This document shows positions 1 to 64,000 of a stretch of DNA of 64,000 bases, piece after piece. This DNA is from Brevibacillus brevis (lineage in GTDB: Bacteria; Bacillota; Bacilli; Brevibacillales; Brevibacillaceae), in assembly GCF_001039275.2 (NCBI RefSeq), contig NZ_CP030117.1, positions 5,249,501-5,313,500 of the forward strand, in the 5' to 3' direction. A program made the position numbers and the translations under genes. The stretch's first letter is position 1; each line of letters starts with the position of its first letter. The notes under the pieces were generated by a model that worked only from the letters and a program-made list of their open reading frames with translations, ran no database searches and was not told where the DNA came from.

Positions 1-179
1 TGGAGGAAAGTTTGTTTAAAAAAGACTACCAAGCATGGCGAAAATACGAAATTCGCAAGCACAATAAGCTCACGCCTGATTCCCTGGCCCAAATTCAAGT
101 CCACATGTTCTTAAGTGATTCTGGAAAAATGAAGATGGACTCGGTCAAATACCCTGACCCGCTTGGGCCGAATAAATAA
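1..179 (+). CDS. C-terminal end of an unrecognised protein (partial)
   Basis: An open frame enters from the left edge and ends at TAA 177-179, giving about 58 residues. It is lysine-rich and charged, beginning EESLFKKDYQAWRK and ending in PDPLGPNK. The start lies outside the window. No family is recognised in this fragment. It is followed immediately by a hairpin shared with the convergent ald gene, which supports a real gene end here. Confidence 0.55.
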   Translation, partial: EESLFKKDYQAWRKYEIRKHNKLTPDSLAQIQVHMFLSDSGKMKMDSVKYPDPLGPNK

Positions 180-181
180 AA

Positions 182-213
182 AAACTGCTTGCCGAAGCTC
201 GGACAAGCAGTTT
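182..213. terminator. Bidirectional rho-independent terminator
   Basis: Ten-base arms at 182-191 and 204-213 (AAACTGCTTG / CAAGCAGTTT) are perfectly complementary around a 12-base loop. On the minus strand the stem runs into a T-rich tract, terminating ald. On the plus strand it is followed by a pyrimidine-rich CTTCTTTCT, serving the gene that ends at 179. Confidence 0.8.
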
Positions 214-236
214 CTTCTTTCTATTTACCGTTGAAG

Positions 237-1361
237 CTAGTTTTTCACCAGCAAAACTTCTTCAATAGAAGCATACGGCAGGTTATGCGCATCAGCGACA
301 GCTTTGTAAGCGACTTTGCCGTCGATGACGTTTACGCCTTTTGCCAATGCTTTGTTGTCGCGAATTGCTTGTGCGTAGCCTTTGTTCGCCAATTGTACCG
401 CGTAAGGAACGGTTACGTTGGTCAGGGCCAATGTAGATGTACGAGCGACTGCGCCAGGCATGTTGGCTACCGCGTAGTGAATCACACCGTGCTTCTCATA
501 GGTTGGCTTGTCATGAGTAGTGATGCGGTCAACGGTTTCAATCGATCCGCCTTGGTCAATCGCAACGTCTACGATCACAGAACCAGGTGACATCTCTTTT
601 ACCATGTCTTCTGTTACCAGACGTGGAGCACGAGCACCTGGAATGAGTACAGCGCCTACCAGCAAATCTGCTTTTTTCACAGCGTTTGCGATGTTGAAGG
701 AATTGGACATCAGCGTCTGAACGCGACCTTGGAACAAGTCATCCAGTTGGCGCAGACGGTCTGCGTTTACATCGATGATCGTCACATTTGCACCCAGTCC
801 AAGCGCCATTTTCGCTGCGTTCGTCCCTACGATCCCGCCGCCGATTACGACTACCTCGCCTTTTGGTACGCCTGGTACGCCACCGAGCAGAACACCTTTT
901 CCACCGTATTGCTTTTCCAAGAATTGTGCGCCGATTTGAACGGACATGCGGCCTGCTACTTCAGACATCGGCATCAACAGAGGCAGAGCGCCATTGTCGA
1001 GCTGAATGGTTTCGTAAGCGATTGCAATCACTTTTTTGTCGATCAATTCACGAGTCAATTCAGGCTCTGGTGCGAGATGCAAATACGTAAACAGAATCAG
1101 ACCCTCGCGGAAATATCCGTATTCAGCAGGGAGTGGTTCTTTTACTTTCATTACCATGTCAGACGCCCATGCCTCTGCTGCTGTTTCTACGATCTCAGCG
1201 CCTACTGCCTTGTAATCTTCATTCGTAAAACCACTGCCTTGCCCTGCACTTGTTTCTACACGAACGGAATGTCCGTTTTGTACCAGAGCAGCTACACCTG
1301 CCGGGGTAATGGCTACGCGGTTCTCATTATTTTTAATTTCTTTTGGAATTCCAACGATCAT
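237..1361 (-). CDS. ald: Alanine dehydrogenase
   Basis: NAD-dependent L-alanine dehydrogenase (alanine to pyruvate plus ammonia), cytosolic, 374 residues, close to the usual size of about 375. The N-terminus [20 protein letters not shown] is the family signature. VMKVKEPL carries the substrate-binding lysine and [11 protein letters not shown] the catalytic histidine. [18 protein letters not shown] is the Rossmann loop. The frame is open 24 codons further upstream, but AAGGAGG stands 9-10 bases before the ATG at 1361, so that start is chosen. It lies 131 bp downstream of adeR in the same direction, the arrangement known from Bacillus, where AdeR activates ald. Confidence 0.96.
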
Positions 1362-1470
1362 GATAAGTATGTCCTCCTTGGAAACGCCAATTTCTTTGCG
1401 GTTACTATTATTGTACAGCGTATCTTCGGGCATACTCCTTGGAGATTCCTTTAATTTTAGCGTCTTTTCA

Positions 1471-1488
1471 TTTGTGAAAATTCACAAA
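1471..1488. promoter_or_regulatory. 18-bp palindrome upstream of ald, candidate AdeR site
   Basis: TTTGTGAA (1471-1478) and TTCACAAA (1481-1488) form a perfect inverted repeat with a two-base centre. It sits between the adeR stop and the ald start, about 110 bp upstream of the ald ATG. The position suits an activator site for the PucR-type regulator encoded next door. The assignment to AdeR is inference from position and symmetry. Confidence 0.5.
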
Positions 1489-1492
1489 CAAA

Positions 1493-2731
1493 CTACTGTT
1501 CCCCATCTAATTTGGCTATTTTCAACTCTAAATATAAGGCAGCCCGCTGGTTCATATTGTCGAGATCGACACGCATGATCTCCTCAATTCTTCTCAGTCG
1601 GTAGCTCAACGTATTAATGTGGATATGCAGGCGCTCTGCTGTCTTGTTGACCTTGCCAGCGGCATCCAAAAAAGTCTCCAATGTCGTCAAGAGCGTGGTC
1701 TGGTTGTCGCGATCGTACTGTCTGAGCTTTTCCAGCCGTTCATTCTGGTAGCCCTGCTCCTCTTCCCACTGCTTCAGTTGTAGTAGATATCGATAAATCC
1801 CTAGCTCGTGATACCCGTGAATCCCCTCATTTTCCTGCGGAAACAGCTTTTTGATCTTGAGCGCATGCAGCGCTTCCCTGTAGCTTTTCACAATATCCGT
1901 ATAAGACTTGTAATCTCTCCCGTACCCAGCAATTACCTGGCGTCCTTCCGTGACATGTGCTTCGAGCTTGCCGAGCGAGTCGGCGAGGAACTGTTCCACC
2001 TTGCGAATGAGCACGTCACTCTTGTCTTTTTTCGCATCGGACAAACCGATCAATAAGATAATTTGCGAGCCGTCGACAACCCAGAGCAGCTTGTCACGCA
2101 TTAGCAACGGATACAAGTACTGGTCCAGACGGGCTCCTGCCGCTTCAATAATACAAATTAAATAAGAGGTCGGAAGCTGCATCTGCAAGGTGTCCGCTTT
2201 TTGGCGAATGGCAGCCTCACTACTGTGATTCCCCAGCAACAGCTCCCATAGAAATTCCTTGCGTCGCTGCTCCTCCGCCTTGCGTTTTCCCTGCCGTTGG
2301 ATGAGACGCGAGACGGCTACGCGTGCTGCCTGACGAAGAATTTCATCATCGTCTCGGGTAATTGGTCGATTCACCTCTTGTGCCCAAATGTAACCGAGCA
2401 CGTCGCTCCCTCTGCGAATGGCTATCGCCACACGCTTACCCAAACCGATTTCGTCCTTGGCCGGGATGTGTACGGGGTCGTCTTGCGTTAACAGCTCCTG
2501 AAATACGCCGTCCTTCCAAAGGCGCGTCAGCACTTTTTCCGGTACCCGTCGCCCCATGATGGTAGACCAGCGCGCTTCATCTGTGCTTTCTCCGTGTGAG
2601 CTGTAAGCAATCAGTTTATGATCGGCATCTTCAACCGTTATCGGATTTTGCAAAAGTTCTCCAATGACATCAGCTAATTCTTCGATATCAGCATGCTGAT
2701 ACTGTTGAAAATAGTTAGGCTCTACGGGCAC
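1493..2731 (-). CDS. adeR: PucR/CdaR-type transcriptional regulator, AdeR-like
   Basis: A 412-residue regulator. The N-terminal half resembles a GAF-like sensory domain (IAIRRGSDVLGYIWAQE). The C-terminus carries the PucR-type helix-turn-helix (LLTTLETFLDAAGKVNKTAERLHIHINTLSYRLRRIEEI, roughly residues 345-385). The start is GTG with AGAGGTG five bases upstream. It directly precedes ald on the same strand. In Bacillus subtilis the homologous AdeR activates ald, so control of alanine use is the likely role. The effector is not visible from sequence. Confidence 0.88.
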   Translation of the reverse strand: MPVEPNYFQQYQHADIEELADVIGELLQNPITVEDADHKLIAYSSHGESTDEARWSTIMGRRVPEKVLTRLWKDGVFQELLTQDDPVHIPAKDEIGLGKRVAIAIRRGSDVLGYIWAQEVNRPITRDDDEILRQAARVAVSRLIQRQGKRKAEEQRRKEFLWELLLGNHSSEAAIRQKADTLQMQLPTSYLICIIEAAGARLDQYLYPLLMRDKLLWVVDGSQIILLIGLSDAKKDKSDVLIRKVEQFLADSLGKLEAHVTEGRQVIAGYGRDYKSYTDIVKSYREALHALKIKKLFPQENEGIHGYHELGIYRYLLQLKQWEEEQGYQNERLEKLRQYDRDNQTTLLTTLETFLDAAGKVNKTAERLHIHINTLSYRLRRIEEIMRVDLDNMNQRAALYLELKIAKLDGEQ

Positions 2732-2812
2732 ACTTTCACCTCTTTACCGCTCTTTTCTACGCGTTCCTCTATTATAGTAGAAAACATGACTTCGCTAAAT
2801 GCTCTCGGTCAA

Positions 2813-3382
2813 TTAATAAGAAGCGGTCGGAATCATGTCGCTGTCATGCGAATTGACACAAAGGAATCTGGTGACCTCTCCTGTACGGTTCACCCAGTTG
2901 TGCGGAACGGATGAATCCATGTGAATGCTGTCGCCAGGGAACAAATCATGCTCCTCTTCCCCCAGCAAAAGAGTCAACACACCTTCAAGGACGTAGATAA
3001 ACTCTTGCCCCTTATGTACAAAAGGCGTGCCTTTTTCTCCATGCGGTGAAAGCGTGACAAGAATCGGTACCAGCGACGGATTCTCCAAATCACCGGACAG
3101 GTCCTCATACACAAAAGGCGCATGCAAAAGCCCAGACCGCTCTTTGCTCGCTCTGCGTACCTGCCCATTCCCTCCACTCGACTCACCCGAAAAGAAATAG
3201 CCTGGGCTCACTCCCAAGGCTTCCGAAATTTTTTTCAATGACTCTAGCGTAATGGAAGACTTCCCACGCTCTACTTGGGACAAAAAGCTGATCGACAGCT
3301 GTGTTTTTTCCGCAATTTGTTTGAGTGTCTTCTTTTTGCCGACACGAAGCGATTTGATTAATACACCAATGGTAGGTTCCAT
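2813..3382 (-). CDS. XRE-family regulator with C-terminal cupin domain
   Basis: A 189-residue regulator. An XRE helix-turn-helix (LKQIAEKTQLSISFLSQVERGKSS, about residues 18-45) is followed by a cupin_2 barrel (FVHKGQEFIYVLEGVLTLLLG ... PGDSIHMDSSVPHNWVN, about 115-175). Proteins of this type sense small ligands and repress or activate adjacent catabolic genes. The ATG at 3382 has GCGAGG seven bases upstream; the in-frame ATG at 3388 is too close to it. The gene is divergent from an MHS transporter and an ornithine-cyclodeaminase-family enzyme, the likely targets. The twin palindromes at 3541-3580 are candidate operators. Confidence 0.88.
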   Translation of the reverse strand: MEPTIGVLIKSLRVGKKKTLKQIAEKTQLSISFLSQVERGKSSITLESLKKISEALGVSPGYFFSGESSGGNGQVRRASKERSGLLHAPFVYEDLSGDLENPSLVPILVTLSPHGEKGTPFVHKGQEFIYVLEGVLTLLLGEEEHDLFPGDSIHMDSSVPHNWVNRTGEVTRFLCVNSHDSDMIPTASY

Positions 3383-3470
3383 TTGCATACCTCGCCGTAA
3401 AAAGGATAGGTCTATCATACTCTTTCCCGAAAAAAGTTGTAAAGTTAGCATAAGTATCAATTTTTACTAT

Positions 3471-3498
3471 TGCCACAAATTGTGTTGCATTTTATAAT
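3471..3498 (+). promoter_or_regulatory. Sigma-A promoter for the MHS transporter operon
   Basis: TTGCCA (3471-3476), a 16-base spacer and a perfect TATAAT (3493-3498). Transcription would begin near 3505, leaving about 100 bases of leader before the ATG at 3608. Two palindromes lie inside that leader. Confidence 0.6.
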
Positions 3499-3540
3499 CT
3501 TTATTATTATCAGATTTGTAATCGTTTTATTTGTGAAAAT

Positions 3541-3580
3541 TGAAGTACTACTTCACTCTGAAATTGAAGTGACACTTCAA
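3541..3580. promoter_or_regulatory. Tandem palindromic operators in the transporter leader
   Basis: TGAAGT-ACT-ACTTCA (3541-3555) and TTGAAGT-GAC-ACTTCAA (3564-3580) share the same half-site with a three-base centre. Their centres are 24 bp apart. They lie downstream of the predicted start of transcription and just before the ribosome site, a position suited to roadblock repression. The adjacent XRE-cupin protein is the obvious candidate to bind them; that is inference. Confidence 0.6.
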
Positions 3581-3607
3581 TATCTACCGACAAAGGAGGA
3601 TTACCCG

Positions 3608-4909
3608 ATGGCATTACAAACACAAGCGGGCGTTTCCAAAAAGGTTCAAAACAAAGCGTTGGTCGCGAGCCTGATTGGCAGCTCCATTGAATGGTTTGAC
3701 TTTTTTCTGTATGGAACCATGGCATCGCTCGTATTCAACAAGCTATTTTTTCCTTCGTCTGATCCAACTGTAGGCTTACTGCTCTCTTATCTCTCATTTG
3801 GTCTTCCCTTTTTCATCCGGCCTTTAGGTGGCGTGATCTTCAGTCATATCGGGGACAAAATCGGTCGTAAAAAGACGCTGGTCTTGACGTTGTCGCTGAT
3901 GGGAGGTGCTACCGTCTTAATCGGCTTGCTGCCTGATTACAATGCTATTGGCATCTGGGCTCCGATTCTTCTCGTCATGATGCGTTTGATTCAGGGCTTA
4001 GGGATCGGCGGCGAATGGGGAGGCGCATTGCTTCTCGCCGTAGAGTACTCCGGCAAAGGCAGACGCGGCTTTTTTGGGAGTATCCCGCAAATGGGTGTAA
4101 CGATCGGTATGCTTCTCGGTACGTTGGCCATTTCTTTAATGAGTGCGCTTCCCGATGATCAATTCATGTCTTGGGGCTGGCGAATTCCGTTTCTATTGAG
4201 TGCAGCGCTCGTCTTTTTAGGACTCTGGATTCGCAATGGCATCGATGAAACGCCAGCTTTTCAAGAAGCAAAAAAGACGGGGAACATTGCGAAAGTTCCC
4301 ATCGTAGATACATTTCGCTATCACTGGAAAGCTGTTCTGATTGCCGTCGGAGCCAAAGTGGTAGAAACGGCACCGTTCTATATTTTCTCGACGTTTATTA
4401 TTGCCTACGCGACGAACTACTTGGGCTACGACCGAATAACGGTACTCAATGCCGTGACGATCGCCACATTAGTGACAACCATCGCGATTCCGTACATGGG
4501 CATGCTGTCAGATAAAGTAGGAAGAAAGCCTTTGTATGTCGTGGGAACGATAGCGATGATGCTGTTTGCATTCCCTTACTTTTATATGCTGTCATTGAAA
4601 TCAGCTCTCTGGCTTACCGTCGCTACAGTCATCGGACTCGGGATTCTCTGGGCTCCGGTCACAGCTGTATTGGGTACGATGTTCTCCGAGATTTTCAGTA
4701 CAAATGTACGCTATACTGGGGTAACGGTTGGCTACCAGCTCGGTGCTGCTTTGGCAGGCGGTACTGCTCCACTGATCGCTACTGCCTTGTTAAGCTCCTT
4801 TAACTCGTGGGTGCCAATCGCTTTGTACATTGTCATTTCCGGGGTTATTTCTCTCATTGCGGTTTCTGCTACGAAGGAAACAAAGGATTTGGATTTGGAC
4901 GAATCCTGA
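3608..4909 (+). CDS. MFS transporter, metabolite:H+ symporter (MHS) family
   Basis: A 433-residue, 12-helix secondary transporter of the inner membrane. ASLIGSSIEWFDFFLYGTMASL, GDKIGRKKTL and GIGGEWGGALLLAVEY are hallmarks of the MHS branch (ShiA, ProP, YhjE), proton symporters for organic acids, betaine or amino-acid derivatives. AAAGGAGG precedes the ATG at 3608, although the frame is open further upstream. Its stop is followed 17 bases later by an ornithine-cyclodeaminase-family gene, so it probably imports that enzyme's substrate. The substrate cannot be told from sequence. Confidence 0.9.
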   Translation: MALQTQAGVSKKVQNKALVASLIGSSIEWFDFFLYGTMASLVFNKLFFPSSDPTVGLLLSYLSFGLPFFIRPLGGVIFSHIGDKIGRKKTLVLTLSLMGGATVLIGLLPDYNAIGIWAPILLVMMRLIQGLGIGGEWGGALLLAVEYSGKGRRGFFGSIPQMGVTIGMLLGTLAISLMSALPDDQFMSWGWRIPFLLSAALVFLGLWIRNGIDETPAFQEAKKTGNIAKVPIVDTFRYHWKAVLIAVGAKVVETAPFYIFSTFIIAYATNYLGYDRITVLNAVTIATLVTTIAIPYMGMLSDKVGRKPLYVVGTIAMMLFAFPYFYMLSLKSALWLTVATVIGLGILWAPVTAVLGTMFSEIFSTNVRYTGVTVGYQLGAALAGGTAPLIATALLSSFNSWVPIALYIVISGVISLIAVSATKETKDLDLDES

Positions 4910-4926
4910 TGGAAAGGAAGAATGAG

Positions 4927-5913
4927 ATGCTAGTATTAAGCCGTGAAAACATTGAACAAATCTATACGATGAAAGATTGCTTGGAAGATGTGGAACACGT
5001 CTTCCGTGAGCATATGCTGGGAAACGTTACCACCCCTGTTCGTACTGCCATTGACCATCCGAAATACGGAGCAACCAGTCTATACATGCCGTCCTATTTG
5101 GAAACGGACGATTACGTAGCGGTAAAAATCATCAGCATTTTCCCTGAGAATCACAAGCACGATATCAAAGCACTCCAAAGTGTAATCGTGTTGACCGAAG
5201 CTAAAACCGGACAGCATGTGGCGATGATGGACGCGAGCCTCTTGACGATTATGCGCACAGGTGCAAGCAGTGGCGTTGCAACCAAATACTTGGCAAAAGA
5301 ACATGCGCAAAGCTGCGCTGTATTGGGATGCGGGGCACAATCGATCGGACAAATTCAAGCCGTCATGGAAGTCCGTCTGTTGACAAACATTTATCTTTAT
5401 AACCGCACACGTGAGAAAGCGGACGAAATGAAACAAACACTGCTCTCGCTCTACCCCGAGTGGCAAGGCGAAATCACGGTTATGGATGATGCCAATGAAG
5501 CGGTGGCGAATGCCGAAATTGTGATTTGCAGCACGAAGGCTACCAGCCCGTTGTTTGATGGAACACGCTTGCGTCCTGGTACGCATATCAATGCCATCGG
5601 TGCTTTTCTTCCTCATATGCAGGAGGTCGACCTGACTACTGTACAAAACAGCAAAGTCGTGGTCGATACACTCGAGGGAGCCCAGCACGAAGCCGGCGAT
5701 CTGCTCATTCCGATTGAACACGGTGAATGGAGCTTTGAACAAATGCACGCTGAGCTGGGAGACATTCTGATTGGGAAAAAACCTGGCCGAGAAAACGATG
5801 ACGAAATCACGCTGTACAAATCCGTGGGTGTTGCCTATTTGGACACAGCCGTTGCCAAAACGGTCTATGAACGGGCGAAAGCAAATGGCATTGGAACAGA
5901 AATCAGCTTGTAA
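4927..5913 (+). CDS. Ornithine cyclodeaminase / mu-crystallin family protein
   Basis: A 328-residue NAD(P)-binding enzyme. The family spans ornithine cyclodeaminase, alanine dehydrogenase (archaeal type), ketimine reductase and mu-crystallin. Visible features are the substrate-side segment TSLYMPSYLE...VAVKIISIFPEN, the conserved MRTGASSGVATKYLA and the Rossmann loop VLGCGAQSIGQIQAVME. The ATG at 4927 has AAAGGAAG six bases upstream. An ATG at 4909 overlapping the transporter stop lacks such a site. Cotranscribed with the MHS transporter and probably controlled by the XRE-cupin regulator. Ornithine as substrate is not established. Confidence 0.88.
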   Translation: MLVLSRENIEQIYTMKDCLEDVEHVFREHMLGNVTTPVRTAIDHPKYGATSLYMPSYLETDDYVAVKIISIFPENHKHDIKALQSVIVLTEAKTGQHVAMMDASLLTIMRTGASSGVATKYLAKEHAQSCAVLGCGAQSIGQIQAVMEVRLLTNIYLYNRTREKADEMKQTLLSLYPEWQGEITVMDDANEAVANAEIVICSTKATSPLFDGTRLRPGTHINAIGAFLPHMQEVDLTTVQNSKVVVDTLEGAQHEAGDLLIPIEHGEWSFEQMHAELGDILIGKKPGRENDDEITLYKSVGVAYLDTAVAKTVYERAKANGIGTEISL

Positions 5914-5929
5914 ATCCTGGTTTTTAAAA

Positions 5930-5967
5930 AAACAGCCGCCTTCCCACCCGGGATTTGGCGGCTGTTT
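5930..5967. terminator. Bidirectional terminator
   Basis: Perfect 11-bp arms AAACAGCCGCC (5930-5940) and GGCGGCTGTTT (5957-5967). T-rich sequence follows on the plus strand (GCTTTTTCC), and an A-tract preceding the stem gives the T run on the minus strand. It separates the cyclodeaminase gene from the convergent CheY-like gene. Confidence 0.85.
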
Positions 5968-5979
5968 GCTTTTTCCGGT

Positions 5980-6333
5980 TTACAAAAGTCGGGCGATGGC
6001 ATCAAGTATCTGCTCTTTTTGAAAAGGCTTCACGACGAAATCACTCGCTCCTGTTTTCATCGCTTCCAGCACCTTCTGCCGGTGCCCGACTGCCGAGCAG
6101 ATCAAAATTTTGGCATCACGGTCAAAATCCAAGATGTGACGCATGGCTTCAATCCCGTGCATGTGCGGCATGGTAATATCCATGGTGACAATATCTGGCT
6201 TGAGCTCCTTGTACTTTTCAATTGCCTCCAAACCATTGCTCGCTTCTCCACAAACTTCATGTTGTTCGCCTAGCATATCCGTCAGCACCCTTCTCGTGAA
6301 GGCTGCGTCATCTACTATCAGCAATCGGGCCAT
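5980..6333 (-). CDS. CheY-like single-domain response regulator
   Basis: A 117-residue receiver domain with no output domain. The acidic pocket is D8/D9, the phosphoacceptor D52 (VTMDITMP), the switch serine S80 and the conserved lysine K102 (VKPF). The wording VDDAAFTRR and PDIVTMDITMP is closer to Bacillus CheY than to Spo0F. A ribosome site AGGGG precedes the ATG. It is not in a chemotaxis operon here. The nearest kinase is the orphan sensor kinase at 7829-9649, transcribed away from it. Its partner is unknown; it could be a second CheY or a phosphorelay intermediate. Confidence 0.9.
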   Translation of the reverse strand: MARLLIVDDAAFTRRVLTDMLGEQHEVCGEASNGLEAIEKYKELKPDIVTMDITMPHMHGIEAMRHILDFDRDAKILICSAVGHRQKVLEAMKTGASDFVVKPFQKEQILDAIARLL

Positions 6334-6452
6334 GCAGTCTTATCCCCTCGCATCTCGCTTGCTATTCTACTTCCTACTTTTGCAGAAATCGCAAGCCTTG
6401 TCCACGAGAGAAAATGACTTCTTTTGTCGAATGGCGCGAACTCCGATCGGTA

Positions 6453-6644
6453 TTATGAAATAAAGCCGATTCGCTCGCTGCTTTCTTTCGAATCGCTATC
6501 ACTGGCGGGTTCAGCTGTCCCGCTCGACGCCAGAGGGCTGTCTGGTTTCGGGTGTGGAGTGGTCTCTCCAATTTCTGGTCGATCGACCTGTGTGACCTCA
6601 TCCGGAATATGAATCTGGGGGATTTCCACCATATCGTTTTCCAT
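6453..6644 (-). CDS. Small acidic, proline/serine-rich hypothetical protein
   Basis: A 63-residue frame that starts MENDMVEIPQIHIPDE and ends KESSERIGFIS. It is rich in Pro, Ser, Asp and Glu, with no predicted membrane segment, and is likely disordered. GGGAGG stands ten bases before the ATG, which is the main support for translation. It lies between the CheY-like gene and the divergent BMP/kinase unit. No family is recognised. A longer overlapping minus-strand frame (6374-6877) lacks such a site and looks like noise. Confidence 0.42.
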   Translation of the reverse strand: MENDMVEIPQIHIPDEVTQVDRPEIGETTPHPKPDSPLASSGTAEPASDSDSKESSERIGFIS

Positions 6645-6744
6645 CGCGTGTACGCCTCCCTTCTGTTCCCGCTGTGCAGGATGTTCTCCATACGATTAGC
6701 CTGTCCGTATCCCTTTTTTCCATGCACAACCTTCAGAGAACCGA

Positions 6745-6750
6745 TATAAT
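6745..6750 (+). promoter_or_regulatory. Possible -10 box for the BMP/kinase unit
   Basis: A perfect TATAAT at 6745-6750 stands 63 bases before the ATG at 6813. The -35 region (best candidate TGCACA, 16 bases upstream) is poor, so the assignment is tentative. Confidence 0.35.
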
Positions 6751-6812
6751 AGGCATGACGTGTATTTATATTTTCAAGTGGATTATGCTTTTTTTCTATG
6801 GAGGAATCCCGC

Positions 6813-7823
6813 ATGCCAAAGCTGCTGCCATTTCCCGTCTTATTTACCGGTTTGGTAGTCGGGCTGCTTCTGCTCATTACCAGTCAGTTCGTTACAAGCA
6901 TGAAGCATCTTGATAAAGTCATAAATAAAAGCAGCCATTCTTCTGAAAAAGTGCGTGTCGCCCTGTTGCTGGAGGGCCCCACTTATGATCAGGGCTGGAA
7001 CAGCAGTGCGTTGGAGAGTATGACAGAACTGCAAAAAAGATTTAACTTTTCACTCGAAATCGCCAATAATATAAAACCGGAGCAGATTACGAAGGTGGCT
7101 GAGAAATATGCAGCCAACGACTATGATCTCGTACTCGGTCATGGCCTCATCTTCTCTGATCCTTTTACAGACGTGGCGCTTCGGTATCCGAAAACACACT
7201 TTGTTTCCTTTAACGGAGAGGCTCCGCATCCGAATCAGACCACGATTCGTTACGATATGAAGCCTGCTGGCAAGCTCGTGGGTATCCTAGCCGCCAAAAT
7301 GACAAAATCGGATAAAGTCGGGTACATCATGGTAGACAAGCCCACAGAACTCCATCAAGTAGAAGGCTTTATCGATGGCGTGAAAAAGGCGTCGCCCAAA
7401 ACCACTATCGTCGTGGGAAAAGTTCCTGATTTCAATGATATTGAGGGGGCCATTCGCACGACTCGCGACATGATTGCACAAGGTGTGGATGTCATCTACA
7501 CCACAGGCGACAGCTTCAATCTCGAAGTGATTACAGAAGCGCAGCGCGCAGGAGTATTCACCATCGGATATATTGCTGATCAGCGCTACATCGCTCCTGA
7601 CTTCGTGCTGGCCTCCATGATGCAGGATGTTCGTCAGTGCTACCGCATCATCATGGAACAGTTTATTCAAGGGGATCTCCCCAATGGAAAAGTTATGTAC
7701 GGACTTGCCGAAGGAGTCAACCATCTCAGTCAATTCGGACACATGGTGCCAGCAAATGTACGTGAAGATTTAGAACGGGAACTGCAAAATCTCATTCCTT
7801 CCCGTGGCTCGTATGGAGGTTAA
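6813..7823 (+). CDS. Membrane-anchored BMP-family substrate-binding protein (Med-like)
   Basis: A 336-residue protein of the BMP/PnrA-like periplasmic-binding fold. One N-terminal hydrophobic segment (FPVLFTGLVVGLLLLITSQF) acts as an anchor, with no lipobox cysteine. The binding domain begins at VRVALLLEGPTYDQGWN and includes DYDLVLGHGLIFSDPF and TTGDSFNLEVITEAQRAG. The same layout occurs in Bacillus Med. GGAGG eight bases upstream fixes the ATG at 6813. No permease or ATPase is nearby. The next gene, five bases away, is a sensor kinase, so this is probably a ligand-sensing partner, not a transporter part. Confidence 0.85.
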   Translation: MPKLLPFPVLFTGLVVGLLLLITSQFVTSMKHLDKVINKSSHSSEKVRVALLLEGPTYDQGWNSSALESMTELQKRFNFSLEIANNIKPEQITKVAEKYAANDYDLVLGHGLIFSDPFTDVALRYPKTHFVSFNGEAPHPNQTTIRYDMKPAGKLVGILAAKMTKSDKVGYIMVDKPTELHQVEGFIDGVKKASPKTTIVVGKVPDFNDIEGAIRTTRDMIAQGVDVIYTTGDSFNLEVITEAQRAGVFTIGYIADQRYIAPDFVLASMMQDVRQCYRIIMEQFIQGDLPNGKVMYGLAEGVNHLSQFGHMVPANVREDLERELQNLIPSRGSYGG

Positions 7824-7828
7824 TCAGC

Positions 7829-9649
7829 ATGCCCCTTTTCAGCAATCTCGGATTTCAGAAAAAAATCATGCTCAGCTATCTCGTAATGATGCTTCTCATC
7901 GGTTGCGTAACGACCCTGTTCAGCTATCAAATGACCAAGGTCACCTCTGATGAAGTGTATTTGACACAAAACCTCTTACCGCAAACGAGCGCCTTATTGG
8001 AAGTCAAAAACCAGATTTACACCAAGACATATGCGTTGAACATGTATACATTGACGCGCAACGAGTCTTACCTGGATCAGTACTATACAAATCTGATCGA
8101 TACGGCTCGTTTTTCCTCGCTTCCCAAAACGGAGGCGAACAGTGGCTTGTTTACGATTATTGAATCGATATCAAAACTGGACTTTATTTTTTTGAACAAA
8201 ATCAATCCGTTGCTGCAAGCAGGGAATGTTCCCGCCGTCAGCTATGTCCTTACCAATGAAGTACAGCCATTGCTCGACCGGTTGGAACGCGATCTGTCCT
8301 TTTCACTCAATCAGCTCGAGTATCAGACGAACAAAGAGTTTCAGAATTCAAATGAGAGCATCAAAGTCTCGTTGATCCTGACGTATTCCGTTTCTGTAGC
8401 CTCTATCTTGTTTGGGCTGTTCTGTACGTTTTACTTCCGCAATGAGCTGTTGCGCCCGATCCAGTCTCTGATGCAGCAAGCGCGTGAAGTATCGAAAGGA
8501 ACATTCGGCCAACAAATCGTCTATACCCATCAAGACGAATTCCTTGAGTTGGCGCAGGAGTTCAACAAAATGTCGAGTAGCATCGCCAATCTATTCGCAC
8601 AAGATGAAAGGCAACGGCAAATTCTGACCGAAGAAAAAAACATCCGGGAGCAAATCTTAAACTCTCTGCCTGTTGGGATTATTACTCACTCCCATGCGAC
8701 AGTCGGTCTTCATGTAAACCAGTTGGCACAGCATTTGGTCAAGCTCGACGATCACGGTTACCCCGTGTCCAAGGTTTCCTTTGAAGCACCCACATGCAAC
8801 GAGCCGACTCCCTGGTTCGTCAATCGCAAAATGACCTTGTACAAAAAAGACGACACGCCATTCATTGCCCTGGTCTCCTACATCCCTTTGCACAATCATC
8901 ACCACGATCAGGAAACCGGGTGGATGGTCGCCTTCCTGGACATTACGGAGCAGGAGCAAATTCAAGAGTACTTGAATCAATCCGAGAAGCTGGCGATGGT
9001 CGGTCAGTTGGCAGCGGGAGCCGCTCATGAAATTCGTAATCCGCTAACGGTCATCTACGGCTTTATTCAGCTATTGGAACAGCGTTTATCGGATCAAGAG
9101 CGCGATTTGTACTATTTGCCCTTAATTTTGCAGGAAATTGAACGGGTCAACCGCATTGTGACGGAGTTGTTGATGCTCTCCAAACCGTCCAAGCCCGATT
9201 ATCGCGAGGTTGCGCTAACCGGTGTCGTTCATTCGATTCTTCCCTTGATGAATGCCGAGGCTATGCTACATGGGATTGAAATCGTAGATCACTGTGATCC
9301 GAGCATTCGCATTCACGTCGATGTCGAGCAATTAAAGCAAATCCTGTTAAATTTAATGAAAAACAGCATTGAAGCCATGAAAGACGGCGGCGTTCTCTCC
9401 ATTGAAAGCCGCCTGGACGATCAGGCTGTCCATATTCATGTCAAAGACACGGGAGAAGGCATTTCTCAAGAGTATCTGGTACGTATATTCGATCCGTTCT
9501 TCTCCTTAAAAGAGGATGGAACAGGACTGGGGCTGCCGATTTCCCGACGAATGGTCGAAAACCACGGTGGGGAGCTGCACGTGAACAGTAAGCTGGGAAA
9601 AGGAACGGAAATCATCATTACGCTTCCGCTTACACCAAAAGAAGATTAG
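7829..9649 (+). CDS. Orphan membrane sensor histidine kinase (HAMP-PAS-HisKA-HATPase)
   Basis: A 606-residue kinase. Transmembrane helices lie at about 12-34 and 180-203, flanking an extracytoplasmic helical sensor. A HAMP linker follows at about 204-256, then a PAS-like domain at 270-375. The phosphoacceptor is H400 in AAGAAHEIRNPLTVIYGFIQ. N, G1 and G2 boxes are visible (LLNLMKNSIEAM, VKDTGEGI, GTGLGLPISRRMVENHGG). The H-box wording resembles sporulation kinases. Its ribosome site GGAGG overlaps the end of the preceding BMP gene. No response regulator is cotranscribed. Its stop overlaps the stop of the convergent hydrolase. Confidence 0.92.
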   Translation: MPLFSNLGFQKKIMLSYLVMMLLIGCVTTLFSYQMTKVTSDEVYLTQNLLPQTSALLEVKNQIYTKTYALNMYTLTRNESYLDQYYTNLIDTARFSSLPKTEANSGLFTIIESISKLDFIFLNKINPLLQAGNVPAVSYVLTNEVQPLLDRLERDLSFSLNQLEYQTNKEFQNSNESIKVSLILTYSVSVASILFGLFCTFYFRNELLRPIQSLMQQAREVSKGTFGQQIVYTHQDEFLELAQEFNKMSSSIANLFAQDERQRQILTEEKNIREQILNSLPVGIITHSHATVGLHVNQLAQHLVKLDDHGYPVSKVSFEAPTCNEPTPWFVNRKMTLYKKDDTPFIALVSYIPLHNHHHDQETGWMVAFLDITEQEQIQEYLNQSEKLAMVGQLAAGAAHEIRNPLTVIYGFIQLLEQRLSDQERDLYYLPLILQEIERVNRIVTELLMLSKPSKPDYREVALTGVVHSILPLMNAEAMLHGIEIVDHCDPSIRIHVDVEQLKQILLNLMKNSIEAMKDGGVLSIESRLDDQAVHIHVKDTGEGISQEYLVRIFDPFFSLKEDGTGLGLPISRRMVENHGGELHVNSKLGKGTEIIITLPLTPKED

Positions 9650-10455
9650 GCTTGCGCATCCAGCCAAGCGAACATCTTGCGCGTATACATCTCCATTTCT
9701 TCCCCGACAAACAGATGGCTGGCCCCTTGCGCCAGCCATTTTTCATACGGTTTGCCTGCCCGCGTCAGCGCATCTGCCAATTTATGAGCATGCTCCACTC
9801 CCACATTCTCATCTTCTGTTCCATGTATGATCAGCACAGGGCAAGAAATCTCGTCCATCCGATACAAAGGCGTCCGATCGCGGTAGGCATCCTCCTGCTT
9901 GCGCGGGTGACCGATGATTCTACGCAGCATCCTTCTCAGATCAACCCGCTCCTCATAGGTCAAAAACATGTCGCTGACGCCACTCCATACGACGCAGGAT
10001 AATACGCCCTTGCACTCCATTGCAGCAAACAAGGCCATGATGCCACCGCGTGAAAAGCCGTAGACGCTGATTCGCTCCTTGTCCACCTTCTCCAGATTGC
10101 GGAGCAATTCAAATGCAGCAAACACATCATGCCTGTCTGCCCCACCGAATTCATCCCGGCCCTCTCCGCCTTCGTTGCCACGGTAATGAGGGGCGAGGAC
10201 CACGTAGCCAAAGGCGGCCATTTGGCTGATTCTCTCAGGTCGGACCCGTCCCACTCCTTTAATCCCGCCTCGGCAATACAGGAGAGCTGGCAAACATGCT
10301 CCCTCCTGAAAATAGGCCTCTGGAACAGCCAAGGCAGCTTTTACCAGCAAGTCTTGACTGTAGTAGCTGACGGTATAGAGCCGCACTCCCGGATGGACTG
10401 TCTCCTCGGATGTACATGCGACAAATGGTGAAGTATCTAGCTGCATCCTGCTCAC
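9646..10455 (-). CDS. Alpha/beta hydrolase, prolyl-oligopeptidase-like (S9) family
   Basis: About 269 residues, cytosolic. The nucleophile elbow GFSRGG gives the catalytic Ser, PVLIIHGTEDENV the Asp and GASHLFVG the His. LPALLYCRGGIKG and VVLAPHYRGNEGG form the oxyanion region. The start is uncertain: a GTG at 10455 overlaps the upstream LysR stop as GTGA with AGAGAGG just before it, typical of coupled translation. An ATG at 10446 and a longer frame from 10518 are alternatives. Function is probably an esterase or peptidase of unknown substrate. Confidence 0.85.
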   Translation of the reverse strand: MSRMQLDTSPFVACTSEETVHPGVRLYTVSYYSQDLLVKAALAVPEAYFQEGACLPALLYCRGGIKGVGRVRPERISQMAAFGYVVLAPHYRGNEGGEGRDEFGGADRHDVFAAFELLRNLEKVDKERISVYGFSRGGIMALFAAMECKGVLSCVVWSGVSDMFLTYEERVDLRRMLRRIIGHPRKQEDAYRDRTPLYRMDEISCPVLIIHGTEDENVGVEHAHKLADALTRAGKPYEKWLAQGASHLFVGEEMEMYTRKMFAWLDAQA

Positions 10456-11339
10456 GATTCCTCTCTCTGTGATCTCGTAATCGTATCCACAAGCGTCACC
10501 ATCGAAGGTGATAGCCATTTCTTTTTATGATAAACAAGCTGTATGGAAAAAGGCGGCTTATCTGACTGAAATGGGATGGCTGTAAGCACCCCTTCTGCGA
10601 GCTCTCTCTTGACCGCCATGAGCGGCAGCAAAGCTACACCCAGGCCACAGCGCACACACTGCTTGATCGCTTCCGGATTGCTAAACTGGCAGGCGATTCG
10701 CTGACTCATCCCAGCCTCTCCCAATGCCTCCAGCAGCATGCCCCGATACGTGCAGCCTTCTTCGGTCAATACAAGCGGTTCCCCACCCAAATCATGGACC
10801 GTGAGTGCTGTTGCTGTCGTAAATCGATGGGTGGGTGGCATGATGATCACCAATTCTTCCTCGCGAATAACGTAGGTGACTAGCTCAGGGTCTGTACAAG
10901 GACGATCGAAAATGATCCCGATATCGAGATAGCCATCCTTGATCTGTTGTACAATTTCTGCTTCTCCAGCCGTCTGCAATACTAAGTCAACCTGAGGATA
11001 TTGCTGACAAAAAGCCTGTAAATACGACGGCAGAAAGAACGCCGCCAATGTATCAATCGTTCCAATGGCAATTGGGCCTGTTGTCTGTTGCTTAATCACT
11101 TCTTTAGATTCCCCATACAAACGAATCAATTCCCGTGCGTACGGCAGCAAGGCTTCCCCTGCTTGCGTCAGTCGCAGCTTGCGTCCGTATCTCTCAAATA
11201 GCGGGGCTCCATACGACTGCTCCAGCTTTTGCATTTGTGCCGTTACCGTCGGTTGAGCATAGCCCAGTTCTTCTGCTGCCCGTGTAAAGCTCCCATACCG
11301 GGCTACTTCGCGAAAAGTATGTAAATAGACCAGCTCCAT
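10452..11339 (-). CDS. LysR-family transcriptional regulator
   Basis: A 295-residue LTTR. The winged helix-turn-helix (LHTFREVARYGSFTRAAEELGYAQPTVTAQMQKLE, residues 5-40) is followed by a substrate-binding domain beginning GPIAIGTIDTLAAFFLP. GGGAGG seven bases upstream supports the ATG at 11339 over the in-frame ATG at 11354. It is divergent from a rhodanese gene, the classical LysR target arrangement, and translationally coupled to the hydrolase downstream. The ligand is unknown. Confidence 0.9.
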   Translation of the reverse strand: MELVYLHTFREVARYGSFTRAAEELGYAQPTVTAQMQKLEQSYGAPLFERYGRKLRLTQAGEALLPYARELIRLYGESKEVIKQQTTGPIAIGTIDTLAAFFLPSYLQAFCQQYPQVDLVLQTAGEAEIVQQIKDGYLDIGIIFDRPCTDPELVTYVIREEELVIIMPPTHRFTTATALTVHDLGGEPLVLTEEGCTYRGMLLEALGEAGMSQRIACQFSNPEAIKQCVRCGLGVALLPLMAVKRELAEGVLTAIPFQSDKPPFSIQLVYHKKKWLSPSMVTLVDTITRSQREES

Positions 11340-11393
11340 CCCGCTTCCTCCCATAGAAATTAGTAATGATCCTTATTGAATAGTATAGATAAC

Positions 11394-11437
11394 TGTGATG
11401 GTTGGTTCAATGCTATGCTTTGTACATAACCATCACA
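11394..11437. promoter_or_regulatory. Inverted repeat between LysR and rhodanese genes
   Basis: TGTGATGGTT (11394-11403) and AACCATCACA (11428-11437) are perfect complements with a 24-base spacer. They lie between the divergent genes and end seven bases before the rhodanese ribosome site. It could be a LysR-controlled operator pair or a leader hairpin; the long spacer is not the usual T-N11-A LysR box. Confidence 0.42.
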
Positions 11438-11458
11438 CGTAACGAGGAGGATTTTGCT

Positions 11459-11845
11459 ATGTCCCTTGTTTTGCAAACACCCGCCGCGCCATCTGAAGTA
11501 GCCCGTACTCATTTTCTCAACAAGCTTTCTCTCGAGACAGATGTCGCTGATGTATGGAATGACATCCAAAACCGAGTGGAAGGCTTCTACATCCTGGATG
11601 CTCGCAGCGAGAAAGCGTATCGGGAGGGTCACGTTCCCGGAGCTCTGAATCTCCCCCATTCGCTTATTTCCGCTGAAACGACGGCTGCTCTGGACCCGAC
11701 CAAGCTCATGGTCATCTACTGCTGGGGTCCCAACTGCAACGGTGCAGCGAAGGCCTGCGCGAAACTGGCCGCTCTCGGTTTTCGAGTGAAAGAGATGCTC
11801 GGCGGGATTGAATACTGGGAAACAGAGGGGAATCCTCTCGAATAG
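11459..11845 (+). CDS. Rhodanese-like domain protein
   Basis: A 128-residue single-domain sulfurtransferase-like protein. The substrate-side motif FYILDARSEKAYREGHVPGALNLPH is canonical. The active-site loop IYCWGPNCNGAAKAC carries the candidate catalytic Cys plus a second Cys inside the loop. LGFRVKEMLGGIEYWETEG is the C-terminal signature. GAGGAGG precedes the ATG at 11459. It is probably under control of the divergent LysR protein. The extra loop cysteine could change specificity; the substrate is unknown. Confidence 0.9.
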   Translation: MSLVLQTPAAPSEVARTHFLNKLSLETDVADVWNDIQNRVEGFYILDARSEKAYREGHVPGALNLPHSLISAETTAALDPTKLMVIYCWGPNCNGAAKACAKLAALGFRVKEMLGGIEYWETEGNPLE

Positions 11846-11856
11846 AAAACGCAAAA

Positions 11857-11882
11857 AAGGACGGGAGCTTGATCCCGTCCTT
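11857..11882. terminator. Bidirectional terminator
   Basis: Ten-base arms AAGGACGGGA (11857-11866) and TCCCGTCCTT (11873-11882) around a six-base loop, flanked by A-rich sequence on the left and CTTAC on the right. It separates the rhodanese gene from the convergent S1-domain gene. Confidence 0.8.
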
Positions 11883-11900
11883 CTTACGTTATCGCAAGGC

Positions 11901-12314
11901 TTAGTAGCCGCGTTTTGCGTTCTTTTTGTTGATTGTCGCAAGGTTCTCTTCGCTGTGCTTCATCCATTTTTTCATCTTGTCTTCGAAAGAAGCTCCGCTA
12001 TCTCGTTTTGCATTCCCTCCGCGGTCGCCTCCACGATATCCACCACCACGGCGCTCTTCACGTTCCGGACGCTCAGGCGCTGGGAGTGCTGCGCGAACCG
12101 AAAGCGAGATTTTACCTGCATCATCAATGGAGAGTACTTTTACCTTTACTTGTGCCCCCACGGTAAAGTGATCATTGATATCCTTAACAAAACCGTTTGC
12201 TACTTGGGAAATGTGGACCAGCCCCTGCTCGGTTTCGCTGACTGCTACGAACATCCCAAACGGTTTAATCGCTGTCACTTTTCCTTCGATGATGCTTCCC
12301 ACTTGTACTGCCAT
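11901..12314 (-). CDS. yugI: S1-domain RNA-binding protein, YugI / general stress protein 13 type
   Basis: A 137-residue protein. One S1 domain fills residues 1-75 (VGSIIEGKVTAIKPFGMFVAVSE, GLVHISQVANGFVKDI, KVKVLSIDDAGKISLSVRAA). A disordered Arg/Gly-rich linker follows (ERREERRGGGYRGGDRGG-like), then a short basic helix (SFEDKMKKWMKHSEENLATI). The size and layout match Bacillus YugI/GSP13, ribosome-associated proteins induced by stress. AAAAGGAG precedes the ATG. It stands alone on its strand. Confidence 0.88.
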   Translation of the reverse strand: MAVQVGSIIEGKVTAIKPFGMFVAVSETEQGLVHISQVANGFVKDINDHFTVGAQVKVKVLSIDDAGKISLSVRAALPAPERPEREERRGGGYRGGDRGGNAKRDSGASFEDKMKKWMKHSEENLATINKKNAKRGY

Positions 12315-12441
12315 CCAGTTTGCACTCCTTTTATTTTTTCAGAAAAATGGTGAGAACCTCAAACCAGAAGCCTCATTCTCTTAGTATAGCAGAGAAATTC
12401 CAATACTGAAAAGCCTATTCTTTCTAGGCACACACTCTAAG

Positions 12442-13560
12442 CTAGTTATGCCCCAGTTCGAATGCATCCATTGCCATGACAAGTTCTTCATTTGTCGGGA
12501 TGACCATGACTTTTACCGGAGAGTATTTCGTGCTGATGAATGTCTCACCTTTGCTGGTGCGGTTTACCTCACGATCCAGGTTTACCCCGGCAAATTCCAG
12601 ACCAGAGCACACCAAATCACGCACGGCAGCACTATTCTCTCCGACACCCGCCGTAAAGATAATACCGTCAACTCCATTCAGTCGTGCAAGGTACAGTCCC
12701 ACATGCTTATGCAGAATAGTAGTAAACAATTCCAGCGCGAGCTTGCTGCGGAGATGTCCCTCTTCTGCTTTTTTCATAACGTCACGCAAATCATTGGATA
12801 CACCCGATACGCCCATGAGACCGCTATTGTTATTCAGAATCTTAATAGCGCCAGCCGTGTCAGTCTTTTCAATTTCCTCAATATACGGGATGATACCTGG
12901 GTCAATGTTTCCGCTGCGCGTACCCATAGACAAACCAGCCAACGGCGTCATACCCATCGACGTATCATACGATTCACCATTTCGGATCGCCGTGATACTT
13001 ACCCCGCTTCCGATGTGGCAGCTGATCAGACGTAGCTGCTCTTTCGGGCGACCCATCATTTCTGCTGCCCGGCCCATTACATAGCGATGGGACGTTCCAT
13101 GGAAACCGTATTTGCGAATACCGTATTGCTCGTAGTATTCATAAGGCAGTGCGTACAAATAAGAGGATGGTGGCATGGTTTGGTGGAACGCTGTATCAAA
13201 AACAGCTACGTGAATCAAATCAGGAAACAGACTCTGTGCAACTTCAATCCCGGTCAGGTTAATGGGGTTATGAAGCGGGGCGAAACGGGACAGGCTACGA
13301 ATTTCGTCTTTTACTTGGTCATCAATAATAACGGACTGCTTAAATGCTTCTCCGCCGTGGACAACACGATGGGAAACGATATCTATCGAATATTGTTTGA
13401 GGGATTCAAACACTCCCCGAATAGCATCTTCATATTGGTCACGCTGGATTTGCTCCAAATAATCATGCGCAATCAATGTTTTGGAAGGCATTTCATACAG
13501 CTTGTACTTCACAGAAGAACTTCCGCAGTTCAGTACAAGAACATTCTTTTTTCCTACCAC
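12442..13560 (-). CDS. ackA: Acetate kinase, shortened N-terminal variant
   Basis: ATP:acetate phosphotransferase of the ASKHA fold, cytosolic, 372 residues. VLNCGSSSVKY (N11, S16, K18), IVSHRVVHGG, PLHNP, VFDTAFH, GFHGTSHRYV, CHIGSGVS, MGTRSGNIDPG, FTAGVGENS and IPTNEEL cover the expected nucleotide and acetate contacts. Most acetate kinases have about 395-400 residues. This one lacks roughly 25 between the first strand pair and the SHRVVHGG loop, so the N-terminal insert is short. The start is GTG. No pta gene is adjacent. Confidence 0.92.
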   Translation of the reverse strand: MVGKKNVLVLNCGSSSVKYKLYEMPSKTLIAHDYLEQIQRDQYEDAIRGVFESLKQYSIDIVSHRVVHGGEAFKQSVIIDDQVKDEIRSLSRFAPLHNPINLTGIEVAQSLFPDLIHVAVFDTAFHQTMPPSSYLYALPYEYYEQYGIRKYGFHGTSHRYVMGRAAEMMGRPKEQLRLISCHIGSGVSITAIRNGESYDTSMGMTPLAGLSMGTRSGNIDPGIIPYIEEIEKTDTAGAIKILNNNSGLMGVSGVSNDLRDVMKKAEEGHLRSKLALELFTTILHKHVGLYLARLNGVDGIIFTAGVGENSAAVRDLVCSGLEFAGVNLDREVNRTSKGETFISTKYSPVKVMVIPTNEELVMAMDAFELGHN

Positions 13561-13623
13561 GATCTAATCCACTCTCCAATCATTCAATCGCAGCCTTCTC
13601 TCCTCATAGGATGGATAGGCTCC

Positions 13624-14127
13624 CTACATTTTATAACGATATGCTCTTCGTGAATACAGATAATTGAGAGCAATTATCAACAACATCGTGACAGATCCAG
13701 ATGCATCGAGCAAAACATCCTGCACCATTCCGGTTCGATCCGGTGTAAACGTCTGGTGCCATTCATCCAAAACAGCCGTCATCACACTGCAAAAAGCGCT
13801 CCAGGGCAGTGCTTGCCCAAACGAGAGATGATGCGAAAACACGCGATACCAGCTAAAAGCCAAGAGAGCAAAAACAGTAAAGTGTGTCCCTTTCCGTATC
13901 AAGAACTCGATAAAACCAGCCGCTCCCTTTTCTTCCAGGCTGACATCCTTGCCTCCGTAAGGAATGGATATGTCGCCTAAACGGTCTTGTAAGCTCTGTT
14001 CATCCACTAGCTTGTCTATCGTCCCTCGCATGTCTTGCTTGGCGTATGGCTGTGAAGAAGAAATGAACAACCCGAGGAGAATGGCCATCAAAAGCAAGTA
14101 ATCCCATACTTTTCGATATCGACGCAC
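13624..14127 (-). CDS. VanZ-like membrane protein
   Basis: About 167 residues with several hydrophobic helices (LLLMAILLGLFISSS, GTHFTVFALLAFSWYRVF, LLIIALNYLYS) and the VanZ-family segment ALPWSAFCSVMTAVLDEWHQTF. The family is named for a teicoplanin-resistance accessory protein, but most members have no assigned function. A GTG at 14127 with AGGGGG ten bases upstream is preferred. The frame is also open from an ATG at 14172. It is a single gene between ackA and the efflux genes. Confidence 0.8.
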   Translation of the reverse strand: MRRYRKVWDYLLLMAILLGLFISSSQPYAKQDMRGTIDKLVDEQSLQDRLGDISIPYGGKDVSLEEKGAAGFIEFLIRKGTHFTVFALLAFSWYRVFSHHLSFGQALPWSAFCSVMTAVLDEWHQTFTPDRTGMVQDVLLDASGSVTMLLIIALNYLYSRRAYRYKM

Positions 14128-14225
14128 GTGTTTGTTACCCCCTGCTTTCGATTCTCTTTCCAATCTTACCATGACGCATACCTGGTTAGTCGGTTACAGC
14201 TACGTGAACGATTGAAAAAGAAAAA

Positions 14226-14250
14226 CGCCAACCTATTTTAGCGGTTGGCG
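14226..14250 (-). terminator. Terminator overlapping the end of the RND gene
   Basis: Arms CGCCAACC (14226-14233) and GGTTGGCG (14243-14250) with a run of T on the minus strand after the stem. The efflux gene's stop codon (14238-14240) lies inside the loop, so the hairpin starts within the coding sequence. Confidence 0.75.
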
Positions 14251-17200
14251 TCATGTGTAGAAGAAGAAAGAGGCAGGAAGTCCTCTTGTACAGGCACATA
14301 CTCCCGGGAATCGTGGTTTGAGACTTCGGCTTGCCCTGTTTTTTGTGAGCGGGCCTGTTCGCGTTTCCTTTCTTTGAAATCGCGGCGACGTACCTGGTTG
14401 TTTTCCCACCAAATCCGCAAATGACGCGCGAGGATCGGCAAGGACATCTCAGAATGGGCCGCCTGTCTTTGCACAGCGGCATGTTGCATACCAGGAAGAA
14501 GTACGATTGTGGCAAAAGCCCCCATTAGAATGCCAAACAACAATACGCTGGCAAAGGACGCAAACGAATCATTCCCAGTACCCAAGCCCCCAGCAAGCGG
14601 AAGGCTAGCTAACGCGATCGCCAAATATATACCCGCTTGATTAAGCATGGTGCGTTTGGCCCCCAGCTTGATACCGTCCCAAACTCGCTCCTGCTCAGCT
14701 TGAGCCTTGTACAGCTCATCCATCGCAAGAAGTGCCTGCAAAACGATGACGGCAATGGCAGCCACCATACCATAGAAGCTCATAACGTTCATGGGTCGAT
14801 CCAACCACAGCAATCCCAACGCAAAGCCTCCAGACAAGATGGGCAAGAGAACGAGGGCAAATAATCCATCGCGCGTTCTGCGTTGCAAAAGCAAGCTCAT
14901 GATAAGTACGAGGGCAACCAGACTGCCAATCGTCAAGAACCGGCTGCTCCAATCAACCTTGTTGAGCTTTTTCTCCTCCAATTTCTTCAGCTCATCGTCG
15001 TTATATACCGTATAGCCTTCGGGTATCGTCACCTTTTCTTGCATGGTATATGGAATGATGTAAGACCACAGCTCAATTCGACTTGGGTCTGTGACGGCAC
15101 TGCTTACCTTGAAGACATACAGTCCGTCTTCCCGTTGATAAATGGGCGGTTCGCTGCCGATCGACCAATCTACCAGCTCAGATAATCGCACCGTACCTTG
15201 TGAGGTTCGAATTAAAATCTGTTTCACTTGATCCGGATAGTCCATCCACCCGTCAGGGAATCGTACGTGGATAGGTACCTGACGCTCATTCCAATAGACA
15301 CTGCCAGCTGTTTTTTCACCCAAATAGCTCTCCAGTTGTCTCTTGATCTCCTCTTGCGTAATCCGATAGCGTGCCAGCATCTCTTGTTTTGGACGAATGT
15401 CGATAAAGGTCCCCTCTGCACCTGAACCGATTCGTTCATCTGTTACAAGTTCTCGCCCCTCTTTATCCTTCGCACTCTGCTTTTCCATGAAGGCCAATAA
15501 TTCATTGGCAATGTTCTGCGTCGTTTGCAAGGATGGCCCCATGATCGTCAAGACAAGGCGAGTTGCCTTATCTTTATTAATGACCAGCGCAAACGGATCT
15601 GTCTGAGGAATATCTCGCAGCTCTTTGTCCAGTACTTTTTCCAGATCTGAGACTGATTGCGTCCAATCGTATTTGTCCACGAGCTTTAGTTGAAAGCTCA
15701 GATTTTCTTCGGAGGCAATCGTGTAGACATCTCGGACTTCGTTAATGGCGAGCAAGCGCTCCTCGGCTATTTGTGCTGCCCGCATGGCCTCATCGATGCT
15801 GCTTCCCTGCACCATTGGCAATGAAAGCGACTTGTCGCCATAATCAAGCTTGGCGTACGGATCTACAAGAATAAATGACTTGAGCAAAAAGACAAAGGCA
15901 AGCGAGGCAACCAGTGTGATTCCATAAGGCAAGTACCCTTGTTCCACCAGTCGTTCCCAGCGAGCTTGAAAATACCTTGTCACTTTATTGGAAGCCCGTG
16001 GTGTTTCCTCCTCTACTCGGTCGGAAGCTTCCAGCCACGTTCCTGTCAGTACTGGCGTGATAAATCCATAGATAAGAATAAGAGCAAACGTCCCCAGCAA
16101 AAGAACGGGCCAAGCATCGTATAAGACAACCTTGTCTTCTGCCTTGAGGAAATCCGTGTAAACGACACCTGTCCAACAGGCTGCCACTACGACAATCGTG
16201 AGCAAAAACGGCTTCATCAACCCCCACGCCACTTGCAAACAACGAACAAGCGAGTACGAGGGCAATCCTGAAAACTGATGAAACAACGCAGAGCCTGCTC
16301 CTGTGAACAATAGCGAAAATAACACGAGTGGTCCAAGCGTGGAGAGCGTCAATGGGATTCCCCAAAGCCACATGCCTCCAAGAACACTGCCGACCGCTAG
16401 AACGTTTGCCAAAAGCGCGAGTACAGCCCCTGCCCATTGTTTTCGGGTCAGGTACAAAAAGAGCGAACAGATGACAGCCGTTAGAACAGCCAGTGCCCCA
16501 AGCTGTCTCAATGCAGCAGTGATTGTCTGCGCGTCGTCACGAAACAAATCGAGGCGGTACTTGCCGCCTGAAGCCTGATTCAACTCGCCAACCGCTTCCT
16601 TTACTTGCCTGCTGATGACAGGCAATTGCCCGACATCTGCTGCGTACACCGTGATTCCTAAGGCAGGCGAGCCACGATACATCCCGATTTGTTCGCCTTT
16701 GCTCCCGCGTCGATCACGAATGTCAGCCAACGTGTTTAGTGGCACGTATCCTTTATCGGTGGAGATCAAGTGCTTACCCAGATCTTGCAGCCCTTCCGAT
16801 TTACTCGTCCATTGAATCATGGTTCGATCCTTATCAGCTCCAACAGAGCCTACCTCTTCTCCAACCACATCTGTCGGCAGTTGCGACAGAACATCAGCAG
16901 GTGTGAGCCCGTAGGCGAGTAACATGGACGGTCGGAAAATGATATCTACCTGCTCTTTCAAGGCTTGCTTGTCCATTTCGATGCGAGCGATCCCTGGCAG
17001 ATTGATCAATTTGTCATAGACGGTATTTTGGGCAACGTCAGACAAGGTCTGCAAGTCCGTGCCGTACAGGACATAAAAGCCAATCTTGCTATCGGCCAGA
17101 TTGCTTTGACTGACGCTCCACTCCTGCACGGGTAGCTGCTTCGTGATTTCTCCTAGCTTCTTTTCCAACCGTTCCTTATAATCCGAACCGATTTGTTCCG

Positions 17201-17486
17201 ATGCTTTTACAGTAATAACTGCCGACCCCATCCGAGATTCGGAAGCAATCGTAAGCACACTGCCCAATGAACGTACCGATTCCTCTACTTTTCTCGCAAC
17301 CGATTCGTCTACTTCCGCAGAGGAAAGTTTGGGTGCCAAGAGACTGATTGTATATTCAGGCACAGACCGATCCGGGAACGTCTTGATATCCAGCCCGAAC
17401 CAAGCTCCTACCGCAAGTAGGCAGCAAATGACCGCCAGGATACGGGCGAAGGAGGGGATAATCGATAAAAATGTCTTGTTATTCAT
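14238..17486 (-). CDS. RND-family efflux permease (AcrB/HAE1-like)
   Basis: A 1082-residue proton-driven exporter. The N-terminal helix is followed by the first large extracytoplasmic loop, including a porter segment (SVPEYTISLLAPKLSSAEVDESVARKVE). Helices 2-6 lie at about 320-480, a second loop at about 540-860, and helices 8-12 at about 870-1030. The tail is long, charged and cytoplasmic. Its start overlaps the end of the adaptor gene by eight bases, indicating coupling. Gram-positive RND pumps of this kind export lipophilic compounds, drugs or lipids. The substrate is not inferable. No outer-membrane channel is expected or present. Confidence 0.92.
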   Translation of the reverse strand: MNNKTFLSIIPSFARILAVICCLLAVGAWFGLDIKTFPDRSVPEYTISLLAPKLSSAEVDESVARKVEESVRSLGSVLTIASESRMGSAVITVKASEQIGSDYKERLEKKLGEITKQLPVQEWSVSQSNLADSKIGFYVLYGTDLQTLSDVAQNTVYDKLINLPGIARIEMDKQALKEQVDIIFRPSMLLAYGLTPADVLSQLPTDVVGEEVGSVGADKDRTMIQWTSKSEGLQDLGKHLISTDKGYVPLNTLADIRDRRGSKGEQIGMYRGSPALGITVYAADVGQLPVISRQVKEAVGELNQASGGKYRLDLFRDDAQTITAALRQLGALAVLTAVICSLFLYLTRKQWAGAVLALLANVLAVGSVLGGMWLWGIPLTLSTLGPLVLFSLLFTGAGSALFHQFSGLPSYSLVRCLQVAWGLMKPFLLTIVVVAACWTGVVYTDFLKAEDKVVLYDAWPVLLLGTFALILIYGFITPVLTGTWLEASDRVEEETPRASNKVTRYFQARWERLVEQGYLPYGITLVASLAFVFLLKSFILVDPYAKLDYGDKSLSLPMVQGSSIDEAMRAAQIAEERLLAINEVRDVYTIASEENLSFQLKLVDKYDWTQSVSDLEKVLDKELRDIPQTDPFALVINKDKATRLVLTIMGPSLQTTQNIANELLAFMEKQSAKDKEGRELVTDERIGSGAEGTFIDIRPKQEMLARYRITQEEIKRQLESYLGEKTAGSVYWNERQVPIHVRFPDGWMDYPDQVKQILIRTSQGTVRLSELVDWSIGSEPPIYQREDGLYVFKVSSAVTDPSRIELWSYIIPYTMQEKVTIPEGYTVYNDDELKKLEEKKLNKVDWSSRFLTIGSLVALVLIMSLLLQRRTRDGLFALVLLPILSGGFALGLLWLDRPMNVMSFYGMVAAIAVIVLQALLAMDELYKAQAEQERVWDGIKLGAKRTMLNQAGIYLAIALASLPLAGGLGTGNDSFASFASVLLFGILMGAFATIVLLPGMQHAAVQRQAAHSEMSLPILARHLRIWWENNQVRRRDFKERKREQARSQKTGQAEVSNHDSREYVPVQEDFLPLSSSTHDANR

Positions 17487-18726
17487 CCGCCACCTTCACC
17501 GCCTCACCATCCACTACATACGACAAGCCTGAAGCAACAATTTGGTCACCAGGCACGAGACCTTCCACTACCTCATAGAAGGTTCCTTGCAATGCCCCCA
17601 CTTTGACAAACGTCTTTTCCACTGAATGTTCATTGATTTTCATGACGTAATATTCTTCATCAGAGACGCCGATGCTGCTTACAGGAACGAGCGCAACATT
17701 TGACGCCGGCAGCGGATACATACAAGTGACAGTCATGCCACCCTTCCACGCTACATTCTTGCCGTCTACGGTCACCTCGACTGGATAAGACCCCAAACTG
17801 GTATCCATAACAGGTGAGACAAACGTCACTTTTCCTTCTGCTTCACTGCCGTCCGGGGCCTTCACCTTTACCACTTTACCTGCCTGCCAATGGGCGATTT
17901 GCTCCCTTTCTACTTGCAACTTGACAAGCCAGGAGCTCGTATCGACCATCCGAATGACCTCTGTCCCAGGTCCAGCTTGCTCCGACGCTGTCTTGGAGAT
18001 CGCTGCAACCACGCCTGTAAACGGAGCTTTGATCACCGCATCAGCGGCTTCCTGCTTCGCGCGGCTCAATTGAACATTCGCCTGCTGGATGCTTGCATTC
18101 GCTTCTTCGATGTCTAGTGGATCGGCGCCCTTCAGCAGGTTGTTGTACGCCACTTGTTCTTCTTCCAGACTCAGCTCGGCTTGTCGCAGTGCAGAGGACA
18201 GCTTGTCTTTTTCATCCTTCGAGATGGCTCCATTCGCATATAAAATCTCCGCTTTGGTGAGTTCGTCGCGAGCTTTTTGCATTTGTTCTCTCGCTTTTTC
18301 TACCTGTAGCTTCTTGGTCTGCACCTCATGACTCTCCGGTCCCTTGGCGGCCTTTTCCCGCTTGATCGCAGCACTTGCTACTTGTCCTTGGGCTGCGTGA
18401 ATTCCTTGCTGCAAGGCCGTTCCATCTAATGTCGCCAACGTCTGCCCCGCCTTGACAGTAGCTCCTTTTTCTACGAGAATGCCTGAAATTTTGCCTGAGG
18501 CACCAAACGATAAAGCCAGCTCCTGACGCGGTGCCACTACACCTGCTACTTCCATCAGTCGCTCATCCTTGCCATTCTCCACCGTATAGGCACTTACTGT
18601 TTTCACCTTGATGACCGTTTCTTCTTTCGTTCGTTTCAGACTTGAAACTCCCTCATTTAGCTTTTCGCACCCTACGAGCAGCAGGACCACAACCGTAAGA
18701 CTTATCCATTTATTCGTATTTTTCAT
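17479..18726 (-). CDS. RND efflux adaptor lipoprotein (membrane fusion protein)
   Basis: A 415-residue adaptor. The signal peptide ends in a lipobox LVGC with Cys20. The lipoyl/barrel half (GKISGILVEKGATVKAGQTLATLDG) leads into a long alpha-helical hairpin at about 110-210 rich in Gln/Lys/Glu. The second lipoyl half is AVIKAPFTGVVAAISKTASEQAG, followed by beta-barrel and membrane-proximal domains (VPVSSIGVSDEEYYVMKIN). It is cotranscribed with and overlaps the RND permease. It is divergent from scoAB across a 266-bp gap. Confidence 0.92.
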   Translation of the reverse strand: MKNTNKWISLTVVVLLLVGCEKLNEGVSSLKRTKEETVIKVKTVSAYTVENGKDERLMEVAGVVAPRQELALSFGASGKISGILVEKGATVKAGQTLATLDGTALQQGIHAAQGQVASAAIKREKAAKGPESHEVQTKKLQVEKAREQMQKARDELTKAEILYANGAISKDEKDKLSSALRQAELSLEEEQVAYNNLLKGADPLDIEEANASIQQANVQLSRAKQEAADAVIKAPFTGVVAAISKTASEQAGPGTEVIRMVDTSSWLVKLQVEREQIAHWQAGKVVKVKAPDGSEAEGKVTFVSPVMDTSLGSYPVEVTVDGKNVAWKGGMTVTCMYPLPASNVALVPVSSIGVSDEEYYVMKINEHSVEKTFVKVGALQGTFYEVVEGLVPGDQIVASGLSYVVDGEAVKVADE

Positions 18727-18942
18727 TCCTGCAACCCCACATTTCCCCCTGAATCTTCCTAATACTGACCAAAAAAACGACGAATGTTGACAAAATATAT
18801 TTTACAGAAAAAAATGGTATAGTTGTACTACTTTTCTGTCATTTTACATTATTTTTTATAATCCAAATGTCTCGTCACTTGTTTGTAACTCGTATCTAGT
18901 ATGATAGAAGGGCAGGAAAACGGGGCAACTGCATCGCCCTAT

Positions 18943-18956
18943 TGTTAGCGCTTACA
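18943..18956. promoter_or_regulatory. Catabolite-responsive element (cre) before scoA
   Basis: TGTTAGCGCTTACA matches the CcpA consensus TGWAARCGYTWNCW at all but one position and is nearly palindromic. It lies 36 bases upstream of the scoA ATG and 216 bases upstream of the divergent RND adaptor gene. Location in the scoA leader predicts carbon catabolite repression. Identification rests on the consensus match alone. Confidence 0.65.
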
Positions 18957-18992
18957 AATATCCTTTACTTTTTCATGGTGGGAGTGATCGTC

Positions 18993-19685
18993 ATGGCCAA
19001 AATCTATACTTCTTACACGGACATCGTGGCTGATATTCACGATGGTGCCACTTTATTAGTGGGCGGCTTCGGACTGGTAGGAATTCCGGAGAATCTGATT
19101 ATTGCCCTGCGAGACAAAGCAGTGAAAAACTTGACAGTCGTCTCAAATAACTGCGGGGTAGATGATTGGGGACTCGGTCTCCTTTTACGCGAAAAGCAAA
19201 TCAAAAAAATGGTCTCCTCTTATGTGGGTGAAAATAAGGAGTTCGAACGTCAATTTTTGTCCGGTGAGCTCGAAGTCGAGTTGACGCCACAAGGGACGCT
19301 GGCGGAGAGAATTCGCGCAGGCGGAGCTGGAATTCCGGCATTCTATACTCCAGCTGGAGTCGGCACACCTATCGCTGAAGGACGGGAAACACGCGATTTC
19401 GCAGGGAAAGAGTACCTGCTTGAGTATGGCATCACGGGTGATTTCGCACTGATCAAGGCGTGGAAGGCTGACAAGATGGGCAATCTCGTCTTCCGCAAAA
19501 CAGCCCAAAACTTCAATCCGATGATGGCAGCAGCCGGAAAAATCACGATCGTCGAAGTGGAAGAAATCGTAGAGACAGGTGAACTGGACCCTGAGCATAT
19601 TCACACACCAAGTGTCTATGTGCAACGTGTGATACAGGCACCTTCGTTCGAAAAACGCATCGAACGACGCACTGTCCGCTCGTAA
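18993..19685 (+). CDS. scoA: 3-oxoacid (succinyl-CoA:acetoacetate) CoA-transferase subunit A
   Basis: A 230-residue alpha subunit transferring CoA from succinyl-CoA to acetoacetate. Seen are [16 protein letters not shown], the family motif [48 protein letters not shown] and [24 protein letters not shown] nine bases upstream supports the ATG at 18993 over an earlier in-frame start. It forms an operon with scoB 46 bases downstream. A cre-like site in the leader suggests repression when preferred sugars are present. Confidence 0.94.
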
Positions 19686-19731
19686 GCAGCAAAAGAGAGT
19701 ACCGGATTACATTCAAGGGAGGAAAACACAG

Positions 19732-20388
19732 ATGTCGCTTACACGTGAGCAAATCGCCACTCGTGCCGCCGGGGAAATAGAAGATGGCTTTTACGTAAAC
19801 TTGGGGATTGGAATGCCCACGCTCGTCGCCAACTACATCCCGGAAGGAAAAACAGTTGTTCTGCAATCGGAAAACGGCTTGCTCGGAATTGGTCCATACC
19901 CGACAGAGGAAAACCTCGATCCTGATCTCATCAACGCCGGAAAAGAAACCGTTACGGCTATTCCAGGTGCGGCCTACTTCTCCAGTGCAGAATCGTTTGC
20001 GATGATTCGCGGCGGCCATATCGACCTCGCTATTTTGGGAGCGATGGAGGTTTCTGCTGCGGGTGATCTCGCAAACTGGATGATTCCTGGCAAAATGGTC
20101 AAGGGCATGGGAGGTGCCATGGATCTCGTCCACGGCGCGAAAAAAATCGTCGTCATCATGGATCATGTCAACAAGCATGGTGAGACAAAAATCTTGAATG
20201 AATGTGCCCTGCCACTTACCGGCAAGAAGGTTGTCAACCGTATTATTACGGACAGAGCTGTCATGGACGTGACACCAGACGGGCTCGTCCTCGTCGAGGT
20301 AGCAGAAGGTTATACAGCGGAAGATATCCAGGCCTGCACGCAACCTACGCTACTTATCTCTCCAGAACTGAAAACAATTGGGCTGTAA
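19732..20388 (+). CDS. scoB: 3-oxoacid CoA-transferase subunit B
   Basis: A 218-residue beta subunit of ScoAB. It carries the catalytic glutamate E47 in the motif SENG, which forms the CoA thioester intermediate. [52 protein letters not shown] and the acidic C-terminal [11 protein letters not shown] complete the family pattern. GGGAGG precedes the ATG. With scoA it would let acetoacetate or related beta-keto acids enter central metabolism. Confidence 0.95.
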
Positions 20389-20573
20389 CCTATTTTTCAG
20401 GTACAGAACCCCCGTGAGTAAATAGCCGACTTCATCGCAGCTGCGTGGAGTCGCTTTTTCTTTCCCTTTTTTGCTCGGTGTGGGCACACTTGCGCGGTCG
20501 CCTCCTACTCACCTTTTCGTATATAATATGGATGATCCATCAAATTTCCCAGTATCTGAGAGGAAGAGATTCC

Positions 20574-21254
20574 ATGTCAGGAATAGTCGGTTGCTTACTT
20601 ATCCATGGATTTGCCGGAGACATCAACGATATACTCCCACTCGCCAAAAAGCTCCGCGAGGCTGGCTATCAGGTGGAATGCCCTACCTTGGAGGGACATG
20701 GGACTACTCGTCGACACATGGCAAAAAGCACCCGCCACGACTGGCTTCGCTCGGCAGAAGAAGGCTACAAGCGACTGTCTATGCGCGCTGACACCATCGT
20801 GGTCATCGGATTTTCCATGGGGGGACTGCTCGCCTTTCACTTGACGACGAAATACCCCGTCGCCCTGCTATTTACGATCAACACCCCTTATAAATATTGG
20901 GATGTCAAAGAGGCAATGCACTATTTGCGTGAGGATTTCTCTACCCACTCCAAACGCTATATACACGGCATCGGCAGAATCCCTTTTAGCAGTATGCTGC
21001 AATTTCGCAGGCTGTTGGCGGAGACGAAGCCGCTTTTGCCTCAAATTACGACCCCTTACGTTCTGCTGCAAGCAAGGCGAGACGATACTGTACACGCCGT
21101 GAGCGCACAAATACTCGCAACCAGTGTAGACGAATCTGCCTCCCCGCAGATCACCTGGTACGAGCATTCGAACCACATGCTGCTCCACGGTCCTGACAAG
21201 GAGGCAGCCATTGCTCACGTCATGACAACCATCAAGAAACGCTTTCCATCTTGA
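20574..21254 (+). CDS. Carboxylesterase, Est30-like alpha/beta hydrolase
   Basis: A 226-residue lipase/esterase. HGFAGD (residues 11-16) forms the oxyanion hole, GFSMGG carries the nucleophile S81, ARRDDTV the Asp and EHSNHMLLHG the His. These match thermostable Bacillus/Geobacillus carboxylesterases that cleave short acyl esters. GAGGAAGAG precedes the ATG at 20574, and a perfect TATAAT at 20522-20527 may be its -10 box, though no clear -35 is seen. Its 3' end overlaps the convergent MFS gene by 23 bp. Confidence 0.88.
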   Translation: MSGIVGCLLIHGFAGDINDILPLAKKLREAGYQVECPTLEGHGTTRRHMAKSTRHDWLRSAEEGYKRLSMRADTIVVIGFSMGGLLAFHLTTKYPVALLFTINTPYKYWDVKEAMHYLREDFSTHSKRYIHGIGRIPFSSMLQFRRLLAETKPLLPQITTPYVLLQARRDDTVHAVSAQILATSVDESASPQITWYEHSNHMLLHGPDKEAAIAHVMTTIKKRFPS

Positions 21255-22446
21255 TCAGCTTCGGTCGCCACAGCCATACAAGACCAACCAGAAGCAAGAT
21301 CATCGCTATTCCGGTGTACATGAGACCCAGACCTACGTGTTCATCTAGCCAGAAAGCAAGGAGCGGCCCCAACGCCGCGCCCAGATCACTCACGACTGAA
21401 TACTGTGTCATTACTGCTTGGCTGTTGGCCTGTCTCGCAGCTTCATCTGCCGCAAGGGTATCCATCACGGTCGTGATAATCGTCGCGGTCAACTGAATGC
21501 CGAATAAAATTGCAAACCATAGCAAAAGCGAAGACGCTGTCTGCAACGAGGCAAACAGAATGGAGGCGACTAGCAACGTCCCGATGAATAGATTCGTCCG
21601 ACCATGCCTGTCCGACAATTTGCCTACCAATGGGGCCGCCCACGGCTCCCACCCCCAGCGGATGCCTTGAATCACACTTGCAATCACTGCTGCCCCCAGC
21701 ACGACTCCACCCATCATGATAAGCGGTTCACGTACTTCGACCACTCTGCTTAACGTGGAGGTAAACACCCCCTGGTACACCATCGTGACGAGCAATGCCG
21801 TCGTCAGTGTCAACAGTACCTGCACCTGACTCCACAAGCGTTTTCCTGCATCCATCTGCTTCACGTCTGTCAGATGCTGATTGGTAAAGGAAGGGCGTAT
21901 ATAGCGAAAAACAAGAATGAATGCGAACAAGGAAGGCACCGCAAGTACAATGGCAGCAACAGAAAGCCCGTACCAAGAGGCCAGTAGTGCTCCGACCAGC
22001 ATGCCGCCAAGACTGCCCAATCGATACAGTCCGTTGTACAAGCCCATGAGTTGCCCGCGATTATGCCCTTCGGAAACGGTCACGATCAAGGAAAACGCAC
22101 CTAGCCTTAAAAAGGTCCAAGCGACTCCCCACAAGCATCGCATCAGAAGCCACAGCCAAAAGCCTTCCAAGCTGTACGAAAGCGTCGTCAGAAAAGCCAA
22201 CACCACTGCCACAATCAAACCCGTGCGTCCTCCTGAGCGCTCATACCATTTTCCAACAAGAGGGCCGAGTGGTACGCGGATGAAGCGGTTCACCGCAAGT
22301 AATACCCCCACTTCCCACAGCGATGTTAATCCAGCCTCCTTCCAGAAAAGAGGAAGCACCACATACAGCATCGAATCCCCTATCATACATAATGCTGTCA
22401 CCAGTGCGACTGCCACGACTTGTGTCTTTCCACTGACTTCTCTCAT
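21232..22446 (-). CDS. MFS transporter (drug or metabolite exporter type)
   Basis: A 404-residue, 12-helix major facilitator. Features are LCMIGDSMLYVVLPLFWKEAG, the loop 2-3 region GPLVGKWYERSGGRTGLI and the repeat-half counterpart APLVGKLSDRHGRTNLFI. It is likely a DHA1-type exporter. AAGGA precedes the ATG. It is divergent from a LysR gene with an intervening T-N11-A palindrome, so it is the probable target of that regulator. The substrate is unknown. Confidence 0.87.
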   Translation of the reverse strand: MREVSGKTQVVAVALVTALCMIGDSMLYVVLPLFWKEAGLTSLWEVGVLLAVNRFIRVPLGPLVGKWYERSGGRTGLIVAVVLAFLTTLSYSLEGFWLWLLMRCLWGVAWTFLRLGAFSLIVTVSEGHNRGQLMGLYNGLYRLGSLGGMLVGALLASWYGLSVAAIVLAVPSLFAFILVFRYIRPSFTNQHLTDVKQMDAGKRLWSQVQVLLTLTTALLVTMVYQGVFTSTLSRVVEVREPLIMMGGVVLGAAVIASVIQGIRWGWEPWAAPLVGKLSDRHGRTNLFIGTLLVASILFASLQTASSLLLWFAILFGIQLTATIITTVMDTLAADEAARQANSQAVMTQYSVVSDLGAALGPLLAFWLDEHVGLGLMYTGIAMILLLVGLVWLWRPKLIKMESVS

Positions 22447-22540
22447 CTCCTGATCCTTCTCTCTACTCGTTTTTACGTCTTTCTGAGCTATACCTTACGC
22501 GCAATCACTCATCATTTCTAATACATCTTTAACTATTACT

Positions 22541-22557
22541 CATAAACAAAAGTTATG
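22541..22557. promoter_or_regulatory. LysR box (T-N11-A) between the MFS and LysR genes
   Basis: CATAA (22541-22545) and TTATG (22553-22557) form a perfect inverted repeat containing T-N11-A (T22543, A22555), the standard LysR recognition pattern. It lies 15 bases before the LysR start and 95 bases before the divergent MFS gene, fitting autoregulation and control of the exporter. Confidence 0.55.
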
Positions 22558-22571
22558 AATCGAGGTACATG

Positions 22572-23465
22572 ATGAACTTACATGCACTCCGCATTTTTGT
22601 AGAAGTAGCGTCACGAGGCAGTGTCACCGAAGCAGCAATCGCACTCTCGATCAGCCAGCCTGCCGTAAGTGCCCAAATCCGCAAGCTCGAAAATGAATGG
22701 GGCATGACCTTGCTCATCCCGGATGGTCGCGGTATTGCTCTCACCTATGAGGGGCGCTTTCTTTTTGAAAAAGCACGCCGCATTTACGACTGGGAACGGG
22801 AAATCGAATCACAGCTAACAGAAATCAAGCAAGGGAAGAAAGGACGACTAAGGATTGCTTCTACCTATCTCCCCTCGCATTATCTCGTGCCACAATGGCT
22901 GGCTCAGTACAAGCGCAATTATGAAGGAGTCGATGTGGAAATTCGCACGCGTAATTCCATGCAATCCATTGAGCTGCTTCTTAGCTGCGAGGTCGATGTG
23001 GCCGTTATTCTCAAAGAATCGTGGGATGAGCTGCCTATCAATCGGCATCATTTGATGGATGTACCCTATTGGTTTATTTTGCCCGCCCATCATCCGCTTG
23101 CAGGAAAAGAGATCCGTATGGAGCAGCTCGTGGAGGAACCATTTTTGTTGCGGGAGCAAGGCAGTTCGACCCGCGATTGGCTTTTTGCCCTCTGTCGCGA
23201 GCATGGTGTGAAACGTCCACAGGTCGGTATTCAGTATCACGGTCTGGTCGAATCCATCCACTCCGTTCGTGCGGGATATGGGACGATGTTGGCTCCTGCT
23301 CTGGCCGTCAGGGAAATGGTAGAGCAGGGTGAGGTCGGTCGTGTAACCGTATCAGGAGTAGAGATCAAGCGTCCGTTGTATGTCTGCACGCGTGACGATG
23401 AGACAGAACAGCGGCCTGTTGTTACTCAGTTTCTGGAGTTGGTAAAGCGTGAGAAACTGATTTGA
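22572..23465 (+). CDS. LysR-family transcriptional regulator
   Basis: A 297-residue LTTR. The helix-turn-helix is LHALRIFVEVASRGSVTEAAIALSISQPAVSAQIRKLE (residues 3-38). The ligand domain starts at GRLRIASTYLPSHYLVP. Two adjacent ATGs occur at 22569 and 22572. The second has a better distance (six bases) from GAGG. It resembles CysL/YwfK-type regulators in general form, but the ligand cannot be named. Divergence from the MFS exporter and the intervening palindrome indicate its likely target. Confidence 0.88.
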   Translation: MNLHALRIFVEVASRGSVTEAAIALSISQPAVSAQIRKLENEWGMTLLIPDGRGIALTYEGRFLFEKARRIYDWEREIESQLTEIKQGKKGRLRIASTYLPSHYLVPQWLAQYKRNYEGVDVEIRTRNSMQSIELLLSCEVDVAVILKESWDELPINRHHLMDVPYWFILPAHHPLAGKEIRMEQLVEEPFLLREQGSSTRDWLFALCREHGVKRPQVGIQYHGLVESIHSVRAGYGTMLAPALAVREMVEQGEVGRVTVSGVEIKRPLYVCTRDDETEQRPVVTQFLELVKREKLI

Positions 23466-23485
23466 AAATAAGACGAATCAAAACG

Positions 23486-23524
23486 AAAGAAGAGGCTTTT
23501 CCTCAAAGGAATAGCCTCTTCTTT
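23486..23524. terminator. Bidirectional terminator
   Basis: Perfect 12-bp arms AAAGAAGAGGCT (23486-23497) and AGCCTCTTCTTT (23513-23524). It serves the LysR gene on the plus strand and purU on the minus strand. Confidence 0.85.
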
Positions 23525-23535
23525 ATACGCAATGC

Positions 23536-24432
23536 TTATGGGAACACAATCGTCTTGTTACCGTACACCAGCACCCGATCCTCCAGATGCCAACGAACCG
23601 CACGTGCAAGCACCGTACGCTCTACCTGACGTCCCAACTGCTTCAATGCCTCGACGTCTTCCTGGTGCGATACACGTTGAACGTCTTGCTCGATAATCGG
23701 CCCTGCGTCCAGCTCTTCCGTAACGTAATGCGCAGTCGCTCCGATCAGCTTCACACCGCGACGATACGCCTGCTCGTAAGGCTTCGCTCCGACAAAGGCA
23801 GGGAGGAAAGAATGGTGGATATTGATAATTCGCATCGCATAGTCCTCCAAAAAGCGCGGGGACAAAATCTGCATGTAGCGAGCCAGAACGATTAGATCAA
23901 CACCCTCCGCCGCTGCAATCTGCTCTTCTTCTGCCTGCGGCTTGTTATCCTTCGTGACTGGAATGCAGCGATACGGAATGCCGAAGGACTCGACTGTCTC
24001 CTGCATGTCAGGATGGTTGCTGACGACAACCGCGATATCCGCGAACAGCTCCCCGGACTTCCAGCGCCACAAGAGCTCCAAAAGACAGTGATCTTCTTTG
24101 GAAACAAACAGCGCGACCTTCTTGCGCTTGTTCGCTTCGACCAACGACCATTCCATGCCAAAGCTCTCGGCGACAGGGCTGAATGCTTCCTTGATCTCTT
24201 CGCAGCGCTCGTCCAGATTGATGAGATCGAATTCAATGCGCATGAAAAATCGGCCTGTTTCCGGATCGGTCGTGTACTGGTCAGACTGAACGATGTTGGC
24301 TCCCTGTTGGAACAAGAAGTTCGACACCGCCGCGACGATACCCGCGCGGTCCGGGCAAGAAATCAGCATGCGCGCACGATCTTTGTTTTTCTCTCGATAC
24401 GCGAGCCATTCTCTCTCTGATAACAATTGCAT
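23536..24432 (-). CDS. purU: Formyltetrahydrofolate deformylase
   Basis: Hydrolyses 10-formyl-THF to formate and THF, balancing one-carbon pools. It has 298 residues. An N-terminal ACT domain (RARMLISCPDRAGIVAAVSNFLFQQGANIVQSDQ, about 20-95) precedes a formyltransferase-like domain. Catalytic residues lie in INIHHSFLPAF (N, H) and GATAHYVTEELDAGPIIEQ (Asp). GGAGGAG precedes the ATG. It is a single gene with terminators around it. The ACT domain implies effector control. Confidence 0.94.
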   Translation of the reverse strand: MQLLSEREWLAYREKNKDRARMLISCPDRAGIVAAVSNFLFQQGANIVQSDQYTTDPETGRFFMRIEFDLINLDERCEEIKEAFSPVAESFGMEWSLVEANKRKKVALFVSKEDHCLLELLWRWKSGELFADIAVVVSNHPDMQETVESFGIPYRCIPVTKDNKPQAEEEQIAAAEGVDLIVLARYMQILSPRFLEDYAMRIINIHHSFLPAFVGAKPYEQAYRRGVKLIGATAHYVTEELDAGPIIEQDVQRVSHQEDVEALKQLGRQVERTVLARAVRWHLEDRVLVYGNKTIVFP

Positions 24433-24548
24433 GGTTTACTCTCCTCCATAATCAAAAACAGCAAAAAGTTGTTTGCAATTATACCATTCCCAGAAGGGAT
24501 TTCTATACCCAAATAGAGAGAAAAATGTTCACTTATCGATAAAAAAAT

Positions 24549-25229
24549 TTAGATAGAGTGATTTCCAATCCCGTTAAGCAAAATATCTACGGTCAGAGCG
24601 ATTTGCTCATCATCGCTGAACTGTGTAAATTCATCGGTATCCAGAACTTGCCGGAACAGAACGAGCCCGATCATCGAGGACAGGATCGCCCGAAAGACAG
24701 CCTGTGTCGGGAGCGGACGCAATTCGCCTACCTCGACCTTTGCCTCGATCAGCTTATTTGCCATCTCCTTCACACCCGTGAAAACGGTAGCGATGAGTGC
24801 TTCCCTGATTTCGTCATGGAAAAAGGCTTCTTGCAGCAAAATGCGAATATGCTTTTCATTCGCTAGCACCAGGTCGATCCGGTTTCGGTACAGCTCTGTC
24901 ACGATTTGGGAGAATGTTTTTTTATTCTGCTCTTTGAAGATCTCACGGACATCCTTCAAGATAAACGGCGCCGCGAATTTGACCAATACTGGTGCAACGA
25001 CGGCAAGTAAAATATCCTTTTTCGATTTATAGTGGCGAAAAATCGTTCCCTCTGCCACTCCTGCTTCTTTGGCAATTTCAGAGGTGGAGCTGGCATGAAA
25101 GCCCTTTTCGGCGAACAGCTTCACCGATGCACGCAAAATATTACGCTGTTTCTCCGTCATCTCGCTCTCATCTTTCAACTCTTCTACATATTGCAACAGG
25201 CCCTCTACAAATGTTGGCGGCTTGTTCAT
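24549..25229 (-). CDS. TetR-family transcriptional regulator of the export operon
   Basis: About 226 residues. The DNA-binding domain is AEKGFHASSTSEIAKEAGVAEGTIFRHYKSKKDIL (about residues 40-75). The C-terminal helical domain ends with a TetR_C-like segment. GAGGAG lies upstream of adjacent GTG (25232) and ATG (25229) starts. It is the last gene of the HlyD-ATPase-permease-TetR operon, so it probably represses its own operon through the twin operators at 28357-28368 and 28434-28445. Confidence 0.9.
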   Translation of the reverse strand: MNKPPTFVEGLLQYVEELKDESEMTEKQRNILRASVKLFAEKGFHASSTSEIAKEAGVAEGTIFRHYKSKKDILLAVVAPVLVKFAAPFILKDVREIFKEQNKKTFSQIVTELYRNRIDLVLANEKHIRILLQEAFFHDEIREALIATVFTGVKEMANKLIEAKVEVGELRPLPTQAVFRAILSSMIGLVLFRQVLDTDEFTQFSDDEQIALTVDILLNGIGNHSI

Positions 25230-25246
25230 CACCCATTACGCTCCTC

Positions 25247-26386
25247 TTATTCGATCTTCTTGCGGAATCGCAGGATAGCGACGGTCAGGATCAAGAGACA
25301 AAAGCCGCTCATTCCGACGACATCCTTCCAGAGCGCATCGATGTCCACGCCCTTTAAGAAAATTCCTCGCAAGATTTCCAGAAAATAGGTCAACGGGACA
25401 AGCCCGCCTAACCATTGTATCACGAGCGGCATCGAATCGCGCGGGAACATAAAGCCGGAGAGAAGCACACTAGGCAGAATAAAAGCGAATGCCATTTGCA
25501 TCGCTTGAAGCTGAGTCTTTGCCACCGTAGAAATGAAAATGCCCAAGAGAAGCGTCGTCACCAAAAACAAGACAGACAAAGTCACGAGAAGCGAAATGCT
25601 GCCTTTGACCGGGACCCCGAACCAATACGTTCCAACCAAGAGCACCAGACAAAACGAAAAGAGACCTACACCTACATAGGGGGTAATTTTGCCGAGCATC
25701 AGCTCCAATGGGCGGATCGGAGTCACGATTAACTGCTCCATCGTTCCTCGCTCCTTCTCACGTACGAGGGAAAACGCCGTCAGAATCATCGTGACGTTTT
25801 GCATTATCAAGCCGATCAAGCCGGGAATATTGAAGACGATACTCTCCATATTGGGGTTAAACAGCACGCGTGTATCCAAGCCGAGTGGCTGTTCCAGCTC
25901 CCCCAAGCCTTGTTTTTGCAGCTTTATTTCCTGCAACGTAATCGCTTGATGTTGGACGATCAACTGGGCTTGAGAAGTGGCAGTCCGGGCGATATTCGGA
26001 TCGGAACCATTAATAAGCATCTGCACATCTACCGGCTCGTTGCGATCACGCTTGCGGGTGTAGTCCGGCCCGATAATGAGCGCGACATTTACGGAGCCAT
26101 CGTCTAACATGGCTTCGATCTCCTCGTAGCCACTTACATGGGCTGCCACCTCGAATACACGTGTATGGACGAACTGATCCACCAGCTCTCGACTGGCAGC
26201 AGAAGGGCTTTGATTCCAGACGGCCATCTGGATGTCATTGACGTCTGTATTAACAGCATATCCGAACAAAAACAACAGCATCAGCGGCATGACCAGTGCA
26301 ATCGCCAGACTGGGACGATCCCGCTTGATTTGGATGACTTCCTTCTTCACGACAGACCAGTAACGCTCCCAGACAAAATGCCTCAT
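25247..26386 (-). CDS. ABC-2 type export permease
   Basis: A 379-residue permease of the YhhJ/YbhR class. One N-terminal helix (LAIALVMPLMLLFLFGYAV) is followed by a large extracytoplasmic domain to about residue 200 and five further helices (GLIGLIMQNVTMILTAFSLVREKERGT, YVGVGLFSFCLVLLVGTYWFGV, FAFILPSVLLSGFMFPR). The start overlaps the ATPase stop as ATGA. With the ATPase and HlyD protein it forms a tripartite exporter. Only one permease is present, so it probably works as a homodimer. Confidence 0.9.
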   Translation of the reverse strand: MRHFVWERYWSVVKKEVIQIKRDRPSLAIALVMPLMLLFLFGYAVNTDVNDIQMAVWNQSPSAASRELVDQFVHTRVFEVAAHVSGYEEIEAMLDDGSVNVALIIGPDYTRKRDRNEPVDVQMLINGSDPNIARTATSQAQLIVQHQAITLQEIKLQKQGLGELEQPLGLDTRVLFNPNMESIVFNIPGLIGLIMQNVTMILTAFSLVREKERGTMEQLIVTPIRPLELMLGKITPYVGVGLFSFCLVLLVGTYWFGVPVKGSISLLVTLSVLFLVTTLLLGIFISTVAKTQLQAMQMAFAFILPSVLLSGFMFPRDSMPLVIQWLGGLVPLTYFLEILRGIFLKGVDIDALWKDVVGMSGFCLLILTVAILRFRKKIE

Positions 26387-27141
26387 CGGGCTCCCTCCCC
26401 CGCCGCCTGTCTGGCTTCCTCCTGCCTAACCAGATCGATGAAGACATCCTCCAGATTGCCTACTCCCATACGATCGATCAACGCTTGTGGAGTGCCTTCC
26501 GCCAGCAGATTGCCGAAAAAGATAAAGCCGATCCAATCGCATGTCTGCGCCTCATCCATGTAGTGTGTAGTTACCAGCACGGTGATCCCCTGTCTCGCCA
26601 GCTCATGAATGACGTCCCAAAAAATCCGACGAGAAACAGGATCGACTCCTGCTGTCGGTTCGTCCAAAATCAACAGCTCCGGCTTGTGCAAAAGAGCACA
26701 GGAGAGCGCGAGGCGTTGCTTCCATCCCCCTGACAGCGATCCCGCAAGCTGCTTTTCCCTGCCTGTCAGGCCTGCCATCTCAATCAGTTCCGCTTTCCGC
26801 TCCTTGCGTTCTGTAGCACCTAATCGATAAACCCCTGCATAAAAATCGAGATTCTCTTCCACTGTCAAATCTTCATACAGGCTGAACTTTTGTGACATAT
26901 ATCCGATCCGTTGCTTGATTTCCTCGCTCTGTGTCATGACATCGAAGCCAAGAACCGTCCCCTTTCCGGTCGTCGGGGTCAACAAGCCACAAAGCATCCG
27001 GATTGTGGTCGATTTCCCTGAGCCATTCGGACCCAAAAAACCGTAAATCGAACCTCGCGGAACCATCAGTGTCAGGCTGTTCACAGCTACTCGATCACCG
27101 AAACGCTTCGTCAACTGCTCGCATTGGATAGCGGCGCTCAT
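26383..27141 (-). CDS. ABC transporter ATP-binding protein
   Basis: A 252-residue export-type ATPase. Walker A is GPNGSGKST, the signature LSGGWKQRLALSCALL, Walker B LLILDEPTAGVDP and the H-loop TTHYMDEA. In the signature the usual Gln after LSGG is Trp, as in several YbhF-like exporters. It overlaps both neighbours by four bases (ATGA), so the operon is tightly coupled. Confidence 0.93.
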   Translation of the reverse strand: MSAAIQCEQLTKRFGDRVAVNSLTLMVPRGSIYGFLGPNGSGKSTTIRMLCGLLTPTTGKGTVLGFDVMTQSEEIKQRIGYMSQKFSLYEDLTVEENLDFYAGVYRLGATERKERKAELIEMAGLTGREKQLAGSLSGGWKQRLALSCALLHKPELLILDEPTAGVDPVSRRIFWDVIHELARQGITVLVTTHYMDEAQTCDWIGFIFFGNLLAEGTPQALIDRMGVGNLEDVFIDLVRQEEARQAAGEGAR

Positions 27142-28328
27142 CGACCTCCCTCCTCGTCTCCCAGCAGCACATCGGCAGGCATACCTGGTTTGATTTTGTC
27201 GAGTCCATCTGAGATGTGGATCGTAACAGCGAACACAAGCTTGGTGCGTTCATCCGGTGTCTGGACATTTTTCGGCGTAAACTCTGCCTTTTCCGAGATG
27301 CGACTGATCGTTCCCGTAAACGTCTCTTCCGGATAGGCATCTACCTTGATGCCAACCTTTTGTCCTTTTTTCACCTGATTCAATTGTGCTTCCGGGATGT
27401 ACACGACGAGCTCGAGCTGATCTGGCTTCATCATTGTAAACAAGGTAGCGCCTGTTTTGGCTACTTCCCCCTGTTCGATAGAGGAGCGCAAGAGTGTACC
27501 ATCATCTGTTGCTGTAATCTTGGACTTTTCCAACTGTAATAAGGCTTGATCCAGTTTCGCTTTCGCCTGCTGCTGGGCGGCGAGCAGTGCCCGAATCGCG
27601 TAATCAGTACTTCCTTCCTTCACCTGGTCGAGATCTGCCTGCGCTCCGGCTTGCGCGGCTTGGGCTGTACCGATTTGGGCCGCAGCAGCAGCGATGTCTT
27701 CTTGTGCAGAATGGTACTGTGCCTGTGTCTGCGCTACTTGTGCCGCCCATTGATCTGCCTGCGTTTTTGCCTGATTCATTGCTTCTTTTTGCGTGTCGAG
27801 GTCTTTGGCAGAGATCGCTCCTTTTTCGAAGAGTGCTGTTGCTTCCTCGAGTCTTTTTTGTTGATACAACAGGGTCTGCTGCGCCCCCTGCCATTGCGAT
27901 TCTGCCTGCGTCATCTGCTCAGCAGCCCGGGCTTTTCCTGCTTCCGCCTGATTTTTTCTCGCTTGGGCCAGTTGAATATTCGCATTTGCTTGCTGGACGT
28001 TGGCCATGCTTCTTTGGATCGTCGTGTCCCGTGAACCCGCTCTCGCCTCTTCTAGTCTGGCTGTCGCTTGGTCCAGTACCGCCTGTGCTTCTGCCACAGT
28101 CATTTGGTAGCTTCGTTTATCGATTTGAGCCAGCACTTGTCCTTTTTTTACTGCACTTCCCTCTTCTGCCGTAACGTTTGTCACCAATCCGCCTACTTCA
28201 GCTACAATCGGCAGCTCAATGGCCTCGATTGTGCCAGACAGTGACGGATGATTGTCGGAAGTCCAATTGCAGCCCGACAATGCCAGTAACAGTCCCCCGA
28301 TACAAATAGAGCGAACAACTGGTTTCAT
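27138..28328 (-). CDS. HlyD-family adaptor lipoprotein
   Basis: A 396-residue membrane fusion protein. The signal peptide ends in the lipobox LSGC (Cys20). A lipoyl half (VGGLVTNVTAEEGSAVKKGQVLAQID) leads to a long Ala/Gln-rich coiled coil at about 65-245, then the second lipoyl half (ITATDDGTLLRSSIEQGEVAKTG) and barrel. AGGGGGAA places the start at the ATG at 28328 and not the GTG at 28334. It is first in the operon, directly downstream of two TetR-type operators. Confidence 0.91.
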   Translation of the reverse strand: MKPVVRSICIGGLLLALSGCNWTSDNHPSLSGTIEAIELPIVAEVGGLVTNVTAEEGSAVKKGQVLAQIDKRSYQMTVAEAQAVLDQATARLEEARAGSRDTTIQRSMANVQQANANIQLAQARKNQAEAGKARAAEQMTQAESQWQGAQQTLLYQQKRLEEATALFEKGAISAKDLDTQKEAMNQAKTQADQWAAQVAQTQAQYHSAQEDIAAAAAQIGTAQAAQAGAQADLDQVKEGSTDYAIRALLAAQQQAKAKLDQALLQLEKSKITATDDGTLLRSSIEQGEVAKTGATLFTMMKPDQLELVVYIPEAQLNQVKKGQKVGIKVDAYPEETFTGTISRISEKAEFTPKNVQTPDERTKLVFAVTIHISDGLDKIKPGMPADVLLGDEEGGR

Positions 28329-28356
28329 AACCACTTCCCCCTACCTACATAATAGA

Positions 28357-28368
28357 GTGAGTAATCAC
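28357..28368. promoter_or_regulatory. Operator copy 1 for the TetR regulator
   Basis: GTGAGTAATCAC, a GTGA-N4-TCAC palindrome, lies 29 bases upstream of the HlyD ATG. On the minus strand it sits just before a TATTAT that could be the -10 box. The identical sequence in opposite orientation occurs at 28434-28445. Confidence 0.65.
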
Positions 28369-28433
28369 TTTTCTTTTTGTGTGAAAAAACAAGCCACAGA
28401 ACTAGGCTTGAGATGAGCTTTTTAGATAAGCGA

Positions 28434-28445
28434 GTGATTACTCAC
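28434..28445. promoter_or_regulatory. Operator copy 2 for the TetR regulator
   Basis: GTGATTACTCAC is the exact reverse complement of the site at 28357-28368. The flanks AGT and ACT/CTT are also shared. Centres are 77 bp apart, close to seven helical turns, which would allow looping or separate control of two promoters. Confidence 0.62.
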
Positions 28446-28535
28446 TTTTAATTGTGAGTATATGCTCCTCTTTTACGAAATGCAATTTCTTTTTCTAAAA
28501 TGCGCAATTGAAAAGAAATCCTGTCTGATTCTTCA

Positions 28536-28544
28536 TGCTATGAT
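28536..28544 (+). promoter_or_regulatory. Extended -10 promoter and structured leader of the VOC gene
   Basis: TGCTATGAT is a good extended -10 (TG at 28536, TATGAT at 28539-28544); no strong -35 is seen. It implies a leader of about 95 bases to the ATG at 28647, containing an inverted repeat GGTATC-A-GATACC near 28577-28589. No known riboswitch core is recognised in it. Confidence 0.45.
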
Positions 28545-28646
28545 GAAGACAAGCTGGACAAGCCCGTTGGCATCGGGTATCAGATACCGTCGGGATGGAA
28601 AGGATTAGGAGCATCGAGTTTTTAACTACCATGTAGGGAGTGAACA

Positions 28647-29033
28647 ATGTTTATGATGATTAGCAAAGTCGGTCAAATCATGCTGTATGTCAATAACCAG
28701 GATCAAGCAGTGAACTTTTGGACGGAAAAGCTAGGGTTCCGTGTTGTTTCAGAAGAGAAGAACGGTGAAATGAGATGGATTGAAATTGCTCCCGCCCAAG
28801 GCGCTGAAACAAGCATCGTTCTGCACAATAAGGAATTCGTTGCGAAAATGTCGCCCGGAATGAATCTTGGCACTCCTTCACTCCTGCTCTTTTCAGAAAA
28901 TATCGAGGAATTGCGTAACGACCTCATGAATAAAAATGTGAAGGTTGGAGACATTGTTACGATGCCTTCTGGCCGCGTCTTTAACTTCGCAGACGATGAA
29001 GACAATTACTTTGCTGTGCTGGAGAAAAAGTAA
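28647..29033 (+). CDS. VOC-family (glyoxalase/bleomycin-resistance/dioxygenase) protein
   Basis: A 128-residue vicinal-oxygen-chelate protein. It opens VGQIMLYVNNQDQAVNFWTEKLGF and has a paired beta-alpha-beta-beta-beta repeat ending in VFNFADDEDNYFAVLEK. Candidate metal-site residues are the Gln of VGQIMLYV and the C-terminal acidic residues, but the set is incomplete for glyoxalase I. AGGGAGTG precedes the ATG. It is monocistronic. Function (enzyme or drug-binding) is unknown. Confidence 0.85.
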   Translation: MFMMISKVGQIMLYVNNQDQAVNFWTEKLGFRVVSEEKNGEMRWIEIAPAQGAETSIVLHNKEFVAKMSPGMNLGTPSLLLFSENIEELRNDLMNKNVKVGDIVTMPSGRVFNFADDEDNYFAVLEKK

Positions 29034-29041
29034 ACAGAAGG

Positions 29042-29076
29042 AGGCGGCTGACTGGAATGGTCGGCCGCCTTTTGTT
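29042..29076. terminator. Terminator between VOC and topB genes
   Basis: AGGCGGC (29042-29048) pairs with GCCGCCT (29064-29070), followed by TTTGTTTC on the plus strand. It lies between two convergent genes. Confidence 0.7.
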
Positions 29077-29085
29077 TCACGCCTT

Positions 29086-31284
29086 TTAGTCGAACTTTAA
29101 TTTGGACAGTGCGTCTTTCAACGCTGAGTTGATTCCTTCGTCCTGCTCCTTGTCTTGCCCCTTCAAATACTTGGCTACTTCTTTCTTCGAAACCTTGCTG
29201 CCCTTTTCCTTGTCCCGACGCTCCTGGAAGGTCTTCAGTTTTTCCTTGTGTCCACACGCGCAGACAAAGGTTTGTCCTTCCCCTTCTCCGCGCAGCTCCA
29301 ATCTTTTGTGGCATTTTGGACATCTGGCATTGGTCTGCTTGGCAATGCTTTTGCGATAACCGCATTCCCGATCCTGGCACACCTGCATTTTGCCGCGCTT
29401 TCCGTTTACCTCGAGCAAAAACTTATTGCACTCCGGGCACCTGCTTCTGGTCAGGTTATCGTGCCGGAAAGTCTGATCGCTATTCTTGATCTGCTGGACG
29501 ACTTCTTTGGCGTACGATTTCATCTCTTCGATAAACGCTCGCTTGTTCAAGCTGCCCTTGGCGATGGCACCGAGCTTTTGCTCCCATTGGGCGGTCAAGG
29601 TCGGCGACTGCATTTCATCTGGGACAAGCTCTAGCAACTGCTTGGCTTTTGCGGTAACAAAAATATGCTTGCCGCGCTTCTCTAGCAAAAAGCTGTTGAA
29701 CAGCTTCTCGATCACATCTGCGCGGGTTGCTACCGTACCTAGTCCGCCTGTTTCCCCTATCGTTTTGATCAAATCCTTGCTCTCGTTCGCCATGTATTTC
29801 GCCGGGTTTTCCATCGCAGACAGCAGGCTCGCTTCTGTAAATGGCTCTGGCGGCTTCGTCTCGCCCTTGGTCTGGGATATCGACTGGATGTGCAGGCGAT
29901 CTCCTTTGGCAAGAGAAGGCAGGATTTGTTCCTTTACGCCGTCCTTCACGTCGTCTTCTTCTACATCGTGGTCATACGCCTCTCTCCAGCCTTGGGAGAG
30001 CACGGTTTTTCCTTTTGCCAGGAAGGTTTCATTCCCGATTTTCGCCTGGATGGTTGTTTGCTCGTATTCAAAGGCAGGCAGCAACACGGCCAGGAAGCGC
30101 TTCACGATGAGGTCAAAAATTTTGCGTTCCTTATCACTCAAATCACCGAGAAAAACAGCTTGCTCCGTCGGGATGATCGCATGGTGGTCCGATACTTTAC
30201 TGTCATCCACGAACGATTTGTTCGCTTTGATCGGAGCACGCAGGATTCTGGCGGCGAGGGGCGCATATGGCTTCATTTGGACAGCCTTGATTCGATCCGG
30301 CAGCGTCTCGACGATATCAGCAGAGAGATAGCGAGAGTCGGTTCGTGGGTACGTCACTGCCTTGTGATGCTCATACAGCCCTTGCATGATGGACAGTGTC
30401 TGTTTTGGTGAATAGCCAAACATCCGGTTGGCATCCCGTTGCAGCTCCGTCAAATCGTACAGTTGAGGAGCATACGTCTTTTTGTGTGCACGAGTAACCT
30501 CGACGACTTCTGCGTTTTTCTCCTGTTTGAGAACGGCTATTAGCTGATCAGCTTTTTCCTTGGAAAATGTTTTGAAATCCTTCGTTTGCTGATCTTGCCA
30601 TTGGAGCTGAATCGGACCTTGGACCACCGCAGACAGTCCGTAAAATGGCTTGGGTGTAAAGCGGCGAATCTCCTCTTCTCGCGTTGCCACAATAGCAAGT
30701 GTTGGCGTCTGGACGCGACCGCATGAGAGCTGGGCGTTATGCTTGCACGTCAAGGCGCGTGTGGCATTGATTCCAACGAGCCAGTCGGCTTCTGCACGAG
30801 CAGCTGCGGAGGCAAACAAGTTTTCATAGTTTTTGCCGTCCTTCAGATTACGGAAGCCTTCGCGGATCGCCTTATCTGTCACCGAGGAAATCCACAGACG
30901 CTTGATTGGTTTATTCACGTGAACCAGCTCGAGAATCCATCGGGCGACGAGTTCTCCTTCACGCCCTGCATCCGTCGCAATGACGATCTGCCCGACATCG
31001 TTGCGTCTCATTTGTTGTTTGACGACCTGGAATTGCCTGTTGCTTTCCCTGATCACGACCAAGCGCAATGGGGACGGCATAATCGGCAAATCCTCAATTC
31101 GCCACGAGCTGAATTGCTGCCCGTACGCTTCTGGATCAGCGAGGGTGACCAAATGCCCGAGCGCCCATGTCACAATATATTTATCTCCTTCAAAAAAGCC
31201 GTTTCCTTTTTTGTGACACTGCAATACTTTGGCAATGTCGCGTCCAACCGAAGGCTTTTCTGCCAGTACAACTGTTTTACTCAT
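29086..31284 (-). CDS. topB: DNA topoisomerase III
   Basis: A 732-residue type IA topoisomerase that relaxes and decatenates DNA. The TOPRIM domain starts VVLAEKPSVGRDIAKV and has ATDAGREGEL (about 103-112). The catalytic tyrosine is Y312 in TYPRTDSRYLS. The C-terminal 90 residues hold cysteine motifs (CPECNKF, CQDRECGY, CPKCHKR, CACGHKE) typical of zinc-ribbon tails. AAAGGAT supports the ATG at 31284 over upstream in-frame starts. A decayed copy of residues about 30-78 lies at 34317-34462. Confidence 0.95.
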   Translation of the reverse strand: MSKTVVLAEKPSVGRDIAKVLQCHKKGNGFFEGDKYIVTWALGHLVTLADPEAYGQQFSSWRIEDLPIMPSPLRLVVIRESNRQFQVVKQQMRRNDVGQIVIATDAGREGELVARWILELVHVNKPIKRLWISSVTDKAIREGFRNLKDGKNYENLFASAAARAEADWLVGINATRALTCKHNAQLSCGRVQTPTLAIVATREEEIRRFTPKPFYGLSAVVQGPIQLQWQDQQTKDFKTFSKEKADQLIAVLKQEKNAEVVEVTRAHKKTYAPQLYDLTELQRDANRMFGYSPKQTLSIMQGLYEHHKAVTYPRTDSRYLSADIVETLPDRIKAVQMKPYAPLAARILRAPIKANKSFVDDSKVSDHHAIIPTEQAVFLGDLSDKERKIFDLIVKRFLAVLLPAFEYEQTTIQAKIGNETFLAKGKTVLSQGWREAYDHDVEEDDVKDGVKEQILPSLAKGDRLHIQSISQTKGETKPPEPFTEASLLSAMENPAKYMANESKDLIKTIGETGGLGTVATRADVIEKLFNSFLLEKRGKHIFVTAKAKQLLELVPDEMQSPTLTAQWEQKLGAIAKGSLNKRAFIEEMKSYAKEVVQQIKNSDQTFRHDNLTRSRCPECNKFLLEVNGKRGKMQVCQDRECGYRKSIAKQTNARCPKCHKRLELRGEGEGQTFVCACGHKEKLKTFQERRDKEKGSKVSKKEVAKYLKGQDKEQDEGINSALKDALSKLKFD

Positions 31285-31452
31285 GTACGACATCCTTTCA
31301 AACCAATTCAACAATCTGTATCCATTGTAAACAAAAAAGCAGGAAGAAGGGGCTTAGAAATGTTTCGAGAAAATAAAGTTTTAAATTCTTAGGGTTATGA
31401 AACGCTAACGGGCAAGCTCACTTTCGCATTGGAAAAAACTTCAAAAGGCTCC

Positions 31453-31483
31453 TTGACCATTACGTAACGTAACGGTTTATAGT
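31453..31483 (+). promoter_or_regulatory. MerR-type promoter with 19-bp spacer and palindrome
   Basis: TTGACC (31453-31458) and TATAGT (31478-31483) are separated by 19 bases, the over-long spacer that MerR activators correct by twisting DNA. The spacer contains the palindrome TTACGT-A-ACGTAA (31460-31472). It drives the MerR-SRPBCC-MFS operon starting at 31527, so the MerR protein should autoregulate here. Confidence 0.78.
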
Positions 31484-31526
31484 GAAGTTACCGGTGAAAC
31501 GCTAGCGATCAAGAAAGGGGCTGATC

Positions 31527-32036
31527 ATGAAACAACATTGGAAAGTCGGAGAACTTGCGAAAATGGCGGGAATTACGATACGAACTTTACGTTTTTACGA
31601 TCAGATAGGCTTGTTTTCTCCATCCGGCTATTCGCCATCCGGATACAGACTCTACACCGAAAAGGACATTTCACGCCTACAGCAAATTTTGTCCTTAAAG
31701 GAGTTGGGGCTATCGCTCGAGCAGATTAAAGCCGTTATGACCGGAGACCAACTCAGCCTGTCAGACATCGTTAGCATTCAAATAGACAGCCTGAAAGAAA
31801 GTATCCGCATGCAGCAGAAACTCTTGCATGAGCTGGAGAATGTATCGAGTCGGATGCAAAGGAACGAACCGTTTACCGTTGAGCATTTCATGAACATCAT
31901 ACGAACGATGAGAATGAACCATGAGAAATTTTTCGCCGAGAGAAAATCGAGTATGGATCGCCACCTCGACCGACTTGGTGAATATTTAGATGAGCATCCG
32001 GAAGAACCCGGACAAGGAGGTTTCGACTGTGAGTGA
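31527..32036 (+). CDS. MerR-family transcriptional regulator
   Basis: A 169-residue regulator. The N-terminal winged helix is WKVGELAKMAGITIRTLRFYDQIGLF...GYRLYTEKDISRLQQI (residues 5-55). A coiled-coil dimerisation helix follows, then a C-terminal part (VEHFMNIIRTMRMNHEKFFAERKSSMDRHL) like the TipAL/MTA-type ligand domains but short. There is no cysteine pattern for metal sensing. It is the first gene of a three-gene operon behind a 19-bp-spacer promoter. An organic ligand or drug is a likely inducer. Confidence 0.9.
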   Translation: MKQHWKVGELAKMAGITIRTLRFYDQIGLFSPSGYSPSGYRLYTEKDISRLQQILSLKELGLSLEQIKAVMTGDQLSLSDIVSIQIDSLKESIRMQQKLLHELENVSSRMQRNEPFTVEHFMNIIRTMRMNHEKFFAERKSSMDRHLDRLGEYLDEHPEEPGQGGFDCE

Positions 32037-32469
32037 AAGATTTGCCAAACATTCCACATTTGTCATCGAACGAAACTATAAGCATTCCCCTGCCCGTGTA
32101 TTTGCTGCATGGGCGGGTCAAGCAGCCAAAGCCGGTTGGTTTCCTAAAGCTGAAGAGTTCGACTTCCGCGTCGGCGGCCGCGAATTCAATCGCGGTGGTC
32201 CTCCTGAGGGACCCGTTTACACATTTGATGCCTGCTATCAGGAAATCGTTCAGAATAGGCGAATTGTATACTCATACACGCTGGACATGGAAGACAAGCG
32301 GATGTCTGTCTCCGTGACGACAGTGGAATTCGAGTCCGTGGACGGCGGCACGCGCTTGATCTATACCGAGCAGGGCGTTTTTCTGGACGGTCTCGATACG
32401 CCTGAACAGCGTGAGCACGGAACAAAGGTGATGTTGGATAAGCTCGGAAAGGTTCTGGACGGCCAATGA
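32029..32469 (+). CDS. SRPBCC/AHSA1-domain protein
   Basis: A 146-residue START-like protein. It opens with the AHSA1 hallmark FVIERNYKHSPARVFAAWAGQAAKAGWFP and continues GGREFNRGGPPEGPVYTFDACYQEIVQNRRIVYSYTLDM. The start is GTG at 32029 with AAGGAGG eight bases upstream, overlapping the MerR gene by eight bases. These domains bind hydrophobic ligands. In this operon it may bind or modify the compound exported by the adjacent pump. That role is inference. Confidence 0.85.
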   Translation: MSERFAKHSTFVIERNYKHSPARVFAAWAGQAAKAGWFPKAEEFDFRVGGREFNRGGPPEGPVYTFDACYQEIVQNRRIVYSYTLDMEDKRMSVSVTTVEFESVDGGTRLIYTEQGVFLDGLDTPEQREHGTKVMLDKLGKVLDGQ

Positions 32470-34013
32470 AAGATGCTGCGCTTGAATCGAGTAACCGGGC
32501 CGGTTTGAACGAATGGATTGGACTTGCCGTGCTTTCATTGCCTGCACTGCTCGTTTCGATAGACTTGTCCGTCATGATTCTCGCACTTCCTCACATAAGC
32601 GTCTCTATCGGCGCTGACAGTACAGAACAGCTCTGGATCATGGACATATACGGCTTCATGCTCTCGGGATTTCTGATCACGATGGGCTCGCTCGGGGATC
32701 GGCTCGGCCGCCGTAAACTGCTGATGATCGGCGCAGCGGCATTCGGTTCGGCTTCGGTGTTGGCCGCTTATTCCAGCACCTCTGGAATGCTGATTGCAGC
32801 ACGGGCGCTGCTCGGCATAGCCGGGGCGACGGTATCGCCTTCGTCCCTGGCTTTAATCAGCAATATGTTCCGTGATCATAAGCAGCGTGCCCTCGCCATA
32901 GGCATATGGTTCATGTGCTCCATGGGAGGCATGGCGCTTGGCCCAGTAGTCGGCGGAATGATGCTGGAGCAGTTTTCATGGGGTTCGATTTTTCTACTCG
33001 GTGTTCCAGTCATGGCGCTGCTATTGTTGACTGCGCCCCATCTTCTGCCCGAATATCGGGATCCCGCACCTGGTCATTTGGATATGACTAGCGTCATGCT
33101 GTCGATGTGTACCATTCTACCAGCAATATACGGGCTAAAGGAAATCGCTAAGCAAGGTCTACAGACTTTGCCGCTCATTGCCATCGCGGCTGGAGTTGTT
33201 TTCGGGATGTTATTTGTAAGACGGCAGCAACGTTTGGACAGTCCGCTAATGGACTTGCGCCTATTTGCAAACCCCGCCTTCAGCACGGCACTGAGCGGCT
33301 TGTTCGGCATCACTTTGACAGGCGCTTCCATGCTCTTCATCGCACAGCATCTTCAATTCGTGGAAGGACTATCTCCGCTTGCAGCAGCGATGTGCATGCT
33401 TCCGGGAGTGGTTGCGTCGATGGCGGGTATGTTGTTGTCGCCGATCATCGCTCGGCGAGTTCGACCGTCGCACCTTATCGGGGCAGGCCTTGCCGTCTCG
33501 GCGACTGGTTGTATTTTACTGTCCCAGGTAGAGATGGGATCCGGGCTCTCTACCCTGATCGTCGGTTATATCTTTTTTAATGTGGGAGTAGCCCCGTTTG
33601 CGAGCTTGTCCAGCGATCTAATTATCGGCTCGGCCCCGCCAGCGAAAGCGGGTTCGGCAGCGTCCTTGCTACAAACGAGCGGTGAATTCGCATTCGCACT
33701 TGGTATCGCTGTATTAGGCAGTATCGGAACATACGTGTACCGCACTCAAATTGCTGGCTTCATACCAAAAGGGGTTACGCCGTTAACATCCGGAGCTTCC
33801 CACGAAAGTCTGGCTGGGGCAGTCTCAGCGGCTAAAGCTTTACCCGAACCTATTGGTTCAACACTTCTTCATGGCGCCCAGATAGCATTTACCGACGGCA
33901 TGCATGCTGTTGTGGCCGTTAGCGGCGGGCTCATGATCGCTATCGCCATACTCACCGTGATCAAGCTTCGGCATATCCCCCCCATTGGGCAGAAAACGCC
34001 AGGTGAGATGTAA
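32466..34013 (+). CDS. MFS multidrug efflux protein, DHA2 (14-helix) family
   Basis: A 515-residue exporter of the QacA/LfrA/SmvA type. It opens with SIDLSVMILALPHISVSIGAD, has MDIYGFMLSGFLITMGSLGDRLGRRKLLMIG (motif A) and ARALLGIAGATVSPSSLALISNMF (motif C-like), and contains about 14 helices. The start overlaps the SRPBCC stop as ATGA. As the last gene of a MerR-controlled operon it probably exports the inducing compound. Confidence 0.92.
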   Translation: MKDAALESSNRAGLNEWIGLAVLSLPALLVSIDLSVMILALPHISVSIGADSTEQLWIMDIYGFMLSGFLITMGSLGDRLGRRKLLMIGAAAFGSASVLAAYSSTSGMLIAARALLGIAGATVSPSSLALISNMFRDHKQRALAIGIWFMCSMGGMALGPVVGGMMLEQFSWGSIFLLGVPVMALLLLTAPHLLPEYRDPAPGHLDMTSVMLSMCTILPAIYGLKEIAKQGLQTLPLIAIAAGVVFGMLFVRRQQRLDSPLMDLRLFANPAFSTALSGLFGITLTGASMLFIAQHLQFVEGLSPLAAAMCMLPGVVASMAGMLLSPIIARRVRPSHLIGAGLAVSATGCILLSQVEMGSGLSTLIVGYIFFNVGVAPFASLSSDLIIGSAPPAKAGSAASLLQTSGEFAFALGIAVLGSIGTYVYRTQIAGFIPKGVTPLTSGASHESLAGAVSAAKALPEPIGSTLLHGAQIAFTDGMHAVVAVSGGLMIAIAILTVIKLRHIPPIGQKTPGEM

Positions 34014-34021
34014 TAATCCGT

Positions 34022-34058
34022 GGCAGTCTAGGACTGTATTTTCTCGTCCCAGACTGCC
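34022..34058 (+). terminator. Hairpin after the MFS cassette
   Basis: GGCAGTCTAGGAC (34022-34034) pairs with GTCCCAGACTGCC (34046-34058), 12 of 13 positions. There is no clear T run, so termination may be weak. It begins eight bases after the MFS stop. Confidence 0.55.
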
Positions 34059-34071
34059 GCTGTCTCTTCTA

Positions 34072-34316
34072 TCAGGATTTGTCGACTAAAAGGGCGTCTG
34101 TGCTTACCTCGAGCACCCGCTGGACAGCCGGATAGTCAGTGGTCACATACGGTTGACCATTTCCCCCAGCGAAGATAACCACATGTTCCTTTTCCAAATG
34201 ATGAACGGCCAGCAGGCGAATGTACGGTTCGGCGACTGCATTGATCGGCCATGTTTCCACGAAAAATATTGCCTCCTCCGATCATGATGGCTACTTCTAC
34301 TCCCATATCCAGCAAA
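34072..34316 (-). pseudogene. Broken uridylate kinase (pyrH) remnant
   Basis: Two frames of the minus strand encode pieces of UMP kinase. The first is MGVEVAIMIGGGNIFRG (from 34306), matching the N-terminal nucleotide-binding loop. The second, shifted by one base, is INAVAEPYIRLLAVHHLEKEHVVIFAGG and continues to the stop at 34072. About 100 central residues normally between these motifs are missing and the N-terminus is absent. It is fused to a topB remnant on its upstream side. It is non-functional by frameshift and deletion. Confidence 0.75.
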
Positions 34317-34470
34317 GATCACGACCAAGCGTAATGGGGACGGCATAATCGGCAAATCCTCGATTCGCCACGAGCTGAATTGCTGATCGACGCTTCAGAT
34401 CAACGAGAGTGACCAAATGTCCGAGTGCCCACGTTATCATATATTTATCTCCTTCAAAAAAGGAAAAAAG
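34317..34470 (-). pseudogene. Degenerate topB fragment
   Basis: Bases 34317-34462 align with 31051-31198 inside topB. The first 69 bp differ at only two positions, and a net two-base deletion then breaks the frame. The readable translation FFEGDKYMITWALGHLVTL matches TopB residues 30-48. Later codons, read in the original frame, match QQFSSWRIEDLPIMPSPLRLVVI. Both copies have the same orientation, so they form a direct repeat on either side of the MerR-SRPBCC-MFS cassette. Confidence 0.82.
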
Positions 34471-34580
34471 GGCCATCTCTTGAATAGAGACACCCCTTCT
34501 ATCTTTACATTTCACCCTATACACTTGTCGCCCTTTAATGTAGCAGTCGCAAATTTCAATCCAATCTTCACTGATTTTTT

Positions 34581-35507
34581 CTACTCAAACTCTACTGAAA
34601 TGTCATCTAATTCTAGATCAATTGGTTCTGGATTCTTAGGAATGGCCCCTGCATCAGATGGGGTGCCTGTTGAAAACAAGGAAAAATATTTATAGCTTTC
34701 ATTCCCTGATGTATCCTTTACTGCTCCTTGGGCTACCGCTAAGAGGTACTCTGCATTATTTTTTAAAGGTGCATTCGGTTGGATCGTTACAGTGTCATTT
34801 TTGACGATAAAAGTTGCAGGAACCTCCGCAGCATTGTCATCCATTAATAGGAATTCGTTTGTGCCACTTTTCACTTTGCGATCATACTTAATTGTAATCA
34901 CCGCATTTACATCCACTTTTGTTTCCTCTTCATACGGCTTTACATCGATTACTATAGGCGCTTGGTTGTTGCTGGTCACAAACTGAGTTGAATACTTATC
35001 GATCAATTTAGTAGAACCAGTGGTGCTTACAATTGCTCCTTTGTCGATCTCGATCGCATATTTCGTATTTGATTCCAAAGTCTTGTCAGGACGAATATAG
35101 AGGGTGTTATTTTTAATCTCCAATTTTCCGCTGACTGGTGATTTTCCTTTAACCTTATAGAGAGATACTACTGTTGACGGATCATTGTCAAAAGCAATTG
35201 GCACCGAGAATGTTAGCGCAGGTTGAATGTTTGTAGGAACATCTGTCTGCGCAATAATAGGATTAGAAACTGATACGAACACATCCCCAGGCTTTGGATA
35301 ACTGATTAGGTTGTCGGAAATATACGTGCTATCGAGTTGGTATTCACTTTTGAATTTCGCGTCAATTTCCTCTAGCTGCTCATCATCAAGGAACTGATTC
35401 GGTACACCAAGCTCTTCTTGCTCCGATTTTGCTGATACGTTGTTGCTGTTTAGGGTTAGACTGAACATGAGTGTTACTGCGAGTAAGGCTTGAAATAAAT
35501 TCTTCAT
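34581..35507 (-). CDS. Secreted protein with Ig-like (Big_5-type) domains
   Basis: A 308-residue exported protein. The signal peptide (KNLFQALLAVTLMFSLTL, predicted cut after VSA at residue 26) leads to a short linker. Two similar beta-sandwich units follow at about 95-180 and 185-285, each with the pattern '...VSVPIAFDNDPS / ITIKYDRKVKSGT ... LYIRPDKTLESNTKYAIEI / VTIQPNAPLKNNAEYLLAV'. That pattern is common in S-layer and surface proteins of Bacillales. No SLH, LPXTG or lipobox is seen. GGAGG supports the ATG at 35507. The tail is acidic. The role is unknown; extracellular adhesive or S-layer-associated is plausible. Confidence 0.82.
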   Translation of the reverse strand: MKNLFQALLAVTLMFSLTLNSNNVSAKSEQEELGVPNQFLDDEQLEEIDAKFKSEYQLDSTYISDNLISYPKPGDVFVSVSNPIIAQTDVPTNIQPALTFSVPIAFDNDPSTVVSLYKVKGKSPVSGKLEIKNNTLYIRPDKTLESNTKYAIEIDKGAIVSTTGSTKLIDKYSTQFVTSNNQAPIVIDVKPYEEETKVDVNAVITIKYDRKVKSGTNEFLLMDDNAAEVPATFIVKNDTVTIQPNAPLKNNAEYLLAVAQGAVKDTSGNESYKYFSLFSTGTPSDAGAIPKNPEPIDLELDDISVEFE

Positions 35508-35708
35508 ACTTCTCCTCCAAAATAGTTTGTGTGTACATAAAAATCGTATTTCATTTTTAAGGCGTAACATACAGTTTTTTACACGAAATAAAAATACGGT
35601 TATTTTGGACTAGGAACTCTTTCATCCATCGTGACCTTCCTAAATTAGAAAACTGGGAGCAAACTCTGGGCCTCCTCCGTCTCCACTCCAAAAAGCCGTA
35701 CGTCTACC

Positions 35709-35743
35709 AAAAAAAAAAACGAAAGCAACAACCGCCTTCGTTC
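35709..35743 (-). terminator. Terminator after the DUF402 gene
   Basis: On the minus strand AACGAAGGC (from 35742) pairs with GCTTTCGTT (to 35718), one mismatch, followed by a run of about ten T. It starts 12 bases past the DUF402 stop. Confidence 0.82.
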
Positions 35744-35753
35744 TTTCATACGT

Positions 35754-36272
35754 TTATACAAAAAAATTTGGAAAATCAAAGTCATCCCGTTTGCCCGACA
35801 AAATATTTCGTAATAAAAGATCAGCGGTCTCAGAGGCAAACTGGTGATACTCGCTCGTGATAACGCCTTTTTTCAATGCCTCATCGAGCTCATCCTGATC
35901 AAGCAGGTATACTTCTCCTGTCGGCAGTACCACGATGTCGAGGTACAAATCGTCATACCAGATATGCCCGTTCTCATCCTTGCCATGTCCCCGGCAAATA
36001 TCGATATACCATTGCACGGTATTCCCTAACTCATCCATCATTTTCGTAACGGCATAAGCTTGACCATGGGGAAAATACTGCAAGTACACATATCCTCTAT
36101 CGCCCACACACAGAGTTTTGTCCCCGACAGGCATGTAGGCAGGCTCACTTACTTCATCCAGAGTCAGGCGGACAGCGTACCCTGAGAAAGATAAAGATTC
36201 TACCCGTTTTTGCTGGTAGCCCAATCGCTTGACACGTCTCCAACCAGGTCGATCTGCTCTTTTTCGCTTCAT
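35754..36272 (-). CDS. DUF402-domain protein
   Basis: A 172-residue protein. A strongly basic N-terminus (MKRKRADRPGWRRVKRLG) precedes a DUF402 domain with the conserved pattern WYIDICRGHGKDENGHIWYDDLYLDIVVLPTGEVYLLDQDELDEALKKGVI (about 87-140). Characterised DUF402 proteins include nucleoside di/triphosphatases (Ntdp/YgaC) and FomD hydrolases that use divalent metal. The acidic YDDLYLDI and LDQDELD residues fit a metal site. GGGAGG precedes the ATG. The basic extension is longer than in YgaC and could bind nucleic acid. Confidence 0.85.
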   Translation of the reverse strand: MKRKRADRPGWRRVKRLGYQQKRVESLSFSGYAVRLTLDEVSEPAYMPVGDKTLCVGDRGYVYLQYFPHGQAYAVTKMMDELGNTVQWYIDICRGHGKDENGHIWYDDLYLDIVVLPTGEVYLLDQDELDEALKKGVITSEYHQFASETADLLLRNILSGKRDDFDFPNFFV

Positions 36273-36346
36273 AGCCTGCCCTCCCTCGTCATTTTGGTTG
36301 CTATTACTCTACCATGAATGGGATCGCTTTGTCAGATAGCAAACAA

Positions 36347-36371
36347 AGACATGCTCACGTAGAACATGCCT
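36347..36371 (-). terminator. Likely terminator after the permease gene
   Basis: AGGCATG (36371-36365, minus strand) pairs with CATGTCT (36353-36347) through one G-T wobble, followed by TTGTTTGCT. The stem is short, so confidence is moderate. Confidence 0.48.
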
Positions 36372-36390
36372 AAACAAATGAACCTGCCAT

Positions 36391-37824
36391 TTATGTTTGG
36401 GAGGAGTCGTCTTTTGTTGCCAATCGACTGTGTTTGCGGCCATAAAGAAAATAGACGATCGCTCCTACCGACAGCCAACCGAGAAAACCGAACTTGGTAA
36501 GCGGCGGCAGGTTAAAAACGAGATATCCGCAAAAGAGAACCGAGAGAAAGGGAACAAACGGAACAAATGGGACAAATGGGACGCGAAAAGCCCGCGGTAA
36601 TTGCGGATGAGTGCGGCGTAATACAACTAGCCCAATCGAGACCAAAATAAAAGCAAACAGCGTTCCAATATTGGTGAGCTGGGCCAAGCTGGAGAGGGGC
36701 AATAATCCACCGAAGGTTGCTACTAATGCTGCCACGACGAGCGTGCTCTTTTGTGGTACCTGTGTGCGGGGATGTAGGTGCGAGAAGAGCTCAGGGAGCA
36801 AGCCATCTCGGCTCATCGCAAAAAACATCCGGGCTTGTCCATACATCATGACTAACAAAACGGTCGTGATCCCGACAATGGCTCCCAACGAAATGAAGCC
36901 TGCTACCCAGTCCTGATTGACATAACTGAGCGCAAACGCGACTGGATTTTTGACATTCAACAATTTGTACGGAACAATCCCTGTCAATGTCAGCGAGACA
37001 GCAATGTACAAAATCGTGCACACGAGTAAGGACGAGATGATCCCGATTGGCATGTCACGCTGGGGATTGCGCACTTCTTCGGCCGCAGAAGACACCGCAT
37101 CAAACCCGATAAAAGCAAAAAACACCGTTGCGGCACCAGTCGCTACTCCCGCAAAACCAAACGGCATGAATGGACTCCAGTTTTCCGGCTTGACATACAT
37201 GACCCCAACGACGAGGAACAGGACAACTACCGCCACTTTTATTAACACCATGATGGTATTCAAGCTCGCTGACTCTCTCGTTCCCTTCATCAACAAAGCT
37301 GTAATGATGACAATGATGAGGACCGCAGGTAGATCCATGATCGTTCCTTTTGATGCATCAAACGCACTCGTGAGCGCATGCGGCAGATGGATATTAAACC
37401 CGGCTAACAATCCCTGGGCATATCCCGACCATCCGCTTGCCACCGCAGCACAAGCCACTCCGTATTCGAGAATCAAGTCCCACCCGATCATCCAGGCGAC
37501 AAATTCGCCAAATGCCGCATAGCTGTATGTATAAGCGCTTCCCGACACTGGAACAGTCGAAGCAAATTCTGCATAGCAGAGTGCGGCAAACACACAGGCA
37601 AGTGCCGCAATAACAAATGACAAAACAAGTGCTGGTCCAGCGTGCAAGGCTGCTGCAACTCCCGTTAACACAAAAATCCCTGTTCCCATGATCGCGCCGA
37701 TCCCCAGCATTGTCAGGTCAAAAGCACCTAATGACTTTTTGAGAGAGCTTTCGTTTTTATCCACATGCTCCAGCATTTGCGCTACCGACTTTTTCCTCAG
37801 CAACTGATTTTTCCATGACATCAT
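36391..37824 (-). CDS. APC-superfamily cationic amino-acid permease (YfnA/CAT-like)
   Basis: A 477-residue transporter with 12 or more helices. It opens KKSLGAFDLTMLGIGAIMGTGIFVLTGVAA, the helix-1 substrate loop of amino-acid permeases. It also has YAEFASTVPVSGSAYTYSYAAFGEFVAWMIGWDLILEY and FFAFIGFDAVSSAAEEVRNPQRDMPIGI. These fit the CAT branch (Bacillus YfnA, YhdG). GGGAGG precedes two adjacent ATGs (37824, 37821). The in-frame extension to 37908 lacks a ribosome site. It is a single gene, and the exact amino acid cannot be named. Confidence 0.9.
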   Translation of the reverse strand: MMSWKNQLLRKKSVAQMLEHVDKNESSLKKSLGAFDLTMLGIGAIMGTGIFVLTGVAAALHAGPALVLSFVIAALACVFAALCYAEFASTVPVSGSAYTYSYAAFGEFVAWMIGWDLILEYGVACAAVASGWSGYAQGLLAGFNIHLPHALTSAFDASKGTIMDLPAVLIIVIITALLMKGTRESASLNTIMVLIKVAVVVLFLVVGVMYVKPENWSPFMPFGFAGVATGAATVFFAFIGFDAVSSAAEEVRNPQRDMPIGIISSLLVCTILYIAVSLTLTGIVPYKLLNVKNPVAFALSYVNQDWVAGFISLGAIVGITTVLLVMMYGQARMFFAMSRDGLLPELFSHLHPRTQVPQKSTLVVAALVATFGGLLPLSSLAQLTNIGTLFAFILVSIGLVVLRRTHPQLPRAFRVPFVPFVPFVPFLSVLFCGYLVFNLPPLTKFGFLGWLSVGAIVYFLYGRKHSRLATKDDSSQT

Positions 37825-37938
37825 GTGCGACCTCCCAAGCGGGTCATTCACTTCCAATCGTGATTGAAAACAGTTGGAGTATGATCCGTTAAGAGGAAAA
37901 TTATGCACTGGCGCAGCTCAGATCGAGGTTTGTCAGGG

Positions 37939-38406
37939 CTACCTGCGTGCTAATCCGCGCCCAATGACATTGGCAGAAACAGGTGGAATCCCAAGCTCTC
38001 TCGCCCAAATGGACAATTGCCCCATGTGATGAATCTCGTGGGCGATGACATGACGAAGCAACTCGCCCTTTGTGTACACTTCATCATCCCAGGCGACCTT
38101 TACTGATTCGTTCTCCATCTCTTCTGACCAATTCTCGATGAAATCAATCAATTCTACGCGCCAGGCATTTGATAGCTCTTTTATTTTTTCCAGCGTCTTG
38201 TATGTTTCGAATGCCACCTGAATATCCGGCTTCCCCTGTACACCCCGAAGCCAGCTATACTCGACGTCAGCAATGTGAAACAAGGTGTACAAAATCGTGC
38301 CAGCCCCACCTGTTTGCTCGCGCAGCAATTCTTCTGGTGGAAGCTGCTTACACCATACCATCCACTCGTCCCGTACCTGCCAGTTATACTGGAAAAACAT
38401 CTTCAT
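37939..38406 (-). CDS. DinB-family (YfiT-like) metal-binding protein
   Basis: A 155-residue four-helix bundle. The three ligand histidines of the DinB fold are visible in LFHIADVEYSWLRG and VIAHEIHHMGQLSIWARELG. Many members are thiol-dependent S-transferases using bacillithiol or related thiols. AAGGAG eight bases upstream supports the ATG at 38406. A copy of the dispersed structured element lies just upstream, so the gene's own promoter must lie in or next to it. No function is assigned. Confidence 0.87.
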   Translation of the reverse strand: MKMFFQYNWQVRDEWMVWCKQLPPEELLREQTGGAGTILYTLFHIADVEYSWLRGVQGKPDIQVAFETYKTLEKIKELSNAWRVELIDFIENWSEEMENESVKVAWDDEVYTKGELLRHVIAHEIHHMGQLSIWARELGIPPVSANVIGRGLARR

Positions 38407-38513
38407 TGGATTCACTCCTTGTTTGATCATTATGTAAATTAGGAAAATTTTAACCGATTATAGCACGTACGTTCCCATTCCGTAAAACCAATAGTGGTTG
38501 TCTTCTAACCATA

Positions 38514-38907
38514 GTGGTCGGGAGAAGCCCTGCCACATGTTTTCCAGTCGCCTATATCCTCTCTTCGTTCGGGCGGTCTCCTTCCAAACATGTGACAGTG
38601 CTTTCGTATGGCTTTGATCCTTTTCCGGCTCTTAAAACATAATGAGGGACAGTTCAAAGCGGCTTCCTTGAATTCTTTTAACCAAAAGCCGCGTGGGAAG
38701 AAGCGTATTTCCAGTCCAAGCGCCTCTGGAGCCCACCTCAGCGCAGGAAAAAATGGCGGGGAATTTCAGCTTCACTTATGAACTACCTCCTCGAAACTTC
38801 TACGTTTGAAGCGCTCCCGTCATTTATTCCGGAGCGGACAGTCAATTCCCCCTTGCGGGGCGTAGGCCGAAGCGTAGACTGGAAATGCGCTTCTTCCCCC
38901 ACCACAA
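38514..38907 (-). repeat. Dispersed structured element, copy A
   Basis: It fills most of the 556-bp gap between dinB and addA. The core 38693-38903 has terminal arms 38695-38716 and 38877-38898 that pair at 21 of 22 positions. An inner stem (38741-38760 with 38816-38835) pairs at 16 of 20 positions. A 50-bp tract, 38849-38898, is identical to 52412-52461 of copy B. Outside the core, weaker similarity to copy B continues left to GTGGT near 38514. By shared orientation with the other copies the element reads on the minus strand. No protein frame is credible. Function is unknown. Confidence 0.75.
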
Positions 38908-38925
38908 CAGCTCTAATAAACAAAA

Positions 38926-38956
38926 AGACCGCCAGAGCCATTGACTCTGACGGTCT
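38926..38956 (-). terminator. Terminator of the repair operon
   Basis: AGACCGCCAGAG (38926-38937) pairs with CTCTGACGGTCT (38945-38956), 11 of 12 positions, with T5 on the minus strand. It lies seven bases beyond the addA stop. Confidence 0.85.
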
Positions 38957-38962
38957 AACATA

Positions 38963-41900
38963 CTAATCCATGCTTTCATCCGAAATCGAAAGTGAGAATC
39001 CACCTGAGAGTAAATAAAGATAACTAGACACGTTCCCTTTTGGCTTGATGATCTGCTTGATCGCCCGGACGTATAGCCTGATCTGGCCTTCGTATCTTCT
39101 TTTCATCTCTTCGATGGCTGCGGCAGTCGCCTCGTTTGCCATCCAATCTGTCTTGAAATCGATCAGGACGAGGCTGCCATCCTGCTCCTCCAACAGGCAA
39201 TCAATGACTCCTTGTACGACAACCTGCTCGTCGCTTTCTTCACCTAACTCAGCTTCTACTTCATAAGCAGGAATCACGAGGGTAAACGGCAGTTCACGAT
39301 GCACGACCGCCGCCGCCTTCATTCGCTGCCCCAAAGGATCGGCGAAGAATCGGGCGATCTGGGGAACATCTACTGCTCGTACCTGCTCGTCAGTCAAAAA
39401 GCGGCGTGCCGCGAGTGCCGTCACCTGCTCCTGAATATCTGCTTCATCCAGCGGACGCTTCAAATCGAGATGCTGGAACACTAAGTGTGTGATTGTCCCT
39501 TTTTCTGCTGCTGTCAGTCGAGTGGATTTTTGCTCAGACAAAAACTTTGGCTTTTCCGTAATGGACGGAAGTATGAGGGACTGACCGCCTTTGCTGACTT
39601 TGGCATGTCGCTTGAGTTCGCTGACACTCCATTTTGCAGCTACGCGTGGCGCAATTGGATGTGGGTCCTGCCATCCTAATCTCTTGTCGACAATCTCTCG
39701 CAAAGTATCATTAGACGGTCGTTCCGGGATCGCCTCTCGTCTGGTCATGCGTTCCCACAGAGACACCTCGTCGTTGGTTGACTCTCCTTGGGCACGGAGC
39801 TCATCTGCCTGATAGAAGTGAAACGACCAAACCGAATCATCCGACACACTTCTGACTCTCACGACTTCTCCTGAGCCTTGTTGCTCTGGATATGCCCGCA
39901 GCACTCCCGCACCAGGATGTCGCAGCATCGCACGCCCCACCCAGTCCAGATATCCCTTTGCCTGAATCAAGTCTTCGTCACTGAGCCGCTCGCTGTCATC
40001 CTGTCTGCCCCAATCTGTCACACTTTTTGCGAGATCCTTGGATGAACCGACAAGAATGAGCTTCTCGCGTGCACGCGTCAAAGCCACATAAAGCACACGC
40101 ATTTCCTCTGCCAGCATATCCCGGCGCAGCTTTTGCCGGATGCCCAGCGCAGCCAGACTCGGATAGCGTAGCTGCATGGAGGGCTCAATAGCCATCGGTC
40201 CAAAGCCCAGATCTTTATGCAGCAAAAACTGGCTTTTCAAATCCATCGTATTAAACTGCTTGCCCATGCCCGCCACAAAAACAACAGGGAACTCCAGCCC
40301 CTTACTTTTGTGGATCGTCATGATGCGTACAACGTCCTCGTTTTCCCCGATGGTTCTTGCTTCGCCCATATCATTGCCGGCTTCTTGCAAACGGTCGACA
40401 AAGCGCAAAAAGCGGAACAAGCCACGATAGGAGCCAGCTTCGTATTGTCTCGCACGATCATAGAGCGCACGCAAGTTGGCCTGTCGCTGCTGACCGTTTT
40501 CTAGAGCCGCCACATAATCGAGATAGCCTGTCTCCCGGTACAGCATCGTCAGCAGTTCTGATAAAGCACCTCTGCGAGCCTCTGTCCGCCATAGATCCAA
40601 TCGGACAAAAAACTGTCGCAGCCTTTTCTCCCAAGGCTCTTGGGCCGGACGTTCCTCTGCATATTGGAGTACCGCTTGGTGAAACGGCCCTGTCGCGTAG
40701 TGAATGCGGATTTGAGCAAGTTGCTCCTCTCGCAAGCCGACGATAGGAGACCGCAATACAGCTGCTAATGGAATGTCTTGGAGCGGGTTGTCAATGACAC
40801 GCAGCAAGGAGAGCATCGTTTCTACCTCAATCGCCGCGAAATAACCCGCAGTCTGCTCCGCATACACAGGAATTCCTGCTGCGTGCAGCTCCTCTTGCAT
40901 CGTCTGCCCCCAGCCAGAGGTCGCACGAAGCAAAATAACGATATCGTGATAGGCCAGCGGGCGCATTCCTCCAGCCTTTTTATCGAAAACGAGCAGTGGC
41001 TCTTCTCCCTCGCCCGGCTCCATCCAACTACGAATGCGGCTGGCAATTAGTCGTGCTTCCAGCTGTGCAACACTCGCTTCCTCTCCCGACTCTCCCTCGG
41101 GAATACCTGCTTCGCTCTCATCTGTCGCCTCTGCAACTACCGCCTGACCTTCTTCTGCTATCGCTGCATTCCGGTCGATCAGATGCATCTCAGCCTGCAA
41201 ACGGTTCGGCTGTACCTCAGGATAAGACGCACGGTTGATCAGCTCCGCCGAAGGATCATAACCGATCTCACCTACCCCGTGAGACATGATCTGGCGAAAC
41301 AAAAAGTTAACGGCATCTACGACTTCCCTTCTACTGCGGAAGTTCGCCGCCAGATCGATGCGCCGACCGATGCAAGCTTCGTCAGCATCACCATCTTTTT
41401 GATAGGTCACATATTTTTCGAGAAACAGCTTCGGCTCTGCCAAGCGGAACCGATAAATACTCTGCTTCACATCCCCCACCATGAAACGATTCGCTGGCTG
41501 ACCATTCGCTCCGTCTCGGGAAACCATTTGCAAGATGGTTTCCTGCACGAGGTTGATATCCTGATATTCGTCTACCAGCACTTCAGCGAACTGTTCACGC
41601 AATTGAGTGGATATAGACGAAGGAACAGTCTCCCCCGACTCATTCGTTTCGGTTAAAACGCGCAGAGCCAGATGCTCCAAGTCGCCAAAGTCGACCAAGC
41701 CACGCGAACGCTTCTCCAATTGAAAAGCATCCGAAAATGCTGTAACCAGCCTAGCTAATGTCTGCATGTGAGGAGCAAGCCGCTGCAAATCGGCGACGTA
41801 CTGCTCGGCTGTCGTAGAAAAGTATTGCTCGATTTGCTCTGCCAGTTCCTTTTTCACACTGTTTCGCAGGTCCTGCACCTGCTCCTTCACGAGCGGATCT

Positions 41901-42790
41901 GTGCCTTTCACCGGAGGCAGCTTGGCAAATACAACTCCTCGAACAGCTTCGACAGTCGCTTCCCAGCCATCTTTGCAAGCCGCTGCTGCACGATGCAGGG
42001 CAGCCGCTTCCGCCTCAAGCAAAGGCAAATAGCCAGCAGGCCCTTCCGGTGAGCCTGCCAACTGAACTGCCCTGCGCATCTTAGCCGTCATTCCACCGAG
42101 TGCCAGCTCCACAGAACGCAGCACGCTCCTGGTCCACACGAGCCCGTCCAGACCGTTTTTATCGTGAACCGCAAACATTCCTGCCGCTTCCCCGAGCCAT
42201 TGTTCTGGTGCTGGATGACTGCGTGAAAACTCATACAGCCTAAGCAGCAATAGGGTGAGGGCATGATCGTCCTGACCGTCCAGCATCACATCAGCTAATG
42301 CATGAAAATCCGCGTCATTCTCATACCAGCTCTCGAGCTGTTCCTCCAAGACATCCTGCCGCAAAAGCTCCCCTTCCATCTGATCGGCTATGCGAAAATC
42401 AGGATCGAGTTCAATCAGATAGTAATACTGGCGCAAAATCCCCAAGCAAAACGAGTGAAGTGTCGTAATCGTCGCCCGCTGGAGCAACGCCAGTTGTCGA
42501 CGCAGGTGTGAAGAGTGCGGGGCATCTTTCAATGCTTTTCGCAAGGCATCGCCAATCCGGTGACGCATCTCTGCCGCAGCCGCATTCGTAAAGGTCACCA
42601 CCAATAGCTGATCGACTCCAACCGGGTCCTTCTCGTCCATGATGCGTCGGATAATCCGCTCAACCAGGACTGAGGTTTTCCCAGAGCCTGCAGCCGCTGC
42701 CACCAGGAGATTATTCCCGCGCTGGATAATCGCTTGCCATTGCTCGTCCGTCCATTGTTCAGGCTTGGCCTGCAATTGTTGATCCACCAT
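38963..42790 (-). CDS. addA: ATP-dependent helicase/nuclease subunit A
   Basis: The 1275-residue UvrD-like motor and nuclease subunit of AddAB, which resects double-strand breaks for RecA loading. Walker A is AAAAGSGKTS (31-40). Helicase motifs include LVDEYQDINLVQETIL and GDVKQSIYRFRLAEP, plus EDVVRIMTIHKSKGLEFPVVFV and VALTRAREKLILVG. The RecB-type nuclease motif VLIDFKTDW lies near the C-terminus. GGAGG precedes the ATG. It overlaps addB by 32 bp and is last in sbcD-sbcC-addB-addA. Confidence 0.96.
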   Translation of the reverse strand: MVDQQLQAKPEQWTDEQWQAIIQRGNNLLVAAAAGSGKTSVLVERIIRRIMDEKDPVGVDQLLVVTFTNAAAAEMRHRIGDALRKALKDAPHSSHLRRQLALLQRATITTLHSFCLGILRQYYYLIELDPDFRIADQMEGELLRQDVLEEQLESWYENDADFHALADVMLDGQDDHALTLLLLRLYEFSRSHPAPEQWLGEAAGMFAVHDKNGLDGLVWTRSVLRSVELALGGMTAKMRRAVQLAGSPEGPAGYLPLLEAEAAALHRAAAACKDGWEATVEAVRGVVFAKLPPVKGTDPLVKEQVQDLRNSVKKELAEQIEQYFSTTAEQYVADLQRLAPHMQTLARLVTAFSDAFQLEKRSRGLVDFGDLEHLALRVLTETNESGETVPSSISTQLREQFAEVLVDEYQDINLVQETILQMVSRDGANGQPANRFMVGDVKQSIYRFRLAEPKLFLEKYVTYQKDGDADEACIGRRIDLAANFRSRREVVDAVNFLFRQIMSHGVGEIGYDPSAELINRASYPEVQPNRLQAEMHLIDRNAAIAEEGQAVVAEATDESEAGIPEGESGEEASVAQLEARLIASRIRSWMEPGEGEEPLLVFDKKAGGMRPLAYHDIVILLRATSGWGQTMQEELHAAGIPVYAEQTAGYFAAIEVETMLSLLRVIDNPLQDIPLAAVLRSPIVGLREEQLAQIRIHYATGPFHQAVLQYAEERPAQEPWEKRLRQFFVRLDLWRTEARRGALSELLTMLYRETGYLDYVAALENGQQRQANLRALYDRARQYEAGSYRGLFRFLRFVDRLQEAGNDMGEARTIGENEDVVRIMTIHKSKGLEFPVVFVAGMGKQFNTMDLKSQFLLHKDLGFGPMAIEPSMQLRYPSLAALGIRQKLRRDMLAEEMRVLYVALTRAREKLILVGSSKDLAKSVTDWGRQDDSERLSDEDLIQAKGYLDWVGRAMLRHPGAGVLRAYPEQQGSGEVVRVRSVSDDSVWSFHFYQADELRAQGESTNDEVSLWERMTRREAIPERPSNDTLREIVDKRLGWQDPHPIAPRVAAKWSVSELKRHAKVSKGGQSLILPSITEKPKFLSEQKSTRLTAAEKGTITHLVFQHLDLKRPLDEADIQEQVTALAARRFLTDEQVRAVDVPQIARFFADPLGQRMKAAAVVHRELPFTLVIPAYEVEAELGEESDEQVVVQGVIDCLLEEQDGSLVLIDFKTDWMANEATAAAIEEMKRRYEGQIRLYVRAIKQIIKPKGNVSSYLYLLSGGFSLSISDESMD

Positions 42791-45700
42791 CGGTCATTCC
42801 TCCTTCTCCCGCCATCTGCTGCTCTGCCAGCATGCTCCATATTTGCTTGTTGTTCCACTTGGCAAGCTGTCGGTGCTCATTCCCGCCCGCATCTCCGTCA
42901 AATTTGCATACTGGCTTGTACGAACAGAAATCACAAGCGGTCATTGTTCCGTTTGTGTACGGTTCGATCTGGATTTCCCCGTTGGTCATGCGCGTACTGA
43001 TTTGCTTCACGGTATCGCGAACATAGGAGGTCAAGGCTTGGAACTGCTCGGCTGTTGCCACGGATGATCGCGACGAAAGCGTTCCGTCCTTTTTGATTTC
43101 AAATGGCACCAGCTCTGACGCCCCTTGCTCTACATAGCCATCCATCATTCGTGCCAGCTCTGGGTCTGCGAGCATCAAGCCTTTCATGCGCAATCGCTTT
43201 GCCCGCTCCTTTGCCGCCTCGTCAGCCGTCAGCAACCGTTTTGCCGTCACAAAAGGATCGGCTACCTGATAGTAGAAAACGCCTCCCATTTCGGCTTTTT
43301 TCCCTAACCATTCCTCGGCATTAGCCACGACGACATCGAGATAGACGAGAAGTTGCAAGTTCAGGCCATTCCAAACGTCGGAGAGAGACAGCTGCTTGGG
43401 ACTGGACTTGTAGTCAATCACGCGCAAATACGGGACCTCACTATCCAGTGATTGGTCAACGCGGTCAATTCGTCCGATTAACTGAAGCTCCACGCCATTT
43501 TCAAGGGTTAAAGCCAATCCCGGCAAATCTGAATTCGGCCCAAACGAAACCTCTAGTCCTACTGGGGCAAAACGGCTGCGCTTCGCATGCTCCCCGAGTA
43601 CGTAAATCGCCCGGCCAACTGCTCGCTTCAGCTTGCCAGACAAATAACGATACCGGGCTGTCCGCGTCAAAATGCTGCTGCGAGTCGCTGGAACCAGTTC
43701 TTCTACCACTACGTTTGCAAGCTGCATGCTATTGTCTTCCGTCAGCTTGCTCCACTCCAGATTGTCTTCGTTCATTTTTTCAACGGCTCGCTTGAGTGAA
43801 GCATGGAACAGCTCTCCCACATCGAAACGCTCCAGCTTGTACATCGTTCTCTCCGACAATCTGAGACCATGAGAAGAGAAATGCGAGAACGGACATGACT
43901 GGAACCGCTCCAGACGGGACACGCTCATTTTTAGTTGTTTTCCGTACAGGGTCGTACTCGTTTCCAAGTCCAGCTCCTGCGGTCGATTGAAGTAGCGCAA
44001 GCCGGACAACAGCCACTGCTCCCGTTTGACCTCGGAAGAAGCACGAATATACCAGTCGTATACCTCCCACCAGAAGTCTGGCAGCTCTCCTGTTTTCTTC
44101 ATCGATCGCAATAGCGTCAATAGATGGCGGAACACACGTCTCGGATGTCCGAGCAGGAATGCATCTGTCTCGTGCTGCCCCGTCGGTTCGTTGTAAAACA
44201 CCTGATGCGGGATATCCGGAAGCACTTCACGGATGCGGGTAAACACAGAGGAAGGCAACAAGGCCTTGCCCTCTTCATCTGCCAGCGCACAGCTCAGGAT
44301 CAGTCTCTCCGATGGTCTCGTCATCGCTTGGTACAACAGGTAAGGCTCTGCCATCAGTCGTTGCTTCGCACTGGGTGCCAGAGACATACCCATTTCAGCC
44401 AGTCGCTCACGTTCCGCCTCATCCAGAATCCCTTCTTCTTTTGGACGCAACGGAATAATGCCCTCGTTTACGCCAAGCAAAAACAGAGCTTTGACATCGG
44501 GTTGACGGGAGCGCTCCATAGCCCCGATCAGCACCTGATCTAGTGCCGGGGGAACGAGTCCCAATTCAATCGTCTCCAGACCACTGTCGAGCACCCGGGC
44601 AAATGTCGCCAGGTCCATGCTCTCGTCGCCCATGACCTCCACGACCTGATCCATCAGCTCGATCAATCCTGTCCATACTTGTCCATGCACCTGTGCTGCA
44701 TCGAGATCGCCGTCATTTTCCGCCTTTCGCTGCCAATGCTCCAGCTTGTTAGGCACGTCCAGCGCGATCAGAAGGTTGTACAGGGCAAGAGTCATTTCCT
44801 GTACGTTTATGCCCGTTGCTTGCTTCATCTCTTTTTCAAAGGACAGGAGCGGTGCTGCGTATTTGCGTCTCAACTCATCGATTCTCGCATCTTCCTCAAC
44901 GCCAGCCTGCCCGCGGAAATGCCAAGCAGATTCTTCTGCCCATTGATAGCCAAAGACACCATGAGCCAACACGTAGTTTTCCAGTCGGTCGATTTCCTTC
45001 CGAGCTGTATGCTCATCAGTGATATCCAGCAGGAGCAGGTCTGTTTTCAAGCAGCGGAAAACAGCGTCGTAGCGCCACCTCGTAACAATGACCTCCAATG
45101 CCGAGCGCACCAGCTCCACCAAGGGATGGTGCATGACAGAGCGCTTCTGGTCCAAGAAGTGCGGGATGCCGTATTCGGTAAACACAGCGGAAATCTCATC
45201 CGCGTACGTCCCAATTTCCCGAAGCAAAATCGCCATGTCCTTCCAGCGATACCCCTCTTCTCTCGACAGAGTCAGGAGCTTCAGCGCCACGGCCTCTACC
45301 TCTGCCCGCCTGTTCACTGCTGAAAGCATCGTCACTTCGTCCGCTCGTCCGGGCTGATCTGGGATCGGCGGGTCCCCCCATTGGAAATACACTTGTTCGA
45401 CCTGACGTAGCCATGGACTGCTCTTGAATCGCTGTGCCTCGGTCAATAAAAGCGGCTTGGCGATTGATACACCCGATTCACGCGCCATCAGTGTCAAGGC
45501 TTGGTATGTTCGCAGTGTAGGATGGAACAGCCCCAGTTCATCCACAGAGGCGTCACGTTCATTCGGGTCAAGCGTCAGCGCAATCGTCACCTGCTTGGCG
45601 TGCTGCATCAACTGCTCGATCAAGCGAAGCTCTTGATTCGTAAACCCGGTAAAGCCATCGATAAATATTTCAGCCTGCTTGATGTACGTGGAATCACGCA

Positions 45701-46256
45701 CCATCGTTGCCACTCGGTTCAGGATGTCGTCTGCATCACAATACCCCTCTGACAAGTAAGCCTCGTACGCATTCATAATCAAGCGAAGGTCATGTATTTT
45801 TTGATTGAGATTAGCTCCTCCCCACTCCAGATTCTCGGAATGAGTAAAGGATACCCCATACGATTTGCACTCGCTAATCAAGCGACCGAGCTGAGAAGCA
45901 AACCCAGGCTGTGTCGCCGAGCGCCCGAATAGGTTCAGCTCTTCCTTGTGCCGCTCCAAAAGCATGCGCAAAACCATATGCTTACCCAGATCGTCAACAG
46001 GCACGGTAGTCAGATCGCCCAGCTCCTGCATGAGCCTGTGAGCCAATCGACCGAAGCTGAGCACCTGTGTCCCCATTACACCGCCTAGCTCTGGGAGTGT
46101 GGCGAGCGCATACTCTTCCTGAAAGCTGGCCTGTTCCGGCACGAGCAGAATCATAGGCGAACCCAACGGCTTTTCCCGCAGCCGGGCTTGCATCTGCCGA
46201 TGAATTGATTCTGTCTTCCCCGTTCCTGCCCGTCCCAGTATAAATTGGACTGCCAT
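42759..46256 (-). CDS. addB: ATP-dependent helicase/nuclease subunit B
   Basis: A 1165-residue AddB subunit that recognises Chi and cuts the 5' strand. The Walker-like motif GRAGTGKT (8-15) is retained. VPEQASFQEEYAL, IDGFTGFTNQE and LLGVNEGIIP are family motifs. The nuclease core LRVIDYKSSPKQLS and the C-terminal CDFCSYKPVC supply Cys ligands of the iron-sulfur cluster, together with an earlier Cys near SCPFSHF. It lies between sbcC (15-bp gap) and addA (overlap). Confidence 0.96.
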   Translation of the reverse strand: MAVQFILGRAGTGKTESIHRQMQARLREKPLGSPMILLVPEQASFQEEYALATLPELGGVMGTQVLSFGRLAHRLMQELGDLTTVPVDDLGKHMVLRMLLERHKEELNLFGRSATQPGFASQLGRLISECKSYGVSFTHSENLEWGGANLNQKIHDLRLIMNAYEAYLSEGYCDADDILNRVATMVRDSTYIKQAEIFIDGFTGFTNQELRLIEQLMQHAKQVTIALTLDPNERDASVDELGLFHPTLRTYQALTLMARESGVSIAKPLLLTEAQRFKSSPWLRQVEQVYFQWGDPPIPDQPGRADEVTMLSAVNRRAEVEAVALKLLTLSREEGYRWKDMAILLREIGTYADEISAVFTEYGIPHFLDQKRSVMHHPLVELVRSALEVIVTRWRYDAVFRCLKTDLLLLDITDEHTARKEIDRLENYVLAHGVFGYQWAEESAWHFRGQAGVEEDARIDELRRKYAAPLLSFEKEMKQATGINVQEMTLALYNLLIALDVPNKLEHWQRKAENDGDLDAAQVHGQVWTGLIELMDQVVEVMGDESMDLATFARVLDSGLETIELGLVPPALDQVLIGAMERSRQPDVKALFLLGVNEGIIPLRPKEEGILDEAERERLAEMGMSLAPSAKQRLMAEPYLLYQAMTRPSERLILSCALADEEGKALLPSSVFTRIREVLPDIPHQVFYNEPTGQHETDAFLLGHPRRVFRHLLTLLRSMKKTGELPDFWWEVYDWYIRASSEVKREQWLLSGLRYFNRPQELDLETSTTLYGKQLKMSVSRLERFQSCPFSHFSSHGLRLSERTMYKLERFDVGELFHASLKRAVEKMNEDNLEWSKLTEDNSMQLANVVVEELVPATRSSILTRTARYRYLSGKLKRAVGRAIYVLGEHAKRSRFAPVGLEVSFGPNSDLPGLALTLENGVELQLIGRIDRVDQSLDSEVPYLRVIDYKSSPKQLSLSDVWNGLNLQLLVYLDVVVANAEEWLGKKAEMGGVFYYQVADPFVTAKRLLTADEAAKERAKRLRMKGLMLADPELARMMDGYVEQGASELVPFEIKKDGTLSSRSSVATAEQFQALTSYVRDTVKQISTRMTNGEIQIEPYTNGTMTACDFCSYKPVCKFDGDAGGNEHRQLAKWNNKQIWSMLAEQQMAGEGGMTDGGSTIAGQA

Positions 46257-46271
46257 GATTTTTCCCCTTCC

Positions 46272-49200
46272 CTACTCCATTTCCAGATGCAGCATGCTGC
46301 CTTTTCCCATCGGTTCTGCAGGTGTCACGACCAGACGACGCGGCATGCGCACACGTATTTCCGGGACGTGGCTAATGACTCCGATAGTGAAATCGTCCAT
46401 GCGCAGTCGCTCAAGCGCATCCATAACGACTTCCAAAAGCTCCGGATCGAGTGTCCCAAAGCCTTCGTCCAGGAAGAAAAACTCCAGGCGCCCGCCACGC
46501 ATTTGAATCTCCATCGACAGGGCAAGAGCCAGCGACAAGGAGGTCAGGAATGTTTCCCCGCCAGACAATGTGCTTACTGGACGGCGCATTCCTCCAGCTC
46601 CCTCATCCCGCAAAACAAATTCGCCCTCGTCGCCGATTTCCAGCCCGTAACGATTGGCGGTCATCCGCTTCAGGTGATAGGAAGCGTCTCTGGCGATTGA
46701 TACCAGTTTTTCCTCCGCAATGAATTGGACAAACGCCTTGGCTTCGAATAATTTTTTCAACTCTTCCAAGCGGCTCTGCTCATCCTGCTGCTGGACCATC
46801 TCTTTATGAAGCTCTTGCCATTTGTCATGGTTTTTTTCCATGCGATCCACGTGCTCTTTGGCGACAGCGACTTGCTTTTGCGCTTCCTGGAAGGCTTGCT
46901 CCCATTGATCCCACGCCTCTTTAGCGGTGGTGAGCTCTTCCTGCGTAAACGAACGGCCTGCTACTGCTTGCTGCAACCTTTCTTCCTCATAACGAAGCTG
47001 CCCTGCGATTCGCGTGTAAGCCTCGACTTGTTCCCGTGCCTGCGGCAATTGCTCACGCTCTGCGTACCTTTCCCGAACATACTCGACAGTACCGAGACCT
47101 GTTTCCTGCAAGCCCTGGTACAATGTCTCGTGAGCTTCCGTGCGTTGCCGTGTAAGGATGGCCAGCGTCTCTGAATACTTGACCAGATTGTTTTGCACCG
47201 TTTCTCGCGCCTCGGCGGTCTCTTTGCGCTTTGTCTCTGCCAGCGTGACTGCTTGACGCAAACCGAGGAGAGAATCCTCGACCCGCATCAAACACTCCTG
47301 CGCAGTAAGTCCTCCCGTGCGCTCCAACCATTGGGCATGCTTTTGTTCCCACATGCGCTTTCTATCTTCCAGCTTTTCCTTCAGCGCCGCTTCCCGTGAT
47401 TTGCCCTCTACCTTGCGCGACTTGGCAGCTTCTACTTGCATCGTCAGCTTTCCGCGTAGCGTTTCTTTCTCTGATCGTACCTGCTGAAGTTCTGCCAAAC
47501 GGCGATCTGATTTTCCGATTTCTTCGTACCGCTGTTCGATTTCCTCAATGGGAAGCTCATTGCGCTTCGCGTCCAGCTCTTCTCTTGATTGCTTTTCTTG
47601 CGTGGAAGCAGCGTCCATGCGTGCTTTATTCTCATCGATTGCCTTCTGTGCCTGCTCGAGCAACAGCGTGCTCCGCTCCATCAATCGTTTCTTTTCCGCT
47701 TCTTCCTCACGCAAGACCTCCAACTGCTGCTGCAATTGCTCACGCTCTGCTTTTAGTCGCTCTCTTTCCGCTTGCTTGGCGATCAGTTCTTTTTCCTCGC
47801 GTTGATAGACGGCGAGTAGCTCTTCAAAAGAATCTACGACCCAAGGCTGTCCGTACCCGCGGCACTCTTCCTTGATCGCTTCCAAGCGCGCTTCCAACTG
47901 TTCCTGTTCAGCCTTTACACTCGCTAGGCGCTCATCAAAAGCAGCAAGCGCTCCCTTTGCTGCCAACCAAGCTTCCTTGTTCTTGCCTGCTTCTTGTTCA
48001 GCCGTACGCAAAGCCTCTTCTGACGCTTTGATCCGGGCACGAAGCGCGTCACCCTCCGTCCCTGCTTCAGACGCTTTTGTATGGTTCTGGTGGCCATGCG
48101 GGTGGTGTTCGGAACCACATACCGGACACTCCTTGCCTTCCTCTAAACGTTCGCGCAAAAATCGCGCCATATTCTCCTGCTGCCAGCGTTCCCATTCCTG
48201 GCGCAGCTCATCTCGTTGGGCCAGTTGACTCTTCACAAGTGCTTCGCTTGCCTCTACTGCCCGAGTCAGCTCTTGATTGCGCTCATCCAACTGCTTACGC
48301 TCCTGGACGATGTGCTGCGACTTCTCCTGCCATGATGAGAAAGCCTGTAATACTTCCCGCCACTGCCGACCTACCTGCTTCATATCTGCCAGTACATTCC
48401 TTGCTTTCTCCCATTCTGCTTCGCTCATCAATGCCGAGTCGGCTGGTGCTGCCAGTGCTTCTCTTTTTTGTGCCAAGCGATTCGCGCACGCTTCCCAGTT
48501 GCGCTTGTGCTCATCGGCAGTATGGGTTGCCGCCTGAATGTGCTCCTGTGCTGCGAGTTGTTCTTTTTCCAGCTCACGTACCTTGGCATGGTCCCGCTCC
48601 CACTGCTGCTTCGCTTCTCTGGCTGTCGCTATTTGTGCTCGCCATTCGGGAGAGATCGTGACTTGCTTCATCTGTTCTTGCAGATCCGCCCACGCAAGCT
48701 CCCAGTTTTTTAAGTCGGCCTCATCCTTTTCCAGCTGTTGTTCTATGTTAGTCAAGGCGACTGACACTTCATTCCACTCTCGCTCCAGACCTGTCCACTC
48801 TTCCCGGATCGCCTTTAGCTCCTCTTCCCACTCCTGCGCCTGTACCAGTCTGCCCTTTTGCTGAATCAGCAAGGGCTCCTGTACAGCCAACTCGGCATGG
48901 ACCTTCTGATACGCTTGCTCTGCCTCATCTACGGCCAAACGAGCACTCTCCTGTTGTTCGCGGCTACGTTCCAATGCCGTACCGGTCGCATGCCATTCCT
49001 GATCCAAACGCTCATATTGCTGGAGTAATGGCCACAGTCGAATACTCGACTCCCATTCGCGAATCTTCTCCGTTAGGGCTGTCATTTCCGCTTCATTTGC
49101 TTCCTGCTGCTGTAGTTGCGCCTGAACTTGCACTAGCTCCTGATGCCACTGGTTAAGCTGCTCCAGCTCCTTGAGCTTCCCTGCCAGCTCCTGTTTTTGC

Positions 49201-49922
49201 TGGGTGAATTCCTGCTCTTTTTGCGCAGCTTCCTCCCACGTTTGTCTCGCCAGCTCCAAGGCTTCCGGACCTGCTTCACCCAGAGCTGCGCTCGCCAGTT
49301 GCAAGCGATGCATCTGTTCCTTAACCTGCTCCAAAGCGTGCCGTACGCGCTCACTCAGCTTTTCCCCATAAATATGTAGGCGGAACATCCGTTGCAGCAT
49401 TTCATTGCGCTCACTGCCCTTCAGCGTCAAGAAGCGGGAAAATTGACCCTGTGGCAAAACGACCGCCCGGGTAAAGTCCTGCAAAGTGAGACCAATCAGT
49501 GCCTCAATCGCGGCTGTCGCGGACGTGGCTTTGGACTCCAATACGACATCCGGCTCTCCGGTCAAGGCTCCCGACTGAATCAGCCTTACTTCCGGCTGTC
49601 GCTTGTTCCCCTTTTTATCTAAGCCAAATTCCCGTTCCACTGTATATTGCTTACGCTCATCGCCAGTTCCCAGCTCAAAGGTAAAGGAAACGAAAACGCG
49701 CTGCTCCAGCTGGTTCAGCACTTCTTTCGGGTGATTACCTCCACCCAGCCGGACGACCTGCCCGTACAACGCAAGCGTGATCGCGTCCAAGATCGTCGAT
49801 TTCCCGCTTCCAGTCGGGCCGAATATCCCAAATAGTCCCGCCTGACACAGCATTTCGAAATCGACCTCTTGCATTTCTCGATAGCTGTGCATCCCTGCCA
49901 GCTTCAATCGTATCGGTCTCAC
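46272..49922 (-). CDS. sbcC: Nuclease subunit SbcC (Rad50-like)
   Basis: A 1216-residue SMC-like ATPase. The N-terminal Walker A is GPTGSGKS (35-42). Long coiled coils run about 190-590 and 640-1040, separated by the zinc hook CPVC at 599-602. The signature STLSGGETFLTSLSLALAL and Walker B EFFFLDEGFGTLD lie near the C-terminus. Together with SbcD it cleaves hairpins and protein-blocked DNA ends. Its start overlaps the sbcD stop (ATGA). Confidence 0.96.
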   Translation of the reverse strand: MRPIRLKLAGMHSYREMQEVDFEMLCQAGLFGIFGPTGSGKSTILDAITLALYGQVVRLGGGNHPKEVLNQLEQRVFVSFTFELGTGDERKQYTVEREFGLDKKGNKRQPEVRLIQSGALTGEPDVVLESKATSATAAIEALIGLTLQDFTRAVVLPQGQFSRFLTLKGSERNEMLQRMFRLHIYGEKLSERVRHALEQVKEQMHRLQLASAALGEAGPEALELARQTWEEAAQKEQEFTQQKQELAGKLKELEQLNQWHQELVQVQAQLQQQEANEAEMTALTEKIREWESSIRLWPLLQQYERLDQEWHATGTALERSREQQESARLAVDEAEQAYQKVHAELAVQEPLLIQQKGRLVQAQEWEEELKAIREEWTGLEREWNEVSVALTNIEQQLEKDEADLKNWELAWADLQEQMKQVTISPEWRAQIATAREAKQQWERDHAKVRELEKEQLAAQEHIQAATHTADEHKRNWEACANRLAQKREALAAPADSALMSEAEWEKARNVLADMKQVGRQWREVLQAFSSWQEKSQHIVQERKQLDERNQELTRAVEASEALVKSQLAQRDELRQEWERWQQENMARFLRERLEEGKECPVCGSEHHPHGHQNHTKASEAGTEGDALRARIKASEEALRTAEQEAGKNKEAWLAAKGALAAFDERLASVKAEQEQLEARLEAIKEECRGYGQPWVVDSFEELLAVYQREEKELIAKQAERERLKAEREQLQQQLEVLREEEAEKKRLMERSTLLLEQAQKAIDENKARMDAASTQEKQSREELDAKRNELPIEEIEQRYEEIGKSDRRLAELQQVRSEKETLRGKLTMQVEAAKSRKVEGKSREAALKEKLEDRKRMWEQKHAQWLERTGGLTAQECLMRVEDSLLGLRQAVTLAETKRKETAEARETVQNNLVKYSETLAILTRQRTEAHETLYQGLQETGLGTVEYVRERYAEREQLPQAREQVEAYTRIAGQLRYEEERLQQAVAGRSFTQEELTTAKEAWDQWEQAFQEAQKQVAVAKEHVDRMEKNHDKWQELHKEMVQQQDEQSRLEELKKLFEAKAFVQFIAEEKLVSIARDASYHLKRMTANRYGLEIGDEGEFVLRDEGAGGMRRPVSTLSGGETFLTSLSLALALSMEIQMRGGRLEFFFLDEGFGTLDPELLEVVMDALERLRMDDFTIGVISHVPEIRVRMPRRLVVTPAEPMGKGSMLHLEME

Positions 49923-51160
49923 TCTACTTCCCCCTCTCCCCCGGTTTCTGCCAATAGACGCTGGAACAAGGCCACCAGCTGCTCATCCGGCTCTGCTCCC
50001 CGCCTCCGTTCATAGAAGCGTTTGAACAATTGATCGGACGAAAGCTCTGTCAGCTCGACCCGCTGTTCCTCTTCCTCCTCACGCTCTTCCCTCACGACAA
50101 CACGCTGTATTTTCAAGAAATCATCCGAAAGCTTGCGGACACGCTGAAATTCTGCCGGGTCGATCACGCCAGACACATGCAGCTCCAAGTCAATCCACGC
50201 CCCTGCATCGCGTCCCTCTTCCAACCAGCGCTCGACTTGCTCGATTCCCTCCGTCGCCCTCCAACGTGCCAAAGGCCGTGCGCTCGTCAAATAAATGATC
50301 TCCTCACGTACTTCTTGCCCTGGCTCCACCTCAACCAGTACGACTGCCTTGCTCTGTCCTGCTTCGGAAAAGCTGTACGAAATCGGTGAGCCGCTGTAAC
50401 GTACCAACGGCTTGTCACTGAGCTTTTGCAGTCGATGGAGATGACCGAGCGCCACATAATCAGCGTTCTTCGGAAAAGCCTGTGGCGATACAGTCAGTGC
50501 TCCCCCAATTTGAATCGGACGCTCAGAATCTGTTTCCTTACCGCCCATGACAAACAAATGACTCGTGACCAGGTTGACTGTATCCTCGCGAAAATGAACA
50601 GACAGATCAGCAAGCAATTGCGCAATGCGCTCGGAAAAGGCAAGCTGCATCTGCTCTTGGGTAAAGCTTTCGCTCAACAGCTCCTTTAATCGCGATTCAG
50701 AAGGATAAGGCAAGGCCAAAATTACCGCATTCGCAGCGCAGCCGGGAATCTTCATCTCCAGCCAAGATGGGCCTCCCTGCACAATTTGCACGCGATCAGA
50801 CGATACTTCTTGTGTCAGCAATGGTGCTTCCTTTGGCAAGCCCAACAAAACGATCCCATGCTTTGTAGCAAGCGGCGCTGCTGCTCGCACCCGCTCAGGC
50901 TGATCATGGTTCCCCGCGATCACGACAACTCCTCGCCTGCCTTCCGAAGACAAGCGCTCCAATGCATCATAAAAAAGCTCTTCCGCCCAAGCAGGCGGAT
51001 TGACCGAATCGTACACATCCCCGGCAATGAGCACCAAATCCACTTCCCGCTCATCAGCTATGTGACAGAGCTCGTCCACAAACGCCGCTTGTTCAATCCG
51101 GCGGTCCCGCCCTTCCAGTTGCCGCCCGAAATGCCAGTCGGCTGTATGTAATATCCGCAT
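49919..51160 (-). CDS. sbcD: Nuclease subunit SbcD (Mre11-like)
   Basis: A 413-residue metallophosphoesterase. It carries the five-motif metal site: HTADWHFGR, AGDVYDSV, VVIAGNHDQPERV, VTSHLFVMGG and ALGHLHRLQ. The ATG at 51160 is conventional, but a GTG at 51172 immediately after GGAGA is also in frame and cannot be excluded. It is the first gene of the sbcD-sbcC-addB-addA operon. Confidence 0.95.
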   Translation of the reverse strand: MRILHTADWHFGRQLEGRDRRIEQAAFVDELCHIADEREVDLVLIAGDVYDSVNPPAWAEELFYDALERLSSEGRRGVVVIAGNHDQPERVRAAAPLATKHGIVLLGLPKEAPLLTQEVSSDRVQIVQGGPSWLEMKIPGCAANAVILALPYPSESRLKELLSESFTQEQMQLAFSERIAQLLADLSVHFREDTVNLVTSHLFVMGGKETDSERPIQIGGALTVSPQAFPKNADYVALGHLHRLQKLSDKPLVRYSGSPISYSFSEAGQSKAVVLVEVEPGQEVREEIIYLTSARPLARWRATEGIEQVERWLEEGRDAGAWIDLELHVSGVIDPAEFQRVRKLSDDFLKIQRVVVREEREEEEEQRVELTELSSDQLFKRFYERRRGAEPDEQLVALFQRLLAETGGEGEVE

Positions 51161-51333
51161 GATTACTATCACTCTCCACGATCATGTGTTTGCTTTTCAT
51201 TGTAACAAAAGACAGCGCTGTTCGCGGTTGAAATTTACTCCACTTTTCTCGTAACTTTTGCTCCTGGCTGCTCGTCTTCCAACTGAACAGATCGCGATTG
51301 ATCGATCTCAACCCGGAAAGGAGCTTGTTACCG

Positions 51334-52083
51334 TTGCGTAATTCCCGCCTGTTGCTCACCCTGACAGTAGGACTTGCCGTCTCCAGTCTCGTCCTCACTG
51401 CCCCCTCTTCCCTTGCCTCCAGAGAGCCTACCAAGACCCAAGTAATGGATTGGATTAACAAGCAAGCCAAAGATCCAGTTGTTTCCGACTACTTTGATTT
51501 TCAACTCGTCAATCTGGATGATGATCCGGAACTAGAAATTGTCGCCAAGCATAACGGCAGCGTACATATCGGGAATTTTTACGTTTTGGATCAAAAGCCT
51601 GATCGTACGTATGCCCTCATCGCGGAAGAGAAATGGAATCCACCACGCCTGCAATTGGATCGTTGGGACTTTACGCGTGAAGTGAATCACTCCGAGATCG
51701 ACAAATACGACGACGCTGAACTGCGTTTGCTTGCAGAAAAACGAGTCTTTGAAACCGTCCATCATACTGGCGGATCAGGCATATGTATCTACGAGGCGAA
51801 TCTATGGTATCTGGACAAAGGGCGTCTGGTCAAAGCATGGGAAGGGCTGCTGCGGGAAACGGTTTCCATACCAGGTGGTCAACTTTTCCGGACTGTCGGC
51901 AGTTATCAAATCCTTCACGACGACACTGAAAAACCTTTGCTCTACCACTGGCAAACACAACAGGAGCTAAACCCGGATACAGGTGAACCACTTCCGGGCA
52001 AACCTGATACTTCTTTGCAAATTTATCGTTGGGAAAATGGTGTTTTTGTACCTTTGAATGTTGAAAAACCGTCTGGGCAATAG
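51334..52083 (+). CDS. Secreted hypothetical protein
   Basis: About 249 residues. It has a signal peptide (RNSRLLLTLTVGLAVSSLVLTA, likely cut after SSLA at 28) and a mature domain beginning TQVMDWINKQAKD. The segment FQLVNLDDDPELEIVAKHNG resembles a calcium-binding FG-GAP-type loop. The start is probably TTG at 51334, ten bases after AAAGGAG. It is divergent from the repair operon. Tryptophan and aspartate are frequent. No specific family is recognised; a cell-surface or extracellular role is inferred only from the signal peptide. Confidence 0.72.
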   Translation: MRNSRLLLTLTVGLAVSSLVLTAPSSLASREPTKTQVMDWINKQAKDPVVSDYFDFQLVNLDDDPELEIVAKHNGSVHIGNFYVLDQKPDRTYALIAEEKWNPPRLQLDRWDFTREVNHSEIDKYDDAELRLLAEKRVFETVHHTGGSGICIYEANLWYLDKGRLVKAWEGLLRETVSIPGGQLFRTVGSYQILHDDTEKPLLYHWQTQQELNPDTGEPLPGKPDTSLQIYRWENGVFVPLNVEKPSGQ

Positions 52084-52124
52084 CCTGACGGTCTGTAAAT
52101 TCGCTGTCTTCTATCGTTACGGTT

Positions 52125-52461
52125 GTGGTGGGGTCGAAGCCCTGTGACAGGACTTCCCAACAGATGTGTATCTGATCCGATGCTTTTACACCATGTATGA
52201 AAGTGGGACATGAAGCATCTTTGAATCCACCCGCAGATTGTTTTATCAAAAGCTCGTGGGAAGAAGTGCATTTCCAGTCCAAGCGCCTCTGGAGCCCTAC
52301 CCAGCTATGAAATAAATGGCGGGGAATTTCAGCTTCACCTATGAGATCCTTCCTCGAAACTTCAACATTTGAAGCGCTCCCGCCATTTATTTCATAGCGG
52401 CCAGTGAATCACCCCTTGCGGGGCGTAGGCCGAAGCGTAGACTGGAAATGCGCTTCTTCCC
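52125..52461 (-). repeat. Dispersed structured element, copy B
   Basis: It lies in the gap between the secreted-protein gene and ctaA, downstream of both. The core 52256-52461 has terminal arms 52258-52279 and 52440-52461 pairing at 21 of 22 positions. An inner stem (52304-52323 with 52379-52398) is perfect over 20 bp. It shares a 50-bp identical tract and many shorter ones with copy A. The same orientation as A is implied by the conserved order of motifs on the minus strand. It is not part of any coding frame. Confidence 0.78.
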
Positions 52462-52485
52462 TTACTACGGCCACCTTATATAAAC

Positions 52486-52520
52486 AAAGCTGCCCTCCCA
52501 CGAATCAGGAGCGCAGCTTT
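52486..52520 (-). terminator. Terminator after ctaA
   Basis: AAAGCTGCCCTCC (52486-52498) pairs with GGAGCGCAGCTTT (52508-52520), one mismatch. It is followed on the minus strand by GTTTATAT. It lies just past the ctaA stop. Confidence 0.7.
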
Positions 52521-52525
52521 TCCTC

Positions 52526-53440
52526 TTATCTTCTCAGCTTTTCATTTGTCGGTGACTTCAACGTCTGCAAGCACATGTAGCAGATGATCCCGAACAAAAT
52601 CGTGATAATCATCGAGTGAGTCAGCGTAGCGTACAGGTGAAGCTTGTAGATAATCACGAAGCCGCCGCTGAACACCTGCGCGATGCAAAGAATAAAGCTC
52701 AGGATACTTGCACCGTACAAATCACGCCGTTTTTCCTTGAAATGACGTATGCAGTAAATCATTGTCCCCAGCAACAAGAATCCCAACACCAACGCAGCGA
52801 TTCTGTGGGCAAAATGAATACCGGTCTGTCCGTACAAATCTGGGATGACCTGTCCCTGACACAGTGGCCAGTCACTGCATGCCATACTTGAACCCGTATG
52901 TCTGACATACGCTCCGAGATAAACAACAGCGTACGTATAAGTAGCGACGAACCACATCCAGTTGCGGAAGCCTTTTGAGACGGTCGTTTTCACCAAGCTT
53001 TGCGTTTTTTCCCGCTGATAAACGAATACACTCAACAAGAATACGCCCGAATAAGCAAGCAAGGAGAATCCGAAGTGCAGAGCCAAAACAGATGAGGACT
53101 GTGGCCAAATAACGGCAGAAGCACCGAGAATGGATTCCACTACGATGAAAAACAAACCAAAAATAGCGAGATTGCGAACTTCTTGGTTGCCTTTGTAATA
53201 GCGCCAGCAAAGTACAGAGAAAATCACGACAACAATACCGGCAACACCTGTAATCAGGCGATGAGAATATTCAATAATGGATGCCAATGTGTATTCTGGA
53301 ACCCATTTACCGTTGCACAGCGGCCAGTCATTTCCACAGCCGAGTGCTGAATCTGTCTTGGTAACAAGCGAACCGGCTACCATTACGATAAACATGATCA
53401 AGGTAGCAAGAAAAGCTAACGGCTTCAGCCATTTTTCCAT
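52526..53440 (-). CDS. ctaA: Heme A synthase
   Basis: A 304-residue, eight-helix membrane enzyme converting heme O to heme A. E57 and H60 (IIEYSHRL), H123-region LALHFGFSL, GIHFAHRIAAL and the last-helix THSMI provide the heme-ligating histidines of the two repeats. The Cys35/Cys42 pair (LGCGNDWPLCNG) is the regulatory disulfide of the Bacillus type, mirrored by ACSDWPLCQG in the second half. It lies 122 bp downstream of ctaB in the same direction. Confidence 0.95.
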   Translation of the reverse strand: MEKWLKPLAFLATLIMFIVMVAGSLVTKTDSALGCGNDWPLCNGKWVPEYTLASIIEYSHRLITGVAGIVVVIFSVLCWRYYKGNQEVRNLAIFGLFFIVVESILGASAVIWPQSSSVLALHFGFSLLAYSGVFLLSVFVYQREKTQSLVKTTVSKGFRNWMWFVATYTYAVVYLGAYVRHTGSSMACSDWPLCQGQVIPDLYGQTGIHFAHRIAALVLGFLLLGTMIYCIRHFKEKRRDLYGASILSFILCIAQVFSGGFVIIYKLHLYATLTHSMIITILFGIICYMCLQTLKSPTNEKLRR

Positions 53441-53508
53441 AGTAATTCACCCTGTTTCTTGTGAGGATCAAACAACACCTCGTTCTATGTCCTCTTTTAC
53501 GATAATGA

Positions 53509-53535
53509 AACATCCCCTGCTAAGCAAGGGATGTT
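53509..53535 (-). terminator. Hairpin between ctaB and ctaA
   Basis: AACATCCC (53509-53516) pairs exactly with GGGATGTT (53528-53535). Only TTTC follows on the minus strand. It could reduce read-through from ctaB into ctaA or protect the upstream message. Confidence 0.45.
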
Positions 53536-53562
53536 CCGTGAACATTTAGTGAGTGTTTCGTG

Positions 53563-54498
53563 TCAATAATAGTTGACCATGGTACTAATGACGATCGCTG
53601 CACAAAACACGGTTAAATAAAGGATGGAAAAACCGAACAGTTTGCGTGCCCACGTGAGATCATCCTTGGTTTTGAACCCTTGGAAAAGCAGAACCATGTA
53701 CACAATCCCCATCACGCCCATGATGAGCAAATACACATAGCCTAGGCTAGCATGGACAAACAGCAGCAAAGAAGCCGGGAACAACACCGAACCCCACAGC
53801 ATCATTTGTCGCTTGGTCTCGGCAAAGCCTTTTACTACCGGTAGCATCGGCAGATTTCCTGCACGGTATTCTTCTGTTTTCAGCATGGCCAACGCCAAAA
53901 AATGGGGAGGCTGCCACAAGAACAAAACCAGGAACAACAGCCAAGCAGTCATGTCCATGGTGCCTGTTACCGCTACCCACCCAATTACCGGAGGAGCTGC
54001 ACCTGAAATACCGCCTATCACCGTATTGAGAGTGGTCACTCGTTTCAGCGGCGTGTAAATCAGCACATAAAAAATGTGACCGATCAATCCCCAAACCGCC
54101 GCCAAGGGATTCGCATAGACAGCCAACACAGTAACTCCTGCCAACAGCAGGCCAATCCCTAAGAGGATCGCGTTACGTGCAGAAATTCTTCCGGTCGCTA
54201 CCGCACGATTTTGCGTCCGCTTCATTTTTTTGTCCAGATCACGGTCGTAGAAATTGTTTAAAGCCGCACCCGACATAATGACCAAAGCGGTTCCTAGCAT
54301 GGTGAATAGAGCCAGTTTCCAGTTCGGATAACCGTAGGACGCTAACCATAAAGCAGCAAAAGTGGTCATCAAGTTTGACAGGGTAATGCCAGGCTTCGTC
54401 AGTTGTACGTAATCCCGAAAGGTAGCTGGCCCTACCGGCTGTGTCTGCAAAGAAGCATCGGCATCAAGCGATTCCTGCACGGTCATTTGCTGGTCCAC
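53563..54498 (-). CDS. ctaB: Protoheme IX farnesyltransferase (heme O synthase)
   Basis: A 311-residue UbiA-family prenyltransferase. The first aspartate-rich motif N81-x3-D85-x3-D89 lies in NNFYDRDLDKKMKRT. RVTTLNTVIGGISGAAPPVIGW covers the conserved second loop, with about nine helices overall. The start is GTG with AGGAGG eight bases upstream. It makes heme O, the substrate of CtaA encoded next. Confidence 0.95.
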   Translation of the reverse strand: MDQQMTVQESLDADASLQTQPVGPATFRDYVQLTKPGITLSNLMTTFAALWLASYGYPNWKLALFTMLGTALVIMSGAALNNFYDRDLDKKMKRTQNRAVATGRISARNAILLGIGLLLAGVTVLAVYANPLAAVWGLIGHIFYVLIYTPLKRVTTLNTVIGGISGAAPPVIGWVAVTGTMDMTAWLLFLVLFLWQPPHFLALAMLKTEEYRAGNLPMLPVVKGFAETKRQMMLWGSVLFPASLLLFVHASLGYVYLLIMGVMGIVYMVLLFQGFKTKDDLTWARKLFGFSILYLTVFCAAIVISTMVNYY

Positions 54499-54594
54499 GT
54501 TTTGTACCTCCTGTTTCCTTCTATCTGAACATCCGAATCATGACTGGATAAACTAACTACATTGTATCCAATGCCCCAAAAACTACGAAAACGA

Positions 54595-55053
54595 TTACTT
54601 ACCAAAAATTACATCCAGCACGCCAGATGTTTCGCCACCTGGATAAATCCAGTACAGCAGCAGATAAACCGCAGCTCCCGTAATCGAGGTGACAAACCAC
54701 ACAATGGAAGTCCAAGGACCGATCTTACGATGAGAAGCATAGTTTTTCGTGTAAGCGTATCTGAGTGTAATCAGCCCCATCACACCACCGACTGTTGCCA
54801 GGATGATGTGGAAGAACAAGAATGTCTGATAGATTGGTTTGATGCTGTCTGGCCCGCCAAAATGCGTGTTTCCGATAAACGCCGTTCTGGAAACATACGT
54901 GATAAAGAAGATCGTGGCACAGATCGCAGCCCACTTCATAATCTTCATATGCTTTTCTACTTGCTTTTTCGCAATGGCGTACCAGCCAATCGCAACGAGA
55001 ATTCCGCTAATGACAATAAAAGCCGTACTTACCGTAGGCAATATGAGCCCCAT
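54595..55053 (-). CDS. ctaM: DUF420 membrane protein (CtaM/YozB family)
   Basis: A 152-residue protein with four helices (STAFIVISGILVAIGWYAI, WAAICATIFFITYVSRTAF, FLFFHIILATVGGVMGLITLRY, IVWFVTSITGAAVYLLLYWIY). Conserved histidines occur in QTFLFFHIILA and in the HFGG loop. DUF420 proteins are needed for heme A oxidase activity in staphylococci and Bacillus (CtaM/YozB). It sits between ctaG and ctaB in the same direction, which supports that role. Confidence 0.88.
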   Translation of the reverse strand: MGLILPTVSTAFIVISGILVAIGWYAIAKKQVEKHMKIMKWAAICATIFFITYVSRTAFIGNTHFGGPDSIKPIYQTFLFFHIILATVGGVMGLITLRYAYTKNYASHRKIGPWTSIVWFVTSITGAAVYLLLYWIYPGGETSGVLDVIFGK

Positions 55054-55096
55054 TTTTCCACCTCATTCAACAAGCGTTTCTGCTGTTCGCGCGTAT

Positions 55097-55969
55097 TTAA
55101 AAAGTCGGCTTTTCAGCACCGAAAGATTGATCCATCGGCATGTCGTCCTGCTTCTCTGCCTTGTACCAATGGTAGAAGACATAGGCCAGTACGCAGCCGT
55201 AAACAAGCTCCTGAACCAGCTTCATAATGATTCCGCCAAGACGCTGATCGTTAAAAGCGTCGAGGCTCTGGAATAGCTGTGGAGCAGCTATATACGTAGC
55301 GTACAGCGGTTCCGAGGCAAAAATAATCAGCGCACAGGCTGGTGTAATCAAGACACCGTTTGCAAAAACGTACGATAGTTTTTTCAATCCGGCCAGTTGT
55401 CGCTTGTTATCAGACAACGGACTCACAATTGGCCACCACATCGCAAATGCAGCAATCACGAGAATGACATGATAAAACGTCATCCACTCATGGTTGATCG
55501 CGACGGCATCAAAGATAAACGGAACATGGTAAAACGAAAACAGTGAGTTGAACAACAGCGCTGCCACTAACGGATGTGTCAAAGAGTTCAGGATGAACTT
55601 TAGCGCTTTCGGACGGAAAATCTTGGCCAAAAGCCATTCAGGCATTGCCAGAAGCATAAGCGGCGGCAGGGCAAAGTACAAGATCGATTGTTGGAGCATG
55701 TGCAAACTAAACATGTAATGATGGCCGTAATAACTGATAGGGCTTCCTTGTGCGGCGTAAAACAACACGATTGCCAACACAAAAAGCAATCTTTGCTTGC
55801 CAGTCGCCGGTGTAGCGTTTTCAAAACGTTTATGCATAGGACCTGTTACGAGAAAGTAGACAGTCGTCACGAGCAACGACAAAAGCATCACATCCGGACT
55901 CCATAAATCCGAGAAGGTTGCTGATCCGGCAGCCGGTGACATCTCGTGCATTTGATGTTCATTCCCCAT
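55097..55969 (-). CDS. ctaG: Cytochrome c oxidase assembly factor CtaG
   Basis: A 290-residue caa3_CtaG family protein with about seven helices and a short His/Met-rich N-terminus (MGNEHQMHEM) that could bind copper. Family segments are ISYYGHHYMFSLHMLQQSILYFALPPLML and DQRLGGIIMKLVQELVYGCVLAYVFYHW. It is required for caa3 oxidase activity in Bacillus. GGGAGG precedes the ATG. It heads the ctaG-DUF420-ctaB-ctaA run. The oxidase structural genes ctaCDEF are not in this window. Confidence 0.93.
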   Translation of the reverse strand: MGNEHQMHEMSPAAGSATFSDLWSPDVMLLSLLVTTVYFLVTGPMHKRFENATPATGKQRLLFVLAIVLFYAAQGSPISYYGHHYMFSLHMLQQSILYFALPPLMLLAMPEWLLAKIFRPKALKFILNSLTHPLVAALLFNSLFSFYHVPFIFDAVAINHEWMTFYHVILVIAAFAMWWPIVSPLSDNKRQLAGLKKLSYVFANGVLITPACALIIFASEPLYATYIAAPQLFQSLDAFNDQRLGGIIMKLVQELVYGCVLAYVFYHWYKAEKQDDMPMDQSFGAEKPTF

Positions 55970-56215
55970 GTTTATATCCTCCCTTCCAAATGTAAAATCT
56001 TGGACGATACCTCACTCGCTGGGCGTCGTCATATGTACGTTTTGTGTCAATATGAAATACCAATTTTTATCTATTAAATGTTGCCCTTGATCCAATCTCC
56101 ATTATACCGTTGATTCCCTTTTTCTTTGTAGACAAAAATGAACAAAGTGTTGAACAATACCATTCACAAAATAGACATATAAAAAGAAAAGACCCTTTTT
56201 GTTTGAGTCAACATA
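55970..56215. other. Gene-free AT-rich stretch upstream of ctaG
   Basis: No coding frame is credible. On the minus strand a perfect TATAAT (56106-56101) lies about 130 bases before ctaG but lacks a clear -35. A TTGACA-like hexamer occurs nearer to ctaG without a fitting -10. A regulated cta promoter is expected here, though its exact position is unclear. Confidence 0.3.
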
Positions 56216-56436
56216 GTGGAGGAGAAGAAAAAGCATAGTTCTCTTCGACTCTGACACGCCCGCACGGGGGATTCACTGTCCGTCTCCACTTCCAAAAGGG
56301 GACCGTCGAGCCAAAGCCACCCTACGGGCGGAAGTTTCTCAAGGAAGAAGTGTTCGACAAGCGTGATCCCCTTTTGGAAGTTCCGACTGGGTAGGCGTTG
56401 TCAAGGTCTACGAGCCCTGTGCTTTTTCTTCTCACC
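56216..56436 (+). repeat. Dispersed structured element, copy C (diverged)
   Basis: It sits in the gap between ctaG and the aldehyde dehydrogenase gene. Terminal arms 56222-56238 and 56417-56433 pair at 16 of 17 positions. The inner stem 56288-56302 / 56367-56381 is perfect over 15 bp. Read on the plus strand it shares with copies A and B (minus) the order: purine-rich arm, ACGCCC-GCA-GGGG, GATTCACTG-CCG (GAATTGACTG in A), inner stem, GAAGTTTC with AGGAAG (AGGAGG in A), returning stem, then CTGGGTAGG (CTGAGGTGG in A). The stem bases themselves differ from A and B. Confidence 0.68.
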
Positions 56437-56480
56437 AGCTTTATTGGTTCATCGCTACCTTTTAAAACCTTTCCTATATG

Positions 56481-56514
56481 AAAAAAAAGAGTCCAGATCT
56501 TGTCTGAACTCTTT
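56481..56514 (-). terminator. Terminator of the paa/aldehyde dehydrogenase operon
   Basis: On the minus strand AGAGTTCAGA and TCTGGACTCT pair with one mismatch, followed by eight T. It starts 14 bases after the dehydrogenase stop. Confidence 0.85.
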
Positions 56515-56527
56515 TTCCTTTCTAATA

Positions 56528-57970
56528 TTAAAGTCCAAAGGAAACGAACTTCGTCTCCAAATACTCATCCATTCCGTAGCGGCCACCCTCACGGCCGATT
56601 CCGCTTTCCTTGAAACCGCCAAACGGCGCTTGTGTCTGGGTAGGCGATCCGTCATTGATCCCAACGATTCCGTATTCGAGGAGCTCAGCCATGCGGAAGC
56701 AACGCTGATTATCTCGAGTGTACACATAAGCAGCCAAGCCATACCGCGTGTCGTTTGCCATCTGTACGACATCCGCTTCCTCTGTAAAACGCACGAGTGG
56801 AACGACAGGACCGAACGTTTCCTCAAAAGAGATTTTCATATCCGATGTAACACCAGCGAGCAAGGTCGGTTCGCAATAGAAGCCCTTCGCATAATCACCT
56901 TCAACCAGACGATTTCCGCCGTATACTACTTGCCCGCCTTTATCCTTGGCGTCCTCGATATGCTCGAGCACCTTGTTCAGGGCACGCTCGTTCACCAGTG
57001 GACCGATCTCTGTCTCTTTCTGGCGACCATCCCCTACCTTCGCACGCTTCAGACGCTCTACCAGCTTTTCTGTGAAAGCGTCTGCGACATCCTCGTGGAC
57101 GTACAGACGGTTCGTGCAAATGCACATTTGACCGGAGTTACGGAACTTGCTCTCAAACAGACCTTTTACGGCTGCATCCAGATCAGCATCCGGGAATACG
57201 ATGAACGGCGCGTGACCACCAAGCTCCATGCTGACGCGCTTCACTTGCTTTGCCGCGCCCTCCATCAGCAGCTTGCCGACACGAGTGGAGCCTGTAAATC
57301 CAATTTTGGAGAGCTTCGGATTGTCGATGAACTCCTTCCCAATCGATTCAGGATTTCCAATGACGAGGTTTACGACGCCTTTTGGAAAGCCAGCCTGCTC
57401 AATCAGCTCAAACATGCGAATTGCAGACAGCGGCGTGCTTTCTGCTGGCTTTAAAACCACCGTGCAACCGGCAGCCAACGCCGGAGCGATCTTACGTGCA
57501 ACCATGTTCACCGGGAAGTTCCACGGGGTAATCGCCCCTACCACCCCTACAGGCTGACGCAGCACCATGATGCGCTTGTTCGCAACCGAGGATGGGATCG
57601 TTTCTCCGTTGACTCTCTTGGCTTCTTCTGCGTACCAGACAAAGTTATCAGCGGCACCCAGCACTTCGCCTTTTGCCTCGCCCAAAGGCTTACCCATCTC
57701 AGCAGAAATGATGCCCGCCAGTTCGTCCCGATTGTTTTTCACCAGCTCAGACAAGTTGTACAAATATTTGGCGCGCTCGCGAGCGGTCAATCGAGACCAG
57801 CTTGCGAATGCCTGATGAGCAGCGTCGATGGCCTTGTTGGCATCGCGACCATCGCCGAAGGTTACTGTTCCAACTGTTTCCCCTGTAGCAGGATTCGTAA
57901 TCTGAATGGACTCACCGCTCTCGGCAGTTACCCATTCTCCATTAATAAACATTTGCTTGTACTCTCCCAT
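56528..57970 (-). CDS. Succinate-semialdehyde-type aldehyde dehydrogenase (GabD-like)
   Basis: A 480-residue NAD(P)-dependent ALDH. ITPWNFPVNMVARKIAPALAAG is the cofactor segment, GFTGSTRVGKLL the glycine motif and MELGGHAPFIVF carries the general-base Glu. RNSGQMCICTNRLYV carries the nucleophilic Cys with a second Cys two residues later, a pairing seen in redox-regulated SSDHs. GAGGAG supports the ATG at 57970. It starts only 24 bases after paaD. It may therefore oxidise the ring-opened semialdehyde of phenylacetate breakdown and not, or not only, succinate semialdehyde. Confidence 0.9.
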   Translation of the reverse strand: MGEYKQMFINGEWVTAESGESIQITNPATGETVGTVTFGDGRDANKAIDAAHQAFASWSRLTARERAKYLYNLSELVKNNRDELAGIISAEMGKPLGEAKGEVLGAADNFVWYAEEAKRVNGETIPSSVANKRIMVLRQPVGVVGAITPWNFPVNMVARKIAPALAAGCTVVLKPAESTPLSAIRMFELIEQAGFPKGVVNLVIGNPESIGKEFIDNPKLSKIGFTGSTRVGKLLMEGAAKQVKRVSMELGGHAPFIVFPDADLDAAVKGLFESKFRNSGQMCICTNRLYVHEDVADAFTEKLVERLKRAKVGDGRQKETEIGPLVNERALNKVLEHIEDAKDKGGQVVYGGNRLVEGDYAKGFYCEPTLLAGVTSDMKISFEETFGPVVPLVRFTEEADVVQMANDTRYGLAAYVYTRDNQRCFRMAELLEYGIVGINDGSPTQTQAPFGGFKESGIGREGGRYGMDEYLETKFVSFGL

Positions 57971-57994
57971 GACATTCGCTCCTCTCAATCTCTC

Positions 57995-58498
57995 TCAATA
58001 GATTGGTTTTAGGGCCTCAAACGGATTCTTGCAATGCCGGCAATACAAGATACTTCGACAAGCAGCAGGGCCAAACAGATTCTCAATTTGTGTATACGGA
58101 GAATCACAATAGGGACAGGCTACCTCCCATGTATCCCCCGGTTTGAAGTCAAGCGGTGGCGGCGCGATGCCAAAGCTTTTCAGCTTATCGCGAGCATCCA
58201 AGGCGATACGATCAGATGTCCAGGCTGGATCATAGACGAACGCTACCTGGACCTGATTAATTCCTTCTGCCTCCACCAGCTTTTCTGTGATGTTCTTCTT
58301 CATGATCTCGAGTGCCGGACAGCCGACAAAGGTAGGGAGCACCTCGACGTGTACGATGTCTGCCTCGATGCGCACTTTGTGAATCATCCCCATCTCCACC
58401 ATGCTGATCACCGGAATTTCGGGATCCGTTACTTGCTGCAGCAGTTCCCAGCATGTCGCTTCAAGCCCTTCATGCAGTTGCAGTTCTTCTTGCGCCAT
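57995..58498 (-). CDS. paaD: Phenylacetyl-CoA epoxidase accessory subunit PaaD
   Basis: 167 residues. The N-terminal DUF59/MIP18-like domain (WELLQQVTDPEIPVISMVEMGMI, TFVGCPALEIMKK) is followed by a zinc-ribbon tail (CPYCDSPYTQIENLFGPAACRSILYCRHC). It is thought to assist iron-sulfur or metal maturation of the PaaABCE complex. It lies fourth in paaABCD, 17 bases after paaC. Confidence 0.93.
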   Translation of the reverse strand: MAQEELQLHEGLEATCWELLQQVTDPEIPVISMVEMGMIHKVRIEADIVHVEVLPTFVGCPALEIMKKNITEKLVEAEGINQVQVAFVYDPAWTSDRIALDARDKLKSFGIAPPPLDFKPGDTWEVACPYCDSPYTQIENLFGPAACRSILYCRHCKNPFEALKPIY

Positions 58499-58515
58499 GA
58501 GAGAATCACTCCTTT

Positions 58516-59349
58516 TTACCAGCCTGCAGCCGGATCAATACGATACACTTCAGACAAGGTAGCCAAAGCTTGCACCAGATCAGCAGTATGTTCACCGTGA
58601 CGGCCGCGCTCTTGTGGCACTCCTGGCTCACCCGGCCAGTCGAGTCCTGCTTCTTCGAAAATGTCTTTGGTCAAAGTCAGCCATTTTTGTTTCAGTTGCT
58701 CTTCTTCTGCAATCAAGCCAAATTGAACGATATCGCTCTGGTTTGGTCCAAGATGAGGCAGCTCCCCGGCATCCTTCCAAACTTCTGCAATGGCTGCCTC
58801 CAGTCTCTGACGCGCATCAGCCGTACTGTTCGCCAATTGCTTCAACCAAACTTGCCAGTGCATCAGATGATAGCGATGCTCTGTCATCATTTTGCGGCTG
58901 ACCAGCGCAAGTGGTGCGTATGACGACTGCGTAAGAGCCTCCAAGCGAACCTGCTTGTATAAGCCGTACACATAGCTGCGAACAATCGCATAAGCCCAAT
59001 CGTAATGAGGATGATCGTTGTAATCGCCGTCGCCGTTTTTACGCTCTACCAAGATCGCATTGGAAAACACCTTCGCCTCGCGGAGCTGTGCGAGATCGTC
59101 TGCTTTGCCTACTCCTAGTTGCTCAAGCATTTCATAGAACATCACGGCATGGCCCATCATGTCCTGAGACATCGATGAAAACGCCACATCTTCTTCAATA
59201 TGCGGAGCAAGCCCCAGCCATTCCGATCCACGATAAGCCAATATAAAATCGTCATCAGCAAGCTGGAACAACAGGTCGGTCAAGGCTTTTGCAAATGACG
59301 GGTTTTGGTTTGCTGCTTCTACTGTTTCTACATGTAAACGGTCGCCCAT
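58516..59349 (-). CDS. paaC: Phenylacetyl-CoA epoxidase subunit PaaC
   Basis: A 277-residue structural partner of PaaA with a ferritin-like fold lacking the diiron site. Segments include LLFQLADDDFILAYRGSEWLGLAPHIEEDVAFSSMSQDMMGHA and HPHYDWAYAIVRSYVYGLYK, with RYHLMHWQVWLKQL. AGGAGG nine bases upstream places the start at 59349. A long in-frame extension upstream overlaps paaB and is ignored. Confidence 0.94.
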   Translation of the reverse strand: MGDRLHVETVEAANQNPSFAKALTDLLFQLADDDFILAYRGSEWLGLAPHIEEDVAFSSMSQDMMGHAVMFYEMLEQLGVGKADDLAQLREAKVFSNAILVERKNGDGDYNDHPHYDWAYAIVRSYVYGLYKQVRLEALTQSSYAPLALVSRKMMTEHRYHLMHWQVWLKQLANSTADARQRLEAAIAEVWKDAGELPHLGPNQSDIVQFGLIAEEEQLKQKWLTLTKDIFEEAGLDWPGEPGVPQERGRHGEHTADLVQALATLSEVYRIDPAAGW

Positions 59350-59366
59350 GATTGTATCCCTCCTGC

Positions 59367-59699
59367 TTAACTGCCGTTGCCTGCATGCTTCTGTTTTTCT
59401 TCGTACTGCTCGCGATGGTGGCGCCATCTTGACTGCAAGTCGCCGTATCCTTTGGTCTCCCGATAGCTCTTGTTGTCGAGTCTTTCCAGGAAAGGACGCT
59501 CCTCTGGCGGAAGTCCAAAAATATCGTCGCGCTTGACTACCCACAAATTAAAACAAGGCTCACGGCGCAAGAAATTCTCCCTCGCCATGCTCAATGCGAC
59601 TTCTTTATTGGGTGCCAACAAACTGAACTGTTGGACGAACGGAGCATTTACGCTTTTTTGGCTGAATACTTCGTATATGAAAAAGTTTTCGTTGCTCAT
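59367..59699 (-). CDS. paaB: Phenylacetyl-CoA epoxidase subunit PaaB
   Basis: A 110-residue small subunit that bridges PaaAC dimers. FFIYEVFSQKSVNAPFVQQFSLLAPNKEVALSMARENFLRRE and LWVVKRDDIFGL are the family pattern. The second of two in-frame ATGs (59699) has the better distance to GTAGGTG. It is 11 bases after paaA. Confidence 0.94.
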   Translation of the reverse strand: MSNENFFIYEVFSQKSVNAPFVQQFSLLAPNKEVALSMARENFLRREPCFNLWVVKRDDIFGLPPEERPFLERLDNKSYRETKGYGDLQSRWRHHREQYEEKQKHAGNGS

Positions 59700-59709
59700 C
59701 CACATTCAC

Positions 59710-60678
59710 CTACCCTACTTGTCGGCCGTACGACATAATCGCATCGCGCACCCATTTGGTTTCCTCATAAGACATTACCCGAAGATTCAGACGGTGAGCG
59801 GAGCGTGGTCCGTTCCCCTTGACGATTTGCTTGAACTCTTCCCAATCAGGCTGTTGGTAGACCCATTTGTCTTCTGCCTCGTCGAAGTAAATCGTATCGT
59901 CTGGAACTGTGCAGCCGAGGTGGAAAATACGCGGCAAGTACTTTTTCAGGAATACTTGGCGCAATTCTTCATTGGTCTGTGTACGAATCTTGTAGCGCAT
60001 GTTGGCTTCCTGATTGCTCGTAATGTTGCCGTTTTCCGGCGGTCCGAAAAACATCAAGAGGGCAGGCCACCAACGATGGATGGCATCTTGCAGCATTTGG
60101 CGCTGTTCATCGGTGCCTTCTGCCAACTCTAAGACGATACTCTCCCCGTGCTGGGCGTGGAACTTTTCTTCCGCACAGATCCGATGCAGAGCGCGGGCAT
60201 AAGGTGCATACGATGTATCAAGCGACATCGATTGCGTAATAATAGCCGCTCCGTCAACCAGCCAGCCGATCACACCAGCATCAGCCCAGGTAGGTGCTTC
60301 CATGTGGAATACATTGTGAAATTTCAGTCTCTTTGAAAACAAATCATTCATGATATCCTCGCGCGTCTTGCCTAATGGCTCAAGCAAATCTTCTGCGACG
60401 CGAAGCAGCAATTGACCATGCCCCATCTCGTCCTGGACCTTGGCCATAATCGCCAGCTTTCTGCGTAGTGTCGGCGCCTTTGGTACCCATTCTTTTTCCG
60501 GCAGTGCACCCATGATCTCACTGATGCCATGCATCGAAATCAGCTTGATCAACTGGTTGCGATAGTCGTCTGGCATCCAATCGTCTGCCTCTATTTTTTC
60601 CCCGCGATCGATTCTCGCTAAAAACGCTTCCAACTTTTCGTTTTCAGTCAAATCAGCATGTTCGAGCCTCATTTGCAT
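59710..60678 (-). CDS. paaA: Phenylacetyl-CoA epoxidase catalytic subunit PaaA
   Basis: The 322-residue diiron oxygenase subunit that epoxidises the ring of phenylacetyl-CoA. Iron ligands lie in KVQDEMGHGQLLLRVAEDLL and CAEEKFHAQHGESIVLELAEG, with supporting motifs LKFHNVFHMEAPTWADAGVIGWLVDGAA. GGAGGG eight bases upstream supports the ATG. It is the first gene of paaABCD-ALDH. The reductase PaaE and ligase PaaK are not in the window. Confidence 0.95.
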   Translation of the reverse strand: MQMRLEHADLTENEKLEAFLARIDRGEKIEADDWMPDDYRNQLIKLISMHGISEIMGALPEKEWVPKAPTLRRKLAIMAKVQDEMGHGQLLLRVAEDLLEPLGKTREDIMNDLFSKRLKFHNVFHMEAPTWADAGVIGWLVDGAAIITQSMSLDTSYAPYARALHRICAEEKFHAQHGESIVLELAEGTDEQRQMLQDAIHRWWPALLMFFGPPENGNITSNQEANMRYKIRTQTNEELRQVFLKKYLPRIFHLGCTVPDDTIYFDEAEDKWVYQQPDWEEFKQIVKGNGPRSAHRLNLRVMSYEETKWVRDAIMSYGRQVG

Positions 60679-60718
60679 GGAGAACGCCCTCCTTTTATCA
60701 GATATGCATTATGATAAA

Positions 60719-60777
60719 ATTATAATACGTTTTTATAACGCAATAATAACATATCGTCATACGTTTTTGCAATACGC
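60719..60777 (-). promoter_or_regulatory. paaA promoter with two direct-repeat operator candidates
   Basis: On the minus strand TATAAT (60724-60719) lies 40 bases before the paaA ATG. A 17-19-base motif occurs twice in the same orientation: at 60725-60741, immediately upstream of the -10, and at 60759-60777. The plus-strand cores are ATACGTTTTT followed by ATAACGC or GCAATACGC. Spacing between copies is 34 bp, about three turns. No strong -35 is visible. A paa repressor or activator is the likely ligand of these repeats. Confidence 0.55.
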
Positions 60778-60793
60778 TTACATGGAGACTCTC

Positions 60794-61621
60794 CTATTCT
60801 CCGTGCCCAGTTATATCTGCTGCCTTTTTCAATTCCTCAGCCATATGCCGCAGCTCTTGCATGACTGCATCCAGCTCCTGTATTCGCGTCGACTGCTGTA
60901 CGCTGTGATTCATCGTCTTCTCCATTTCACCAGTAACCGTTCCGACGAGTGCATTCATTTCATCCAACAGTTGGAAAATGCCCTTCGCTGAAGTAGCCGT
61001 CGTCTGGGAAAGCTGACGGATTTCCTCTGCGACCACGGAAAAGCCGCGACCAGCAGCACCTGCACGTGCCGCTTCAAGGACGGCATTCAATCCTAGGACA
61101 TTCGAGCGTGTTGAGATATTGCGAATCAATTCGTTGATCTGGGTCGTCTCTGTAATTTTCAGCTCTAATTGACCGGCTGCATCACTCAGCGTGTGGCTAG
61201 CCTGTGCCAAATGGTCCGCGTCCTTTGCCAGACTTTCTGTGTGCTGTGCGATATTTTCCAGCGCGTCCGTCAAATTTTGAGCCAAGCCGTGCAAGCGATC
61301 CTCTTGATCGGTCGTCACGCCTGTCGCCAAGCAACCGACTACTTGTCCGTTTTCGACAAGCGGATAACCGACTGCGATATAAGGAATGCCGTAGAGCTCT
61401 TTGGAAATCTTCTTCACTACCCGCTTGCCCTCTTTTACCGCCGTCGCATTAATACTCCCCGGGCGCAATTCGTCTCCTACTCGAATCCCCAGGTTCAAAC
61501 CTTGTGCCGGATAGTAGGCGAGAAACTTCTCTTTATCGGTGACTCCTACCATACATTCAGACAAAAATGCCTTTTGTAAAATCGGTGCGACCATTAAGAC
61601 GCTATTCAGCAATTGAGACAT
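60794..61621 (-). CDS. Soluble methyl-accepting chemotaxis-type protein (YfmS-like)
   Basis: 275 residues with no membrane helix. The N-terminal sensory region at about 20-115 ([60 protein letters not shown]) has a PAS/Cache-like pattern. The coiled-coil signalling domain is short and contains the MCP tip [38 protein letters not shown] supports the ATG at 61621. It lies between livK and paaA on the same strand, suggesting it signals on a cytoplasmic metabolite of the paa pathway; that is inference. Confidence 0.88.
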
Positions 61622-61656
61622 GCATGATCCTCCTACCCTTGTGATGAAAACAACGA

Positions 61657-61691
61657 TTCCCCCCGCATTCTTCTTCAGTACGCGGAGGGAA
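61657..61691 (-). terminator. Hairpin after the binding-protein gene
   Basis: TTCCCCCCGC (61657-61666) pairs with GCGGAGGGAA (61682-61691) with one wobble. No T run follows. It may stabilise the abundant binding-protein message or partly terminate. Confidence 0.5.
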
Positions 61692-61705
61692 CTCACTTCT
61701 TTTAC

Positions 61706-62893
61706 TTATTTAACGAGCTGGAACTTTCCATCCTTCACTTCAACCATGATCATACTGTCTTCTGTCAGACCGTTATGATCATCAGCCGTGAACTTGAATT
61801 CTCCGGTTACCCCTACGTATTTCACCTTTTCCAATACTTCGCCCAACTTGGATGTGTCGCCGCCTGCTTGCTTCAAGCCTTCCACGAGCAAATTCAAACC
61901 GTCGTACCCGTATCCCGCGAAGCCGTCTGGCTGTGCATTGTAGGCAGCTTGATAGCCATCCACGAATTTTTTGATGATGGCAGATTGCGGATCATCCGCC
62001 GCTACTTGTTCAGGGATGAGCAGTTTTCCAGCTACCATCAAGACACCCTCGCCAGCGTCTCCAATCAGTTCGAGGAATTTGCTGTTCGCAGAGCCATGGC
62101 TGCTAATGATCGGAATAGTGAGGTTCAATTGCTTGGCTTCCTTCACAATCGTAGCGGGTCCTGGGTTCGTACCTGCCACAATCAACGCCTGCGCATCAGT
62201 CCCTTTGATCTTGGTCAATTGGGAGCTCATGGACGGATCTTTTGTGCCGTATTTTTCTTCCGCTACAATCGTGATGCCGTATTCAGGCGCATATTTTTGC
62301 AATTGCGTCGTCCAGCCACTTCCGTATGGATTGCTGTCATTGAGCGTAGCAATTTTTGTAATGCCTTTTTCCTTCAAATATTTGAAGATGCGCTTCGTTC
62401 CGTGTACATCCGTGTGCGGTGTTTTGTAGATGCCTGCACGAACTGGATTGGTGATTTGGTCTGCCGCTGCCATCGAGATCAGCGGGAGCTTTTCTGCTGC
62501 GGCATATTCAGCCATCCCGAGAGACGGACCACTGCCTGAGGAGCCGAGTACAGCTACGACCTTTTCTTTCGAAGCGAGCTTTTTGATTGCTTTTACCGCT
62601 TCTGTATTGTCAGACTTGTCGTCTTCAAAAATGACTTCCAACGGTCGGCCATCCACTCCACCTGCTCCGTTTATTTCTTTTACCAACAGCTCTACCGCTT
62701 GCTTCTCCGGTACGCCGAGCGGACTGTTCGGACCAGTCAGTGAGAAAATAGCGCCGACCTTGATCGGGTCCTTGCTGGCGCCACCAGTGCCTGACTCTGC
62801 TGCTGGTGTAGTGCCGCCTCCACAGGCGCTCAAGAATACGAGCGAAGCGACTGCTGCTGGAAATAGCCAATTTTTGAATGTTCGTTTTTTCAT
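61706..62893 (-). CDS. livK: Branched-chain amino-acid-type ABC substrate-binding lipoprotein
   Basis: A 395-residue extracytoplasmic binding protein. The signal peptide ends in the lipobox LSAC (Cys24). The Leu/Ile/Val-binding (Peripla_BP_6) fold begins PIKVGAIFSLTGPNSPLGVPEKQAVELLV, with AVLGSSGSGPSLGMAEYA and ATLNDSNPYGSGWT. AGGGGGT precedes the ATG. This family also binds aromatic acids. The paa genes downstream make phenylacetate or a related aromatic acid a reasonable alternative to amino acids. Confidence 0.9.
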   Translation of the reverse strand: MKKRTFKNWLFPAAVASLVFLSACGGGTTPAAESGTGGASKDPIKVGAIFSLTGPNSPLGVPEKQAVELLVKEINGAGGVDGRPLEVIFEDDKSDNTEAVKAIKKLASKEKVVAVLGSSGSGPSLGMAEYAAAEKLPLISMAAADQITNPVRAGIYKTPHTDVHGTKRIFKYLKEKGITKIATLNDSNPYGSGWTTQLQKYAPEYGITIVAEEKYGTKDPSMSSQLTKIKGTDAQALIVAGTNPGPATIVKEAKQLNLTIPIISSHGSANSKFLELIGDAGEGVLMVAGKLLIPEQVAADDPQSAIIKKFVDGYQAAYNAQPDGFAGYGYDGLNLLVEGLKQAGGDTSKLGEVLEKVKYVGVTGEFKFTADDHNGLTEDSMIMVEVKDGKFQLVK

Positions 62894-62944
62894 GGGTGTA
62901 CCCCCTCATGTATGTGGTTGATCTTGATCAAACTGCTATGTTGG

Positions 62945-63688
62945 CTACACTGCTTCGTGGGAGCTTCCCAAATAAGCAGATTGTACTCGTGGGTCATTCC
63001 TAATCTCGTCTGCCTTCCCTTCCAGCATGACAGCTCCCGTACTGAGTACGTAAGCCCGGTCGGAAATAGCGAGCGCTGCGCGAGCATTTTGCTCGACCAA
63101 CAGCACCGTGGTCCCCCACTCCGAGCGAATCTCCTGCACAATCGTCAGGATTTCTTTGGCAATCAGTGGAGCCAATCCTAGCGAAGGCTCGTCCAACAAG
63201 AGAAGCTGCGGTCGAGACAAGAGCGCTCTGCCAATAGCGAGCATTTGCTGTTGCCCCCCGGAAAGCGTTCCCCCGAGCTGCCATTTCCGCTCTGCCAAAA
63301 TCGGAAAACGTTCATACACCGTCTCCATTTCTTTGGCAATTTCCTTTTTGCTCGTCTTGGGTATCCGATGCGAAGCACCCAGCCACAAATTGTCCTCCAC
63401 GGTCAGCGTCGAAAAAATTTGTCTGCGCTCCGGCACATGCGCCATCCCCCGGGGTACCACCAACTCAGCAGGGACACGCGTAATGTCCGCGTCACGAAAC
63501 CAAATCTTCCCATCCTTTTCGCCGTGCAGACCGCAGATACAGTTCAAAAGCGTCGTTTTGCCTGCCCCATTTGCGCCTAACAGGGAGACGATCTCGCCTT
63601 CGTTCACTTGCAGAGTAATGCCGTGCAGCACTTCTACCGGACCGTAGCGAGCCGTGATGTTGTCTACTGTAAGGACTGCCTTCCCCAT
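62945..63688 (-). CDS. livF: Liv-type ABC transporter ATP-binding protein LivF
   Basis: A 247-residue importer ATPase. Walker A is GANGAGKTT, the signature TLSGGQQQMLAIGRALL, Walker B LLLLDEPSLGLAP and the H-loop LLVEQNA. VPERRQIFSTLTVEDNL is typical of LivF. Two adjacent ATGs follow AGGTGG; 63688 has the better spacing. It lies 22 bases after livG and 51 before livK. Confidence 0.93.
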   Translation of the reverse strand: MGKAVLTVDNITARYGPVEVLHGITLQVNEGEIVSLLGANGAGKTTLLNCICGLHGEKDGKIWFRDADITRVPAELVVPRGMAHVPERRQIFSTLTVEDNLWLGASHRIPKTSKKEIAKEMETVYERFPILAERKWQLGGTLSGGQQQMLAIGRALLSRPQLLLLDEPSLGLAPLIAKEILTIVQEIRSEWGTTVLLVEQNARAALAISDRAYVLSTGAVMLEGKADEIRNDPRVQSAYLGSSHEAV

Positions 63689-63710
63689 CATGTTCCACCT
63701 CTTTCGCGCT

Positions 63711-64000
63711 TCATTCTGCACCCAGATACGCCGCAATCACTCGCGGGTTCTCCTGAATCTCACGCGGGGTTCCTTCTGCGATTTTTGATCCTTGATCCAA
63801 TACTACGATGCGGTCCGCAATCGTCATGATCATGTCCATGTCATGCTCCACTAGCAAAATAGCCGTTCCATTGTCGCGAATCTCGCAAAACATGCGGCTC
63901 ATCTCCGCCGTCTCGGTATGATTCAGACCCGCAGCAGGCTCATCCAACAAGAGCAGCCGCGGCTTGGCTACTATTGCGCGGGCAATCTCCATCAGCCGCA
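63711..64000 (-). CDS. livG: Liv-type ABC transporter ATP-binding protein LivG (C-terminal part)
   Basis: The frame continues past the right edge. The visible C-terminus begins RLMEIARAIVAKPRLLLLDEPAAGLNHTE (Walker B) and contains AILLVEHDMDMIMTIADRIVVLDQG (H-loop) and EGTPREIQENPRVIAAYLG, the standard LivG ending. It pairs with LivF. The permeases LivH and LivM are expected beyond the edge. Confidence 0.92.
   Translation of the reverse strand, partial: RLMEIARAIVAKPRLLLLDEPAAGLNHTETAEMSRMFCEIRDNGTAILLVEHDMDMIMTIADRIVVLDQGSKIAEGTPREIQENPRVIAAYLGAE

Follow-up and report, generated by a model that had tools for sequence, protein, structure and literature searches.

Terminator-associated folded repeats in Brevibacillus: a probable superfamily of structure-constrained interspersed elements

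We analyzed a window of 64,000 nucleotides (the whole stretch of DNA examined) from Brevibacillus brevis, whose chromosome is a single contig of 6.44 Mb, and followed up three elements in it, A, B, and C. They probably belong to an old superfamily of interspersed repeats of the BOX/ERIC/bcr kind, non-autonomous and constrained by structure. This superfamily would comprise a minimum of four sequence families (A/B, C, X, and Y), would have been spread by machinery acting on a folded single strand, and would now be transmitted mostly vertically. A/B and C elements have a homologous fold in which stem changes are compensated; they are present in many copies, occupy orthologous sites in related genomes, have a fixed orientation at terminators, and form tail-to-tail pairs.

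The initial annotation had placed copy C at 56216–56436 on the plus strand, and its coordinates, letters, and pairings proved right. The conserved body of this C-type element, in the motif orientation used there, is the block at 56202–56455 (plus strand) that is common to ~20 full copies in the genome, with flanks that vary by copy. The 5′ outer arm, GAGAAGAAAAAGCATAG (56222–56238), pairs with the 3′ outer arm, CTGTGCTTTTTCTTCTC (56417–56433), a pairing also present in the common fold of A/B and C. The inner stem consists of ACTTCCAAAAGGGGA (56288–56302) and its perfect complement over 15 bp, TCCCCTTTTGGAAGT (56367–56381), as had been proposed; three adjacent hypervariable pairs in this stem covary, both among copies and among orthologues. 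The apical part (56305–56358) is closed by GTCGA (56305–56309) paired with TCGAC (56354–56358) and holds the GAAGTTTC and AGGAAG segments. A 3′ tail of variable length (56456–56482, plus strand) then reaches the intrinsic terminator (56483–56519, minus strand) of an aldehyde dehydrogenase gene (56528–57988, minus strand). This terminator is directed toward the 3′ end of C; as it is palindromic, it could function in both directions. The minimum free energy of the 221-nt copy is −95.5 kcal/mol on the plus strand and −98.5 kcal/mol on the minus strand, with a folding z score of about −5.3 on either strand; none of 200 shuffles was as stable. The hypervariable triplet of the inner stem lies at approximately 56291–56293 and 56376–56378, and its two sides are almost always complementary, in orthologues as well.

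Copies A and B are present on the minus strand with their motifs in the same order as in C. Copy A (38683–38912) lies after the terminator of a UvrD-helicase/PDDEXK gene (38963–42790, minus strand), and copy B (52247–52474) directly after that of a ctaA-like gene (52526–53440, minus strand). Copy A stands tail-to-tail with an X-type element (38508–38616, plus strand) that was absent from the initial annotation. This small X copy came from similarity; it was overlooked when the window was scanned for other folds of unusual stability, and that scan revealed no further full-size element.

To compare the folds, we built a covariance model from 20 A/B-type copies, a larger set than copies A and B alone, and searched 192,590 bases. 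The expectation had been that a model of A and B would recognize C; window copy C scored 22.9 bits (E = 0.006) at 56248–56408 on the plus strand, ~15 other C copies were also scored by this A/B-only model, and all 30 matches were to repeat elements, either on the element's own strand or on the reverse one. When 18 C and 21 A/B copies were aligned, the common fold contained 37 pairs, with 98.1% of cells paired and two-sided changes in 21 pairs, more than in any shuffle. Covariation was 0.495, compared to 0.196 in shuffles and at most 0.106 when the partners were slid. Since 11 of 14 inner-stem pairs in this alignment carry two-sided changes, the stem has been rewritten while pairing was kept. 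Both the shared architecture of A, B, and C and the claim of one homologous, lineage-restricted structure family that retains its fold while stem bases are replaced are thereby supported. The accompanying claim of conserved loops held in part, but GAAGTTTC is exact in only about half of the C copies. The A/B copies are hypervariable at the two bases within CTGGGTAGG and at the GGGG-GACTG joint.

Copy C had been described as a third, highly diverged copy. Its distant kinship to A/B stands, but it is not a lone copy: searching the genome with C yielded ~20 full-length copies with 89–94% identity and some truncated ones, making C one member of a subfamily. A search with B yielded ~25 full or nearly full A/B copies (79–88%). 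Two further families adjoin A/B copies: X (~109 bp), with 11 copies, 10 of which are beside an A/B copy, and Y (~231 bp), with ~27 full or nearly full copies. Y-type repeats were found downstream of A/B copies at L036, L045, L052, L053, and L056, and A/B copies are frequently tail-to-tail with X, Y, or C. Judging from their similar ends and similar hairpin plan, X and Y may belong to the same superfamily as A/B and C. The elements thus occur as tens of dispersed, similar copies that are mostly intergenic, restricted to one lineage, and endowed with extensive conserved secondary structure.

Several copies have lost the central hairpin by deletion. Two such C copies are L027 and L028, and the break in L028 lies between two GACTG-like direct repeats. 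The 3′ tails of A/B copies (for example, L038 after position 1742) carry a small hairpin, CTTGAA-AGTAGA-TTCAAG, beyond the closing arm; its stem letters vary among copies and its pairing is often kept.

All copies are near gene ends. A same-strand gene precedes 23 of 24 A/B copies. In 18 of 24, the end of an intrinsic terminator falls in the range from 4 nt inside the element to 12 nt upstream of it, compared to 6 of 24 for the same stretch on the other strand. For C, a terminator is aimed at the 3′ end in 14 of 19 copies (8 on the other strand), and an upstream terminator is almost never present. That is, A/B elements begin right after terminators in the sense of the gene, and C elements have the opposite orientation. 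Between tandem genes, the ratio of sense to antisense was 15 to 1 for A/B and 2 to 12 for C. The same comparison gave 13 to 2 for A/B and 1 to 15 for C in G006, and the C-like copies of B. massiliensis follow the same rule as C (1 to 7). On the scale of the chromosome, every C copy and, with a single exception, every Y copy is on the plus strand beyond ~4 Mb and on the minus strand before ~2.7 Mb; for A/B the rule is reversed, with three exceptions. If the contig starts at the origin, C and Y would be head-on and A/B co-directional with replication. Gene orientation could be the source of this strand bias.

Nine Brevibacillus genomes (species) of one clade share the window C copy at the same site. 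At this locus, G010, which belongs to another clade, has a Y-like element, G023 probably has the remnant of one, and G015 has no element. Most copies in the source genome have an orthologue in G006. Overall, the elements diverge about as much as neighboring genes and more slowly than other intergenic DNA, although these are rough averages and some flanks are rearranged. The C orthologue pairs of G000 and G006 (19 loci) contain 11 double changes that keep Watson-Crick pairing, compared to ~0.4 expected under independent change, an estimate from the substitution rate. Most of these changes sit in three adjacent hypervariable pairs. We left out the A/B orthologues, for which only 8 pairs were usable. 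Compensated changes at fixed loci suggest that the elements were under constraint once inserted, beyond what is expected of dead repeats, and in this respect count against our favored explanation.

A rival explanation is a family of structured regulatory RNAs or 3′-UTR elements at terminators. In such a family, the fold, produced by read-through or convergent transcription, would block read-through, protect the 3′ end, or bind a protein. Besides the compensated double changes, C orthologues differ at 4.0% of paired but 9.6% of unpaired positions, internal loops are retained between perfect helices, and several species have kept the sites and the orientation. We nevertheless consider a regulatory RNA family rather unlikely. 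The whole central hairpin is missing from many orthologues, and since it has been lost from several copies, the fold is conserved but dispensable at single loci. Moreover, A/B and C are oppositely oriented to the terminator. The deviations from perfect helices add a further difficulty. In the orientation of the initial annotation, A·C exceeds G·U in each family (30 versus 14 cells in one and 21 versus 9 in the other, 51 versus 23 in total), with helices predicted on both strands and sequences that are related. As G·U on the opposite strand would yield an A·C excess, constraint may act on the reverse complement, a weak indication; folding energies by strand were contradictory between data sets. 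Because both families lean toward the opposite strand, transcription in one direction relative to the terminator does not suit both. Taken together, gene-end sites beside terminators, hairpin loss in orthologues, and dozens of dispersed copies are more in keeping with a structured interspersed repeat than with an RNA gene of ~200 nt.

Palindromes are subject to quasi-palindrome correction. It is conceivable, if quite improbable, that the elements are DNA-level near-palindromes upheld by such hairpin-templated repair and by gene conversion among copies, with no RNA function. In favor of this explanation, the double changes are concentrated in three neighboring pairs and C folds equally well on both strands. 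Against it, mismatched internal loops (such as TCC × TCC) that correction should erase persist in nearly all C copies, and the imbalance between A·C and G·U is unexpected from a strand-symmetric process.

We also searched for relatives and for genes that might mobilize the repeats. A 25-base C pattern had 49 matches in GTDB genomes, all of them in Brevibacillus (B. formosus, B. fortis, B. porteri, and B. massiliensis), and G026 contains C-like copies with 67–79% identity. Carriage by plasmids or phages was rejected, as neither collection contained a match to the elements. Rfam yielded no match at the gathering score and nothing credible at E values up to 10. Literature searches returned no description of these repeats in Brevibacillus. 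Y1 transposases had zero matches in G000 and G014, both of which carry C elements. With neither a Y1_Tnp gene nor a reverse transcriptase in the source genome, we rejected both a REP/RAYT-type Y1 mobilizer and a reverse transcriptase mobilizer. Mobilization of the REP/RAYT or group II type from within the present genome is therefore unlikely, and the mobilizer, the search for which covered the Y1 and reverse transcriptase families, is either missing or of another type. A MITE would have terminal inverted repeats at both ends and a target-site duplication; here the arms are inverted, but the 3′ tails run 30–100 nt past them. Comparison of G000 with G006 gave no clean empty sites, the candidates being hairpin-deletion remnants or too diverged to reveal a duplication, and the apparent empty sites that we inspected showed no target-site duplication. 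These absences, like those of a Y1 transposase and a reverse transcriptase, count against our favored explanation.

Group IIC introns integrate next to terminator stem-loops (PMC7923331), a preference that recalls the terminator siting of the Brevibacillus elements. Since the sister species G006 and G011 contain multi-copy group II introns with ~430-aa proteins (L136, L137, and others), which are absent from the source genome, we considered whether the elements are relics of group IIC introns or of another terminator-targeting retroelement. Such an origin is very improbable and, judging from sequence, appears largely ruled out already. The elements match no Rfam group II ribozyme domain and are dissimilar to the introns of the sister species, the sole matches lying in a flank that holds neighboring repeats. 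The source genome has no reverse transcriptase. In contrast to group IIC introns, the elements have no catalytic domains and no intron-encoded protein and are just 230–280 bp long. Mobilization in trans by an intron protein is conceivable.

How the superfamily of interspersed repeats that we favor arose can be sketched. In the past, machinery acting on a folded single strand, either RNA or single-stranded DNA, would have spread the elements by joining that strand to the T-tract flank of terminators; present inheritance would be mostly vertical. The fold may be kept by selection on read-through RNA or on the single strand or, alternatively, may be maintained in part by copying in which one arm of the hairpin serves as the template for the other. 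No mobilizer that we found explains the terminator rule or the opposite orientation of A/B and C. A bolder reading would be a new class of folded element with fixed orientation at the terminator T-tract, compensated upkeep of the fold at each site while the sequence is replaced, and either a terminator-linked RNA or terminator-targeted movement that uses no known transposase. We think it unlikely that the elements form such a class.

ERIC and REP/BIME sequences are extragenic imperfect palindromes near gene ends. The Brevibacillus elements resemble them in this respect but appear to differ in sequence; in addition, REPs are linked to Y1 (RAYT) transposases, whereas the genome carrying our elements has no Y1 gene. 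The best parallels are the BOX and SPRITE repeats of pneumococcus and the bcr repeats of the Bacillus cereus group (PMC3049150; PMC3446304; PMC6542083). BOX, RUP, and SPRITE of Streptococcus pneumoniae are likewise small, folded, intergenic interspersed repeats of one lineage that are enriched near gene 3′ ends and move slowly at present (PMC3049150). BOX and RUP have terminal inverted repeats tied to a resident IS, which we did not see in Brevibacillus (PMC3049150). The Brevibacillus elements further differ from these three in that they have a fixed orientation directly at terminator T-tracts, form tail-to-tail pairs, and replace their stems from one family to another. The repeats bcr1–bcr18 are similarly group-specific, 100–400 bp long, present in tens of copies if abundant, and in some cases of conserved RNA structure, and 40–51% of copies are transcribed in B. 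cereus, having been found in mRNAs (PMC3446304; PMC6542083). Their insertion is TTTAT-linked, whereas the Brevibacillus elements are terminator-linked, belong to another lineage, and form several families with similar ends (PMC6542083; PMC3446304).

The accessible text of these three papers describes no tight terminator rule, opposite orientation of related families, tail-to-tail pairs, or stem replacement between families (PMC3049150; PMC3446304; PMC6542083). The terminator placement rule, the opposite orientation of A/B and C, the tail-to-tail pairs, and the compensated changes in C helices between species are new. With several families whose ends are alike but whose stems are unrelated, all at one type of site, and with orthologues in ~10 species, the elements constitute a natural experiment that could test whether small bacterial repeats are selected in place for structure and how repeats end up parked in one orientation at terminators.

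Apart from the repeats, several distant Brevibacillus species conserve AAAATGAACAAAGTGTTGA, which lies at approximately 56134–56153 upstream of a ctaG-like gene and is a possible operator or promoter.
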